Assembly (NCBI GenBank): GCA_026770025.1
Contig: JAMXDE010000047.1
Coordinates: 186,001 to 250,000 of the forward strand
Direction of reading: 5' to 3'
DNA: 64,000 nt
Source: Craspedostauros australis
Lineage: Eukaryota > Bacillariophyta > Bacillariophyceae > Mastogloiales > Achnanthaceae
The notes under the pieces are model-generated. The model was given only the letters and a program-made list of their open reading frames with translations, did not search any database and was not told the DNA's origin. This document shows positions 1 to 64,000 of the stretch, in pieces; position 1 is the stretch's first letter, and each line of letters starts with the position of its first letter. Position numbers and translations under genes: made by a program.

Positions 1-1987
1 TGCGCTCGGTCGACAGCGCGGTGCGTTCGCCGCACTTGTTGAGCTGGAACTGGCGACGTTGGCACTTGACCCAGATGGCGAGCTGCGGGTTTGGTGGGTA
101 ACGCCGTGGGACCTTGCAGTGGCCGTACTTGCAGTGGAAGTGCACGAGCTCCTGGAATCTCTCCTCCCAGATGGCGGCGTGAGAATCCCAGACGAAGTCG
201 AGCTCCTCGAGAGCCCGTTGGCGATCATCCGACAGCGTGGAGTGCTTGCCTTCCACCTTGCGGCGGTACTGGTGCCTTTGGCGTCGCACCCAGTGCGCGA
301 GGGGCTTGTCACCGTCGGAGTTTGAGTTGGGGACGTGGCAGTGACCGAAGCGACGGCGGAACGCCACCAGCTCCTGGTACTTCTCGTTCCACTGCTCCGA
401 CTGGGTCGGGCCGTAGGACAGGGTGCAGGTCTTGCCGTTGGGCGTCGTGCTGGTCTCTGTGGTGGAGGTCCTCTTGGTCTTCTTCTTGGCGCAGGCGCCG
501 TCCAGGCTGCCTCGCAGGACACCGGCGATGCCGGCGACGGCGTTGTGGTTGGCGCCACCGACGGGGAACTTGGCGTCCTGGAAGGCCTGCGATCCTGGCG
601 AGATGACGTTGCTGAGCCACGATGTGGGAGCCCCAGCGTTGGCGGAGAGGGAGGACTGCAGCAGCTGGTTCTGCCTGGCGAAGCCGGTGAGATCCTCCGC
701 GCCTCTCTGCTTGGCAGCGGCGCCACCGAGACCGGTGAGGCTGGAGTCGATGGTCTGCAGGGTGTTCTCGCAGTCCTCGAGGGCGCTGAGCAGGAACTCC
801 TTGGTGGTCTTGGCGGGTGCCGGGGAGTTGGGCACGCCTCCGGCGCCGTTGCAGGCTGCCCAGATGTCGGACTGGTTGGGGAAGATGTCGAAGCAACCGG
901 CACCGGCGCCCCCCATCGCGGAACCAGCCGCTGGTGCAGGCTTTGCTGCGGACGCCCTGGAGGTGGCATCCGCGAGCCCGCCGAAGGAGCAGCCTTGCGT
1001 CGAGGCGATGGCGCTCATCATCATCATGTCGTTGGCCGATGGGAGGTTCATGGAGGAGGAGGGGGCTCCCGTGACGGCTGCTGCGGCGAGCGCGGCTGCC
1101 ATGCCGGAGTGGGAGGCATCTGCGCGATGGTTGTCGGCGGCGAAGTCGGCCTTGGCGCCGTTGATGGGGGTTGGCTCGAGCGTCCAGCCGCCGAAGCCAG
1201 GAGCGGCGCTTGAGGATCCCGCGGCGTTGGCGCTGGCGCTTCCGGTCGCTGAGCCGATGCAGCTGGCGTGGGAGGGCTGGGCCTGGAGCTGCAGGAGCTT
1301 GGCGATCTGCTCCTCCTGGTCTCTGCGCTGCTGCAGCTGGTTCTGCTGCTGTCGCAGCTCGTCCTCCAGGAACTGCAGCTGCTTGAGCGTGTCGGAGAGC
1401 CTGAGCGGGTCGGACTTGCGCACGAGGAAGGGCGAGAGCAGGGCCTGGTCCGCATCGCCCTGGATGCCGCGCGAGTACTGCGGGCTGGCCGTGAGGGTGT
1501 CGAAGAGCTTGGGCTGGTCGATGAAGTGGCCGTGGCTGTCTCCGAACATGCTCGAGGCCGGGGTTGTCTGAACAGCACCCAGCGTGCTTCGGAGGGAGCC
1601 GCCGCGGGGAGCACCCAGCGGTGCGCCGACGCCAGAGGCTTGGGAGCCAGAGGCGAACGCATCCAGCATGTCCAGCTGGGCGGAGGTGGCCGTGGCCCCT
1701 CCTGAGACCATGCCGCTAGAGATGCCGCCAGAGATGCCCAGGGGTGGCTGGGAGAGCTTGGTGGACTGGAGGAAGGGGCTGCCTGGCATCATCATCTTGC
1801 TGAACCCGCTAGCGGCCGTTGCGGCGCCCATGCCCAGGCCGATGCTGGCTCCGCTCTGGCTTGCGCTGGCGCTGCCGGTTCCAGTGCTGCTGCAGTCGCT
1901 GACTTGGATCGGGGCGCGGGAGTGGCTGTGGGCATGTCCGTATCTGAACTTTGCCATGTCCATGTTGGATGACATCATGTTCTGCAT
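1..1987 (-). CDS. Helicase-associated (HA) domain protein, 3' end outside window
   Basis: The minus strand is open from an ATG at 1987 to the window edge, about 662 codons, with an in-frame stop upstream of the ATG. Residues about 1-180 are low complexity (S, A, G, M). Residues about 197-230 form a Q/E-rich probable coiled coil (QLQFLEDELRQQQNQLQQRR). From about residue 529 two helicase-associated repeats follow: the first has WNEKYQELVAFRRRFGHCHVP and LAHWVRRQRHQYRRK, the second WEERFQELVHF, YGHCKVPRR and LAIWVKCQRRQFQL. HA domains are DNA-binding-like helical modules that occur alone, without a helicase core, in many diatom proteins. No helicase motif is seen here. The gene at 16112-18073 is a paralogue with the same architecture. 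I infer a nuclear nucleic-acid-binding protein; the target is unknown. Confidence 0.85.
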   Translation of the reverse strand, partial: MQNMMSSNMDMAKFRYGHAHSHSRAPIQVSDCSSTGTGSASASQSGASIGLGMGAATAASGFSKMMMPGSPFLQSTKLSQPPLGISGGISSGMVSGGATATSAQLDMLDAFASGSQASGVGAPLGAPRGGSLRSTLGAVQTTPASSMFGDSHGHFIDQPKLFDTLTASPQYSRGIQGDADQALLSPFLVRKSDPLRLSDTLKQLQFLEDELRQQQNQLQQRRDQEEQIAKLLQLQAQPSHASCIGSATGSASANAAGSSSAAPGFGGWTLEPTPINGAKADFAADNHRADASHSGMAAALAAAAVTGAPSSSMNLPSANDMMMMSAIASTQGCSFGGLADATSRASAAKPAPAAGSAMGGAGAGCFDIFPNQSDIWAACNGAGGVPNSPAPAKTTKEFLLSALEDCENTLQTIDSSLTGLGGAAAKQRGAEDLTGFARQNQLLQSSLSANAGAPTSWLSNVISPGSQAFQDAKFPVGGANHNAVAGIAGVLRGSLDGACAKKKTKRTSTTETSTTPNGKTCTLSYGPTQSEQWNEKYQELVAFRRRFGHCHVPNSNSDGDKPLAHWVRRQRHQYRRKVEGKHSTLSDDRQRALEELDFVWDSHAAIWEERFQELVHFHCKYGHCKVPRRYPPNPQLAIWVKCQRRQFQLNKCGERTALSTER

Positions 1988-2050
1988 GTTGCTGTCTGTT
2001 GATGTCTGTTGATGCTTGTTGATGTCTGTTGCTGTCTGTTGATGCCTTTG
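1988..2050 (-). promoter_or_regulatory. CAA/CAG-rich 5' leader of the HA gene
   Basis: Directly before the ATG the minus strand is a run of ATCAACAGACAGCAAC-like repeats, almost free of G and U pairs and so probably unstructured. The same kind of leader precedes the HSF gene and the two-exon gene in this window. CAA-repeat leaders are known to favour ribosome scanning; the role here is inference. Confidence 0.45.
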
Positions 2051-3618
2051 ATGGGGATGATGTGAGATGGCTCAGTTGTGTTGTGGATGTTATGGTTTGT
2101 GTTGTTGTATTATTGTGTCTTTGTGGTATTGTGCGATTGTGTCTTTGTGCCTTTTGGGGATGTTGATGATCACCGATTGTGTCACTGTGGATTGTTGGTG
2201 GGCTTTTGGATTTTATGACCACAGGGAAACCGTTTGCGTTGTGTTATTTTGTGTTGTTTTGTTGGTTTGTTGGGTTGAGTTGTTGGTTTGTTGGGTTGGA
2301 GAATCGGCGGCACCGCCAATACGCAGCACGAGCAGCTGCACAAGTCGTCTGGTTGCGAGAAAGCAGAAGGTGCCAAACGCTTTGCATCCCTCCGCCATAG
2401 ATTTCTCTCCGCCTTGGCGCCAGTACCATCTCCACGCACGAGTACGAAGATTCTATGCGGTTGTGCACAAAGCAGAAAGGTGAGATTGTTGGAGGTGACA
2501 GGGAGAAAGAGAGAGCCAGTGTGATCTTCCCCTCCTCGGCGCCGAACTCGTGCTCGTGCCCGTTCTCATCTTGGAACTTACGCCTTGCATTCTGCTGTAC
2601 GAACCCTACCAAGAAAGTCAGCCAATGGTGCGCGTCACTGTGTCAGAACACTAGCACACCAGATCAGCGTACAATTGAGCAGGCACGCAGTATGAAGAGC
2701 AGACAAAGTTCGCAACACCAGGCAACACAGCAACAACGCGGAGGAAGAGCGACTGACAGATTTCTTGCCTGTGGTCACAAACGATGTTCTTCGTTTCCAG
2801 AGTGATCGGTCGACTGGGGTGATGGAAACAAGGGTACTCTTCGCTGGGTTGCGAGTCCGCAAGACATCGCATTGGTCCTGATTTCTGACAGAAACTACAG
2901 GTTCGCACGAACACCAACAAGCGGTCGTCGCCGGTCTTTTGAGTTCCATGCTCCTGCGCTGTGTTCATCGCTTCACGCTCACATGGCTGAACAGCATGGC
3001 GCAACACGGCTCAAAATGGCTCAACATGGCTCAACATGCCCCAGACATCATCGGCACGTTAAACATCCTTGCCCCTTCAACCGTTGCCAAGGCACAGATG
3101 ATCAGCCTGCAACCGTCCTTTTTCTTCCTCTGTGTCTCTAGATCTTGTTCGTGGTCTCTTGTGGTGGTGTTATGTTGAGGCTTTCTGCTCGTGGACTCAT
3201 CTGCTCCGTAATCTTTATCTCAGCACAGGGCGAGGAGGTCCTCCTTGGCCCAAGTTCGGAGAGCGCCATCTCCCCTGCTTCACTGCAACTAGGTGGTTCG
3301 ATTTGAAGAGCACGATATTATGGGAGTTGAGGTAAATCGACATAAATTACATATATCCACTCGTGATTTGACATCTCAGAACTGGATCGAACAACCTCGA
3401 ATGAGTTGCGTCACAACACAAATCAACCGTACCCACGCCACAATAAACTTGCTGTTGTTCAGAACTATTACTACTACTACTACTACTGCTCTGCTATGAT
3501 TTGTGCTGATGTTGGTGCTAGATGTGATGGTACACTGTTTGCACTAGGATCTGGCTTCATTGGGATGGATGGACATGTCATCCTTGGTGATGTCCTTCCG
3601 CTTGTGCGCTGCAGCACG
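2051..3618. other. Intergenic, no gene seen
   Basis: T/G-rich promoter-side sequence of the HA gene (about 2050-2300) runs into mixed sequence. Short ORFs on both strands show no family pattern. A TAC trinucleotide microsatellite lies at about 3466-3488, and a short GGCTCAACATGGCTCAACATG duplication lies near 3010. The first lies upstream of the 3' end of the next gene. Confidence 0.5.
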
Positions 3619-5286
3619 TCAAGCATGTCGCACCTTTTTCTTCGCAATTGGCGTCGCCTTCACCTTGTTGGTATCTTGGACACAAAGAGTAAATGCACAC
3701 ATGCCATAGAAGATTGGCATGTCATCATCGTCAGAATCATCCTCGAAGATCTTCCCAACACGATCAGGGTCTGCTTGGCAATGAAGGAGCGTGATCGGAT
3801 CGTCGTCCTCGCCAACCTTGGCATATCCATTTTCAGGATCCACGAAATCCAGCTCAACCTTGCCTGGGAATGTGTCAGTGAGACTGACTGCATGCTTCTC
3901 TGTGTCATGCTCAGCCTTGTAGCAGCCCCAGAAGATATCAAAGTAGCTTTGGATTTGTGGGTCCAGGTTCCCAACTTGCAGATACTCCTCTGACACCCTG
4001 TACTTGGTGTTGTAGTTGTGCACATTCTTCGCGAAACTGACACTGATGGTGCTTTCATCGACAATCTTGAATTCAACGGAATTGACTGTCACTCCAAAAG
4101 GAACCTCGAAGTACACAATGTAGCCAGTTCACATGCTTGCGTGGCTTGTGGAAGAGTTGGGATCTGGAACCTGGATTGGGATGAAGTGCAATCCAGGGAT
4201 CTCAGATGAGATCTTCCCACCACAAACCTGAACCTTCTGGGACACAGCAAGATCTGCATCATTGTTCTCAATGGGATTCTTGAGGGTGGCCTTTTGTGCA
4301 GGCATCTTGCCATTCTGTGTGCTCGTGCTGGGCTTGAATTGGGCTGGGAGCTCTTTGAAGAGGACACAGGGAGGTGGTGCCGATGTACCAACAACATTGA
4401 CTCCATCACTTGATTCGACAGTCTCGAGGGTGTACTCATCTTCATTTGCGTCACTGCTATCGATGGATTCGTTGGAAGCGGATGTTAGGTGGGCGACTGG
4501 ACTGGTGTCTTGAGTGATGGGAGGGATGTCAACTTTGGTGGGGTGGCTGTCCTCTCTTTCAATAGTATTGTATGACTCTGTTATGATCAGAGATTGATAG
4601 TCATTGTCTTCACCAATGTTGTAGTCTTTGTCTTCGCTGCTTTCATTGGTGTCATTGTCTGTGGATGGTGAGTTGTTCCTCTGTTGATTTGTCATCTTAT
4701 TGCTGTAGTTCGCTTCATGTCCACGTGGAGGACTGTTGTCGCTTCCTGGCTGGAGAGAGAGAGCATTGATCGAGTCTCGGAACGTCTCGATTGCGTCCGA
4801 GTGTCCCAGACAATCCCAAACGTCCTCGGAACTCCTTCTCCAAGGCTGAGAAAGAGAAGCGGGAGGGATGTGAGTGGCCGTCACAAAATTCACACCGCAA
4901 GACAGGAAAATCACATCACCACACAAATGATGCCATCATTCATCTCATCACTGTTGGCACTTACGTTCTCGCTGAGACTGATGCTTTTTGAAGCGATCGA
5001 CACAGCTTTTGAAGTTGATTGCGAGGTTGCGGCGGAGGTAGTTCTTGCCCTTTGAATCAACCCAGTTGGTGTGTGTCTTGATGAACTCGCTGAAGGTCTG
5101 TGTGATGGAGTTGTTGATGAGACCTTTGATGATGTACACAGCATCATCAGAGTCTTGGTACCATTTTTGGAAACCGGATTTGTTGAAGATGGGATGTGTT
5201 TTATGCCGAGTTGGTTTCGTGCTGTTGTTGCGAGGTGTCATTGTTGTTGTGTTGTGAGACCATCCCTCACACCACAGACCAAGCAT
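3619..5286 (-). CDS. Conserved-looking protein of unknown function, broken reading frame
   Basis: Three pieces lie on the minus strand. The first (5286 to about 4965) reads KSGFQKWYQDSDDAVYIIKG and ends at a strong donor (GTAAGT at 4964-4959). A pyrimidine-rich acceptor (TTCTCTTTCTCAG) ends at 4846. The second piece continues from there (PWRRSSEDVWDCLGHSDAIE) through an acidic Ser/Asn-rich stretch to a TGA at 4129-4131. The third piece continues in exactly the same frame (YIVYFEVPFGVTVNSVEFKI) to a stop at 3619, with an acidic EDDSDDDD run and a basic KKKVRH end. The predicted 119-nt intron does not restore the frame to the second piece, so there are two apparent lesions. I do not recognise the family. 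It could be a decaying gene, a recoded gene or a gene with an assembly error. Confidence 0.5.
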
Positions 5287-5472
5287 GTGAAAGCAGCGTG
5301 CGAACAGGGAGAATTATAGCAAATCAAGTTACTTGCATGATTTGCTGCAACATCATCGCAAATGTGGTGTTGTCATGGCACTTCAGAAGAAAACATTCCA
5401 ACCAAGTTGAGCAAACCCATGTGAGAACTGAGCAGGCATTGCTTCACAAACATCAGAAGTGTAGCACTATCC

Positions 5473-5855
5473 AGGGCACAGTGCTCAGTTGGTGGGGAGC
5501 ATAAATTCGAGGGAATTTCCAGCATCGCAGGAGAATCTGTCTAGATTGCAAGGGAAAGATTGGAGGTCGCAGGGGCAATTCTGAGAATGCCAAGGAAATT
5601 GCTGCAATGGGAGGGAACTTTTGGAGTTACTGGGGAAATTTCGAAACAGGAGCAACATGATGATGTGAACAAATGTACGCAAGTGTACAAAGTCATGGAC
5701 ATATTCATGAGGGAAATTGCAAGGAAATATCATGTCCCAACACTCCCCAACACTATGCGAGTTTCCCCTACGATGGAATAATTTCCCTGACGGTGTTGTT
5801 TACTTCCCCTACGGCCCCCACTTTTCCCCCTGAAGACTCGTTTTTTCCCTCACGA
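5473..5855. repeat. Phased ~20-bp minisatellite in inverted orientation
   Basis: GGGGAAATT-like cores recur at about 5473, 5494, 5511, 5531, 5552, 5572, 5593, 5613 and 5632, and again at 5711. From 5762 the motif appears on the other strand as TTTCCCCTACG-like cores at about 5762, 5782, 5804, 5823 and 5844. The spacing is close to 20.5 bp, two helical turns. The copies are diverged, so the period is clearer than the sequence. No gene overlaps it. Confidence 0.6.
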
Positions 5856-6835
5856 GTGTGTCATCGAACCAGTCAAGACAAGTAATGGTCTCTGTCATAT
5901 TGAATAATGCATGGACACATGAAATAGATGAACATGACATTCACAACATTCGTTACAGGCACACAAGACTCCCACCAGAGCCGATACTGCGCACCAGACA
6001 TGAACCACTACTATGGTTCATGTGAAGCAGTAGCACCAATATTGTTAAGTAGAGCACAGGAGACAACTGTTGATTGCAGCATTCATAACATTTTTAATCA
6101 CACACATGCAACATCGTTCTGTCTCAATATACATTATTTGAATGAAGTATGCGCCTGCCGTATCGCGAAGATATCCATACAACAGCTTTGTAGCCATAGT
6201 TGTGAGTTTTTACCGGTGTGGGAATGTATCCCCCAAGCCAAGTCAGCAGGGCAAGCCATGGGCTCGGACATTTGGGAACAAGAGGGAAGCCTGTGGTTCA
6301 GCGAGGCCGCTGCCCGATTCTTGACAACCAAGTAGAACAAGTCGCAGCATGAGGACTACGCATGTCGCCTTGGCGTGTGAAAACTGATCCAAGTGGTGAT
6401 ACTTGCTGCTGTTCACCCAGGAGCTTCCTCAGTGCAACATGAAAGAAGCGCATTGCAAATCATGACATTGGTTGGCTGTGGAGCCCTGTGCCATGCTCAT
6501 GCATCAGCAATAGCCATGACAACCCAGAACTGCTCACATTTTCAATTTCCACCATCAACATCAAAGCCAAGATGGCATGATCACCACAGACTACACCTCA
6601 TGGATGCTCAGGCAATCAATGGAGGCAGCATCACCAGCCCACGCATGCAAATCAATAACCACAACCATCAATCACACACTCCATCCAACAAGCACAATCT
6701 TGATATCTATTCCCATTGGCTCCTCCATTTCCATCACCATGGCCTGTATCAGCACAAATCTGTATTTTGCTAAGTATATTACTCCTGTAGCCCCCACTAT
6801 CTAAAAATGTCACTGGTGTTTGGTTCAGCAATTGC
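5856..6835. other. Intergenic, no gene seen
   Basis: AT-richer sequence between the minisatellite and the tRNA-like block. Short ORFs are present on both strands, none with a domain pattern. CATG and CACA motifs are frequent. Confidence 0.45.
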
Positions 6836-6910
6836 AATGACTGTAGCTCAACAGTAGAGCACCAGTAATTCTCACCAAGGTTCCGGGTTCAAATCCTGGC
6901 ATGGTACTTT
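6836..6910 (+). other. tRNA-like pol III promoter block (SINE head or tRNA relic)
   Basis: An A-box-like TAGCTCAACAGTAGAGC at about 6844-6860 is followed by a near-perfect B box, GGGTTCAAATCC, at about 6885-6896. The T arm folds (CCGGG/CCTGG around TTCAAAT) and the D arm folds (GCTC/GAGC). The seven bases before the D arm do not pair with the seven after the T arm, and the anticodon stem is poor, so this is not a working tRNA. A T-run lies about 30 bases downstream. Pol III internal promoters of this kind head tRNA-derived SINEs; no second copy is in the window to prove it. Confidence 0.5.
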
Positions 6911-7059
6911 GCTTTTGCTTTCCCTTTGTGATTTTTTCAATAGTGCTCTTTCAGCCTGCACCAGCATGCCTGCCAGCAAGGCCAGCAAGTTGAGCAATCG
7001 AAGCTCAAGGTTGATCAAGGACAAGAAGGAGAGCACCAGGATCACAAGGCAACAACAAC

Positions 7060-8003
7060 AGTTACTTTGCTCCCAATACTCATAAGCTGGCTTTGAGTTC
7101 ATTGGATTCTTCTTGATGGGGAGCCTGCTCCCCAAGAATGGCTGGTTGGAAACATCCAGGAGAGCATTCATTGTATGGTTTGGCATCACACCCAAGCTGT
7201 ACAAGGAGGTATGGAATTGATGTGTGCTCCCTGCCAAGGCACAACTGAAGCACCTGTTCTGGGCTCTTCACTTTCTGAAGAATTACCCAACATATGATGA
7301 AATGAAAGCAACTTTTGCAGCTGATCCACACACACTTCGAAATTGGATCTGGCAATTGATCACCTCCATGCAACAATGATACAAAGAAGTGGCAAGTGAC
7401 TTCATGCTGTGCTTTGTTCTGCCTTTTGCAATGTACCCAATGCCTGCATTCAATCCAATAGTTTCTCACACTTGTTTCCAGATCAAATGGCGCACCTGTT
7501 TGAATTCATCAAAACCTTGAACTTGTCACATTACTGTGGATGGAACGGATTTCCGCATCCATGAGCCAACACCATTCAGCTCAAAGTGGTACAGCCACAA
7601 ATTCGAGATGTCTGGGTTATGGTATGAAGTTGCAATATCCATTCAAACAGGCCACATTGTTTGGGAATTTGGCTCTTTTCCGCATGGCAAGTGGTCTGAT
7701 CAATAGATCTTCAAAGCCTTCCCTGCAAAGAGACTGATGAAGGGAGAATGTGTTGAGGCCAATGGGGAACGGTGGGCCCATGTGCTGAAGGCAATGCACT
7801 ATGTGTCCAAGTTGAACCAACGAGCAAAGTTGAATGCTCGTGCACACCATGAAACTATCAACAGGCAGTTCAAGAGATGGGCGATCCTGGGTGACATGTG
7901 CCGATCAAGCCGCGACTGCCACAAGGAAGTATTCAAGACAATTTCTTTCCTCACACAACTTTCCATCCAATCTGGAGGCTTCTGCCCATATCAAGCAAAA
8001 TGA
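7060..8003 (+). pseudogene. PIF/Harbinger-like DDE transposase relic
   Basis: Four in-order pieces of one protein are readable across frame changes and stops. Piece 1 at about 7065-7205 has AGFEFIGFF and RRAFIVWFGITPKLYKEVW. Piece 2 from about 7247 has KHLFWALHFLKNYPTYDEM and DPHTLRNWIWQL. Piece 3 from about 7525 has VDGTDFRIHEPTPFSSKWY and GHIVWEFGSFPHGKWSD. Piece 4 at 7737-8003 has GECVEANGERW, ARAHHETINRQFKRW and VFKTISFLTQL. The order DGTDFR ... PHGKWSD ... HETINRQFKRW matches the DDE_Tnp_4 style endonuclease of PIF/Harbinger elements, with the first Asp, the second Asp and a late Glu visible. At least four in-frame stops or shifts show that it is dead. Terminal repeats were not found. 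Confidence 0.7.
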
Positions 8004-11000
8004 TAGAGTTGAGGGTGATTCACATCCTTCTTTTGAATGCTACATTCACTTCATTGTGTAGTTGACATGCTGCAAACAACGACTCCTTGCACTGCCTTGG
8101 TGTGGGCTGCATTATTCGTTCGATGTGGGACTGACAAACAGAAAGCCAACGTGAACGGGGTTTTGCTGGAACCGTGATTCAACTTGTTCTTCTCGGAAAT
8201 AATATATATATATATACGTTTACCTCAGATCCCTGCTACAATGTAGATTGGTGGCGCAATTTGAATAGCGCGTTATTCTGGGTAGGACAACAGACATGCA
8301 CGCCCCTTGTACGGGAAGGTGTCGCGTCAATCCCATCAAGGAACCAACGCGCTTCACAACACTTCGCAACGCTTCGGAACGGGTCATCACCGTACGAGTA
8401 CCCTCATCTGGTGGATGCATCCACGTTGCGCCATGCGTTGCCGTCCCGCTTTGTCCAACAGCATCTTCCTCCTCGTACGCTCTCGTGCCATCTTCGTGCT
8501 TCCACCATCGCGACAGTACGGATGGTGCATGTCGCCGAAACGATGACGAACACAACAACAAGGAGGTCTTGTTTCTGCGCACGAAGGGATCCGTCGAAGT
8601 GAGGTTGCTGTGCGAGGAATCGTGCACGTCTCCGTCCAACAGACTAAACCAGGTTGGGACTGCGATTTCGACCCTCCAAAGCGACATGAGCATGGACTGG
8701 GGTGGCCATTAAATCATCCACTGGCTTCTGTTGGGAACGGCAGCCTTTTCCATGAAGGAGGCAGGAGGAGAAGCAACCGATACGCGCAAGAAGGATGTAA
8801 AGTTTTGTGATGTTCTAAAACGTGGGTCCAGTTCCGATCCTGTGTGGAACGGGTGCTGGTGCGGGTACGCACGGCTCCGTTCCGTTCCTTGTCCCTTGAA
8901 CCATTGAAGTCCCTGGCCGTTCTCGTTGCCGCCGTTTCTGTCATAGTCGCAGTTGGGCTTCAATGTCAGTTCGTCATTTCTCGTCTTTTTCAGTGTTGGC
9001 GGATTGTGGTCATTCCCATCCTCGATGGCGCCTTGTGACGCACTCTGTGTGGTGTTGTGAGGTATCACAATTGCACGATCATTCTTGGCATGCCCGTTGC
9101 GCCAATTTGTGGCGCCATTTTGGGAATGGGACCCTCCTTGAGCGAATGACGTCCCTGACGCGGGCCTGACGTTGACGGAATGGTTGCCGGACACAATTAT
9201 GCTTGTGCAACGAATGAAGATGGGTAAAGAATGTCGCGACAAGATCAATGTTCGACCAGCGAAACGCCTTTTTTGTCGGTTGAAGGCACTGTGACAACGT
9301 GGTCGTCCCACCGGCACTCAAAAAAGTCAATGTTGCTTTTCCGCAATCGCCCTGCCTTCCTCTCACTTGCCAAAATGACCTGCGTTGTTGGCACCAGGAT
9401 TGGAGCGCTGGAATGGTGGAATGCTGAAGGAGAAACACAATGCCAGAACCAAAGCTAAAGCAGGTGTGCTCGCCAGATGTCGCGGAGATTCCAATCACTG
9501 TACTATCTGCGCAACCTATTCTATAGTGGGAGATCAAGAGCCAGGCGGAGCAGAGTCTCTCTCTCGAACGAACGAACGAACGAATGAAGGAAAGCCCAGG
9601 GAGACGGGTGATGGCAGTAGCAAAGCGGCATGGTGCTGACACTGAGGCTCCCGGTATCATCATGGTATCATCGCGGTTGCCGGGGCCCTCTTCTCCCTCG
9701 AGGGTAGCGTGTATCATACCATTCACATACCGATAGCACAGCGCTTCCTCTCGTGGCCATGATGGCGGGGACCGACACGAATCAGTGAATGAATTGAGTA
9801 CTCTGTGTACCAGAATACTGCACCTCTTCCCCACGAGGAGAATGCGGTATTCCAGTCTCACGCTTTGGCGGTTCCAGAAATCGCCATCACGGCCTCATCG
9901 GCTTCCTTCCTCTATCTGCATGTGATCTGCACGCAAAATCCCAGCAAGCTACGGTTGGTGATGTTCCTATTCGCATCGTACGAACACGCACTGCCGAGGT
10001 CGACGATTTGCTGCACGACGAGGTGATTGGCAGGGTGCGTCGGCGTCAAAGTGACGTTGGAGCCATCCATGCCCATCACCGCGTTCATCACCGCGCCCAT
10101 CACGACGTCGCGACCCCTGGCCGACTCTGGGGCTTTCTGTGCCGGCCTGAGAACACAGCGCTCCGACCTTTCTCACGAGATCTGTCGGGTTCTGCGATTC
10201 GGATTCTCGTGGCCCAGTGATGCTCAGCAGCGTCCCATACTCGTACCAAACCAATGACTTCTCTCTGGGACGCGAAGGAGGAAGAGCATTCGTACCCAAT
10301 CCTGAGTCGCAGGATGCGTATTTGTACGATCGTTGCGTTGGGCCTGTTTTGTGCGGAAGCGATGGGATGATGCACCATACGTGAATGTGATGTCAGGATG
10401 TTGTGACCATTCATTCATCCTGTCTCCAAGGAGATCTCCTTGGAGATCGACACACCACTCGTCCAACCCGGAAAGGAAAATAGTGTCTTTCTTCTGCCCA
10501 TGGGCAATCAGATCCGTCCTGTGACCAATCGACTACTCCAGGGAGGAAAGTAATGGAGTGGTATTTGTATGGTGCGAGTGGAGCATCCGAACCGTGTCGT
10601 CACAGAGTTCTATTCTACTTTGAATTCCTCTTCCCGAGATGCTTGCACCATGGAGGAGGACAAGAACAAGACAGGCCATCGTAATAGGTAAGCAGACAGA
10701 CCACCGAGGCACCAAAAGACGAAGGATACTTGGATCCGCAGAACGCATCGTACGAAATTGTATCGTATCGTATCGCAGTTGTGGGAGGAGAATGATGGGT
10801 GTGGACCGCTGATCTGCAAACCCGCATCTCACGCTCCTACTTCGACGTCCACTTGCATTCTGCGCATCGGTTCCGTCTTCCAGACGATCCGATGAAGAAT
10901 ACAACACGAAAAATCTCCAATCAAGTATCGACTTCCGCTGCTGGGAAGCAACGCAAAGGCAAAGCACAGTGCTCCACGTATCTTTGGCATGGAGAAATGG

Positions 11001-14000
11001 ATAGAGTAGCGCAGAGCAGAGGAGCTTGTGTCTCCACCCGTTTCTCCACTCCATCCCACTCCACTCTCGCTTCTACTCTCATTTTTCATGGTACTGGTGC
11101 TCTTGCAAACACTGCAGCTGGAGCGGACGCAGCTTGGAGATTGATCATAGCATAACAGCACTCACCCGCAAACCTGTCGAGGAGAGTCCTCGGCGACACT
11201 TTCCATTTCCCCAGGAGCCGACTGGCCTCCACGAGCACAGCAACAGCTGCCCTGCCGTGTGCTGCACTTCCATTTGCTCCACTCTTCTCGTATCCGTACC
11301 GTACCCTACCGCACTCCACCAACATGATGATCGCATCCTCGTGTCTGTTGTTGTCCGTGATTCCATTGCGAGAGGCAAGGGGAGGAGAAGCGAGACCAAG
11401 CGTCATGGGAGAAGATCATAGATCGTCATGGCCTGCGTGAACGTCATTGGCCCGCTTTTGCAGGGGATGGCGAATGATGCGCGCAGGGCGTCCTCATGGT
11501 CGATCGGGTGGTTCGTCATTTGACTGGAAACCGAGGCGAGATGTCAATGGATCGCGCTGACATTTGACGAAGTTGTTGACGACTCCAGAGGAACGTTCTC
11601 CCGGTACCATTTCGTTCTGCATCCGCAAACGCCGCGATGGTGTTTGTGAGGTTTAGCCCGACTAACCACCGAAGATGATTTCGACCACAGATCAACGAAG
11701 ATGCTTGGCCCAGATAGTAGTACCATCGCCATACACGCACACTCTGCGGACATGCACCGCGCATCTTGGAACACAGTTCGAGACACGTTGCCATCATGTG
11801 ACAGTGACCCACGACCTCTTCGCCGACTGGCACCTGCGGGTATCCCTCGCAAATAGCCACAGAGGCAGGTCTGTCACATCGCAAGACAGATCTGTCCCAG
11901 TATCCTCCCTCTCTCCTTCTCTCCATCTCTGTCTTTGAATTGGCACATCTGGCAATGAGAATACAACCAATTGCACCGATTGGTTCTGCTGCAATTGAAA
12001 CGGGAAGACTTGCGGTACCATTTGAACCACTTCATTTATTCATCACCTTCGCACGTAGAATATGATACGTCGTTGCAACGGTGCGATACGATCACGAGTG
12101 TACGTATTATCACTTGTTACTTGTCATTATTATAATAGTTGTTAGTTGTCATCCCGCAAAGCGTACGCCATATAATACAACCCGTACTATTGCATGACTC
12201 GTTGTGCCGCCTCCTCGAGCACTTCCAGAGTTGCTGGGAATGGCCATCATCATTGGTCTGAGCTGGCATGTGAGTGTGGGTCTCAATGTGTGCGAAAGCC
12301 GCACGCGCAACTTCGGAAGACGATATCGCAATGCCCCTCCTGTGTGTAACGGCGTGGCGCGCCATCATGGTGACTGTTTGGTGAAGTGCTCTGATACTCC
12401 TCCCTATTGGTTCTCGGCGCCATTGTCCTTCCTTGCCACCACTCGTTGCCATGAACATCGCGCGAGTACGCACACAACTGGAGTGACATCGACATCTTCC
12501 TTCGAACTGGAAATGTGATGGCAGTGTGTGGATGGTACGAGCATGAGTATGTATTGTACGAATACCATGCACTGCGGGTCCTCATCCAGCAGACGTCTGG
12601 GTCTACCCTGCTCTGCTTGTGCTATTGTCCATCAATGACAAACCATAGTCCGAAGGAAAGAGAGAAGTTCTCACCTTCTGTCATACCTCGGACCAGGGCG
12701 AAACATCGGATACGCTTTACCGCCAAAACATCCCTTGTGCCAAACACCTCGGAGCACAAGCACTCGTACGTCTGGTACGAGGAGACGGAGGACTTATCAT
12801 GCCCACGATTGATGGGACGCAAGCCAAACACACGAAATTCAGGTGGACGTGCAAGAGGAGGAATTCCCATTGTGGGATCTTGTGAACGGCGGTGGACAAG
12901 GCGGGAAGGAGGCAGGGATCGGGCTTGTGTTTTGAGAGGATGTGACAGCTGGATGGGGCCATACGTATAGTAGTGTGATGCGAGCATGGCAAAATGCTGT
13001 CAAAAGATCATTGCACGATCAGCCACGAACTTCTCGTTTCACAGGTTCGGAGGTGGAAGTGCCGACCATCGCAGTATGCTCGGAGGATCACAAGTACAAA
13101 CAGAAGCACAAATGGACGCAGGAATAGGAGTTGGAGGATATTCGTTGAGCAGTAGCGCTCTGGCCCTCCTGCTCTTCCAACACGAGTGCGCAGCTCCGCT
13201 CCTTCAGAGAAAGGAGCTTGGTGAACTGAACCCCAGGCCAACTCGCTGCTTGGCCAGCCAATCGATTGCACTTCCAACTTGGTCGGATTGACACGGCTCC
13301 TCAGTGAAACATACTGGTAGCGCGGTATGACGGCACAGCTGATGTCGCTGCCGGAAAGGATGAGACTCGCCGCGACGATACCTTGCGAACAACACGCGTG
13401 ATGAAGCGAAATTCTCATCGCCCAGCATCAAGCTCGGAATGTCCTCATGCTTCATCTTGTGATCTGTTTTCTGCGCCGTGGCTTGTACGCAGAGCGAGTG
13501 TGCCGAAAAGCCCTCTCGGCTGATGATGATTCAATCGTTGTGGGCACGTATTGATTCGCCGGACAACTCAAACGCACCAAAGTGACGCAGGAGGCGAACA
13601 CATCAACAATAACGAAACTGCAATTGGGACCACATTTATGGCTCCAACCTTGTTGACCAACCATCTGTTCCCCTTGCGAACGACCGCATCATCACACTTG
13701 TGATAGGAGTTGGAGGCGGGGGGAGAAACGTGCAAAGTCCACCTGTTACCGAACACGACAGACTATTTGCATTTATGGTACATGTCAACCAAAGAACAAT
13801 GCGAATCAGTGGCCTGTCGCAGTAGAACCCACCACAAGCAGGTCTGGATGCGATCATGGTTTGTCTAACATCTCGCCGACAGTTTGGGCTATGGCCAGCA
13901 TAGCCCAAACAAGGAGGACAAGGGAAGATTGTGAACAACTGCGAAACTCTCTTCTACCCTTTGTATTCTACAATCCTATACCATACTCCATCAAACGTAT

Positions 14001-16111
14001 GTATCTCTCCGTCTCAGAGGAGCGCGTCTCTTTCGACGAAGAGGTCCGGACAAGCGATGAGAAAGAAAGGGGAAGCTCATTGCGACACAACCAAGACCAA
14101 GTCGAAGCACGAGAAAATAGCATTATGCGCACGAGTCGCCTTTCCTTGCCGGATCAAGGCCATGGCCACGGTAGTGTACAAGGCATCAAACAAACAAGCA
14201 AGGGTGCAAACAGACGCACAACTAACATCCGTCCTCGCTTTGTGGCTTCAACAGCCATACAATATTATCATAGCCAAACACAAAACAGTGTAGGACTGTA
14301 CAGAACAGAACAGCCTCGCGATGTCTGCGATGATGCTGGAATGAGGCTACACAAGCCCAATGACGCCTTCCTCATTCCGTTGCACCAGTCGCTTGTGAAT
14401 GATGCCCGCAGCAACGAAGACTGACGTCACAGTAACATAGAGTACTGTTCCATCTAAGAAATGCACACAAGGCGGTGATGCTTGCCAAGCTCACGATAAA
14501 TGCGAGCATGTGTGGCCGTGGTAATATCGCGTGTCTGGAACTCGATATGTCTCTCCCTTTGTGCAAACCTCCTGGGCGAACGCACAATGGAAGACCATTA
14601 TTCGCTTCCCCATCCGCTGACGGCGCGCGAAAGCGATGATTGCGCTTGTGTGTCAAGTTGCTGTGGGGCGGTTGTTTTGGGGGGCATGCACACACCATCA
14701 CAACACCTTGGCGGAATACCTCCCATGTACAAACGTGGCAGAAACGAACTATTCCACGCACTCTGCTCTATGTTCCTGAAATCTTCATCGAAGATGACAT
14801 CTCCCAACACAAACGCTGTTATCACCATGAGCAGTGGACAATCTCATTTCTGTTGTACCAGCGACACCATCAGCGCCAACGGCACGAAGCAGCTCCCCAT
14901 GGCTGCAACACCTACCGTATGAAGCAGCTCCAAGGGTGCAGCTCAAGCCGCCGTCCAAACTCCACCTCGTGCATCATCAATCACTCACCGGAAGGGTTTG
15001 GAGGAGTATCGCTGCGTTTCCGTAACCACAAGTCGGCGGTGCATTGAGAATGATGGCTACTTAGAGCGGACGTGCCAGCCAAGATCCATTTTGCGGACCA
15101 CGAGCAACATCTGTGCTCTGAAAACCCTGCATTCTCCCCAGGAGCGTTTGGTTACTCGCCTATCTTAAGTCATGGGTGTTTGGGAACTGCGGTGCATAAA
15201 GGACAAATCCTCTCGTCGGAAGTTGGTTGCCTTTGCTATTATTGGATGGTATCTTGGGAGGTCGGAGCGAAACACGTGTCTGATTACCAGTTTCGTTTGG
15301 GCATTTGTCGGACTTCTTCCCCTTGCCACTGTGTTGTGCCGAACGTGCAGTCAGCCTTTCCTGTTGACAACTGCCTGCTGGTACCGCGTTGCGTGGTGTG
15401 GCTCGTGGAGTATGGCCTTGTGTGGTTGTGTGGTTGCGTGGGGTTTCTCTCGCATTGTTGTCTCGTTGTCTCACTGTCTCAGCGATGTGGTGCCTTGGCC
15501 ATTCTTCCCTCTTCTGTTTCGCATCACATTCCACACACTCCGATCGTATCACACAGCACCGTCGGCCTTTCTTTTATCCAAGCTAACAGCCATCCTCCAA
15601 ACTCGCTTCGGAAACACGTGAAGTCCCACGCACACATCGGAGGCTGGTGACGTGATCCATTCTCAGTTCTCACAATTCCTTTGTAGCGCCAACGTTGCTT
15701 GTGCCCTCTCTTTCATCACATCGACCATCATCACGTTCATCATCACGTTCATCATCATCATCTCTACGATCTCAGCAGGGGGGAAGCAACCACACTGTAA
15801 ACAATACACATCCATACACATCCATACACCCACACGCACATCCACACCCGCACCAACCAATCCAACACCACAACATCACGACATCACATCACAACGCAAA
15901 CAGATTGCTTTCATCCCCTCTCATCTTGTGCTCAATCCACAACATCCACAAGACGACATTGTGCACATCATTACCAAAAACGTCAGTGCTATCACGTTCA
16001 ACTTCAACAGCCCTCCTCACGATTTGCAACAGTTCATCAATAGTCGATCACCGATCATCCTAACCCAGTGGCTCCATTACCCACGGCCGCTCATACAACC
16101 AGGGCGACAGC
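8004..16111. other. Long stretch without a convincing gene
   Basis: About 8 kb of mid-GC sequence. ORFs up to 260 codons exist on both strands (for example 9079-9861 minus, 13861-14424 plus), but none shows a domain, most begin without ATG, and no splice chain joins them. It holds a TA run at about 8203-8216, a GAAC tetranucleotide run near 9573, many GTACGA/ACGAGTA motifs, a CATCA/CACGTTCATCA run at about 15725-15765 and a C/A-rich stretch (15790-15900) that is probably the leader of the gene at 16112. Long regulatory spacers or unannotated non-coding RNAs are possible. Confidence 0.5.
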
Positions 16112-18073
16112 ATGATGCAGACGATGAACTTCACACACGGAGATCTCCATGAACGTCCACAATCACGGCCACGCACGCAACCAGGCCACCAGGCATCACC
16201 ATCAACAGTCACAGTAACATCATCATCCACAGTTGCATCAGCAGCACCAGCGTCTTCAGCAGATTCGGGATATCCAACAAAGGTAGATGCGACGCATGCC
16301 ATCAACCGCCAGCTACCCTTCGACGCGTGGGCCATGCCCGTACCGTCCGACTCGTTCCATCTCGGGGCGTGTCTGGAGCCAACCCCCATCGCGAGCGACG
16401 GCATGAAGGTCGTCAACTCCCTCCCCCTGGCCTCGGGTTCATCGCTGGGCCCGGACCTTTCGTGCTTCCGCGACGTGGCGCAGGACATCTTGCTGCTGCA
16501 GGACGTCCTCGTTTGCCGCAACCCTGATGATGGGCATGATCACTGCCATCCTCCTCACGAATGCGCCATCCCCTTCCAACCGACTTCTTCGCAGCTCCTG
16601 TCTCGATCTCCATTCGATCCTCTCTCAATGGCGAACTGCGCAGCATCCCATGGAACTCACATGCCTTCCACGGAAAGGCCTGCCAAGGCTCCGATGGCGC
16701 TGCCTCATCCTTCGCACACGCAGTCACACACTTCTATACCTCCAAATGCACATACATATGCACATGCACATGCACATACATATCCATATCCATTCGATCA
16801 TTCATTCGACCAATCATATCCATACGCACGCACGCAGATGAATATGCACGAGGAAAATCTATCACAGGAGGTCCGAACGATCGCAGCACAGGCCTGCCAC
16901 CACCCAACACACAACGAGGCTTTGGCGCATGCCACGGGGCTGCTGCAGAAGCACCAGCCGCAACGCCACCAAGACCAGCACTGGAGGAGCATGGTCAATG
17001 CCGTCGCCGATGTCAACCCGGCCGTCCACGCAGGCGACAGCCGCAGCTGTCTGGAGCCGGCGACGCTTCGCAAGGAGCTGGATGACTGCAACGACATACT
17101 GGGTGGTGAGGAGCTCTTGGGAGAGCACCAACACCATGACCATCAACGCCAGCAGCAACGCTCCACTGCGTCTGCTGGTACTGCCACCACACAGCACGCC
17201 CATCCCGCCATGCTATCGCAAGCAGCTGGCAACATCGAGAATCACAGAAGCCCGCTGCCACCGAACGGCACTGACGTCCCTCTTCACGTGGCCAGCGCAT
17301 GCGACGAGAAGATGCCGATTCGCAAGGATGGCAGCGATGTGGATCTGGCGAGCGCAGCAGACGCCGGCGCCACGAACTCTCACGATCCCAACGAAGGGCT
17401 CCAGTCCACCGGCCCTGCCAGAGCCGCCAAGAGACGCAAGATCTGCGACAGCGATAGCAGCGTTGGCTCCGACAGCAACGCTGCGCCCACCACGAGCATG
17501 TACGCGGAGAATTGGAACCGACGGTACAAGCAGCTCGTGGCATACAAGCAGCGCTTCGGGCACTGCCATGTCCCCCACATCACAGGCGGTGCCAACGGCA
17601 ACAACAGCGCCTCGACTGATGACAGCGGCGGAGACAATGGCAACGCTAACACCACCAACTGCGGCACCGGCACCGGCAAGAACTCCTCCCACCAATCCAG
17701 CCTCGCTCACTGGGCTCGCCGCCAACGCCATCAGTACAAGCTCAAGATGCAAGGCAAGTCCTCGAGCCTCAGCAACGAGCGACAGGAGGCGTTGGAGGCG
17801 CTTGGCTTTGTTTGGGACCCCAACAACGCGGCCTGGGAGGAAAAGTACCAGCAGCTCGTGGACTTTGCCAAGGAGCACGGCCACAGCCAGGTGCCACGCT
17901 GGTTCGAGCAGAATCCGCCCCTGGCGATTTGGGTCAAGTGCCAGCGTCGACATTTCGCGCGGATGAAGAAGCAGGCGGGGTTAAGGACGTCTCTCACGCC
18001 GGATCGAATCCGAAGGCTCGAGATGCTGGGCTTCGTTTGGTACGCGAAGGCCAATCCATGCCGAAGGAAGTAA
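16112..18073 (+). CDS. Helicase-associated (HA) domain protein
   Basis: A 653-residue single-exon protein. The N-terminal two thirds is low complexity, with an H/Y-rich run (HTYAHAHAHTYPYP) made by a CACATA microsatellite and Q/H-rich tracts. A basic RAAKRRKICDSDSS stretch near residue 435 resembles a nuclear localisation signal. HA repeat 1 starts near residue 467 (WNRRYKQLVAYKQRFGHCHVP); its loop carries an insert of about 45 residues rich in N, G, S and T before LAHWARRQRHQYKLK. HA repeat 2 starts near 572 (WEEKYQQLVDF, HGHSQVPRW, LAIWVKCQRRHFARMKK, LEMLGFVW). No helicase core is present. It is a paralogue of the gene at 1-1987 on the other strand. The likely role is nuclear nucleic-acid binding. 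Confidence 0.85.
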   Translation: MMQTMNFTHGDLHERPQSRPRTQPGHQASPSTVTVTSSSTVASAAPASSADSGYPTKVDATHAINRQLPFDAWAMPVPSDSFHLGACLEPTPIASDGMKVVNSLPLASGSSLGPDLSCFRDVAQDILLLQDVLVCRNPDDGHDHCHPPHECAIPFQPTSSQLLSRSPFDPLSMANCAASHGTHMPSTERPAKAPMALPHPSHTQSHTSIPPNAHTYAHAHAHTYPYPFDHSFDQSYPYARTQMNMHEENLSQEVRTIAAQACHHPTHNEALAHATGLLQKHQPQRHQDQHWRSMVNAVADVNPAVHAGDSRSCLEPATLRKELDDCNDILGGEELLGEHQHHDHQRQQQRSTASAGTATTQHAHPAMLSQAAGNIENHRSPLPPNGTDVPLHVASACDEKMPIRKDGSDVDLASAADAGATNSHDPNEGLQSTGPARAAKRRKICDSDSSVGSDSNAAPTTSMYAENWNRRYKQLVAYKQRFGHCHVPHITGGANGNNSASTDDSGGDNGNANTTNCGTGTGKNSSHQSSLAHWARRQRHQYKLKMQGKSSSLSNERQEALEALGFVWDPNNAAWEEKYQQLVDFAKEHGHSQVPRWFEQNPPLAIWVKCQRRHFARMKKQAGLRTSLTPDRIRRLEMLGFVWYAKANPCRRK

Positions 18074-18896
18074 CGGTTCGCACGCGGCAGCACCTTCAAC
18101 CCAAGAACAGAGTGGATCCGATTGTCGATCGTCGATCGTCGTGGACGCTATTTTACGAGTATTCGTAGCCACCATGATGATCGAAGAACGATGACGGAAC
18201 AGCAAGTGCAGTCGCTCGCCCATGAAGAGGCGGCAGGCTTGACCGCCGACCATGACCGTCGATGCATTCGCACGTCCCTTGCATCGGTTCCCATATTTGA
18301 CCATCTCCCATCATTCTATTTCATAAATCCATGATTAGCACTATCAATCATCATCACTCTACGACTCTACCATACCAGTACCATACTTCGCTGTACCATC
18401 CTTTGGCAATGCTCCGCCAAACGATTGATCATGCAGGGATGGCAGAGCATCGATACTCTACGACTTGGACAAGTGCCGGCACAATTGGTGGGACCGCATT
18501 CTTGCATGAGTGTGCATACGTGGCTTGTGGTGGTATGGCACGACGATGATGCACCGCACACGTCATACGAACGTGTGTGTGTATGTGGGTGCGTGTGTGT
18601 ATGTTGACTCACTGCGCCTTAATTTGCTTACCAGGATGCAGCAGCTTTCTCTGCAATTGTGGCAGAGTATTTGTGCTGTGTGTATTCGCGCTATACCCAC
18701 GGTCTGATTCGTCGTGCCGGAGTGCGAATGGGCATCCCGACCCGGTATTATCGCACCATACGTGCCGTACGTAGCATTCTTACCGTGTGTGTCTGCCATG
18801 CTTTCCTACCTTGCTACCTGTTGAACTCGAAGATGTTGCAGTATTGGAAACCACTCCAAACCACTCCACTCCACGATACTCGCTAGCTCTTTGGTC
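18074..18896. other. Convergent intergenic spacer
   Basis: Lies between the 3' ends of two convergent genes. It contains tandem GATCGTC units near 18125-18140, an ACGAGTATT motif near 18154 and a TG-rich microsatellite at about 18573-18604. No terminator or RNA gene is recognised. Confidence 0.45.
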
Positions 18897-21800
18897 CTAG
18901 TATATCCCCGGTTGGTTGTACAGACCCGATGTCACGGCCGACGCACCCATGAGGTGGTATCCATGATCATCGGCCATGTAGAGCCAGGCGACGGATAGCA
19001 GCATGAGGCTAGCCAAGACGTAGAAAGTGGTGGAGACGATTCGCAGCGGCGCCTTGATGAAGACCGTGTTGAGAGTCCCGAAGACGATGTAGAAGAGCAG
19101 CCCGATGAAGATCGACATCACGTCTGGACCAGGATCGGACGGTGGTGGCGACGACGGCTTCTTTTCCTTTGGCTTCTTCGTCTTCTTGCCCTGCTTTGCG
19201 GCAGCCGCATCTTCGGTGGTGGGGACATCGATGTCGTTGGGAACCGCGAGGTTGCCCGTTCCGACGCCGACCTCTCTGACGTCCTTGGGAGGCGACATGG
19301 AGGGTGGGGCCATCGAGGGGTCCATGCCAGCGGGCGGTGCTGATTGCACTGCCATCTGCACCTGCTCTTCCACCTGTCGCTGAGCTTCCTGCTGCATCTG
19401 CATGAGCTGCTGTTGCTGCTGGTAATGCTGCTGCTCCAGCTGCTGCTGATGGAAAGACTCGAGCTCCTGTGTGACCTGGGATATCTGCTGCTGGACCTGG
19501 TCCTGCACCTGGCTGTGCGTTTGCATGAGTCCCATGGCCGTGCTGAAGAGGCTGGCGCAGTAATGCTCGCGGCACATCATTGCACCTTCGTAGACCTCGT
19601 CCAAGGAGTAATCCTTCTCGTTGGCATTCTCGTCGATGTAGGTGACGTTGCCGAGCGGCCTGTCGAGTTCGTCGACGTTGCCCGCGACCTTCCATGACTG
19701 CGGGTTGTCGATGGCGTTGTTCCCGTTGGCAACGAGGTTGTTGGGGGCATTGAAGGCATCGTCGCCAGGTCCAGATGCCACGACGGATGGAATGACGCCG
19801 TCGACGGCGGACTGGATGAAGTATCGAACCGCGGCTTCATTGCTGAGGCAGAGCAAGGAGCCGTCCGCGCTGATCTTGGCCACAACCTCCAGGCTGGATG
19901 GCGTGGAGACGTGGGCCTGCTTCCCGTAGGATGACGAGTCTGATGTGGAGGCCAGGTGGAAGAGGTCTGGTTCGGTCTCGATTCCGTAGGGTCGGCGGAT
20001 GACGAAGGTGGCGACGTCGGTGGAGTATTCGTAGGGGATGCAGTTCGCCGCCTGGACGAAGTGTCCCTGGAGCTTGCGCTCGGTGGCCTGCCTGTTGGTC
20101 AAACCTGACTTGGCGCTGGATTGATCGTCACCGAGCATCGCACCGGACGCATCTTCCCCGCCCTGCTGCGTGATGGCGGCAGCATCTTCGCCGTTCTGAT
20201 CCAACAGCTTGTGACGAGGATACGGAGTGGCCATGCGCCGTGGGCGTGCCTGTTGCTGATCAGGTGTGAAGATACCACCACGGGGCGTGGTGGGACCGCC
20301 AGGTGGTGACATGAATCCAAACTGTACCACGTAGAATGCAGTGTGCAACATGCAGCATGGTGATGGAGTGGCAGATGACAAAGAGATAGAAGGTGAGGGG
20401 AAGCGAGAAGATTCATGAATGTGAGTATTTGGCAGGTGGGAAAATTCACGATCTCCGCTGCCCTCAGTCGTGTGTGACCCCGTCCAACCCACTCCACATC
20501 ATTTCCACTCCAATCCACACCATTTCGCTTCATTCAAGTACACGATCCAAGTCAATCAGTCAACCAATTGATGTTCTGTGACTCACCTGTCCTGGCATAT
20601 TGGACGTGGGTGTTGTCGCGCTGCCCGATGCGACCATGTTCTGAAGCTGCGCCCTCGCCCATTTGACGGCAACGGCTTCTCCTTGGGTGTCGGCGAGATC
20701 GACCATGGTCTTGAATTCCATGGGCGAGGCGGAGGCATCCGTCTGCTTGGCGAGGACACCTGCGAGATGCGCCTCGAGCTCTGCTTCTCGGCGCATGGCA
20801 TCCTGCTTTTCCTGTTCCACTCGTTTCCACGCGTCCTCGAGACGCTTGATGGTCTCCGACTGCGTTGCGGCGGGCTGCACGTCGGGAGTGGAGACGGACG
20901 CTGGATCGGAACCGGAAGGCGGTGCCTCGTCTGGTTGCGCTTCGAATTTGGTGGGCGAGGCAACGAGAGGCGGGACCTGCTGCTGCGCGAAGGCGTCCGC
21001 GTGATCATCGCGCAAGGATATCTTCTTCATGGTGGGCGGGGTGTTGGCCACGGAGCGCATGGCGGTGATGAATTCCTTGCGCGCGGTGCTGGGCGGTGCG
21101 ACGCTGCCTCCAGGCGCGACGGATGGCGTCTTTCTGACATCCGGCGTGGACGCAGACGCCATGGTCGTCGCGGGTGTGGACGGTGGGTGTCCCGATGCGA
21201 CGGGCGCGTCCTTGGTGGCATCGTAGTTGGCGTCTTCGGATGGGTCCGTGAGGTTCCTTGGCGAAGAGGATCGTTGGCGCGCCTCCTGGGAGACCTTGGG
21301 CGCCTTGACCTGGGGCGGGCTGAGGAGGCTGGAGGCGGAGATTGGCTGCGGTCGTCCGCGTGGATTCTTTGGCTTCGCAGCAGTTGCAGCTGCTGGTGGG
21401 AGGGACGCAGCGGTCGTCGCTGGTGGGGCGGCGGAGGATCGCGTGATGCGGAGATTGCCGCTGCCCGGGGCCGGCGGCACCTTGGTCGGTGACTTGTTCG
21501 CTGCCCTCGGAGGTGGCGGAGGAGGGCGCGCCGGTGGAGCGGACTTGGCGCGTGTGCGCTTGGGTGGGCTCGGCGGCAAGTTGTTGGTGCGACCGGCCTG
21601 GACCGTCTCCGGTGCTGCGGATGCCGATCCCCTTGCGGAAGAACCTCCACCGAAGGACTGTTCCAAGCGGCGTGCCGTGGGAGGAGGACGCGGCCCACCG
21701 GCTGGGACTCTGCCACGCGAGGTTGCCGACACGCCGCTGCGGCTGCGACTCGCGCTCTGGCTTCGCCTGGAGGATGGCGCGGACGAAGACGAAGACGATG

Positions 21801-22119
21801 ACGCAGTGGCAGAGGTAGAAGTGGAGGTAGAAGCAGACGAGGAGGAGGAGGACTTGGGCACGCGGGGGAAGAGATCGGAATTGCGAGTGGGTGGCGGGGC
21901 TCTGCGCGATGGTGGCTGCAGTCTGGATCGGCGCAACGGATCGCCAGGTGCTGCGGAAGATGATCTGCCTGCTGAGGCGGCGGCAGGTCGCAGGGGAGGA
22001 CCAGAATCCGCCGACGTGACAGCCCCGGTCGTCAATGCCTGCAAGCGACGCAGCTCTGCACGGCGACGCGCCATGTTGTCATCGGTGGTGTTATCGAACC
22101 TGGCGGCGGCTGCGGACAT
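18897..22119 (-). CDS. Two-exon membrane-anchored coiled-coil protein, function unknown
   Basis: Exon 1 runs 22119-20587 and exon 2 runs 20321-18897; joined they give about 985 residues. The junction is phase 0 at GTGAGT/TACAG and reads SNMPGQ-FGFMSPPGG, so two long ORFs are one gene. The start ATG (MSAAAARFDN) is chosen because the open frame above it lacks ATG and ends in CAACAACAAG. Residues about 50-400 are Ser/Pro/Arg-rich and probably disordered. A coiled coil lies at about 420-460 (IKRLEDAWKRVEQEKQD) and a Q-rich one at about 775-840. Lys-rich KKTKKPKEKKP precedes two C-terminal membrane helices at about 912-970 (SIFIGLLFYIVFGTLNTVF and TTFYVLASLMLLSVAWLYM). A tail-anchored organelle tether is a plausible inference; I do not recognise the family. 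Confidence 0.8.
20322..20586 (-). other. Intron of the two-exon membrane protein gene
   Basis: 265 nt, GTGAGT donor at 20586-20581 and TGGTACAG acceptor ending at 20322. Both flanking frames carry stops inside the intron, and the splice keeps phase 0. A pyrimidine-rich stretch lies in its 3' half. Confidence 0.85.
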
Positions 22120-22170
22120 CTTGTTGTTGCTGCTGCTATGGCTGCTGCTACTGCTGTTCTTGCTGCTTCT
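22120..22170 (-). promoter_or_regulatory. AGC/AAC-rich 5' leader
   Basis: AGCAGCAACAACAAG directly precedes the chosen ATG, matching the leader style of the HA and HSF genes. The frame is open above it, so it could instead encode an N-terminal extension from a non-ATG codon. Confidence 0.4.
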
Positions 22171-24340
22171 AATGGGAGCGAAGGCTGAAGCCTGTGAAGT
22201 GAGGGACGGCGGGAATGCTGATGATGATGCTGATACTGTTGTGAGACTGGTGGATGACCGATGTCTGCGTTGGGCTGTGAAGTGCTGCGGCGTTCCTCCA
22301 CTCCTCTGCTTCTTCAGAGGTGGCGCAACTGGTCGAATGGGTGAAGCGTAACCGTGCAGACGTTGCTCCAGAGCGTCTTCTCCTTGTTGTCGCGGCTGTC
22401 GTTGTTGCTGCGAGTGCTGCTGAACCGAATCAATGGCGGTCTCGAGCGTGATTGCGATTCCGTTCGTCGTGGTTGCCTTCTTCGATAACTTCGTGGTCAA
22501 GCCTATCCTCTCCAGATGGTAGAGTGATTGCGTTCTTGGCAACCTTCGGACGTGGTCTGAATGCTGTTCCACCTCTCCAACTCCTCAGAGAGAGACGTAT
22601 TTTATTAGAATATATAATAGGATCGACCTGGTCTCAAATGAGGAGTATTCTGTGGTAGTATATGATATGATATGATACAATACTACTGTGTGTATCTGTG
22701 GTACGAGTATTGGTAGTCGTACGGACCACCAAGAATGATACAGAATTGCGCCAAGAGGGTCGGTGTCTGGATCGCAATGACTGGATCTGTTGGATCTGTT
22801 GGACTCCGACGGTGGCTAAGGCAATACTGTCCGAGGTCTTGCTGTTTGAGATGCCTCTCGTTGATGATCTAGATGGATACGACGGGATGATTGCGTCTCA
22901 CTCGAGAGTGTCGTTATCTTTGTCTCGGTCTCCTTCCGCTGTCTTGCGTTGGTGCTCGCATGGATGCTTGAATGCCGACGGCGTTGAGCAAAGTGGTTGC
23001 GAGTGCGGTTGTGGTTGGTTGTGTCCAATAAACTCCATCCGATGCCAACCCTGACGATTTTGGTCGTCCGTTGACTCCGCACGAAGGTTCGCGCCATGTT
23101 GTTGTCCACGTCGTGTCGGCGAAGACTTCATGAATCGACAACTTCGACCACAACTGTCATTCTTGCGTGCTGACACTGCCGTTTTCAACAAGCACAAGAA
23201 CACGCATGTCATGCGTACGATGGCAGCGACAACAATGAACATGGTCCAAGTGGCGTTGGCCAATTGAATCATGTTGGTTGCACCACTCACGAGGTGTTGC
23301 GCCAACATGTCACAAACGCGAGAGACAAGGGGAGGAGGCGAAAGAAAAACCATCACCGGTCAGTCATTTGCATGAGCATCAACTCCATACCCATACTCCC
23401 AGGTCGCGGAGCACTTGAGCTATTATACTACTACTACAGGACTCTGCACTCTCCTCACGAGTATTATAGAATATCTTCCAAGAGGATGCAAACCCTCGTT
23501 GCGACTATGTGCAGAGGAGGGTATACTAGTTCGATGGCAGAACTTCTGTTTCGTCCTGCTGTAGCTGTCACAAGTTCGTGCTGGGATTGATGTTTAGGGG
23601 CTGAATATACAATGATAGAATAGTAGAGCAGAGCAGAGTACTTCGCTCCACCCCGACATCATTTGGCAAGATTGGATTCGATGAATTCGCTGCTTCAGAT
23701 CTTGGCGCCAAATCATGCCTCCACACCAGCCAACTTCAGCATGCTCCAGGTGTCGGAGGCAACAAAAGGGGTGCGGCCATGTGTGGGTGTTCATGTCAGG
23801 AGATGACAACGTTCACGTCCAGACCCACGCCAATGGAGGAAGAGGATGGAGACTTGCCCACTGCGGTTGCTGTTGTGGATGCACGTGCCGAAATGGAAGT
23901 GAGATTCGGTGCTCGTTTCACACAGTGAATGGAAAATGGGTGTCGCATCAGGTGTCCGCGGGACACTTGTTTCCCTATTCATCAGCTGCGGCAGTCACAC
24001 ACCGACTCAATCAATCAGTCACAGAGACACGAAAGTGGACGGCTTGAACGGAAAAGAAAGATCGCAACCAACAGAGACGAAGGGATCAAAAGGTGGAGAC
24101 AGAGGCACAAACTGTACGAGCAGTATCTCTCCCTCTCTCCCTCTCTCCCTCTCTGAACCCATGGCGACTTGCTCGTAGTACTTGAACAAGCAAGCGCTGT
24201 ATCAATGCTCGGACAGTGATCGTGTTGACGACAGTGCCAATACACAAGCCAGAGTGGTTGGATGGCCAAATCTCGCTCCGCATGCCCATTGTTCGCATGA
24301 CACACCAAACTCATTTCTCGCGCCATAATCACAACACAAC
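22171..24340. other. Divergent promoter region
   Basis: Separates a minus gene from the plus HSF gene. The part up to 22572 is an ATG-less open frame, probably transcribed leader. Beyond it lie TATGATATGATATGATAC repeats (about 22660-22680), GTACGAGTAT at 22701 and ACGAGTAT at 23457, and a CTCTCCCTCT run near 24128-24152. No gene is recognised. Confidence 0.45.
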
Positions 24341-24435
24341 AACAGTAACAACAGCCAACAACAGTAACAACAGCAACAACAGCAACAACAATAGTAGCAA
24401 CAACAGTAACAACAGTAACAACAATAGTAGCAACC
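24341..24435 (+). promoter_or_regulatory. AAC/CAG-repeat 5' leader of the HSF gene
   Basis: About 95 bases of AACAACAGTAACAACAGCAAC-type repeats run straight into CAACC-ATG. The leader has almost no G or U, so it should be unstructured. It is the longest example of this leader type in the window. Confidence 0.5.
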
Positions 24436-26439
24436 ATGACGACTAATCAGCACAAGAAGAAGCGCTCGCAACAACGCAGCACTCCAACCATGCTCAACAA
24501 CCTGGACCTCAACCTGATCAACAGCGGCAAGAAGAAGCGCACCAACGTCCTCCTGTCATTCCCTCAGAAGCTGCATCAGATGCTCACTGACGTGCACAAC
24601 GAGGGAATGGAGGAGATCGTCTCGTGGCTAGGATCCTCCAACGCCTTCCGCATCCACAACCCCGATCACTTCGTCAAGTACGTCATGCCAAGGTACTTCA
24701 AGCAATCGCACATCCGCTCCTGCCAGAGACAGTTCAACAACTACGGCTTCAAGCGCATCATCGGCGGTCCTTACGACGGGGCCTACCAGCATCCGCAATT
24801 CCTGCAGGGACGTCCCGATTTGGCCAAGGAGATTGTGCGCATCGCTGCGATACAGAACAAGGCCAAGTCGGCCACCACCAAAGGAGCCTCGTTCAGCAAC
24901 TCATTCTCGTCGTCGATGGTGCCCAAATCGTCTGTCTCCAATCTTGTAGCGACGGGATCGACGACCCTGGGCGATGTTGGCTTCACCCTGGCGCAGATCG
25001 TCATCCCGGAGCGACCAAAGGGCCTCGATTCATGGAGATCTGGCGTTACCGATGGCGCTGCAGCCAACAACAACAACAACAACAACAACACAACCAACGG
25101 CAATGGCATCACTATGAATGGCATGAATGCAAACTCATTGCATTCTCAGAGCTTCAATACGGAGAATTCCATGCAGGGACTCGCTGGCGTCGAAGGATAC
25201 GAGCACGGTCGCGGAAATCAGCACGTGCCTTCCTACTTGTACGGCGCACAAAATCCCGCTACCACAGACCTCATGCGCAATGCAACAACTCCGATGGAAA
25301 ATCACAGCGACTCTGCCACCATGTCCAGCGCACCAGTCTCCATGTATCAATTCACGACCACCACCAAACGTCTCAAAGGTGGCAGCGAAGATGACGATGA
25401 CGATTGTGACACTGGCACAGGTCGGCGCAAGAAGCAGAAGCGATCGCCGTTGGATATTCCGCCATCTGAGGAATTCGGTGACAATGACTTCGCCATGGCA
25501 TTCCATCCAACCCCGTTGGCAAGATTGCAGAGCACCATCAGCGCCTTTGGAAGTCACGCATTCCGTTTTGGTCGCAGCGCAGATCACGAGGACAGCAGCA
25601 CCAATCATAATGACAGCAACAGCAACAGCAACGCCAAGAAATCGGCATTGCGGTCGCAGCCAAAAATGGGAGTCGATGCCACGATGCCGAAATTGAATCC
25701 TCAGGAATCCGCGGCCAGCTTTTCGGGAATGCAATTTCATCCACCTCCTCTGACGCGCCTGATCAGCCAAATCTCATCTTCCTTCGGCATTGTGGTGCAA
25801 GAGCTGAAGGCCACTGCCAAGGGTGTATCTGCACAGTCCGGAGGCGGCGCGGCGTCCACCAACCCCGCGAGAGCCGGTTTGTTCCGATCTGCCAACAGTG
25901 CAGCAGCAGCAGCAGCAGCAGCAGAAAGGAAGACAACAACACTACCAGTACCATCCATGCAACGAGCGTACGGAAAGCGCTTCGTCGTCAGGCAAGATGG
26001 AAAGGAGACGAGGGAGGCGGCCACATCCGATCCAAGCACGAAGAGCAACAAAAGTGCAAACCCGCTGCAGGGGCGCAAGATGACAGCGCAACAGACCATC
26101 TCCCGAATGTCGGTGACATCCACTACGTCCCTAATTGACGATGATGATGACGACTTCAAGATCAACGACGACAGCGACCAGGAGCAGACGGGCAAGAGCC
26201 TCAGCAGCATGAACACCACCAGCAACGACAGCCAGGCGCCCACGGAAACCAACGACACCGAACTGGCCCCGGAACCTCCACGATTGTTCTCTCGTTTCTC
26301 TTCGTTGCTGAAAGGGCACCTGCCCATCTTGAATCGATTCGATACCAGCGCGACTTTCGGCGAGCTGGGACTGGAGCCGATGGCCGATGGCTCGCAACCA
26401 CCATCTTCTGACCAACCCTTCACAACAGCCGAGATATGA
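24436..26439 (+). CDS. Heat-shock-factor-type transcription factor
   Basis: 667 residues, single exon. The HSF DNA-binding domain spans about residues 41-137: FPQKLHQML, IVSWLGSSNAFRI, HFVKYVMPRYFKQ, then the recognition-helix region SHIRSCQRQFNNYGFKRI and HPQFLQGRPDLAKEI. It corresponds to SFxRQLNxYGF in classical HSFs, with Cys and Phe replacements. The rest is low complexity: Asn run near 210-218, Ala run near 488-496, and acidic DDDDDC and IDDDDDDF tracts. A short motif, FHP-x-PL-x-RL followed by Ser/Ile/Phe, occurs twice (near 354 and 431). No clear leucine-zipper trimerisation region is seen. HSF-type genes are greatly expanded in diatoms, so the name does not imply heat response. Confidence 0.93.
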   Translation: MTTNQHKKKRSQQRSTPTMLNNLDLNLINSGKKKRTNVLLSFPQKLHQMLTDVHNEGMEEIVSWLGSSNAFRIHNPDHFVKYVMPRYFKQSHIRSCQRQFNNYGFKRIIGGPYDGAYQHPQFLQGRPDLAKEIVRIAAIQNKAKSATTKGASFSNSFSSSMVPKSSVSNLVATGSTTLGDVGFTLAQIVIPERPKGLDSWRSGVTDGAAANNNNNNNNTTNGNGITMNGMNANSLHSQSFNTENSMQGLAGVEGYEHGRGNQHVPSYLYGAQNPATTDLMRNATTPMENHSDSATMSSAPVSMYQFTTTTKRLKGGSEDDDDDCDTGTGRRKKQKRSPLDIPPSEEFGDNDFAMAFHPTPLARLQSTISAFGSHAFRFGRSADHEDSSTNHNDSNSNSNAKKSALRSQPKMGVDATMPKLNPQESAASFSGMQFHPPPLTRLISQISSSFGIVVQELKATAKGVSAQSGGGAASTNPARAGLFRSANSAAAAAAAAERKTTTLPVPSMQRAYGKRFVVRQDGKETREAATSDPSTKSNKSANPLQGRKMTAQQTISRMSVTSTTSLIDDDDDDFKINDDSDQEQTGKSLSSMNTTSNDSQAPTETNDTELAPEPPRLFSRFSSLLKGHLPILNRFDTSATFGELGLEPMADGSQPPSSDQPFTTAEI

Positions 26440-28315
26440 ATCCGATGCCAAACACAGGGTGGGGAGAGAAGTACCCCAGTGCGAAATGTACAATACCATA
26501 CATGCAATACGAGTACATACTTATGTCCATAGTTCGAGTCCATCACAGTATTCTCTGGTGTAAATAAGGCCGGGAGATGCATTGATATCCACACAAGGTA
26601 GTCACGGGCATGGCATGTTACGGTATGGATTATGGAACTCATCATCATCGTTGTCGTCACGGAGAACTCTGGTCTGTCTCTATTCCGTCTTCTAGCTTTA
26701 ACCGTAGCCTGTCCAACGTTCCAATCAACACTCTATCAGTTTGTCTGATACTTGGGACGTGTTGAAAACGATTTGAAGGACGGATTTATGCAAAACACAG
26801 ACGCACGCTTCAACTCGTGACATACGTGATATACGGCAATATACCTATAATATGTAATATTGATGGATGGAGTTGTATCGACATTTCAGAAACCCCATGT
26901 CACATCCATGTCGTGTACGAAACGGAAGCGAAGAAACGATAGTACCGCTTCAAGGAATTGGGACTATTGCAGTACGATTGACAAACACGGATATACACGT
27001 CGGCAGGTAATGATCCAAAGTGTTTTCTGGATGGTGACGCAACGGCTGTCACAAGACAGATTCGAGATCGTGGTTCAAGGTTTGAGCAATTATGAGTGAT
27101 AAGCGAGACCCATTCGTGATGTTTCGTTGGTCATGTCCAGTCTTTGCTAGTGACAAGAATTGTTGAAAGTGTTTTTTGTGTCATCCAATGCCCGATTATG
27201 TCTGTTCGTGAATTTTGGGTCGCTGCGAGCCGCACGCGTACTTGTTAGTACGGAGATGCGGAGCTTTTGGGCATCACGCGAAAGGAGTTGGTACCAGAAA
27301 CGGCGGCTTCTGGCGCTCATGCGGATGCGAACATGACGCCGCCAGGGAGAGAGAAATGGGGGAGAAAGACACCCAACCGAATAGCTGTTGTACCGGAGAC
27401 GATGAAGCATGTTTGGTTTTGTGAGCTCCGTTGTGTCGAATCCGTTGCGGCTTGTCTGTGTGTCCACACGTGCCTGGAGAAGGGGGAAGAGCTCTTGTGT
27501 CTCTCGCAGATGCAAGCCGCGCTGCGAAATCACTGTTTGGCACAGAGGTACAGAGACACGCAGAGCAGAACCAAGATAGCGCATGAACACGGGGCAGGAT
27601 GAGAGGAAGAGAAACCGAAACACGGTGAAGCAGAGCAGAACAGAGCAAGACAGCGTGGACGAGTGCGCGCGTCCACGCACACATTGGCGCCACCGAGAAA
27701 CACGACAGCGCATAACAGTGCACGCACACACGAGCAAACAAGTGCCCACGAAGCCACGTGATCCCTCGTGGAGTGAAGATCGCATCTGTGGATCGTCGCA
27801 TACAATCAGCCACGGAATCAAGTTCTACCCTGATTGTACTTCACATCGAGCATTATAGACGCACAACGATACTTGTTGTAGCGTATCCATCGACATTGCC
27901 ATCACAGCAGCATCAAAGCAGAGCATCTCCATCGACATTGAGCGTGTTGGTTGGAAGAGAGCGAAAAAGAGCACCAAGAAGCATCAAAAGTCGTGGTAAC
28001 CGGCGACTCCTGAATTGATCAGAAACGTCTGTCTGAGGCTGTGCATTGGGACCTGTGACGAGATCAGCATTGAGGTTGAGATCGAGATTGAGGCTGAGGT
28101 TGGCACAAGAGCAGAGACACAATACCAATAGGAGCATTACAAGCACGAGGTTGCTCTCTGTCTGGCATCCAGAACTCCCACTCAAGGCAACTCGGTTTGA
28201 CTCCACGGCGGCCGTGCTTGCACCTGTCTCAGTCCCATTTCCATACTGCTCCGCCACATCGAAGCACCAATCAAGCACCATTGCATACTCCAAGTTGTTT
28301 ACTATTCTATTATAT
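26440..28315. other. Intergenic, no gene seen
   Basis: 1.9 kb between two plus-strand genes. Overlapping ORFs at 27147-27821 on minus have no recognisable domain. The open frame from 28046 to 28345 upstream of the next gene has no ATG and is treated as untranslated. Confidence 0.45.
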
Positions 28316-28323
28316 TATATAAG
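28316..28323 (+). promoter_or_regulatory. TATA-box-like element close to the start codon
   Basis: TATATAAG sits 22 bases before the ATG at 28346. If it positions transcription in the usual way (25-30 bases downstream) the mRNA would start almost at the ATG. It may instead be ordinary AT-rich leader. Confidence 0.35.
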
Positions 28324-28345
28324 TTGTTTGGAAGAGCACAGAACC

Positions 28346-30115
28346 ATGCCGGGACCACGCATCACAGCGCAGCAACTGGAGCAGCACCAGCGACATCGGT
28401 TGCTGAGGCAGATCATGAAGGGTGATAGCAGCGGCAGTGGTGCCAAGGATGGCGCCAACGACAGTGTCAAGACCAGCAAGAACAAGAACAAGGGGAGCAG
28501 CAGCAGCAAGAACAAGAACAATGGAACCAGCAGCAAGGGAACCAGCAAGGGAACTAGCAAGGGGAGAGAGAAGAGGGTGGGCCTGGGAGCATGGCTGAAG
28601 AAGAACAACATGTCGGGAAGCATGAACATTGGCATCAGCATGATGAGCAAGGGAAGTCGCAGCGACCACACCAGCGGCTACACGAAGGGAGGCGGTAACA
28701 GCAAGGGCAGTATTGGCAACAGCAGCAGGTACGGCTCTGCTTCCACGAGAGACAGCTGCAACAAGTCCGTCTCTTCGAGCAGAACAGCCAAGACGGTCGC
28801 ATCCACGGAGGAATCCAGCTTCTCAGTTTCGGAACTCGCAGGACCCTCGACGGCGCCATCCACTCCTTCGGCGCTCTCCACCCTGTCCACCCATTCATTG
28901 CCACCTCTGTCTGCCTCCAAGAATGTCACCCCAGGCAGCAGCAGCAAGCGACGCACGAACAACCACAACCACAATGACACCCACAATGAGAACATCAACG
29001 TGAGCGTGAGCGTGAGTCTGCATGACGCTGTGAATGTTGATGTGAGCTCCAATGTGAATGGTAGCAACAGCAACAACAACCAAAGAAGAAGGCACAAGAA
29101 CGTTCGCTTCCATTCCGATCGCAACCTGGTGTCCGTGCGGCGCATCGCCGGCCTCGACTCCTACAGCAACGACGAATGGGGCGCCTGCTTCTACTCGCGG
29201 CCTGAGTTCGACGCCATCACCCAGAAGGCCCACAAGGTCATCGCCAAGTACACCAAGCAGTTCCACAAGGCCAAGCAGACGGACGGCCGCCGCAGGAGCA
29301 ACGAATCGGGCGACGACGGCATCCCCACCACGGACCCCTCCTCCCTCTTCAACTACACCAGCAGCAACAAGAAGCTCTGCATCCGCGGCCTAGAGAAGTT
29401 CTTCACGCAGCGACAGAACGAGGTGGACGACATCCGCATCAAGGCCATCGACATCGTCATGGACATCCAGGACGAGCAGTGGCAGTGGGGCCATGACGAT
29501 GGCAACGAGCAGATCGCCAAGCAGTACCATCAATGCACCAAGCACTGCTTGCTGCAGGCGCAGGAGCGGGCGAATCATGATGCCCGGGCCATCCAGAAGT
29601 ACATCAAGAGGAGCAGGAGTCGCAGCATGGACAGGATCCAACATCAGGATCCAGCCAACGATGCGCCTGCCAAACCGCTGCATCTCTTCATGGAACAGCA
29701 GACCTCCTCCCTGGTTCCCACCGATGATGATGAGGACACCATCGTCACGGCGGAGTCGGACCTCCTGGACACCGTCCCCTTGCACAGACCCCTCGCAGAC
29801 GTGCGCGATCCCACGCGACGCCGGCGACCCCAGCTGCCACAGCAGGCCAAGCTCATCGCGATGCAGCGACGCCTCTCGGAAGAGATCGAACGCTTCGATC
29901 CCAACCTCCTGCTTGCAACGAAGGATGACTGCGCACGCGACGCGGCTCCACGTGCCCGCCGCAATGCGGTCGTCGTGCTCACCAAGAGCGAGATGAAGCG
30001 ATCCATGGCGCCGGGGCAGGTCAAGATCACCAAGGATGTCAGACGCAATCTGTCGCAGCAGATCGTGCAGTTCGATGCCAAGAAGTTGAAGCAGATGGTG
30101 CGATCCAATCAGTGA
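28346..30115 (+). CDS. RGLE-block protein of a diatom-type family, unknown function
   Basis: 589 residues from the ATG at 28346 (MPGPRITAQQLEQ); the frame is open further up but lacks ATG. Residues about 30-250 are a basic, Ser/Lys/Gly/Asn-rich spacer (KNKNKGSSSSKNKN). The conserved block starts near 250: KNVRFHSDRNLVSVRRI, YSNDEWGACFYSRPEFDAI, then CIRGLEKFFTQRQNEV, AIDIVMDIQDEQWQWG and IAKQYHQCTKHCLLQAQERA. The order VRF ... Y-x3-E/W ... RGLE ... Q..Q ... IA..Y is one I know from many diatom proteins with no assigned role. The C-terminus is Arg/Gln-rich with two LSxxIxxFDxxxL-like repeats (EEIERFDPNLL and QQIVQFDAKKLKQ). No catalytic motif is seen. Confidence 0.8.
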   Translation: MPGPRITAQQLEQHQRHRLLRQIMKGDSSGSGAKDGANDSVKTSKNKNKGSSSSKNKNNGTSSKGTSKGTSKGREKRVGLGAWLKKNNMSGSMNIGISMMSKGSRSDHTSGYTKGGGNSKGSIGNSSRYGSASTRDSCNKSVSSSRTAKTVASTEESSFSVSELAGPSTAPSTPSALSTLSTHSLPPLSASKNVTPGSSSKRRTNNHNHNDTHNENINVSVSVSLHDAVNVDVSSNVNGSNSNNNQRRRHKNVRFHSDRNLVSVRRIAGLDSYSNDEWGACFYSRPEFDAITQKAHKVIAKYTKQFHKAKQTDGRRRSNESGDDGIPTTDPSSLFNYTSSNKKLCIRGLEKFFTQRQNEVDDIRIKAIDIVMDIQDEQWQWGHDDGNEQIAKQYHQCTKHCLLQAQERANHDARAIQKYIKRSRSRSMDRIQHQDPANDAPAKPLHLFMEQQTSSLVPTDDDEDTIVTAESDLLDTVPLHRPLADVRDPTRRRRPQLPQQAKLIAMQRRLSEEIERFDPNLLLATKDDCARDAAPRARRNAVVVLTKSEMKRSMAPGQVKITKDVRRNLSQQIVQFDAKKLKQMVRSNQ

Positions 30116-30346
30116 ACGGGGTGTCTATCAGCGCTCATAATTGAAGAGTATGGTGGAACTTAACTTAACTGGGCTCTGCTTGGCTAAGCTTGGCTTCTTT
30201 AGAAAGAACATCGACCACACATGTCAGCATGGCACTTTGTATGAGTATGTTGGATGGCGGATAGTAGATGGTGGTTCAGATCGATGTTCTCTCCAGCGAG
30301 GCTAACTGGGAGACAGATAGGAGGTTTTGTGCAGCACACTGTGATA

Positions 30347-32569
30347 TCCACGAGGAAATTCTGTCGCGATAGAGGACCCCTGATGTCTCAGGAGACAAAC
30401 TTTTTGACCTTTGTGCGAGGACCTTGTCTCCTGAGACAAAACCAAAAATAACACGACGTTTCCTCGCGATGGGAAAAGTGGTCGACCAGTTGGACTAAAA
30501 CTAGAATTGGACACTCGTCTCGTCACACATTTTCTTCGTGTATTTTCTTCGTACATTTTTGTTGTCCACGTTTTCACGTAGTAATGGCGTAGTTTCGGAC
30601 ACTCGGTAGGTGTTGTCGTTGTTTGCATTCAATATAAAGTTGCTTGCTCTCTAATTTTAAGCAATGCTATTGCGAATAACACACTGGCGACTACCATAAC
30701 AAGAATAACACAGAGATTAAACCCACTTATGAGGCTGCGCTGGTGGCGCTATTCTCCGTCTCCTTTCAACTTCGTGCGGGGCACGAAGGGAGCACGGAAT
30801 CTATGCTTTGTGTGTGTATGCTGTTTATGTGGTTTTCTCCTTGTGTGCTGCCAAGGGCGTCTTTGCCAGTGGGGGAGGGGGGTTGGGTGAGCTTGTTGTC
30901 TGCATTTCAGCCACTTGAGCAGGGCGCCAGAGGCGGCCGGTTTGGGTAGCGTCAGCGCGGCTTGCTCCACCCATACCATGACCTGTGCCATTCGTGCCTC
31001 GCCGACCAGCGCCGTCTGTAGTCGCCATAGATGCTTGGTTCGGTCCTGCTCGAGGTAAAGATGGAGTGATTCTGCCCTGTCATGTAGGGCTTAAACCGTC
31101 CCAGCTTCGGCCGAGTCTTGACCTTCGAACAATGTCTCATTGCGTGCTCTCCATTGCAACCAGGCATTGCGCCAAATGCAACGTATGAGCTGCCTGGACC
31201 ACTTGTCTTCCAATTTCCGAGGCTGTTGCTGCTGCAGAAATTTGCTCTGCATCGGTTCCCACTGCCTGTCTAGGAGTCCTTTTCTGAGCGCCTGTGGACC
31301 CACAGCGAACTGCTGCCAAACTGCCTCATGGAGAGAGCTGCCCAGGCTGGTAGCCCTGAGATGGACCGACCCCTCAAGCTGGCTTTGCAGGATGGCGGTC
31401 ATATTGATGGCGATTTCAGGCTTCGTGGGATATTTCCGCATCCAGTGCCGCAACTCCCATAAATGCCTCCTTGAGATTTTACGCCGGTCCTCCCCTGCGC
31501 ACTGCCAGAAGTGCAATGCATCCTCACAGTCTCTGCAACTGGGGCACTGGTCCAACACACTGGCAACTACCACTTGTTCTTCTACATCAATCCGGTGCCA
31601 CAATATCACCAGCAACTGTTTTCATTTCATTCCGTTTTCATTGCAGCTGTGGCCCTTTCCGTTCCTACTTGCTTTTGTTCTGTGGCTGTCACAGGTCTCA
31701 CACATTGCATTCATACGAATACCTTGCGCCTTGATCGATTTCTAAATCAGCGTTGTGCTCCTTTGCGGTTGGATCCAATCTCATACAACAGCGCAACTGA
31801 TTGGGAGTTTGTATTCATGCTCTTGTTGTCCAAGAGGAGGCTTCTTGTTCTATCCAAGCATATGACTGATATGTAGTGAATGATGGAGTATTGGTTTTCA
31901 ATGCAAGAGGGATGGAATGAATAGTAGCTTGCACTTGCACGGTATTGCAGAGAATATTACAGATGGTGAACTTGCCATGACGGATGGGCGCAGGCAAGCA
32001 TCAATCCTTGCGCTTGCCACAACACTGGAGAGATGGCACGAAGCTAGCAAGCGAATGGATGTGCTCTTCCAACAGAGCAGGTGCAATAATAGTCAACAAA
32101 GCAAGCAAACAGTAAGGTTGGTTTGCACAATGAACGTACCCAACAGCAGAGGGGACGAAGATACCTGACTCTTGCCCCCTCAATCCCATAGCAAGCAAGT
32201 ACAGCAACAGCTAGACAACACCATGTATATTTTGCACAAGATCTATGTCATTCATGTGCTCTGCAGTGAGTAGTTTAGTCAGATATCAACGAAGCCAACA
32301 TATGTCGGTTGATGGTCAAAAAGCACGGGAAAGTACGCAGTATTTGGCTTCCTGGTCGGAAAAGCACAGGAGACAATTTGCGGTTTTGGGTGTTGTTGTT
32401 TTTGGTTTTACTCGATTGAGTCCGCTGTCTTTCGGCTCCGTGTTAATTTACCGCACTAATTTTGAGTTTGTCTCCTGAGACAACATTCTTGGTCCACATC
32501 CGGGTGCCTTGTCTCAGGAGACAAAAAGGCCCGATTTTGTCTCCTGAGACATGAAAATTTCCTCGTGGA
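30347..32569. mobile_element. TIR element, copy 1 (2,223 bp, non-autonomous)
   Basis: Begins TCCACGAGGAAATT after a TA at 30345-30346 and ends with the inverted copy before a TA at 32570-32571. Just inside the ends are TGTCTC-NN-GAGACA palindromes: 30384-30397 and 30425-30438 on the left; 32469-32482, 32510-32523 and 32538-32551 on the right. No transposase is present; the only recognisable coding matter is a retroelement fragment at 31091-31615. The TA (or ATAT) at each border could be the target duplication, as in TA-targeting superfamilies. It is about 95% identical by eye to copy 2. Confidence 0.75.
31091..31615 (-). pseudogene. Retroelement C-terminal domain fragment inside TIR copy 1
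   Basis: 174 codons. A zinc-binding-like CPSC-x6-HFWQC segment is followed by TKPEIAINMTAIL, AVWQQFAVGPQAL, QWEPMQSKFLQQQ, DKWSRQLIRCIWRNAWLQW and RARNETLFEG. This order (CPxC..H..C, then Q..IGW/GP, W..Q, W...L...W, W..RN..L.G) is what I know from the C-terminal part of diatom reverse-transcriptase-like ORFs. No polymerase motif is present and an in-frame stop lies just before the segment. After the terminal TAA the same frame continues with related-looking sequence (LEQDRTKHLWRLQ), so the fragment is broken. Confidence 0.5.
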
Positions 32570-32585
32570 TATCCACGAGGAAATT
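32556..32585. repeat. Perfect 30-bp palindrome at the junction of the two TIR copies
   Basis: The right end of copy 1 and the left end of copy 2 share one central GATATC, forming a perfect inverted repeat centred at 32570/32571. It is expected if the second copy inserted at the TA flanking the first and the TA is shared. Confidence 0.9.
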
Positions 32586-34803
32586 CTGTCGCGATAGAGG
32601 ACCCCTGATGTCTCAGGAGACAAACTTTTTGACCTTTGTGCGAGGGCCTTGTCTCCTGAGACAAAACCAAAAATAACACGACGTTTCCTCGCGATGGGCA
32701 AAGTGGTCGACCAGTTGGACTAAAACTAGAATTGGACACTCGTCTCGTCACACATTTTCTTCGTGTATTTTCTTCGTACTTTTTTGTTGTCCACGTTTTC
32801 ACGTAGTAATGGCGTAGTTTCGGACACTCGGTAGGTGTTGTCGTAGTTTGCATTGAATATAAAGTTAATTGCTCTCTATTTTTATGCAATACCATTGCTA
32901 ATAACACACTGGCAACTACCATAATAAGAATAACACAGAGATTAAACCCACTTATGAGGCTGCGCTGGTGGCGCTATTCTCCGCCTCCTTTCGACTTCGT
33001 GCGGAGCACGAAAGGAGCACGGAATCTATGCTTTGTGTGTGTATACTGTGTATGTGTTTTCTCCTTGCGTGCTGCCAAGGGTATCTTTGCCAGTGGGGGA
33101 GGGGGGTTGGGTGAGCTTGTTGTCTGCATTTCAGCCACTTGAGCAGGGCGCCAGAGGCGGCCGGTTTGTGTAGCGTCAGCACGGCTTGCTCCACCCATAC
33201 CGTGACCTGTGCCATCTGTGCCTCGCCGGCCAGCACCATATGTAGCTGTCATAGATGCTTGGTGCGGTCCTGCTCAAGGCAAAGACGGAGTGATTCTGCC
33301 CTGTCATGTAGGGCTTACACTGTCCCAGCTTCGGCCAAGTCTTGACCTTCGAACAATGTCTCGTTGCGTGCTCTCCATTGCTCCCAGGCATTGCGCCAAA
33401 TGCAATGTATGAGTTGCCTGGACCACTTGTCTTCCAATTTCCGAGGCTGTTGCTGCTGCAGAAATTTGCTCTGCATCGGTTCCCACTTCCTGTCTAGGAG
33501 TCCTTTTCCGAGCGCCTGTGGACCCACAGCAAACTGCTGCCAAACTGCCTCATGGAGAGAGCTGCCCAGGCTGGTAGCCCTGAGATGGACCGACCCCTCA
33601 AGCTGGCTTTGCAGGATGGCGGTCATATTGATGGCGATTTCAGGCTTCGTGGGATATCTCCGCATCCAGCGCCGCAACTCCCATAAATGCCTCCTCGAGA
33701 TTTTACACCAGTCCTCCCCTGTGCACTGCCAGAAGTGCGACGCATCCTCACAGTCTCTGCAACTGGGGCATTGGTCCAACACACTGGCAACTACCACTTG
33801 TTCTTCTACATCAATCCAGTGCCACAATATCACCAGCAACTGCTTTCATTTCGTTACATTTTCATTGCAGCTGTGGCCCTTTCCGTTCCTACTTGCTTTT
33901 GTTCTGTGGCTGTCGCAGGTCTCACACATTGCGTCAACACTGCATTTATACAAATACCTTGCGCCTTGATTGATTTCTGAATCAGTGTTACACTCCTTTG
34001 CAGTTGGATCCAATCTCATACAACGGCGCAACTGATTGGGAGTTTGTATTCATGCTCTTGTCGTCCAAGAGGAGGCTTCTTGTTCTACCCAAGCATATGA
34101 CTGATATGTAGTGAATGATGGAGTATTGGTTTTCCATGCAAGAGGGATGGAATGAATAGTAGCTTGCGCTTGCACGGTATTGCGGAGAATATTACAGATG
34201 GTGAACTTGCCATGATGGATGGGTGCAGACAAGCATCAATCCTTGCACTCGCCACAACACTAGAGAGATGGGATGAAGCAAGCAAGCGAATGGATGTGCC
34301 CTTCCAACAGAGCAGGTGCAATAATAGTCAACAAAGCAAGCAAACAGTAAGGTTGGTTTGCACGATGAACGTACACAACAGCAGAGGGGACGAAGATACC
34401 TGACTCTTGCCCCCTCAATCCCATAGCAAGCAAGTACAGCAACAGCTAGACAACACCATGCATATTTTACACAAGAACTATGTCATTCATGTGCTCTGCA
34501 GTGAGTTGTTTAGTCAGATATCAACGAAGCCAACATATCACTGCTGATGGTAAAAAAGCACAGGAAAGTATGCAGTATTTGGGTTCCTGGTCGGAAAAGC
34601 ACAGGAGACAATTGCGGTTTTGGGTGTTGCTGTTTTTGGTTTTACTCGATTGAGTCTGCTGTCTTTCTGCTCCGTGTTAATTTACCACACTAATTTTGAG
34701 TTTGTCTCCTGAGACAACAATCTTGGTCCACATCCGGGTGCCTTGTCTCAGGAGACAAAAAGGCCCGATTTTGTCTCCTGAGACATGAAAATTTCCTCGT
34801 GGA
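32572..34803. mobile_element. TIR element, copy 2 (2,232 bp, non-autonomous)
   Basis: Same ends and subterminal palindromes as copy 1: 32609-32622 and 32650-32663 on the left; 34703-34716, 34744-34757 and 34772-34785 on the right. The right border is followed by TA at 34804-34805. It differs from copy 1 by scattered substitutions and by small indels, including about 9 bases extra near 33935. It carries the same retroelement fragment and the same stop. Confidence 0.75.
33315..33839 (-). pseudogene. Retroelement C-terminal domain fragment inside TIR copy 2
   Basis: 174 codons matching the fragment at 31091-31615 residue by residue with about a dozen changes (for example ALRKGLLDRQW becomes ALGKGLLDRKW). 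It ends in TAA at the same position. The shared lesion indicates that the fragment was already dead when the element multiplied. Confidence 0.5.
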
Positions 34804-34880
34804 TATGCAAAGCAAGCAGGGACAGCTCAAACAGACACCACAATGAATACCCACGCGGATGAACAACTCTAGTGGCTATT

Positions 34881-36670
34881 GGCTAATTTCCGGTTTTTTG
34901 GTAATTATTGGTAATTATTGGTAACCATTGGCATATCGCCGACGGCACAAGCAACCATTCGATGAGTTGATGCCCGTTGCCTGACATCTTTACATTATTA
35001 GAAAGAAGAGAGTGAGAGCTCTCTGTTGATGTGTTCATTGTAGGCAAACGGTCTCCGCTTCATGTTCATCTCGATGCCTCTTTTTACCCTTTATCGGCCT
35101 TTTTCGTACGGACGACGTACGGACGTGATTTTGGTATTTTTTCGTTGGTAACCATTGGTAACCGCGTAGAGTCTACGACGTTCTGGTACATAAATTTGTT
35201 GCTTCTTCGTCCAATCTCGACCGACTGCCTTCCAAAGACCCGCATCCAATTCTGTTTCGTCTATTGGTCAAGTGAATGACATGGCTGTATTCGTCACTTC
35301 ATTCTGCTTCGGGTGATGTGTTGTTCAGCGGTCCAGGATGCCTTTGTGTGTTGCTTTGGGTGTTTGAAGTTAGTCACTAATGCTCGTGACAGCCATGATC
35401 ATCAATCCGTGAACGCACAAAAGTTCGCGCCAAAAAATTATCGTGCGTTTCTACGTGTTGTTGATTCGAACTGTTTGGCTCGCATGAGTCTCTTTACTTG
35501 ATGCAAGGTTGTGCATCGCGCTGATGTCGGATCATCGTGCTGTTGCTTTCAGTTGACGCAGAATCCTCTCTTGCACCTGCCCATGTAGTCTTGGTCTTCG
35601 AATCTCACTTCCTCCAAAGATTTACCAACTGCAAGTTCATCTCGTCGCTTTACTGCGTACTATCCTTGCGAGGAAACACTGCTTCCTGATCACGCGCCAC
35701 AAGTATCTTCATTGACACCGGTTGCTACGCTCATGCAATGGGCAGGGTCGTTGACACAGTCACTGCTCGTGCTCTATCAAACCGCGTTCGAACCGTTCTG
35801 TGCAGGTAGCCTGATGTTCTATACTGATCTCCAGCACAACTATGGCCAATCGAACACTGGCCTCTACATTGCGCACATGACACATGCTAAAATGCGCGCA
35901 CATGGCGTGGAAATTCTGCGCGGCGCAGTTGCACATGCTCAGCGATGCGGAAGATCCAAAGAAGAGCGATCAGAGCATGGCGAGATTGGACTCCTCAGTG
36001 TGAAACAGTCGACTCTGCTCTATTCTGGACTGCTATTGTGTGCTGCTGCTAACCAAGGGATCATTGCTCTCCCAAGCAGGATGGATGCAACAATACACAT
36101 GCATCAAAGTTGCTGTTGCCAAGACGGTTGCTGGTGTACGGTATTCTGGAGTAGAACTAAAATGCTATTGTAGAAAGTATCAACCATATCATCAACTACA
36201 ATGCAATACGATGAACGAAGTCGCAATGGATGATATCAGGATATAAGGAACTGATCATAGTATGTGAAGAACACATCGGTTGGCACCACAATGTTTTGTG
36301 ATCATTTCCACTGCGTGTTAACACGCGCTGGGGCACACAGAAATTCTCCACGATACATCGCGGTGATTGTCATTCGTGAATGGGATCAACGAGTGCCTGC
36401 TCCAAAGAAACAAACAGATCTCGACCACTACCCAACCAATCGCCGCCAAACTTGGAGAGGGTGATTAAAAGCCACACATGCGAATGCTCACAAAAGGAGA
36501 GCTCAAACAAATGGAGCGGCATGAACTTGCCGAGGAGGTTTGTGGCAGAAAAGGTGTTTGTTGGGCGGCTTCGAGTGGGACTGACGTACAAAATGTACCA
36601 GCGTCTACGGAGAAATTGACTCATACGACTAGTTACCAATTGTTACCAATGGTAACCAAAAAAATTGGCC
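34881..36670. mobile_element. Possible second inverted-repeat element with TTGGTAACC arrays
   Basis: The left edge (34881-34932) reads GGCTAATTT, a T-run, then three TTGGTAA units; the right edge (36631-36670) is the imperfect inverse (GTTACCAAT units, an A-run, AAATTGGCC). A further double TTGGTAACCA lies at about 35144-35163. The inside has only short ORFs, the longest 35712-36173 plus (153 codons), with no recognised domain. No target duplication is visible, so this could be a repeat cluster and not a mobile element. Confidence 0.35.
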
Positions 36671-36928
36671 TCCACCCAAGCCAAAAGACACTAGACCTAT
36701 CCCACACTCCGAGTACAATTATATTCTACAACATATTCAGCTGATATAATATGTGTGCATAAAAGTGTTTGAATTGGAGTGTGTGGATTCAGCACGGTAC
36801 CATACCTGCACCCCGGCCATGGGTAAGCACGAGTGCCCTTCTGAAGACAGCGCAGCAACTTGTACCCCTCAAGCCAACGAGCCAACGACAACGCCTGTCG
36901 ACTCTCTCTAGATCGTCCTCCACTCAAT

Positions 36929-37699
36929 CTACAGCGACCCACCCTCTCCGAATTCTTCAATGAGCTCGTCGAGACGCGGCTGCACCTCGCTGCGACCTTC
37001 CTCCGTTAATCGGTCGATGTACACCACGCCGTCCAGATGATCGTACTCGTGCTGGAAGATGCGCGCCTCCCATCCCTTGTACCTCTTCTTGATCTTCTTG
37101 CCCTTGAGACTCAACGCCTCCACCTTGATCCACTTGGACCGCTCCACGTCGCCGTTCATGTCCGGAAACGACAGACACCCTTCGGCCTCCACATCCTTGG
37201 CCTCCGAAAACTCGACGATCCGCGGATTGACGAGCACCGTCTCCTTGAGCCACTTCGTGCGATCGCCCGTGTCGTTGTACACCATGAGGCGCTTGTTGAC
37301 GCCCACCTGCGGCGCGGCCAGTCCCACGCCTTCCGCGGCGTACATCACGAGGAACATCTCCTTGGCCAGCTTGGCGATGCTGCCGTCCTTCAGCTCCTCC
37401 TCCGCGATCGCGGCGTTGGCGGCGCGCAGGCTGGGGGCGGGGTACTTGGCGACGCGCAGGTCCGTGCCGTCCACGACGCCGGGATCGACCTCCTCCTTCG
37501 GGCTGCTGAACAGCGGCGTCAGGAATGACGATTGTCGTCTTTGCAGTTGGTTCAGCTGCAGATGGCGGCTGCGCATGTGATGCGGTTGTGTCCAGGCAGG
37601 CGCGAATGCAGCGTGCCGCATGGTGGCAAGTCCGGACGTCCTGGATGCGGCGCCGGTCACGTACAGGACGGACAGCAGTCGGGATGCGGATAGTCTCAT
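36929..37699 (-). CDS. PDF: Peptide deformylase, probably plastid-targeted
   Basis: 256 residues from the ATG at 37699. It removes the formyl group from N-formylmethionine of new organelle proteins, using a bound metal ion. All three family motifs are present: GVGLAAPQVG (residues 124-133), EGCLS (173-177, Cys ligand) and HEYDH (217-221, two His ligands and catalytic Glu). The N-terminus has a hydrophobic stretch (LSASRLLSVLYVTGAAS), then an AAFAPAW sequence at about 30-36 that resembles the A-F motif at the signal-peptide cleavage site of diatom plastid preproteins. A mitochondrial location cannot be excluded. The body is full length for the family. Its 3' end is close to a repeat-rich region. 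Confidence 0.95.
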   Translation of the reverse strand: MRLSASRLLSVLYVTGAASRTSGLATMRHAAFAPAWTQPHHMRSRHLQLNQLQRRQSSFLTPLFSSPKEEVDPGVVDGTDLRVAKYPAPSLRAANAAIAEEELKDGSIAKLAKEMFLVMYAAEGVGLAAPQVGVNKRLMVYNDTGDRTKWLKETVLVNPRIVEFSEAKDVEAEGCLSFPDMNGDVERSKWIKVEALSLKGKKIKKRYKGWEARIFQHEYDHLDGVVYIDRLTEEGRSEVQPRLDELIEEFGEGGSL

Positions 37700-40483
37700 T
37701 GCAACGATTCTTTTGGATGTGGACGGGGTGGGGGAGATCAAGGAGAGATGATAATATGATATTCTATGATAGATCGTACTCGAATGATGATGATGTCAAC
37801 AATGGATGGGATCGTGGTGGTAATTGCAGCGACAATTGTGATGGCAACGTTCGTGATGGCAAGATGTGGTGGTGGATGGCGCGATCCAAGAATTTCTTGG
37901 TGAGATGTGTTCGTTGCCAACGCCCTGACTGACGAAGGACAAACACCAAACTTCCTTCTCTCTGCCATCTATTCTTCTTGGCAAAACTACCAGCCACTAC
38001 TACTGCTGTGACCCACTTGAGTGACGGGACCTGCAGTCGGTCCTGGGGTGGTGGCAACTTACGAGGCTTTCAACCAAGCCACCTACATATTCATAAACTA
38101 TAGAAAAATATAAGAATCATGGAGCCGCCCGATTTTGCTTTAATGTCTTATTTTAATTTTTGTGGACTCATCGATTTTGCGCTCATCTAGACACGGCTAG
38201 CGCACTACGGCCAGATTCGGTGTCTTGGTGCCTTCATTTGGATTGCCAAAAGAAGGATTGTCGATGTCAATTTGGGGCTAACTCTATTTATTTAGTCCCT
38301 CCATTGCTGCTCTTACTCGTTCCACCAATTGTGTCCTCACATTTTGTTCCACCAACTCCGGAGATTCCGTATTTTCTCTCATTGTTTGTGTCTCGCACGC
38401 AATTCGCTCCGATGTTTCGTTTTCTTCTTGTTGCAACGCGATTTCCTCTTCTGCTGTGGTGTGTTGTGCAGGCACGATTCCTGTGTCAATATTGTTTGTA
38501 TTCGTCGTTGGTTAGGATCTCAACGTCGCACTTGTTGCCGAAGGTTGCGCCTTTGAGCACAGGAGGCAAGAGCTTTGATAGAACACAGATGAAAGTGGGT
38601 ACTTACCTCAAAATTGGGAGTGATCAAGTCCGTCAATGAAGTAGATCAAAGCTGTGTGATAGTGTTATTGTGCTCTGAGTGGTTAATTGATGTTAGATGA
38701 TGTAAGCTGGCCCAATTCAGAACTGTTGGAGTCTGAATTGTGAGCAGATGAAGATGAAATGATGAAAAATGATGCTGAGGCAACACGTGTTGCAACACAC
38801 AGCAGTGCATGAAGTGCAGAGCATGAAGATGTTGTCAAGTTTGCAAGACTGAGGAGGTTCATGGCACCTCCAATACTGATCTTGCTTCTTGGAACAACAA
38901 TGATGCATGCAACAAATCCGATCATTACAGAAATGCAATCTTGCCAAATTTGATGGGATTGATGAGCTTGTATCTGAGTCAAGATGCTCAGATACATTCA
39001 CTCAACAAGACAGTAGACATGCCCTGTGAAGGTGGATTCGCAGGGATTCAGACATACATGTTCAGGTGCACATAAGGAGGATGACAAGCAGGGCCTGACG
39101 TCCATGTATTAGCTCGCTACCATCCTCAGACACCAAGACAGGTATCTGAGCGCCGTCGGTAGTTGCGGTAAATGAGATCAACAGAGAAAGAGAAAACGGT
39201 TCATGACCAAAAGTCTCATGCGTGACCTGACGTAGTCTACGGAGAACAAGATTAGACATAGACTAAGGTGAATATAGACTTTTGATCTGATAAGTACAGC
39301 TGCCTGTGCCGTTCCATTTGTCGCACCGGCTGACTGGCGACGGCAAATTTCGGTTTGGATCTTGGTTCCTGGCATCACACGCATTCGGACGATCCAGGCA
39401 TACCCCAACCACAAAACAACTCCTCGCATGGTGCCCAGCAACTGCCAACCCTGGATTGAGATGACCTCTCTCAGATCCACTTGTGCAAACACCAATGTCT
39501 GGAGTGGGATTTAGGGTTGATTGGGGCACTGACTCAAGCATGCGATCAAAGGTCTGGCATGCATGGCATCTTCGAAAATGGGAGCCCACTGGTGTTCTCA
39601 CTTTTCAATTACGCACAGATGGGTGCGACCAAAAGAGAGTTCCGTCTCATGGCTCCCTGTGTCGATGCTGTAAAAATCTGCGTCGCAGAGTACCGATGGT
39701 GGCGAAGGAGGTCGCACCCTCATTGGGAATTGCTTCTCCGTCTTGGTGTCAACGATTGCCAGAGATCGTCACTTCCGATCTGTGGCACCGAAGCATCGAA
39801 CAGAATCGAACACCATCAGTCAGATTCCAAGATATCCACGGAGAGTACTTCAACCCACGCAAGCGCAACGTGCCAAGTTCACGACGACGGAACTTCATCG
39901 GGTGCTTCTGGAAGCTGCGAGTCACCCAAGATTCTGTGACAACTCAACACAGCATTACGAGCACACACTCGAGCTGGATGACATCTGCTGCGACCTTCTG
40001 CGTGTCCAAACTCCAGGGTGCGACCATGTCCCGAGAGTACCACACAACGTGATGCGAAGGTGACTCTTTCGGAGAGCTTTACTTCTGATGCATCGTCGGG
40101 AAGCTGTCGAAGAGCAGTGGAGCAGTTCTCAGAAGTCTTTGGGCGACCTGCCCAGTGATGAGACTGGTACTTCGTCGAACGCTTCTGGAAACCTAGCTGT
40201 ACCTCCCAAGATTCTGCATCAACGCAGCACTGTGTTGCAAACTCGGAGCATGTGCGATCTGATGCGATCTTGTGCATGTTCGAATTGGCGTGCGACCATG
40301 TCTCGAAGGTGTACCGGAGTGCAACAGGGGTGCAGCAATGTGCTCCACACATCCCCCAGCCATCCTCTCACAAAACCCCGAAACTCAAACAAGTTGTGAA
40401 GCTGGGAAAGACACAAGCCCACATCCTCAAGCAAACATAATTCTCAATCAGCTCTTGGCAAACAATTCGAACACGAAAGTACG
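37700..40483. other. Intergenic with a degenerate internal duplication
   Basis: Upstream of the deformylase and the alpha-kinase. No complete gene is seen. At 38284-38475 minus a short Glu/Gln-rich frame (EEEIALQQEENETSERIA) has no ATG context and a GTAAGT donor lies upstream near 38601, so a lost exon is possible. 39890-40050 and 40150-40345 share blocks such as CTTCTGGAA, CCAAGATTCTG and GCGACCATGTC in the same order, an old direct duplication of about 260 bp spacing. Confidence 0.4.
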
Positions 40484-42445
40484 ATGCTGCCAAATATTGA
40501 TGAAAAGTTCGTGAGTCTCAGCGGTGGTAGAGCCGTTCTCGAGGAGATCGAAGAGGAGGAAGAGGATGCGAGCGACGATGAGGAGGATACCCAACAACAG
40601 ATCAGCGATGCGAAGAAGAAGGAGGCCAAAGTAAGAGTGGACCTAGACGAAAGCATCAAGGCAGCCCTACAGCTGATGGAGAAATGTAAGTTGGACACAG
40701 CCGAAACCCTACCTTCCGAACTACTTTCTCAATGCAACACTGAGATCAGCAATTGCAGTGAACAACTCGACAATGCCACCAAATCCCGCGAGGAACTTGC
40801 CGCAAAGTTGCGTCGATGCCGACTGAAGCGTCGCATGAGGGAATCCAATATCAAGGACGTGCTGGGAAAACTCGACGCTGTGGAGAATGAAATTGATCTT
40901 GTGTTCATCATGGACGCTACTGGTTCAATGGGGTCATACATCGACGGTGCCAAGCAGACTATCCGCAAGATTGTCGAGAAGATCAAGGCTGATGGAAAGG
41001 GGAAGGATCTACGGTTGGGGTTCGTGGCCTACCGAGATATTGACGATGGATCTGATCGATATCAAGTACTTGATTTCATGGACGACGTCAGTGTCTTCGA
41101 ACGCTTCCTGGAGGGAGTCAAGTCCACTGGCGGCGGCGACGCGCCAGAAGACATGGCGGTTGGCATCCAAAAGGCCAATGAGCTCTCCTGGATGCACCCC
41201 ACCAGAGTCGCCTTCATCGTTGGTGATGAAGCATGTCATGGAACCGAATTCCATGATCATGGTAAGTCTGGCGACAACTACCCGACCGGCACTCCAGGCA
41301 TCAACATCGTCTCGGAGCTGTCCAAACTCAGGACCAATCCATCGGGTGGAACCATGAACGTCTTCTTTGGTCGCATCACCAGCAAAACGGACAAGATGAT
41401 TGAGCGGTTTGCGTCCGTCCACAACATTGATCTCGAAGTTGTGGACTTCTCTTCTCCCGAAATGGTTGAGAAAGTCGTGGTCAAGAGCGTCCGCCACTCT
41501 GTCTTCAACTCGGTGTCGTTGATCGACTCTCAGAGCAAGTTAGTGGAGTACGAAGCAGGCAGAGGGAAGATGAAGAAGGCCAAGATGAAACCATACACAA
41601 TCTCCAAAGATTTCCCAACGCACCTTGGATGGAAAGGAACGGTGCCTGTCAACGTGTACTGCAACAGCCGCAACATCTCCGTCCAGTCTTTGCGAACGCC
41701 TCTCTCGGTCAACAGGCTGGCCGACACCAACACTTCTCTGTTATATTTCGTGAAACGCGCCAACCTCAAGCTCCAGCTCCAACTGGCGAAATCCCCGTTT
41801 GCTGAGGGGTCATGCCGCATTGCATTCCATGCAAGGCTCGCGCGTCACAATGACGAACTCAAGCTCGACAAGAGCGCCATGGTGCTCAAGACCAACAAGC
41901 ACCATGGGCCAAGAATCAACGATAGACAACAATACTTCCAACAGATGGAGATATCATCCATCGCGTGCTTCCTTGCCAACGAATACAACAAGTCAGCCTA
42001 CCGTCCTTCGCACTGTGCCATGATCAGGGTTCTGCAAGCGTGCGTGGTGGAGGAGGTCAGCGACAAAAATGAAGCAGACGGAAACCGTTTCTACTGTGGT
42101 GAAGACGTGCTGCCAACCACTGGAACACCATTCACCAAGTACTGCAGCAATGCAGGAACCTGGAATCCCGATCACATCGATGAGTCGCTCCTTCGCTTCG
42201 TGGAGTTCTCGTACGTCTTCACCAAGAAGTACTTGATTGTGGCGGATCTTCAAGGTGTCAAGGCCAATGGCAAGTACTACTTGACCGACCCTGCGATCTT
42301 GTGCACCGACATGAGACGGTTTGGCTCCACCAATCTGGCTGCACTGGGAATCACGCGTCACTTGGCATCAGTTCGAGACAAGCTCAAGATTTTCAAGAAG
42401 AACGCTCAAAGCTCGGTCTCATGTGGCTGTTGGGGGCAAGGGTAA
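40484..42445 (+). CDS. vWA domain plus alpha-kinase (VwkA-like atypical kinase)
   Basis: 653 residues. An acidic N-terminus (EEIEEEEEDASDDEED) and a coiled coil (about 70-125) precede a vWA domain at about 135-335, with a MIDAS-like DATGSM and GGGDAPEDMAVGI. The alpha-kinase domain covers about 415-640: a Gly-loop-like FAEGSCRIAFHARL, a probable ATP-binding Lys in MVLKTNK, then VADLQGVKANGKYYLTDPAI and FGSTNLAALGI. This arrangement is that of VwkA, the Dictyostelium kinase linked to contractile vacuole and myosin II. The usual C-terminal H-x-C-N-x2-C zinc motif after the glycine/asparagine loop is not seen; the protein ends CGCWGQG. Activity is therefore uncertain although the DLQG and TDP residues are intact. 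Confidence 0.9.
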   Translation: MLPNIDEKFVSLSGGRAVLEEIEEEEEDASDDEEDTQQQISDAKKKEAKVRVDLDESIKAALQLMEKCKLDTAETLPSELLSQCNTEISNCSEQLDNATKSREELAAKLRRCRLKRRMRESNIKDVLGKLDAVENEIDLVFIMDATGSMGSYIDGAKQTIRKIVEKIKADGKGKDLRLGFVAYRDIDDGSDRYQVLDFMDDVSVFERFLEGVKSTGGGDAPEDMAVGIQKANELSWMHPTRVAFIVGDEACHGTEFHDHGKSGDNYPTGTPGINIVSELSKLRTNPSGGTMNVFFGRITSKTDKMIERFASVHNIDLEVVDFSSPEMVEKVVVKSVRHSVFNSVSLIDSQSKLVEYEAGRGKMKKAKMKPYTISKDFPTHLGWKGTVPVNVYCNSRNISVQSLRTPLSVNRLADTNTSLLYFVKRANLKLQLQLAKSPFAEGSCRIAFHARLARHNDELKLDKSAMVLKTNKHHGPRINDRQQYFQQMEISSIACFLANEYNKSAYRPSHCAMIRVLQACVVEEVSDKNEADGNRFYCGEDVLPTTGTPFTKYCSNAGTWNPDHIDESLLRFVEFSYVFTKKYLIVADLQGVKANGKYYLTDPAILCTDMRRFGSTNLAALGITRHLASVRDKLKIFKKNAQSSVSCGCWGQG

Positions 42446-42976
42446 AACCTACAGGGCACATCTCTGATGCAATCCTTGAGTCGTTGTCAAGATTTTCAAT
42501 TCGAAAGAGTGAGGCACTTCTGTTTGTTCCAAGTACAGAAGAGGAGGGCAGGCACATGGTGCCCATTCGTACTCGTGCAGCATCCAACGGCATCCGACGA
42601 AGCTGCCATCTCCATTCACAACACAAGAGAACGCGTTGGTGGCACATCCCTTATGACATCCAACACTTCACCACATACATTACATGACTATTATACATGA
42701 CGACATGATGTCAATACACATGATGGAAAAGGCGATGTCTGTTAGTTCGCCTTCCATGCCCACCATAACGATTATACACACCGTACACATACTTAGTACA
42801 CCGATAATCAACCAGCCAATCAACAAAATAGCTTCTATTCAACAGTGTATTTAGAACAACTACGATTGAGTCAAATGAACCAGCCTTGGTTGCACAAATG
42901 CACATGTGGGTGCGATCATCCATCCACGCTAGTGACACGCACAACGTCGCGATCCACCGTTGTACAACACCCTGCC
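42446..42976. other. Convergent intergenic spacer
   Basis: Between the 3' ends of the kinase and the GPx-like gene. AT-rich around 42660-42840, no gene or RNA recognised. Confidence 0.4.
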
Positions 42977-43569
42977 TCACAGCTCGTCGTAGTCCATGGA
43001 TTTCATGAACAGCGTCACCCTCTCTTGCAGCGCATTCATGGACGGGCTCGTTAATCGCTCCACGAACATCCCATCTGCGCTGAGCAGATACATCGTCACC
43101 CGATCCAGATTGAGTTCGATTGCACATGCTGCATTGTTCCATCCGCCCGCGTTAGGACGGATGCCGTTCCCGACGTTGGATTGACGTCTAGCAGGTACCG
43201 AATCATGGTGTTGCTCGTGGCATCGTCGATCTCTTGCAGCACGCGCACATGTGGTGGATCGTGCAGCATGAGGTGGATACCGCCCTCCACTCCGACGTCG
43301 ACGGGCAGAAGGACGATCTCGAGGTTCGGTCGAAAGCTGGAATGCAGATGCTCCAACGGCTCGTAGTAGTATGCCGCCATGCCGGGGATGAGGGAAACGA
43401 TCGCGACAATGACGACGTATCCTTCCAGATCCTCCATCTGCATGAGTTTTGAGTTTGTGGGACGCCGCAGTCGGACCGACGGCAGGTCGTAGAAGGCGGA
43501 CGCATCGGAGGCCTTGCCATTCATGCGCGGCTGTTCCAATTGTTGCGTGCACGTCGCCGCGCATTCCAC
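42977..43569 (-). CDS. Glutathione-peroxidase-like thioredoxin-fold protein, catalytic residue missing, frameshifted
   Basis: From about 43524 (ATG, MNGKASDASAFYDLPSVRL) the frame reads MQMEDLEGYVVIVAIVSLIPGMAAYYYEPLEHLH and LEIVLLPVDVG. This follows the GPx pattern of SFYDL, LKGKVVLIVNVAS, C/U-GLT, and L..L. Where GPx has its Cys or selenocysteine, this protein has IPGM, so peroxidase activity is not expected. Near 43150-43190 the signal changes frame: the first frame ends at 43096 and a second frame carries AIELNLDRVTMYLLSADGM, RLTSPSMNALQERV and the stop at 42977. No GT-AG intron of suitable length explains this, so it is a single-base lesion, an assembly error or a decaying gene. The upstream Cys-containing codons start from GTG; an upstream exon is possible. 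Confidence 0.5.
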
Positions 43570-45173
43570 GAAGATGTTGGCGAAGATGTGTCAGGAATCG
43601 GGTGTTCTGTGTTGAGACAATGGCTCCTGCACCGGTCTCTACACGGCGATGAACCGATGGGCAAACCAGATGAGGAGCGATGAGATTGTTGTTGTGAAGA
43701 AAGTTTGATGGAAGTTTGATTTATGATGTTAACGATTTGGTTTCGACTTGTGGCTGCTTCTCGTCCACGATGTGCTGTTAATTCTCGCAGTGATTGCGGT
43801 TCACACCACGGTCGGTAGCAAGCAAGAACATGGGTTGGAAGCAGGCTGTAGCATGAGGTAAAGCAAGTTGCATCCATGTTGCCTTGTGGTGTTGCACTCC
43901 ACAGTCGATTTGAATTTCGTTCGATCATTCAATTTTGTTGTGAGCTGCTGTTGATCGTGTCTTTGGATCGTGTGGAGGATCTTTCGCTTTCGGAGAAACA
44001 CGTTTGGAGCAACTCAAATTTCGTTAAGACTGATAACGTGAACACAAAACACGCAGAACGTCTTTCTTCAGTTGTGACAGAATTCGACACGCTCGATACT
44101 CCATGTCTCGTTTCTGTCCATTGGCTGTAGGTACATGTTTGCGTCGTTACAAGACCCCACCACGTAGTGGGGGATGCGTCATAACGTTGCATTGTGGTGT
44201 AATCAGATGTTTTAAACTGGATTTATGGCTGCTTGCTGCCGATGTCCAGCTTGTTGTTGTTTTTCTTGTGTTTGCTTGCTTGGTGTTGGTGGTGGCTGCC
44301 AGCCGTTGACTCGCACCGACGAATGACGTCATTGGCATTTCCTGGTTTCTTTGGTTTCGCGCCATCTGTCGTCACAATTTGGGCATTTGCTCCAACATTC
44401 TGAAACACCGAATTGCCGCACCTCTCACGGGTAAGGAGTCGAATGTCATGATATGATACATTACCGCAACCCCCACCTGCGATCGGTGTGACACAGAGAA
44501 ATGTGAGCTGCACGTGTTTTGCAGTGGAGAACGCCACGTGCCGAATGCGAACCGTACTTTGGCATTCATGACTCCAATGCAGGAATGCGAATCACATGTG
44601 GATGTCGCAGGGGGCAAGGATGTTGGAATCATGACTAACATCACAATACACACGACTACGGCCCCCATGTCGCAACCAATGAAAAAGAGTACTGGAGGAA
44701 GGTGGATGTCACGAAGTGTGAGATGGCCTGTGAACGGACCAGTAATGACAAACTTCCAGGAAGCCGGTGAAGTGATCGGCAAAGTAATCAGAGAAACGAC
44801 AGGAGAAACAATCGGAGAAGCATTGGAGAAGCATCGGAGAAGCATCGGAGATGTGTGATGATGGGGAGCTGAATGAGCTCCCATCCAGGGTTCTCCCGTG
44901 ACAAATGGGAGACTGTGATCACATCGAATGAACCGATCTGTATCATGCCTACGACTCGGCAATGTCTAAGGCAACAAAACTATCAGCGGAGGACAACATG
45001 CTTGAGTGCACAGACATGGGGTACTTGGTGGTGCATGCATGTCCATGATGAATTTGCGATGAATGCAAGATGGATGCCTGCTAGACCAACAGAGGGACCC
45101 ATGGAGATCTCAGGAGGAGATCAGACTTTGAAGTTGAGAGCAATGAAGAGCTCACAGTTCAGAGAAGTAGATT
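43570..45173. other. Intergenic, weak ORFs only
   Basis: ORFs at 44372-44962 minus (with a hydrophobic run, DMGAVVVCIVMLVMIP) and 44514-44858 plus overlap on opposite strands and neither has a known domain. A short GGAGAAGCATCGGAGAAGCATC tandem repeat lies near 44815-44850. Confidence 0.35.
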
Positions 45174-45473
45174 CTAACAAACGACTAGCTTTCTACTATC
45201 ATCACCACCCTGGATTTCCAACAAAGATGTCCGACCAGCACGCATCGATGATGTCCGCGCAATCGTCACGTGTGTCCTTGTCGAATGTGCCGAACGGCGA
45301 AGAGAGATGGAGTCCACAAACTTCTGCAGCTCGGACTTGGGCTTTGTTGGTATTGTTGGTGGTGCCTTGTTGGGTGCGCCCTTCGCTTCATCTGTTGGTG
45401 GAGCGCAGCATGCCAACGACACCAAGTGCATCAGTGCGCAGAAAAGGATGATGGCATGCAGCGAAGAGCACAT
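45174..45473 (-). CDS. Candidate small secreted protein
   Basis: 99 residues from the ATG at 45473. It begins MCSSLHAIILFCALMHLVSL followed by ACCAPPTDEA, a convincing signal peptide with a likely cleavage near Ala/Cys 21-24, then a Lys/Pro-rich segment and LRRSAHSTRTH. No family is recognised. An ORF of 70 codons overlaps on the other strand (45307-45519), so which strand is coding is not settled; the signal peptide favours minus. Confidence 0.35.
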   Translation of the reverse strand: MCSSLHAIILFCALMHLVSLACCAPPTDEAKGAPNKAPPTIPTKPKSELQKFVDSISLRRSAHSTRTHVTIARTSSMRAGRTSLLEIQGGDDSRKLVVC

Positions 45474-46346
45474 CGCGTCAAAGTGGAGTACTGGTGTTGG
45501 CAAGTTCCGCTCACGGTAACCTACGATCGTGGAAGATGGTATTGGTTGATAGTCGTTTGTTTGCTATTTCATTACATTGGCACTCCGATCCTCTCGGTGT
45601 CCGTTCTCTTGCCCGATGCTCTCGGCGCTTCAATCTGTTTCGTAGATTCAGTCTCCGACTATGAGTCGGTACGTGAGATGCTCTCTCGCTGCTCTTCGTA
45701 CTCTCTCTCTCTCTCTCTGTCTCAGCATCATGTACTTCGTGCTACACGATACTCCGTGTTCGATGCGTACTCCGCATTCGATACTCCCTTCACTCACTAC
45801 TGGCTCCTACTCCATGAGTACTTACCATTTGAACTGCACCTCCTGTATCCATGATGCTGATGCCCTTCGGTCATCGGATCTTCGCCTTCTGCTCTGACCT
45901 GGAGACAGATGTCGACGTGGTGACACGATGACATCCTGTCGACGTCAGTAGGCGCCCTTCTGCTCTCCAGATGTCACGTTCCATTGGTGATGCAGCAGTC
46001 TGTCAGATGATATTGTCATCTGAGGTTTAGTTGGGAAGTACCTCGAGATTCCTTGGTACCATTGATGGATGGACGGACGAGATTTCTAATTCTCTCAGAA
46101 ATCGTCGATTGCAAATTTCCTCCAGAAATCTTGCTCGATTTCGTGTGTTCCATTTCCACTGTAATTCTGACGAATCACAGCATACTATTGACACGAATGT
46201 AGTTATACCGTCCAAGTGCGTATGAGAGAATAACGGGTGAACGATGCACATATACACGTACATCTCGACATATACTCACATGTACATCTCGACAGAGGGC
46301 GGATGGGTCCTCTCTTTCTCTCTTTCTCCAGTATCTCATCGTAGTC
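45474..46346. other. Intergenic with CT microsatellite
   Basis: A CT dinucleotide run lies at 45700-45719. Many TACTC/GATACTC motifs occur at 45690-45820. Around 46255-46295 the block ACATGTACATCTCGACA repeats. No gene is seen. Confidence 0.4.
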
Positions 46347-47330
46347 TGTTGGAAATCCGGGGTTAAGGTAGTAGACTAATCTGTTATCAATCTGTACCGT
46401 TTTAGAACTGTGAGCACAACATGCTCATCTCCTTTCGATTCCAATTCCATAACATGCATGATCTGCAATAGCCACCCAAGGTCACACCCTTTAGCTTGGC
46501 TCCTTTCATCTGCATCTGCATCTTGCGATCATGGTAATTCATCGCCTGCTTTAGCCGCATGGTGGAGAGCACCTACATTCGTCGGGTTCATACTCGTAGA
46601 CCTGCGGGTACCTCTCCTTGGGTCTCATGTCATCTCACTGGTCCCACTTCGGTTCGTGTCATTTCAGTTCCTTCCTTCGGTCATCTCGATGGTTACCTTT
46701 GGATCTTTGGAACTTATTGTCTTCTGGATCGTGGTCTTGGGTGAATAGGGATCGCCTCTGTTTCACTTTCTCACATTTGGTTCTCAGGGACGCGTCGACT
46801 TGTTCAGATATATTGGTTGTTGCGCTCATTCGATTCACTCATGGGCTGATGTGTTGCCGTTGTCATAGATCGCTGGGTTCCCCACCGTTATCGGGACATG
46901 GCCGAGTAGGCCACTGGATGAGGGTGCTTGGGTGTCGCATAAGACAGGTAAGGCCATTGGGCTGTCCGAGTGCGACTGCTCGATTGGTAGGTTGCGGTTT
47001 GTCTGGAAGATTCTATTGGAGGTTGCGGCAATCATGGGTATCTTTGCACATAATATCATCCCGGTTCCAGTCAGTCCCCATGGGAGCTGTGGTAGAACAA
47101 GGTATCTTTGCAAAGTCGTACCCCCGATTCCTGACAGTATTCGTTCTACGTTCGAGTACAAAGCCTTGACACCTTGATTGAGGTTGAGATCGAGAACACA
47201 GGTTGTCAGGCCAAGGGAATTGATGTAAGGTTCCCTGCGTGTGTTGAAGCAGGGAAGATCTCTTGGCTGTTGTCGTGCAGGGTTGTCAGGTTGTAGAGCT
47301 GACACCGAAATTCAGGTTGCCTGCATCGCA
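46347..47330 (+). repeat. Possible long terminal repeat of a plus-strand copia relic
   Basis: Starts TGTTGGAAAT and ends TGCATCGCA, typical TG...CA limits, and is followed directly by the leader-like inverted repeat at 47341. No second copy is in the window, so this rests only on the ends and on the adjacent leader. A 156-codon ORF at 46835-47305 minus has no known domain. Confidence 0.3.
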
Positions 47331-47340
47331 ATAGTTCAGG

Positions 47341-47515
47341 AGAGCATATAGTTCCCAGGGTGCCTTGATCCCATTGACTCGGATAGTATTTGAGTCAGTG
47401 GTGATTCATGAGTGAGAGTGGGAGAAGGAGGGAAAGGAGGGATTGTTCCGTATTTGTTGGAGGGAGGTTTTGCGCCAAAATTTCGCGCCAAAATAATTCC
47501 ATGGTGCGACAAGGA
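47341..47515 (+). repeat. Left member of inverted leader repeat
   Basis: AGAGCATATAGTTCCCAGG at 47341-47359 is repeated exactly, inverted, at 52933-52951. Further matching blocks follow in the same order: TTTGAGTCA, a GGAGAAGGAGGGAAAGGAGG run, and TTTCGCGCCAAAA at 47481-47493. These correspond to the leader of the copia element on minus, but point the other way. Confidence 0.65.
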
Positions 47516-47640
47516 ACACACTGAGTGAAAAAGTAGTCCGTTCTTTAGATGAACTTCAACTCTCCCTCTCAGTGTTGAGTCGCAGTGAGATCGTGACATC
47601 GGTGAAAACTTCATCCGTTGTTGATGTGGGAAGGCCTCTC

Positions 47641-50600
47641 TTACCATCCCATGATTTGGAATCGCAAGTACTGGAAGGCTACGACCATCACTCCCTTGGT
47701 GAAGACGTCGGCCAGTTGCTCGCCTGTTGGGATGTGTTGCACACAGATGAACCCAGCCTTGACCCAATACCAGAAGAAGTGCCACTTGGTGAGGAAGTGT
47801 TTGGTTCGAGCGGTTGGTTGATGGTTGGTGGCGAGTGAGATGCATGCCTCGTTATCTTCGAAGACTGTGCACTGAAGGTTTGTGTGCAGAGGCATATCTG
47901 TGCCAGCGTTGTCGATGACCTGGCGGATGAGTTGTTGAATTGGAATGAGAGTACGCATTGCGAGGGAAAGTGCGGCGTACTTAGCCTCCATTGTTGAGAG
48001 TGCGATCTCCGTTTGAAGCTTGGACTTCCAGATGAGCGGACATCCTCCGAGCTTGATGAGGTATCCGGTACGCGACTTGACCGCCGTGCGGTCCTGGTCG
48101 GGCTCTTGTCTGTATAGTCCTGCGAAGTCGGAGTCAACGAAGCACGTGAGGTCCAATTGTCCAGTGGGGCGTATGGTTGTACCCTTGTCCTGCATGGTCT
48201 TCAGGTATCGCATGATCCTCTTGATTGCTTTTGCATGCGAGCGGCGAGGGTCACTTCCGAAGCGAGCAACTTGGGAGACAGCGAATGCAATGTCTGGACG
48301 AGTGTTGGTCATGAGGTAGAGTAGCATGTCCACCACGGAGCGGTAGTTCCAGTCTTCGTTCATGGGTGGTTCATGCGCATTCCTGCCAAGTGCGGTTTGA
48401 GCCGCGGGTGTGTCAGCTCTACCGCAGTCCGTCATACCCGTTGCCGCGAGTACCTTTTGAATAAGTCCTGGCTGCCGCAAGTGGATGTAATTGGATTGTG
48501 GATCGCGGTTGACTTCGATGCCAAGGAACTCGTTGAAGCTTCCTTCCTGAGTGAGCTCGAATCCTTGGCGTCTCATGGAATGAATGAAGTTGTCTGCAAA
48601 TTTCTTGGTCTTGGATGCGATGCCGGCGTCATCAACGTAGAGGACTATCATGATGCCTTCACGGATGAAGAGGCACTGCTCCTGATCGCAGGCAGTGAAT
48701 CCTTTGGCGAGGAGGACTTGGATGAGGTGTTCGTACCACAGGCGAGGAGCTATGGTGAGGCCGTATAGGCTCTTTCTGAGGACGAGGCATGTGTTTGATC
48801 CTTTGCTTGACTTGAACCCTTGTGGTAGATGGAGAAACACCGGTTTGTGAATCTCGGCTTGGACGAAGGCGTTGGTAAAGTCGATGGATGTTGTGACCCA
48901 TCCCAAGACGATTGATGTGATCAGGAAGATGCGGACGGAGGACCATGCCACAACTGGCGCATAAGTTGAAGCGTCCTCGAAGATGAGATCGCCGCGGCAG
49001 CACCATCGACCCTTGTACTTTTTAATTGTACCATCGGGGAGGCGTTTGCGGCGGAAGACCCACATTCCTGGGTAGATCTTCTCTCCATAAGGCACAGTGC
49101 TCTTGTCGACTTCTTCCCATGTACCCTTTTCGGTGAGATCCTGGATCTCTTTGTTCGCTGCTTGCATCCATGCGTCTCTGTTGTCATCACGGATGGCCTC
49201 GTCGAAGGAGAGTGTGTCTGGGTCGGAGGTTGAAGCCTTGTACGCTGCCGTTCGCTCAGAGATGTCGAGGTCGGCGCCTGTAGCGAAGTAGCTCATGAGT
49301 TGCCAGTCAACATAAGCTGGGAAGTTGGTGGCATCTGGCTGTGGCTCAATGATGTTCACGGAGTATGCGTGTTGTTCGATGTTGGCCCAATCCTTCTGTG
49401 GGATGCAGTTGTTGGTGTCAAGGATGTAGCTCGGGTCAACTGTTAGGGTGCTTTGGAGGATGGCTTGAAAGTCAGTTTCGCGCGTGTTGGGTACGTGATG
49501 GACTGGCTCGGTGCCTCCTTCTTGCACTCCAAGGTTAAATTGCTGAACTTCGAATCTGCTGGGTTGCTGCCATGGTCCTGGGCGAATGGTGCTGGTGTGC
49601 TGTCGCAAGGATTCGAACGCCAGCCGGTAGTTGTGGCTCTGTCCGATTGCATTCCAGATGGAGAGGAACTTTGCCTTGAACATTGTTGCTCCGAGTCCGC
49701 ATTCTGGAGGAGTGTGCCCTTGGTTCATCAGCGTTTCGAGGTCGTCGGATTCGGCTGGATCACGAAGAGAGCTTGCTGCGAAGTCGAGCGCATTGAAGTG
49801 TGGGGTCATGATTCCTGTGAGCATGTATTTGCTCATGATCCCGAGGAACTTGCGCACAGCGTAGACTGTCACTTTGTTCTGTTGTTCCTCGAAGAGGAAT
49901 TCGCACTCGCGATCCTCCATGATGTGGAGCTCCATGTCCAGGAAGAAGTCTTTGTATAGATCTGTTACGTTGAATGGGGCGTCCTCCGTCATGTCTGATG
50001 GTTCTGGTTGCCACCAATCGACCATGTTCGCTTGAAACGCCTCAGGCTCCATTCTTGGCAAGTCGTTGACTGAAGCTCGTGGGTTGAGAGTTCGGTAGCG
50101 TTGGCGGAGTTGGCGCAGCAAGTATAGTGAGTTGACCTTGAAATCGTGGAGGTAGATAGAGAGAGGGTCACTGCTGTTTCGTTGCAGAAACTCAATTGTG
50201 TTCAGACAATCGATGACAGCTCGTGAGAATACGTGAATTGGATACGAATCTGGATGTATGTCAGATGTGGCGTCGTCTGATTCAATTTCTTCTTCAGCAG
50301 CCGTCGCAACACAAAGGAGGTACTCATCACTATCGTCGTCTTCAAGCCATGCTGCCTTGCCTCCAAGGCGTCCATAGGTGAATCGCCGTGGCTCTTTGCG
50401 AATCCGGGTGCTCCGTTCTCGTTTGGGTGTAGTCGTGGACGTTGATGGAATTGGTGAAGAGGTCGTAGCGTCTGGTATATTGGGTGTTTGCATAGAGGAC
50501 ACGGGTTGAAGTGGTAGTGGAGCTAACTGATCTTTCTTCAATGGATCAGGGAGCTGGTCAGAAGGTTCCCGTTGCAGTTCTTGTGAAGCGGGGCGCTCTT

Positions 50601-51339
50601 GGAGTTCATTGCCTTCACTTGCTGTTGGAGGGTAGCTGAAGGCTCCCTCTGTCGAAGACATTGGTTGATTCACTCCCTCTGAAATTGACATTAGAGGGGT
50701 GAGGTCATCATCTGTGAACCCCGCGTCCGTTTGCATCATTGGTTTCTGCCTTGGAGCAGGTAGCGAAGGTGCCTTCGCGCCTTGATCGTTAGCGGATGGA
50801 AAGGGGGTGTGAGGCGAGGTTGGAATGTTTGGTTCAATCGCATCGTTTCGCTTCAATCGACTGTGGTCTTTGAGGTCGGAGTTGAGGGTTTCTCCCTGTT
50901 CCATGGCCTCTACGTCGTCTTCATCAAATGGATACTGGAAGGTTGTGTCACCAAACATACGTGTCCACTCTTCTGATTGGTAGTTCGGCAGGTGTTTGGG
51001 ATCAGTTGCTATAGTAGCGAACCAATCGTCGAACACCACATGGAATTGAGGTGTGATGGATCCTGTACGTGGTGAGAGTACTAAAGGCACTGTCGAAGCA
51101 TGCTTTGTAGAGAGACCCACGTTGACGTATCGCTCTCCTCTTGGTTCCATCAAGGTATCTTGCGTCCATCTGCAAGTGCTTTGTTGAGTACATACACAGG
51201 GCTGCCCCACACGTGTAGATTGTGGAGCTGTTTGAGTGGGAGCCGGACACGAGAGAGAACATCGTATGGAGTTAGTCCTGTTGCTGGATTGGGCACACGG
51301 TTGTAAATGTAAGCTGCGTGTACCACTGCCATGGGCCAT
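47641..51339 (-). CDS. pol: Copia element 1: reverse transcriptase and RNase H part of pol
   Basis: 1,232 codons. The first 40 or so residues overlap the upstream ORF in another frame; family-like sequence starts at GERYVNVGLSTKHAST and TPQFHVVFDDWF. A long variable linker follows. Reverse transcriptase motifs: TSIDFTNAFVQAEIHKPVF, LYGLTIAPRLWYEHL and the catalytic YVDDAG near residue 900. RNase H and connection: CFVDSDFAGLY, KSRTGYLIKLGGCPLIWKS, LSTMEAKYAALS, ending VFTKGVMVVAFQYLRFQIMGW. This is the Ty1/copia gene order as in the CoDi elements of diatoms. It is full length for the RT-RH half. Confidence 0.93.
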   Translation of the reverse strand: MAHGSGTRSLHLQPCAQSSNRTNSIRCSLSCPAPTQTAPQSTRVGQPCVCTQQSTCRWTQDTLMEPRGERYVNVGLSTKHASTVPLVLSPRTGSITPQFHVVFDDWFATIATDPKHLPNYQSEEWTRMFGDTTFQYPFDEDDVEAMEQGETLNSDLKDHSRLKRNDAIEPNIPTSPHTPFPSANDQGAKAPSLPAPRQKPMMQTDAGFTDDDLTPLMSISEGVNQPMSSTEGAFSYPPTASEGNELQERPASQELQREPSDQLPDPLKKDQLAPLPLQPVSSMQTPNIPDATTSSPIPSTSTTTPKRERSTRIRKEPRRFTYGRLGGKAAWLEDDDSDEYLLCVATAAEEEIESDDATSDIHPDSYPIHVFSRAVIDCLNTIEFLQRNSSDPLSIYLHDFKVNSLYLLRQLRQRYRTLNPRASVNDLPRMEPEAFQANMVDWWQPEPSDMTEDAPFNVTDLYKDFFLDMELHIMEDRECEFLFEEQQNKVTVYAVRKFLGIMSKYMLTGIMTPHFNALDFAASSLRDPAESDDLETLMNQGHTPPECGLGATMFKAKFLSIWNAIGQSHNYRLAFESLRQHTSTIRPGPWQQPSRFEVQQFNLGVQEGGTEPVHHVPNTRETDFQAILQSTLTVDPSYILDTNNCIPQKDWANIEQHAYSVNIIEPQPDATNFPAYVDWQLMSYFATGADLDISERTAAYKASTSDPDTLSFDEAIRDDNRDAWMQAANKEIQDLTEKGTWEEVDKSTVPYGEKIYPGMWVFRRKRLPDGTIKKYKGRWCCRGDLIFEDASTYAPVVAWSSVRIFLITSIVLGWVTTSIDFTNAFVQAEIHKPVFLHLPQGFKSSKGSNTCLVLRKSLYGLTIAPRLWYEHLIQVLLAKGFTACDQEQCLFIREGIMIVLYVDDAGIASKTKKFADNFIHSMRRQGFELTQEGSFNEFLGIEVNRDPQSNYIHLRQPGLIQKVLAATGMTDCGRADTPAAQTALGRNAHEPPMNEDWNYRSVVDMLLYLMTNTRPDIAFAVSQVARFGSDPRRSHAKAIKRIMRYLKTMQDKGTTIRPTGQLDLTCFVDSDFAGLYRQEPDQDRTAVKSRTGYLIKLGGCPLIWKSKLQTEIALSTMEAKYAALSLAMRTLIPIQQLIRQVIDNAGTDMPLHTNLQCTVFEDNEACISLATNHQPTARTKHFLTKWHFFWYWVKAGFICVQHIPTGEQLADVFTKGVMVVAFQYLRFQIMGW

Positions 51340-52856
51340 AGCTGCGCATCAAACATGTCGGGCCAATGAATACTTTGGTGCATCATCATTGTTCGGGCCA
51401 TCGACACGACGGTGCGGATGCTTCGCTCTGCTATGCCATTGTGATGGTGGGCTCCGACTCCGGCGAATCGATGGACTTGATGGAAGGCTTCGAGGTGTCG
51501 AGTGTACTCTGGTGAGGTGAAGGTGGTTGCGTTGTCTGATAGGTAAGAGCGTACGGGCACGCCGACATTGCGACACATTAGCTCGAATCGTTCCTTGGCT
51601 TCTAGTGTAGCGTGCGTAGTCAGCGCTGCTACTGGTTCCACGTGAATGTAGCTTGATGCGTGATCAACAAAGATGGCTCCGCCCTTATACATATCAATTG
51701 GGTCTCCTTTTCCTCTTCCTGTAAAGAGGCGGCCTGGTGTTCGTCCGACGAAGTGGTCTACTGACACTTGTTGGCCTGGGAACAGGTGGTCGGTCCGTAA
51801 CACGCCTTGTCTGTCACGCACGACATGTTGGGTTATACCTGGCGAAGGGCGCCGGTGTAACTTTCCAAACTGACATGCGGCACAAAGAGGGAGGTCGGTG
51901 ACTTTGGCGGCTGTGGTGTGCATTTTTCGGGATGCTTCGGATCCTGTGAGAACGCCTGAACGTAGAAGGAATTTCACTCTGTTGAAGGATAAGTGCCCGA
52001 GGCGGTAGTGCCAACGGAGAAGTTCCTTTTGCGGTTGAGTGAGATTGATGTTGTGGTCTGACACAGTTGAAACAATTGACAAGAGCGCTTTGGGTAGGTC
52101 GTGGATGTTGTCCGAGTTGTAACCAACTGAAGTTGGTAGTTTCGTTGACTTCTTGTAGTTGGCAACGACAGCGCTGCGACCCTCGTGCCCGTCCAATCCG
52201 CTCAATTTGCATGAAGAATTGTCAAAGACGATTGTTTCTCCAGGGTATTCTTCGAGGAGACTCGAAGTGCTGATGAGCTTCACTTTGGACAAGGGTACAT
52301 AGAAGGCGGGCAACCGTAGTTTGCGTGGGCTTCCACGCACGTCGAGCACATGCCATTCCACTGTCCCCAATGCATTCACTTGGATTTTCTTGAGGAATCC
52401 GCTTAGAAAAGTTGGTTTCGGTGGAAGACTTGGAGTGGTGCAGAAGTCATCGAGATCATTTGTGACGGAAATAGAGGCTCCACTGTCCCACACCAATTCG
52501 AATGGAGCATTGGGAGAGAGACAGTTTTCTGCCTTTTGTGGAGATGCAAAAGCATGACGATTAGTGAAGAAGGAGGCAAGGCCTTGCAGAGAGAGAAGTG
52601 CAGGAGCGTCAGTGTCACTGGGCTGAGTTTGACTTTTGCCGCAAGCCAGGTCGATGCCGAGCGTGGGGTAAATGTTCCAGAGATTTCGTGAGAGGGTTGA
52701 TGTGGGACTTCGTGTACGTGTGATTGGATTTTGCGAATTGTTTTGTTTCGCGCAGTTGAGATTCAATGAGGGACAGACTATTACCGAACACGGTATCAAC
52801 CCGATGGGAGAAATTCTTGTTTTGGCGCGAAATCTTCCGACTTGATTGACCACCAA
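51150..52856 (-). CDS. pol: Copia element 1: protease and integrase part of pol, frameshifted
   Basis: 568 codons, with no ATG at its start and no gag domain upstream. Protease: LVWDSGASISV (Asp 124). Integrase zinc region about 285-340: HYRLGHLSFNRVKFLL with CAACQFGKLHRRP. Integrase core: VDHFVGRTPGR, YLSDNATTFTSPEY and HHHNGIAERSIRTV supply the D, D and E residues. The frame ends at LNKALADGRKIP, and the continuing protein appears in a different frame in the next ORF; the overlap is 190 bases. A one-base lesion at about 51150 explains this better than programmed slippage, because the upper frame stops exactly where homology changes frame. Confidence 0.88.
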   Translation of the reverse strand: MVVNQVGRFRAKTRISPIGLIPCSVIVCPSLNLNCAKQNNSQNPITRTRSPTSTLSRNLWNIYPTLGIDLACGKSQTQPSDTDAPALLSLQGLASFFTNRHAFASPQKAENCLSPNAPFELVWDSGASISVTNDLDDFCTTPSLPPKPTFLSGFLKKIQVNALGTVEWHVLDVRGSPRKLRLPAFYVPLSKVKLISTSSLLEEYPGETIVFDNSSCKLSGLDGHEGRSAVVANYKKSTKLPTSVGYNSDNIHDLPKALLSIVSTVSDHNINLTQPQKELLRWHYRLGHLSFNRVKFLLRSGVLTGSEASRKMHTTAAKVTDLPLCAACQFGKLHRRPSPGITQHVVRDRQGVLRTDHLFPGQQVSVDHFVGRTPGRLFTGRGKGDPIDMYKGGAIFVDHASSYIHVEPVAALTTHATLEAKERFELMCRNVGVPVRSYLSDNATTFTSPEYTRHLEAFHQVHRFAGVGAHHHNGIAERSIRTVVSMARTMMMHQSIHWPDMFDAQLWPMAVVHAAYIYNRVPNPATGLTPYDVLSRVRLPLKQLHNLHVWGSPVYVLNKALADGRKIP

Positions 52857-52951
52857 ATCTTTTCTCCTCCTTTCTTTCCTCCATTCACGAATCCATCATG
52901 ACTCAAACATGACCGACCTGACTCACAACCCACCTGGGAACTATATGCTCT
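52798..52951 (-). repeat. Right member of inverted leader repeat (5' leader of copia 1)
   Basis: On the minus strand this region reads AGAGCATATAGTTCCCAGG, then TTTGAGTCATGATGG, a GGAGGAAAGAAAGGAGGAG run and TTTCGCGCCAAAA (52820-52832). It lies just before the protease-integrase frame, where a leader is expected. Confidence 0.6.
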
Positions 52952-53439
52952 TCAGATCCTCCTTACTACAACATACCTCGATTCCTCCATGCTGATGACC
53001 ACCACACTACCACCGTGATCTCAACATGCATATCCAACTTGCTTCAACCCAAGCAATGGAATCCAAGGGTCAGCTTCAGCCACAGCCACTGCTTCATGAC
53101 CGTCACCACTAAGTGTCATGACCTACACTGCAGTGTAACTACATGTACGGAGAGCAAAGCACTGTAATGATTGTCTACTCTGTTGTGCTGAATCAAGTAC
53201 ATCAGTGCAGGGTCTCGCCAAGTTGTGTGGCATCGTTTCTTCACCCTACTAGCACCAATAAGCTAACTCATAATAACAGACAAGGATTAGCTACAAAGCA
53301 CTCTACTACTCATCGTTACAGTTTGATAAAACGATAATGAAAACGAGGTGAACTTACTGAACGCCGAAGGGTGATCAATCCGTGGTAGTGCAGTAGGTGA
53401 GCAAGGTTGTTGATGATTGTGTGTCTTAGTCTTTAGAGC
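52952..53439. other. Spacer between the two copia elements
   Basis: No coding signal. It may hold the remains of the 5' long terminal repeat of copia 1; no matching copy was found on the other side of that element. Confidence 0.35.
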
Positions 53440-53941
53440 TGTAACGAATCCAAATGAGACTTTCAAAAGGATTGTGAGCATGTGGTGTGCAGCATCCATT
53501 ATAGTTGGATCTGCAGCATCTCTATTAGTAGTAACATAGTGGAGCGTTGAGTCTCCGTACGTGCAATCATCGCGATGTCGATGTTGCCATTTCCAAGAGG
53601 AGACATCAATTTCGTGACTGTCGGAGAGAGAGTTTGTTGTTCACTCTCTTCCGATCAATTTGGGGGAACAAGGTTCATCCAACGGTTTGACCCGATTGTC
53701 CGTTCAGGACAGGTCATGTCACGCCCATAAGTGGCGTGGGATGGCACGATCGCCCAAACCCAAATTCAGCGGACACGCGACATCGTCTTAAGTAGAGCAC
53801 GATTCGAGGGTGGGACCCCATCCCACCGACATCGAGTCACGCTTCAATCCCGCTCAAACTCTGAGCAGTCGGTCATTTGACTAACTAGACTAAATCTTAA
53901 CACAACTAATAGGAATACTAGTTTGAGCTAATACAGTTACA
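53440..53941 (-). repeat. Candidate 3' long terminal repeat of copia 2
   Basis: On minus it begins TGTAAC after a GTTGAAGAG purine run and ends GTTACA, a 6-base inverted terminus of the TG...CA kind, 502 bp. It lies downstream of pol in the right orientation. The partner repeat would be outside the window. Confidence 0.3.
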
Positions 53942-54046
53942 ACTCTTCAACCAGTACACCTCTCTTGAACTGCATCACACGGCTATCCCGAAGCCGGCAG
54001 ATTCACGAGACATCCTCCACCGATTCGCGCCGTCTACGCCCGAATC

Positions 54047-54601
54047 CTAACTCGCGCCATATTTGGAATACTCCAACGGTGTTTTGGGCTTACTCCAAAT
54101 GTGACGTTTTTCGTTGCGCTTGCGAGTTTTGGTCTGAGCAGGGCGACGTTTTGATTGCGCGTTCCGCGGCGGACTAGTATGGAGAGCTCGCATTGGCACA
54201 GGATCAGTTGCCTTACTGTTCTCTGTCATCACATCGTAGAGGGTGCGCCTCACTGGTTCGTTGAAGTAGATGGGACGGTGGATGCTGCTCTTGGACTTGA
54301 TTCGTGCCATTGTTTGGATGGTGTCGACAGCACTGATGGGGCTGTGTCTTCGTGGGACGTTTGAGTGAAGGAGGAGCAGCGTGATGGCAATTATCATCCA
54401 GGCATTTGTAGCTGTGACGTACCACCCGTGTTCGACTCCGAGAATGTAGACTTGAAAGGTCACGAAAGAAAGGAATGATCCGATCACACTAATAGAGCCC
54501 AAACGTAATGGCTGTTGTCTTGTTGGCTGTTCTTTAGCTGTAGGCAGAGGCTTGACTGGCAAGCGATCCGGACGAGAGTCTTCTGTTCCACAAGTAGTCA
54601 A
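54047..54601 (-). CDS. Two-helix membrane ORF downstream of copia 2 pol
   Basis: About 184 codons open from a non-ATG position. Two hydrophobic helices, SVIGSFLSFVTFQVYILGV and TNAWMIIAITLLLLHS, are followed by a long basic tail (RNAQSKRRPAQTKTRKRNEKR). An AG acceptor-like CTACCAG lies just upstream, so the start may come from splicing. Another frame, 54603-55097 minus, fills the space up to pol and has no recognised domain. Position after pol suggests an env-like extra ORF, as in some plant copia lineages, but no sequence similarity supports that. Confidence 0.35.
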   Translation of the reverse strand: MTTCGTEDSRPDRLPVKPLPTAKEQPTRQQPLRLGSISVIGSFLSFVTFQVYILGVEHGWYVTATNAWMIIAITLLLLHSNVPRRHSPISAVDTIQTMARIKSKSSIHRPIYFNEPVRRTLYDVMTENSKATDPVPMRALHTSPPRNAQSKRRPAQTKTRKRNEKRHIWSKPKTPLEYSKYGAS

Positions 54602-55115
54602 TTTAGAATACTGGTAGATGGTGAAGAAACGTGCGGATTATGAGATTAGTGCTATGGTTCTTCTCTTCGAGGGGAATCTCCTGTGATGTCCTGTATGACA
54701 ATGCGTGTGGGTTGTGTAGCCCAAGTACCGTGGGTCGAGATCCGTCGTCTGGGGTCTGTGAGAGACAATGGGCGGTGATGCTCGTTGTTGTGGCTTTGGT
54801 TCCGTGCGTCGGCGTTTTGGCGATGGTGGGTGTCAGAAACTTGGTTATCGGAACCCCATTGGTTCCCTGACACGAATTCCGAAGATCCGCTTCAAGGTTC
54901 TGGATCTGTCTCCAAACGTGGGGTCCGGCGAAGTGTCCGTTCGATCTACTGGAATGCTGACGAGTCGGGCGATTCGTAGTCTCTCTCGCTAAGGTGGTTA
55001 CTAGTTTAGCTCTATTACTCCCCTTCATCTCACGTTGAAACGTGAGTTGACTGAAAGCAAGAAAGCTAATCGTAGTGTGGTTTGTTCCGCCGCCCAAGAT
55101 GGCGGCGAGCGGGCT

Positions 55116-58100
55116 TCATTCGGACTGTTCGTTGTCGTCGTAGTAGCCACGGCTTTGGTGGCGGTTGGCGAGCATGGCTTTCAATGCTTTGTTCAACGAG
55201 GAGGTGATGCTGATCTGCTGAACTTGGTTGATATGGTCGAGCCCTCCGCAGAAAAGGATATCGGCGAGGGTTTGGATGACCATAGGTGTCCTCTCGTCGT
55301 TTTGGAGGACGGCCTTGATCTGAGCTGTGGGGTCGGGAGGCATCTGGAAGATGGATGGCTGCATCATCGTTGGTCCATGGTTGCTGGACATGATGTACCC
55401 AGATCGAAGACGTCGGGGCGACGGGTATGCGATCGCTGGTCGGGGTTCCGTTCGGGCCCTCTTGTTAGCGTTGCTAGTCTCCGGAGTGTTGGGTGTCGAT
55501 GGCAGGGGATGGTTCAAGACGGGGAAACTGCGGGTGTTGGCGTTCGCATCCTCATTGTGGTTCGCAGGTGCCGGGTACACGGTTGCTATCGGCACGTCAT
55601 CATCGGCTGGCCCCTCCGGTGGCGTAGGGACCTCTGGTTGCTCATCCTGGGTTGTGGGAGGCATCGGCTCTGCTGCATCGGGAGGATTCTCCGCGGTCGT
55701 GGTAGGAGCTCCTTTCGCGTTGATGGTCCCACTCGTGGTTTTCTTGGCGGACCTGACCTGTTTGATCGTCTTGATTCTTGACATTCCCGAGGAAACGGTT
55801 GAATCCTCAGATTCATCGAAGAGCCCCTTTCTCTTGGGGCGGTTGCTTTGCTTGCTGCTGGCTCCAGAGGTGGGTCGTCGCGATGCTTGGTTCCGGTTGG
55901 TTGAGTTGTCTTCTGGTCGGAAGATGGACCCAGAATCGTCACTGTCGCCGGGCTCTTGGACGGACGCGCTGTCCACGGAGTGGTCGGTCTGGATCATGGG
56001 CTTTGGACGTACCTTGTCGGTATACCCTTGTCCATCTCGCGTGGCTGTCAAGATTTTGGACGCCGGTGATGGTCGTGATGATCGTCTGATGGGAGGTCTG
56101 GGGTGGCTGATCACCGCCCCACTTGCGATCTCTGCTTCCACGTCAATCACACTTCCTGGGTCCTGCGATTCTTGGTCTCCGTCGCGGTGGGCCTCTGATT
56201 CAGACTCCTGATGGCTAGCTTCTTCTTCTGCGGTCATCTTCTCGTCGAAGAATCCGTCCGGGATCTCATCCAGGAACCTGCCTTCTAGTGTCTCTCCCTC
56301 TTCGAGACTGGGACGGGTGTCTTCGAGGGATGGTATTCCGTCGACCATGTCATCCTCATCGGTAGGGGGAAAGGACTCGTTCGCGAGTGCGTTCTTCTCT
56401 CGTGCGAGGTTGACGGCGAGGGTGTCGCTTTGTTTCCGGACCATTCGTGCCTTCCTTGCGCGTGCGAGGATGATTGGGATCCGGTTCTTCCTCACCTTGA
56501 AGAAGTGGCATATGGATGGCTTCCGCAGGGTTGCGCGGTACTCATCGGGTGGTTCGCCCCATGCGCCGTCCTCTTTGGGGTAGAAGCACTGGCCATCGGC
56601 TATGGCGATGCTGAGGACCTCGGTGGTTTGGAGGTTGTTATCCAGGTATTCGGAGAGGGTGAGAGGGTAGATGGATTGTTTCTCTACGTGGGAAACACGG
56701 CCGGCTGGTGTGTTATCGTTTCCCTTCGTGCAGAAGATTCGGACTCTGCGGCCACTGTATCCGACGACGATTCCTTGGAAGGGTCCCTTCTTTCCTGCGG
56801 GATATAGCACCCTGGATCCGGGGACGGGACAATGGATGCCCTCGTAGAACGGGGTGTACTTTGGGAATGTCATCTTGCGTGTCCTCGTCTGAAATGGGGA
56901 GAGGTTGTGTCCGGGGTCCTGGTTGTGGCGGCTCCGTTTTTGTGGTGAAAGCATGTTCATGTCGCGGAATGCAATAGCGGGTGCGGTCGCGTTCCGTGTC
57001 AGGTCTTCTTGGAGATCAGCAATCAACATGTCGCACCTGTATGTTTCGTGCTCAGGTGTGACGAAAGCCCGAGGTGCCAGGCCCGTGTGGAAGGAAGTTT
57101 CACAGTTACCTTCTTTGATGGCTGGCATGGTGGCTCCTGGTGGCGGTTTCCGGAACTTGGTCGATGTGGCGACGTGTGATTGGTTCCTTGGCATGATGGG
57201 CCCTGTCTCCAGCATGTCTCTCGGGTAGTAGAGGACGTCGCTTCCACATGAGGGGTTGATACTCGAGAGTGTACTGAATTCGTCCGTAAGGACTGATGGT
57301 GGTGTGTCGCCACGCCGGATCAAGAATTTGTCGGTTGGCGCGTCGGCTGGCTCGTGGTTCTGATTCGTGGTACGGTTGTCGGTCATGTCGTATACGACAC
57401 TGGAATTTCGCGTCTTTTGGCGGTTGGGCGAGGCCGGTGTGCTCTTGTTGCGCTTGATGGTTCTGGGTGATCTCCTTTGTGCCGTTTCGAGGGGGTTCGG
57501 TTCTCGTTGGGTTCTGGTTAGCCGAAGGGTTTTTGATGTCGGGCTGTACTTCATGGAGGTCTGTTGATACCTTGCCATGTTCACGCTCATAGTGTGTTCT
57601 TCCTTTGGTGGTGGTGGTTCTCGCGTCTCTGTGGCCATTATATCGGGATCATCGTCTGCTCTGGTCGTCCTGCTCTTTGTTATGGCTTGTGATATGGTTT
57701 CGCTGTGGTATCCGGACTCATGGATTGAGTTCCGGAATATCGTTCTCGACGTGATGTGGTGGAATGGTGTTTTGGAAAGGGGCTTGGTGAGTATGTCGGC
57801 GATGTTGTCAACTGACGCAATGTGGGCGAACACGATGATTCCAGCGGCGATGCATTCCCGGATTTGGTGAAAAGCCAATGAGCAGTGTTTCTTCTTCAGC
57901 GTTGAGGATGGAACCGTAGTATTGAGTACCACCGCTTTGTTGTCTCCGAGCATGATTGCGGGTCCGTCGATGGGGACTCCGAGATCTCTCAGCATGTAGC
58001 GCAGACCTGTGACCGCCTCGGTAGCTATCCTGGCGGCTACCAATTCGGATCCGTAGGTTGATGTCTCCACTGTGTTCTGTCGTTTGCAGATGGTTTTGAC

Positions 58101-61100
58101 GATGGTGTTGTTGATCAGTAGAACCACGCCCGTCATTGATTTCCGTGTGACCTGGTCATGGCCATGGTCAGCGTCCACGTAACACGTGATTTGAACCGGT
58201 TTCCCTTTTGGTGTTGGTATTGATACGGGGGTGACCTCTGATGCGGTAGGGTAGAATTCTCTCCAATGGCTTGAGAGGGTGGTGTCGATGTTCGTGTGGT
58301 CCACTGGGTTGGGGTCGCAGAGGATGGCTCCCCTTTCTCGACCTTTGAGGTACCCGATGATTCGTTGGATGGTCAAGAGGTGTCCTTCCCTTGGTGCCAT
58401 GGCGAACCGTGCCATCGTCGTCGTGGCGTATTGGATGTCCAGCCTCCCGAGGGTCACGACCCAATTGAGGCAACCCAGTATCGATCGGTAGGTCCTGGCG
58501 TCTTCAGCGCTTGTGAAGTCCGAGGTGTCGCTTTCTGGGTGGCAGGCTTCTACCATGGGGGTGGATGCCTTCGGGATTGTCTTTCCTACTAGTTGCTCCA
58601 CTCGTTTGATGACGTTTCCGATATACGTCTGGGCCGAGAGTCCGATGTTGACTCCCCTGTCCTTCCAGTTCTTGGGAAGGTCGACGATGTTCCCGCCAAG
58701 GTAGTACTCTGGGTCACCGCATTGTTTCATGGTGTACCGTTTCTTGAGGTCGTCGATGATTGGGATGGGGTCCTTACTGAAGACCAGTACGTCATCCACG
58801 TATGTGGTGATCATCTCGTAGTGGTCGTCGGCTTCTCAGGTGTAGATGTCATTGTCGGCCTTGGAGGGTAGGAATCCCATGGTTCGGAGGGTGTCCGCGA
58901 AGTGTTCGTGAAACCTCGCACTTGATGTCCTCAGGCCGTAGAGTCCCTTTTGGATGATGAGGGGTTTGCCTTCGAGGTTACCAAATTCAGGGCCTGCTCG
59001 GATGTAGCATTTCTCGAGGGTGTCGGCGTATAGGAACGCGTTCCCTACGTCGCCGGCGTATGCTCTCAGTCCGTTGGCTGCTGCGATGGCGAAGGCGATT
59101 CGGATGGTGTCTGATGCTACCACCCCTGAGTATACGTCTTCGGTTGGTGGGGATGTCTTGTTCCCGTTTGCCACCAGTCTTGCCTTTCGACGTAGGTCGA
59201 ACTTCACATCGTAGACGATGTGGTATGGGATCTTGGTGTACCCATCGAGTGCTTCGTTCGGTCTTGGTTGTCTGAAGGTTCCCAACCGTTTGATCTGGTC
59301 CAGTTCCTTGTTGATGGCTTCGCTCCAGAGTCCGTTTCCGTTGAGCCTGTCGATAGCCATGGCGTGTTTCAGGCTGTTGGGTACCAGGGTGCCGAACTTG
59401 TACTTGTTTCCTGGGCGGTGGTTTGCCAGTTTGGTGGCTAGCATTGATCGCATGTGCTGGTTCCTTGCTCTGTGGAGTTCCACCCATTCGAACCCTTTCT
59501 GGTCCTGTAGGCGGTTCTGCTCGGTGTATTCGATGATGATGTCTGGCTGTTGGGCCCTTAGGTCTCCCATCCTGCACCATGATCGCATTCTGTTCATCCA
59601 TAGGATCTCTAGGATTGCTTCGGTGGTCCCGTCCTCTCGTGTCTCGTGGTGGTGACGAGTGATTCCCTTTGCCTTCCAGTTGAGGTTCCTTCCATCGAGG
59701 ATGAAGTTGTCTCTTTCGGTGTACTGGTCACATTGGGCCAGGTATGCGAGTTGGTTGACTTCTGTTGCCGTGAGGTTGCAGGCAAAAGAGATGGATGTCG
59801 TATCCCATGGGATGTTCGTGTTGCACCCTGGTGGGTTCTGCCTCGGGTTCCCTGGATGGTTTGTTAGGGTGGGTACCCTTTGCGGTGGCGCGGTGTTCAC
59901 GCCTGTCGTGACTGGATCCGCTGCGATGGTCTGGATTATGGATCTGATCGTTCCATGGACGATGTTCTTCCATGGGATGCCTTTCCTGGTGCCTGTTGAC
60001 AAAACAGATCGTCTGTTTTGCTTGGTCCTCTTATTCCCTCCCCTTTCTTCGGGGCCGTCATCCATGCGTTGGTATGATGGTGGTCCCGACGAACACGGAA
60101 GATACGAAGACCCTGGGTCAGAGCCTCCCCTGTCTGGCGCATCGGGGCTCGTTCGCGGATTGTCCTTCTCGGTGGCACGCGTCGTGTGTGCCTTCGCTGT
60201 CCGTTTGGTTAGCGTTTGGGATCGGGTGACGGGTCCTGTGTTTCGTGCCTCCCCTGAATCAGGGATCCCGGTGGGTCGCGTCGGTTTGTTGGTCTTGTTC
60301 TCCCATGCCCGTGGGTGCGTCGTCTTGGCAGTCGCTGCATACCCTCTTTTAGGTGGGATCTTGGTCTTCCATCCTTGTGGGGTACCGGACAGTTCCAGCG
60401 GGGTCCGTGTGCTGGGGTTATCCGTCTCGGGGTCCATGTCTTGGTCGAAGGTGACGCGCCTGTTGTTGTTTATACCCTTCCTGAAGGGGCGGACCACGCT
60501 TCGTACCAGTACACGTCGGGATTCGTCATCCAGCACGTGGTAGGTGAGGAAATCCCCATGGGACTCTGCCACGCCGAGCCAGTATCCTGACTTCTCTTTC
60601 GAGTTCGGGAAGGTAGCGTTAGGGTCATGGTACAAGATCTTCTCGTAGAATTGGAAGGTCAAGAGCGCAGAGATGTCGACGGTTTCTCCGTGTCGTACGG
60701 TGTATGGGATTGCGTATCGTAGGGACGGGTCTGATGTGTGGTTGTGCACGTAGCACATGTATCGGAAAGCGTGGAACCACGCCTTTGGTGGTGCCCCTGT
60801 CCGGTCAATGAGTGTCGTGACACATCGCTTCATGTACAGGATGGCGTTGTGCTCGGCCGGGTTCTGTTGCTGGTTGTGCGGTTCTGTCAGCCTTGATTTG
60901 ATGTGGAGGTCCCTAAGAAGCTTGAGGACCTTCTCTCCGGTCTGTTCCTTCGCGTTGTCGCTGTGGAAGGCCCATGGTGCACCCTCTGTCCTGATGAAAT
61001 CCTGGAAGGCGACGAAAACTCCTTCTTTCTTCTTCAGGCCATATGCGTTGATCATGTGGGAGGATGTCCCGTAGAAGATTTGCGCCATGGAGTATCCGTC

Positions 61101-64000
61101 TCCAAAGGACTTGACGTTGGAGAATATGGTGTCCGTCGCCACGATCTCCCGGATTCGTTGTCGTCGCATCCACTCGAATCTGGACTTCTTGTGCCTTCGC
61201 ATAGGGTAAGTGATCACTGCCCGCATGAGTTGTGTGGTTCTGGCAAGGGTCTGTTTGATCACGTGCGTGGGCAGGTACCCGAGGTACGGTCGGATCTTGT
61301 GCAGATCGATGGACTTCCATTTGGCTCGGAAAGGGAACCCTTGGTGGCTGTACTCGGTCATAGCTTCCGCAGGGTGTCGGTCCATGGTGTCCATGGGATT
61401 GTCCTTTCCCGGATCATCGATCCCGACGGGGTTCTCGCATTTGGTGTGCCCATGGTATTCAGGTGCGCTGCGTGGGTCTCCTCGGAGGGTGTCAGCGCGC
61501 GTTGCCTTGGTCACGCCGATTTCGTTGGGGATGCGAAATGTTTCCCGATTTCTCTGGAACGCCGGTTCAGATCCTACCGAGTGTAAGGATGAGATGACGC
61601 TGTCTGCCTCGTCATCCGGATCTGATACCATTGTCGATGGAACGTTGGTTGACTCGGTGTATCCCTTCTGGTCCGTTCCTACCGCGTTGGCTTCGCGATC
61701 GATGCCCAGCTCCCTGTATAGGTGGTCGATGTCTCCCGCGGAGAGATTGTCCACCATGTCGAAAAGGGTGCCTTGGATCGAGATGGCCGTGTCGGTAGCC
61801 GATTTCGCGAACGTTACCGTGTCAATTGCGTGTGTCATTCCGATGAGCTCCTCGAGACTCAGAGTATCAAGGAATGCGTCCACCTTGGGGTACTCCTCGT
61901 GTACACGGTTGGGCTCTCCTGCGGCGTGCTCGACTGAGTGACGGGCGTTGGGTTCCATGGGTTCTCGTCCTTCCATGGGAATATCCGGGATACCGTCTTT
62001 GGTCTGGCGTGTCCCAGGTTCCATGGGATCCTTCGATGCGTTGTGGGCGTTTGAATCCATCGCTCCAGCGTCATGCGGTGCATCAGGTTGGTCATTCCAG
62101 TTGACTACCTTGTCTCCTCCGATTGGGTCTCTGGTAAGGTAGCAACCCATGGGCACGTTGCATACGTGTCCTCCTTGGTGATCCGAAGGGTTCCATCCTT
62201 GCTTTGGGGTGATGTCATAGGTGGGCAGATCCTCATCGTCCTCCATGATGGGGAAGACGTCGAACGTCATCAGCGCGTCTCGCATCTCCAAGTTGATCGT
62301 CGTGTCTTCGTCAGGCATTAGGCATTGTCGGCCTGTGCCTGGTGTCGTGAACGATGCCCGGTGTTCCGACGAAACCGTATCGAGGACGGCTCCACTAGCC
62401 CGAATTTGGTGGTCGGAGAGCAGCGTCACCCGACTGTCAACGTTCAGAGCGGCTTCGTAGATCCGGAGGATCACTTCATTGCCTTCCCTGGTCCTGGCCT
62501 TGATACTTGCGTCTACCACCGCGAGGTTGTTCTTCCTCATCGTGCTGGCCACGGCACCGACGATGTTGTACGTCCGATGCGGGTACACGTAGTCAATCTT
62601 CCAGACCCGGTCCTTGTTCCCGATAACGCAGCATTGTGCGCCTCCGTCACATACCGCGTATGTTTGCGGAGAGAAGGTCGCCAGGTTGATCAGCTGTTCG
62701 GGTACTGACTGGTGTTGGTTGGATTCTGGTGGGTCGATGGGACTGGTGGCGTCAGATGAATCACTCATCGTGATCATCTTCACGAGCCGGTCGTTGCCGT
62801 TCTCCTCGTGTCCTCCATAATCCACCAGGAACTTGGCAAGCTCCGAAGCGTCAATCGAGGATAGGTCCGATCCATCCTCGCCCTGGGAATCGGATCCCTC
62901 GGTGGATCCTGTGGTGTACCTGGCCAGGTTCGCGTGGGTGACACCTCCATACTGCTTGTGTGGCTTGATTTCCTCCCCTTTGTCTGGGGGCTTCACGCTG
63001 GCAGGTGGGTTGGGTTCATCCTGCTCCTTCTTGCTCTCGACGCGGGTGAATCCGGATCCGTTCCGGTCATTGTTGCGGCGGGCCCAGCGGAGGGAGCTGC
63101 GGAGTTTCATGATCACTCGGCGGACCTTTTCGGGTAGTCCGTCGAATACTTCTTGTGAGATGAAGGTGGGGTCTTCATGTAGTTTCTTCGAGATGGCATT
63201 GATGACCATCTCGGTGTTGGATTCACCTTGATCTTGGTTGGCTTCGGCGGTTGCCTTGAAGATCCTGCGTTTGCCGGACCTTGATCCCCGCTGGTTGTTG
63301 GCTACCGCATTGTCCCTGGCGGACTCGGAGATGAGGTACATGCAGGTGGCTCCCATCGACTGCATGTCCACGCTTCGTTCGATGCTCCGGACCATGGTGC
63401 GGACATTGATGTCGTCGCATCCGATGAGGTGGTTAAGGAGCGTGCGGCGTTGTTGCGCGTCGGAGACTTGTTGATCCGGGTTGGTAGCCAGGAAATTCAC
63501 GTTCGCAAATATGTCTTGGATTTCCTTCACGTAGGATCCCAGGTCCTGTCTGCTGGGGTTGAAGTCGTGTACTCTCTTCATCAGAGAGTCGACCTCCATT
63601 CCTCTGATCCAGTCGTTATCGTAGGTATTGAGGAGTTCGTTCCAGAATAGGATACCGTCCTCGGTGAGGAGTCCTCTGGTGGCGAGTCCATGTGCTGGGC
63701 CGCCGGCGAAGACGGAGTATAGTCCCGCGAATAGGGTCCTGACGTCGCTCGCGACCTGTTCTGGCGAGGTGGTTGTTGGCACTCCTGTCACCGGGTCGAT
63801 GTGATCCTTGATCGCGTGGATTCCTTGGGAATGGTATCGGTGCCGGAACTGGTCGTTGATCAGGTACGCCATGTCGTTTCCAAGGAGGTGGGCATGGATT
63901 TGGTGTTTCACCACTTGGAAGGATGCCGCATCACTCGTGAACTTGACGGAGTCAGGGATGGGGCGTCGTTTCGTTAGCTTGACCTGGGCGACTGGTGGTT
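55116..64000 (-). CDS. gag-pol: Copia element 2: giant gag-pol with in-frame TGA and long C-terminal tail, 5' end outside window
   Basis: One frame of about 2,960 codons, open at the window end and broken only by TGA at 58836-58838. Gag-like helical region first (FWNELLNTYDNDWIRGMEVD, LLNHLIGCDDINVRT). Protease has DGG: YAVCDGGAQCCVIG (about 62,650). A spacer of about 450 residues rich in D, P, E and N follows. Integrase core: VATDTIFSNVKSFG, FHSDNAKEQTG, EPHNQQQNPAEHN (D, D, E). Reverse transcriptase: AGDVGNAFLYADTLEKCY and LYGLRTSSARFHEHF, then ADNDIYT-stop-EADDHYEM and TYVDDVLVF. RNase H: CYVDADHGHDQVTRKSMTG. After the usual pol end (NIADILTKPL, about 57,800) the frame goes on for some 870 residues, including PGSRVLYPAGKKGPFQGIVV and GYSGRRVRIFC, an SH3/chromo-like beta pattern. 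Integrase and protease signatures match a diatom copia lineage. Confidence 0.9.

Follow-up and report, generated by a model that had tools for sequence, protein, structure and literature searches.

Two abutting transposable elements in the window

Within the window, the 64-kb stretch of Craspedostauros australis contig JAMXDE010000047.1 that was analysed, positions 30344–34806 are occupied by two ~2.2-kb terminal-inverted-repeat (TIR) elements, copies A and B, that have one ATAT in common. We consider it probable (roughly 80%) that both are non-autonomous cut-and-paste copies that target ATAT and are moved in trans by a spliced transposase of ~1,445 amino acids, in which a DDE_Tnp_1-type catalytic region is combined with a putative PD-(D/E)XK nuclease. 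The observations behind this reading are the borders, the paralogous empty sites, the separate origin of A and B, the ends shared with a coding copy, and the conserved residues and site positions.

Copy A (with the border read as TA) spans positions 30347–32569 and copy B spans positions 32572–34803, both on the forward strand. Their identical 14-bp TIRs (TCCACGAGGAAATT at the left end of A) are located at 30347–30360 and 32572–32585 on the forward strand and, inverted, at 32556–32569 and 34790–34803 on the reverse strand. ATAT forms the left border of A (30344–30347), the junction (32569–32572) and the right border of B (34803–34806; the ATAT borders and the palindromic sites below are given without strand), and the ATAT of the junction is the centre of a perfect 30-bp palindrome (32556–32585). 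The interior of each copy contains a 176-amino-acid open frame on the reverse strand (31091–31621 in A and 33315–33845 in B), which in A has no Pfam match, and neither copy contains a transposase match. An Rfam search of positions 30000–35300 gave no match at the gathering threshold. A sequence-only reading of this DNA had described two abutting 2.2-kb elements with the same 14-bp inverted repeat, a perfect junction palindrome and no transposase of their own; all three descriptions were borne out.

Borders and target site

All 36 distinct ends examined read ATAT, with A preceding TATCC, so ATAT is a better name for the border than TA. The flanks had been described as TA (or ATAT): the tetranucleotide stands at all three borders. 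After the border, the element termini are TCC or CC. An alignment of empty sites, which had been proposed as a check, showed that paralogous empty sites contain the target once, as ATAT in five of the eight read and as TTAA in none. Three of the eight C11 empty sites read start with G and the C34 site is AGAT, these being paralogs and not true pre-insertion sites. A 2-bp target, AT, was rejected because the empty sites match the joined flanks over their full length with a single tetranucleotide, and because the A/B junction holds a single ATAT. ATAT is left on both sides of the element, and the target-site duplication, as read from these alignments, is TA or ATAT.

Palindromic sites

Each copy contains five TGTCTC-NN-GAGACA palindromes, two on the left and three on the right, and the 2 + 3 layout and the alternation of AG and CT centres noted earlier were found again in both. 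Measured from the flanking ATAT, the centres of the two left sites lie at 47 and 88 bp and those of the three right sites at 28, 56 and 97 bp. In copy A, these sites are L1 (AG centre, 30384–30397), L2 (CT centre, 30425–30438), R3 (32469–32482), R2 (32510–32523) and R1 (32538–32551), numbered from each border inwards; in copy B, they are L1 (32609–32622), L2 (32650–32663), R3 (34703–34716), R2 (34744–34757) and R1 (34772–34785). When TGTCTCNNGAGACA was searched for with at most one mismatch, the window gave 10 matches, all perfect and all inside A or B (expectation from dinucleotide shuffles, 0.36). Genome-wide, there were 83 perfect sites, versus one for the reversed control pattern. Part of these 83 sites are isolated and have other central dinucleotides.

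The positions of the palindromes match within 2 bp across three families of the element, although the site sequence differs. The AG/CT alternation is lost in families B and D. For families K and J, no ends were found within the DNA that was searched. The earlier suggestion that the palindromes are transposase-binding sites is supported as likely, and we treat them as candidate sites.

A coding relative and its protein families

A longer relative that encodes a transposase, which the sequence-only reading had proposed to look for, was found on C50. It is 5.23 kb long, its predicted product is a single protein of ~1,445 amino acids from a spliced gene, and it has in common with A only the terminal 168 bp on the left (30344–30511, forward strand, 96.4% identity) and 137 bp on the right (32436–32572, forward strand, 94.9%). 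Searches of the same genome with tblastn gave 88 and 97 matches (pieces, not genes), and eight protein families were distinguished that are 28–55% identical. Two introns, both predicted from sequence alone, occur at an identical place and phase, the first in seven of seven families and the second in eight of eight. In the seven families for which the sequence spans both introns, splicing is predicted to give a single frame, which in family B is interrupted by one in-frame stop.

Six spliced regions (Fm, G, F1, J, K and D) were compared with Pfam. DDE_Tnp_1 (PF01609) was the sole match above its cut-off, in two of the six (27.1 bits in Fm and 25.2 in G, against 23); it was below threshold in F1 (0.052) and J (0.035), and K and D gave no match. 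The matched region extends to the second conserved Asp; candidates for the third catalytic acid are D619, E647 and D1117, each invariant. Between the second conserved Asp and a GGSD motif lies a nuclease-like region, with D907, E927, K929, E977 and Q980 invariant in all eight families, in the manner of the D...ExK and motif residues of PD-(D/E)XK enzymes. Nuclease-type models gave weak matches in J, K, G and M, all below cut-off (the best were TIGR03033 with E = 0.0015 and a RecE-like PHROG with 0.015), and none when looked for in F1, Fm and D. A PD-(D/E)XK nuclease domain in the transposase is thereby suggested. At the C-terminus, a CxxC-CxxC-C...C....H motif is invariant in the eight families, and no model matched it above cut-off.

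Searches for relatives outside the genome were negative. None of the 7,994, 7,994 and 7,996 scored candidates of the protein database was found at E ≤ 0.001, and PDB searches yielded no relative (best E of 0.52 in one, nothing in another). A PDB match to a designed helical fusion protein (E = 0.016) was located outside the motifs and was rejected as not credible. Viral contigs and prokaryote genomes contained pattern matches and no relative. No description of such an element was found in the literature searched, a scope that has Repbase and most subscription journals outside it.

Several of these features would fit a divergent piggyBac branch that acquired a nuclease insert and shifted its target from TTAA to ATAT. 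The target is a palindromic 4-bp A/T sequence, a Cys/His motif is present at the C-terminus, one of six families matches DDE_Tnp_1_7 (E = 0.0045, below cut-off), and a WNxLKGGSD sequence resembles the third-Asp motif of piggyBac. Palindromes that are unequal between the two ends are also described for piggyBac (PMC7351741, PMC11707139). However, the 36 ends carry ATAT and not TTAA, and DDE_Tnp_1 is the better Pfam match. When four families were compared by profile with the piggyBac proteins that this genome encodes, probabilities were below 1% throughout and scores close to the reversed control. With an eight-family profile, the whole protein scored 30.2 versus 23.9 reversed (probability 1.8%), the catalytic part 24.8 versus 20.2 and the C-terminal part 22.5 versus 23.8; neither comparison was significant. 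Such a branch appears unlikely on this evidence. An ISL2EU/PHIS-type element would likewise unite DDE transposase and YqaJ nuclease, and ISL2EU is reported to have a short A/T target along with its YqaJ exonuclease (PMC4482050). In that account, however, the target reads A|AT|T and an ORF of its own encodes YqaJ, whereas the target here is ATAT and a single spliced protein is predicted. The transposase of ISL2EU is THAP-bearing; with neither Harbinger-type nor THAP matches in the Pfam results, this assignment is improbable. Still less credit can be given to a Tc1/mariner-type element that duplicates TA, the frame in which the copies had been viewed before: the TIR is short and each border has TA, but within an ATAT that is invariant in 36 of 36 ends, the protein has ~1,445 amino acids and, in two families, a DDE_Tnp_1 match above cut-off, and none of the encoded proteins matched a Tc1/mariner model in Pfam.

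Separate origin of copies A and B

A genome search for the ends, as proposed earlier, revealed further copies with identical borders, so the possibility that genomic ends would fail to coincide with these borders did not materialize. The left end gave 23 matches, 16 at ≥94% identity across 146 bp or more of the 156, two that are pieces of one split copy and five at 70–73%. The right end gave 29: another 14 at ≥95%, among which the C50 match spans 136 of 192 bp, a single one at 70%, and 14 short matches of the palindrome to itself. With the copy that starts at C5:573845, copy A shares 99.5% identity, but with B 95.1%, and B is closest, among the copies aligned, to C11:913859 (96.6%). These identities leave practically no chance for a simple tandem duplication of a single 2.2-kb repeat, for which the head-to-tail order of A and B might speak. 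By their sequence relationships, A and B are thus independent insertions, in support of the proposal that one copy inserted beside another at the duplicated site. Exact abutting pairs number three genome-wide, versus none for the reversed control, against 46 exact ends. On C11, an 11.6-kb spacing of F1 ends was considered as a long coding element and rejected: it is a split 2.2-kb copy, interrupted by an insertion carrying a 2,448-amino-acid frame.

Proposed mechanism

We propose that A and B retain only the cis-acting ends and that full-length relatives, the C50 copy being an example, would supply the transposase that moves them. This protein would consist of a DDE_Tnp_1-type catalytic domain, a putative PD-(D/E)XK (lambda-exonuclease/YqaJ-like) nuclease, whose activity and role are presumed, and, at the C-terminus, a Cys/His domain that is probably a zinc domain. 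Dimers of this C-terminal domain most likely bind the palindromes, like the cysteine-rich domain of piggyBac, and the unequal fixed spacing of two versus three sites would define an asymmetric end complex. The cuts would presumably be staggered, and insertion would regenerate ATAT at each edge, where a later copy could land; this would explain the single ATAT common to A and B.

At somewhat less than even odds, we place the further reading that a single transposase, with an IS4/piggyBac-like DDE domain and a PD-(D/E)XK nuclease, represents an undescribed superfamily that targets ATAT, inserts preferentially at the edges of its relatives and varies its site sequence with the 2 + 3 geometry fixed. 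If so, each of the two DNA strands may be cut by a different active site of a single protein, and the elements would offer a natural test of DNA excision by a two-nuclease transposase and of how a 4-bp A/T target that differs from TTAA is chosen. They would also be a superfamily-level addition to the DDD/E-transposase superfamilies, of which Repbase holds 20 by the count in PMC9587614. Since the site positions are common to three families, binding and synapsis can be tested directly; a candidate for the minimal substrate is the pair of 168- and 137-bp ends found in coding as well as non-coding copies.

Comparison with known systems

In Tn7, a PD-(D/E)XK nuclease and a DDE transposase are paired as TnsA and TnsB, a bacterial system usually of two proteins; the likeness lies in this pairing. 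The region up to the second Asp resembles DDE_Tnp_1/IS4-type transposases, above the Pfam cut-off in two families; unlike these, the gene is eukaryotic and predicted to be spliced, with extra domains and an ATAT target, and four of six families are below cut-off or without a match. ISL2EU (PHIS superfamily) has in common the combination of a DDE transposase with a YqaJ-type nuclease, and KolobokP the presence of an additional nuclease in a DNA transposon. The nuclease of KolobokP, however, is of the His-Me finger type and its terminal direct repeats are long, and Kolobok has TTAA duplications and 5'-RR termini (PMC9587614), whereas ATAT and termini of TCC or CC are found here. With piggyBac (PF13843), which is described as having palindromic internal repeats unequal at the two ends and a C-terminal Cys-rich domain (PMC7351741, PMC11707139, PMC8086355), the first of these features is shared, together with the cut-and-paste mode and a palindromic 4-bp A/T target, and the C-terminal Cys/His motif may correspond to the second. 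The differences are ATAT in place of the TTAA target-site duplication that marks piggyBac, a protein of ~1,445 amino acids with a nuclease-like region, and a profile match that is not significant. In summary, the element behaves most like piggyBac without its TTAA, and is perhaps a new, superfamily-level variant of a cut-and-paste transposon.

Copies A and B are separate insertions of a dispersed element

Reading of the window region bore out the features that the sequence-only reading had stated for copies A and B, two abutting non-coding TIR elements. The copies are 2,229 and 2,238 bp long (ATAT counted at both ends), with ATAT at window positions 30344, 32569 and 34803; the 14-bp inverted repeat is seen at all four of their ends, and their junction is a perfect 30-bp palindrome. 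With up to one mismatch allowed, the window contains ten palindromes TGTCTCNNGAGACA (0.36 expected), all of them perfect and inside A or B. A simple tandem duplication, considered as an alternative, was addressed by alignment: copy A is 99.5% identical to a copy on contig C5 versus 95.1% to copy B, and copy B is 96.6% identical to a copy on C11, so A and B are separate insertions. The interior of A at window 30878-31557 is 66-69% identical to 24 places outside this family, designated F1 (40 matches in all), and is probably captured repeat DNA. A 692-aa open frame (window 28037-30115, plus strand) stops 229 bp upstream of copy A, and a Pfam search with it gave no family above the cut-off.

In the 74.8-Mb assembly (90 contigs, the window being on C45), there were 23 matches to the left end and 29 to the right, 14 of the latter being short self-palindrome matches. 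Its intron-bearing genes indicate a eukaryote, and PSxxPS repeats in a protein neighbouring one of the loci hint at a diatom. Eleven near-full-length copies were aligned, seven of ~2.2 kb (including A and B) and four of ~1.9 kb whose interior differs in part. The proposed borders recur, with ATAT and the TIR intact at both ends in 10 of the 11 copies; the exception is the copy on C3, whose left end is lost. The palindromes lie at the same end offsets, with one perfect site missing in each of the C3 and C34a copies. The copies at C77:6824-9031 and C29:11150-13355 (2,210 and 2,208 bp) show 100.0% identity over their aligned bases and have common flanks, which indicates segmental duplication of one insertion rather than two insertions. 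At C11:1526405-1537987, a 2.2-kb F1 copy is interrupted by ~9.3 kb of inserted DNA, perhaps a retroelement, that contains an open frame of 2,448 aa.

A longer relative encodes a predicted transposase

A candidate for the longer, transposase-encoding relative that the sequence-only reading had proposed to look for was found on C50, where F1 ends lie 5.23 kb apart. In blastn comparison, copy A and the C50 element have only the first 168 bp (96.4% identity) and the last 137 bp (94.9%) in common, and these ends contain all five palindromes. With two predicted GT-AG introns removed, the three long open frames of the C50 element (387, 706 and 451 aa) form a single protein, 1,445 codons long when counted from the first open codon and with the first Met at 27. 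The second and third frames (ORF2 and ORF3) gave 88 and 97 tblastn matches in the genome, which are pieces and not gene counts. Eight protein families were assembled (F1, B, K, J, D, Fm, G and M; family B is distinct from copy B), which are 28-55% identical; family B has one in-frame stop. The predicted introns agree in position and phase across the families, intron 1 in 7 of 7 (family M was taken without the first exon) and intron 2 in 8 of 8. By frame alone, each intron could be drawn with several splice pairs; those giving a conserved protein at the junction were chosen, so the introns are a prediction. Distant ORF3 relatives (26-27% identity) at C2:37688, C62:97900, C17:102677, C40:10050 and C16:1387685 have 6-9 internal TGA and zero TAA/TAG, perhaps through CpG decay of CGA, or something else. 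Searches of a protein database, which may contain few proteins from this lineage, found no relative.

The spliced region spanning D360-D437 was searched with Pfam in six families. Two of them exceeded the DDE_Tnp_1 cut-off, Fm with 27.1 bits (E = 4.1e-6) and G with 25.2 bits (E = 1.6e-5), whereas F1 (E = 0.052) and J (E = 0.035) matched the model weakly and K and D gave no match; DDE_Tnp_1_7 matched weakly in J alone (E = 0.0045). Three of the 71 DDE_Tnp_1 matches in the genome (C4, C14 and C55, ~23 bits) fall on these copies. Residues D437, D619, E647 and D1117 are invariant in all eight families, as are the cysteines of a CxxC-CxxC-C-C motif, and D360-362 in 7 of 7. A putative nuclease region, in which D907, E927, K929, E977 and Q980 are invariant in all eight families, gave only weak profile matches: TIGR03033 lambda-exonuclease (J, E = 0.0015 and 0.0085; K, E = 0.022 and 0.011), a RecE-like PHROG (J, E = 0.015; K, E = 0.02), Endonuc_Holl (G, E = 0.13 and 0.021), UPF0102 (G, E = 0.1) and PDDEXK_4 (M, E = 0.17). 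These models, of the PD-(D/E)XK type, overlap the region in J, K, G and M; profile searches gave no match of this type in F1, Fm and D, and models of other types (BipA_C, Imm49, NinB) match the region too.

The geometry of the palindromic sites is conserved in three families

Site positions, measured from site centre to outer ATAT, were compared in three of the eight families. They are 47 and 88 bp on the left and 28, 56 and 97 bp on the right in F1 (A, B and C50), 47, 87 and 27, 56, 97 bp in family B, and 47, 86 and 28, 57, 96 bp in family D. The F1 sites are TGTCTC-NN-GAGACA; those of family B are the same or partly imperfect, the three right-hand sites having 4-5 of 7 complementary pairs, and those of family D are TTGCRTC-NN-GAYGCAA or near, with 5-6 of 7. 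Thus families whose proteins are 47-55% identical retain the number, sides and spacing of the sites while the half-sites differ, a pattern expected of sites bound by a transposase with a fixed geometry. The AG/CT alternation of the central dinucleotide noticed in the window is strict in F1 and is not kept in families B and D.

Target site and abutting pairs

The flanks of the C11 copy, joined around a single ATAT, matched 16 genomic places at 90-93% over 1-404 of 404. Another 21 places matched at 66-70%, in most cases along only a portion of the query, and two matches were the flanks of the copy itself. Among eight of the 16 places, the centre reads ATAT in five, GTAT in two and GTAG in one. 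The joined flanks of the C34 copy matched one place (99% over 339 of 339) with centre AGAT. Among 36 distinct end sequences in the loci analysed, the base 5′ of TATCC is A in 36 of 36, and the six positions farther out are mixed. Ends of families F1 and B contribute to this count, shared junctions are counted from each side, and ends with a TIR too mutated to fit the pattern, such as C7 and the C3 left end, are excluded. The TA border described from the window lies within ATAT at these ends. The target-site duplication is therefore either TA inside an ATAT site or ATAT, which fit the data equally.

Two ends on one ATAT occur exactly three times in the genome (C45, C38 and C16; reversed control, 0), with seven more places at one mismatch. 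Given 46 exact ends and ~2.0 ATAT per kb (roughly 150,000 genome sites), we estimate ~0.01 such pairs under uniform ATAT use. Three pairs are thus far above random placement, so either insertion next to existing ends is favoured or such pairs are retained, and the data fit both. At C38:573290-573309, a second F1 copy adjoins another element at one shared ATAT; the flank of this neighbour carries repeated sites like GGACTC-NN-GAGTCC, and it is likely a further family of the same element type. At C16:408537-413752, two transposase matches on either side of the third junction (C16:410758) suggest two coding elements back to back.

Relation to known systems

In its working parts, the closest system is piggyBac, for which PMC7351741 and PMC11707139 describe a 4-bp A/T target and unequally placed palindromes to which C-terminal domains bind as a dimer. 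The element likewise has palindromes placed unequally at its two ends and a 4-bp A/T target, but its site is ATAT and not TTAA. When profiles were compared with those of piggyBac proteins from this genome, nothing significant emerged; in one such comparison, four of the six piggyBac loci used gave a usable frame, and the C-terminal part scored lower than its reversed control. The genome contains 160 match pieces to PF13843, the classical piggyBac domain, at E ≤ 10, many within long open frames; at the three loci checked, no TIR flanked by TTAA was seen. According to PMC4482050, ISL2EU targets A|AT|T and combines a DDE transposase with YqaJ encoded in an ORF of its own. We therefore assign the element to no named superfamily and regard it as a novel form of cut-and-paste transposon.
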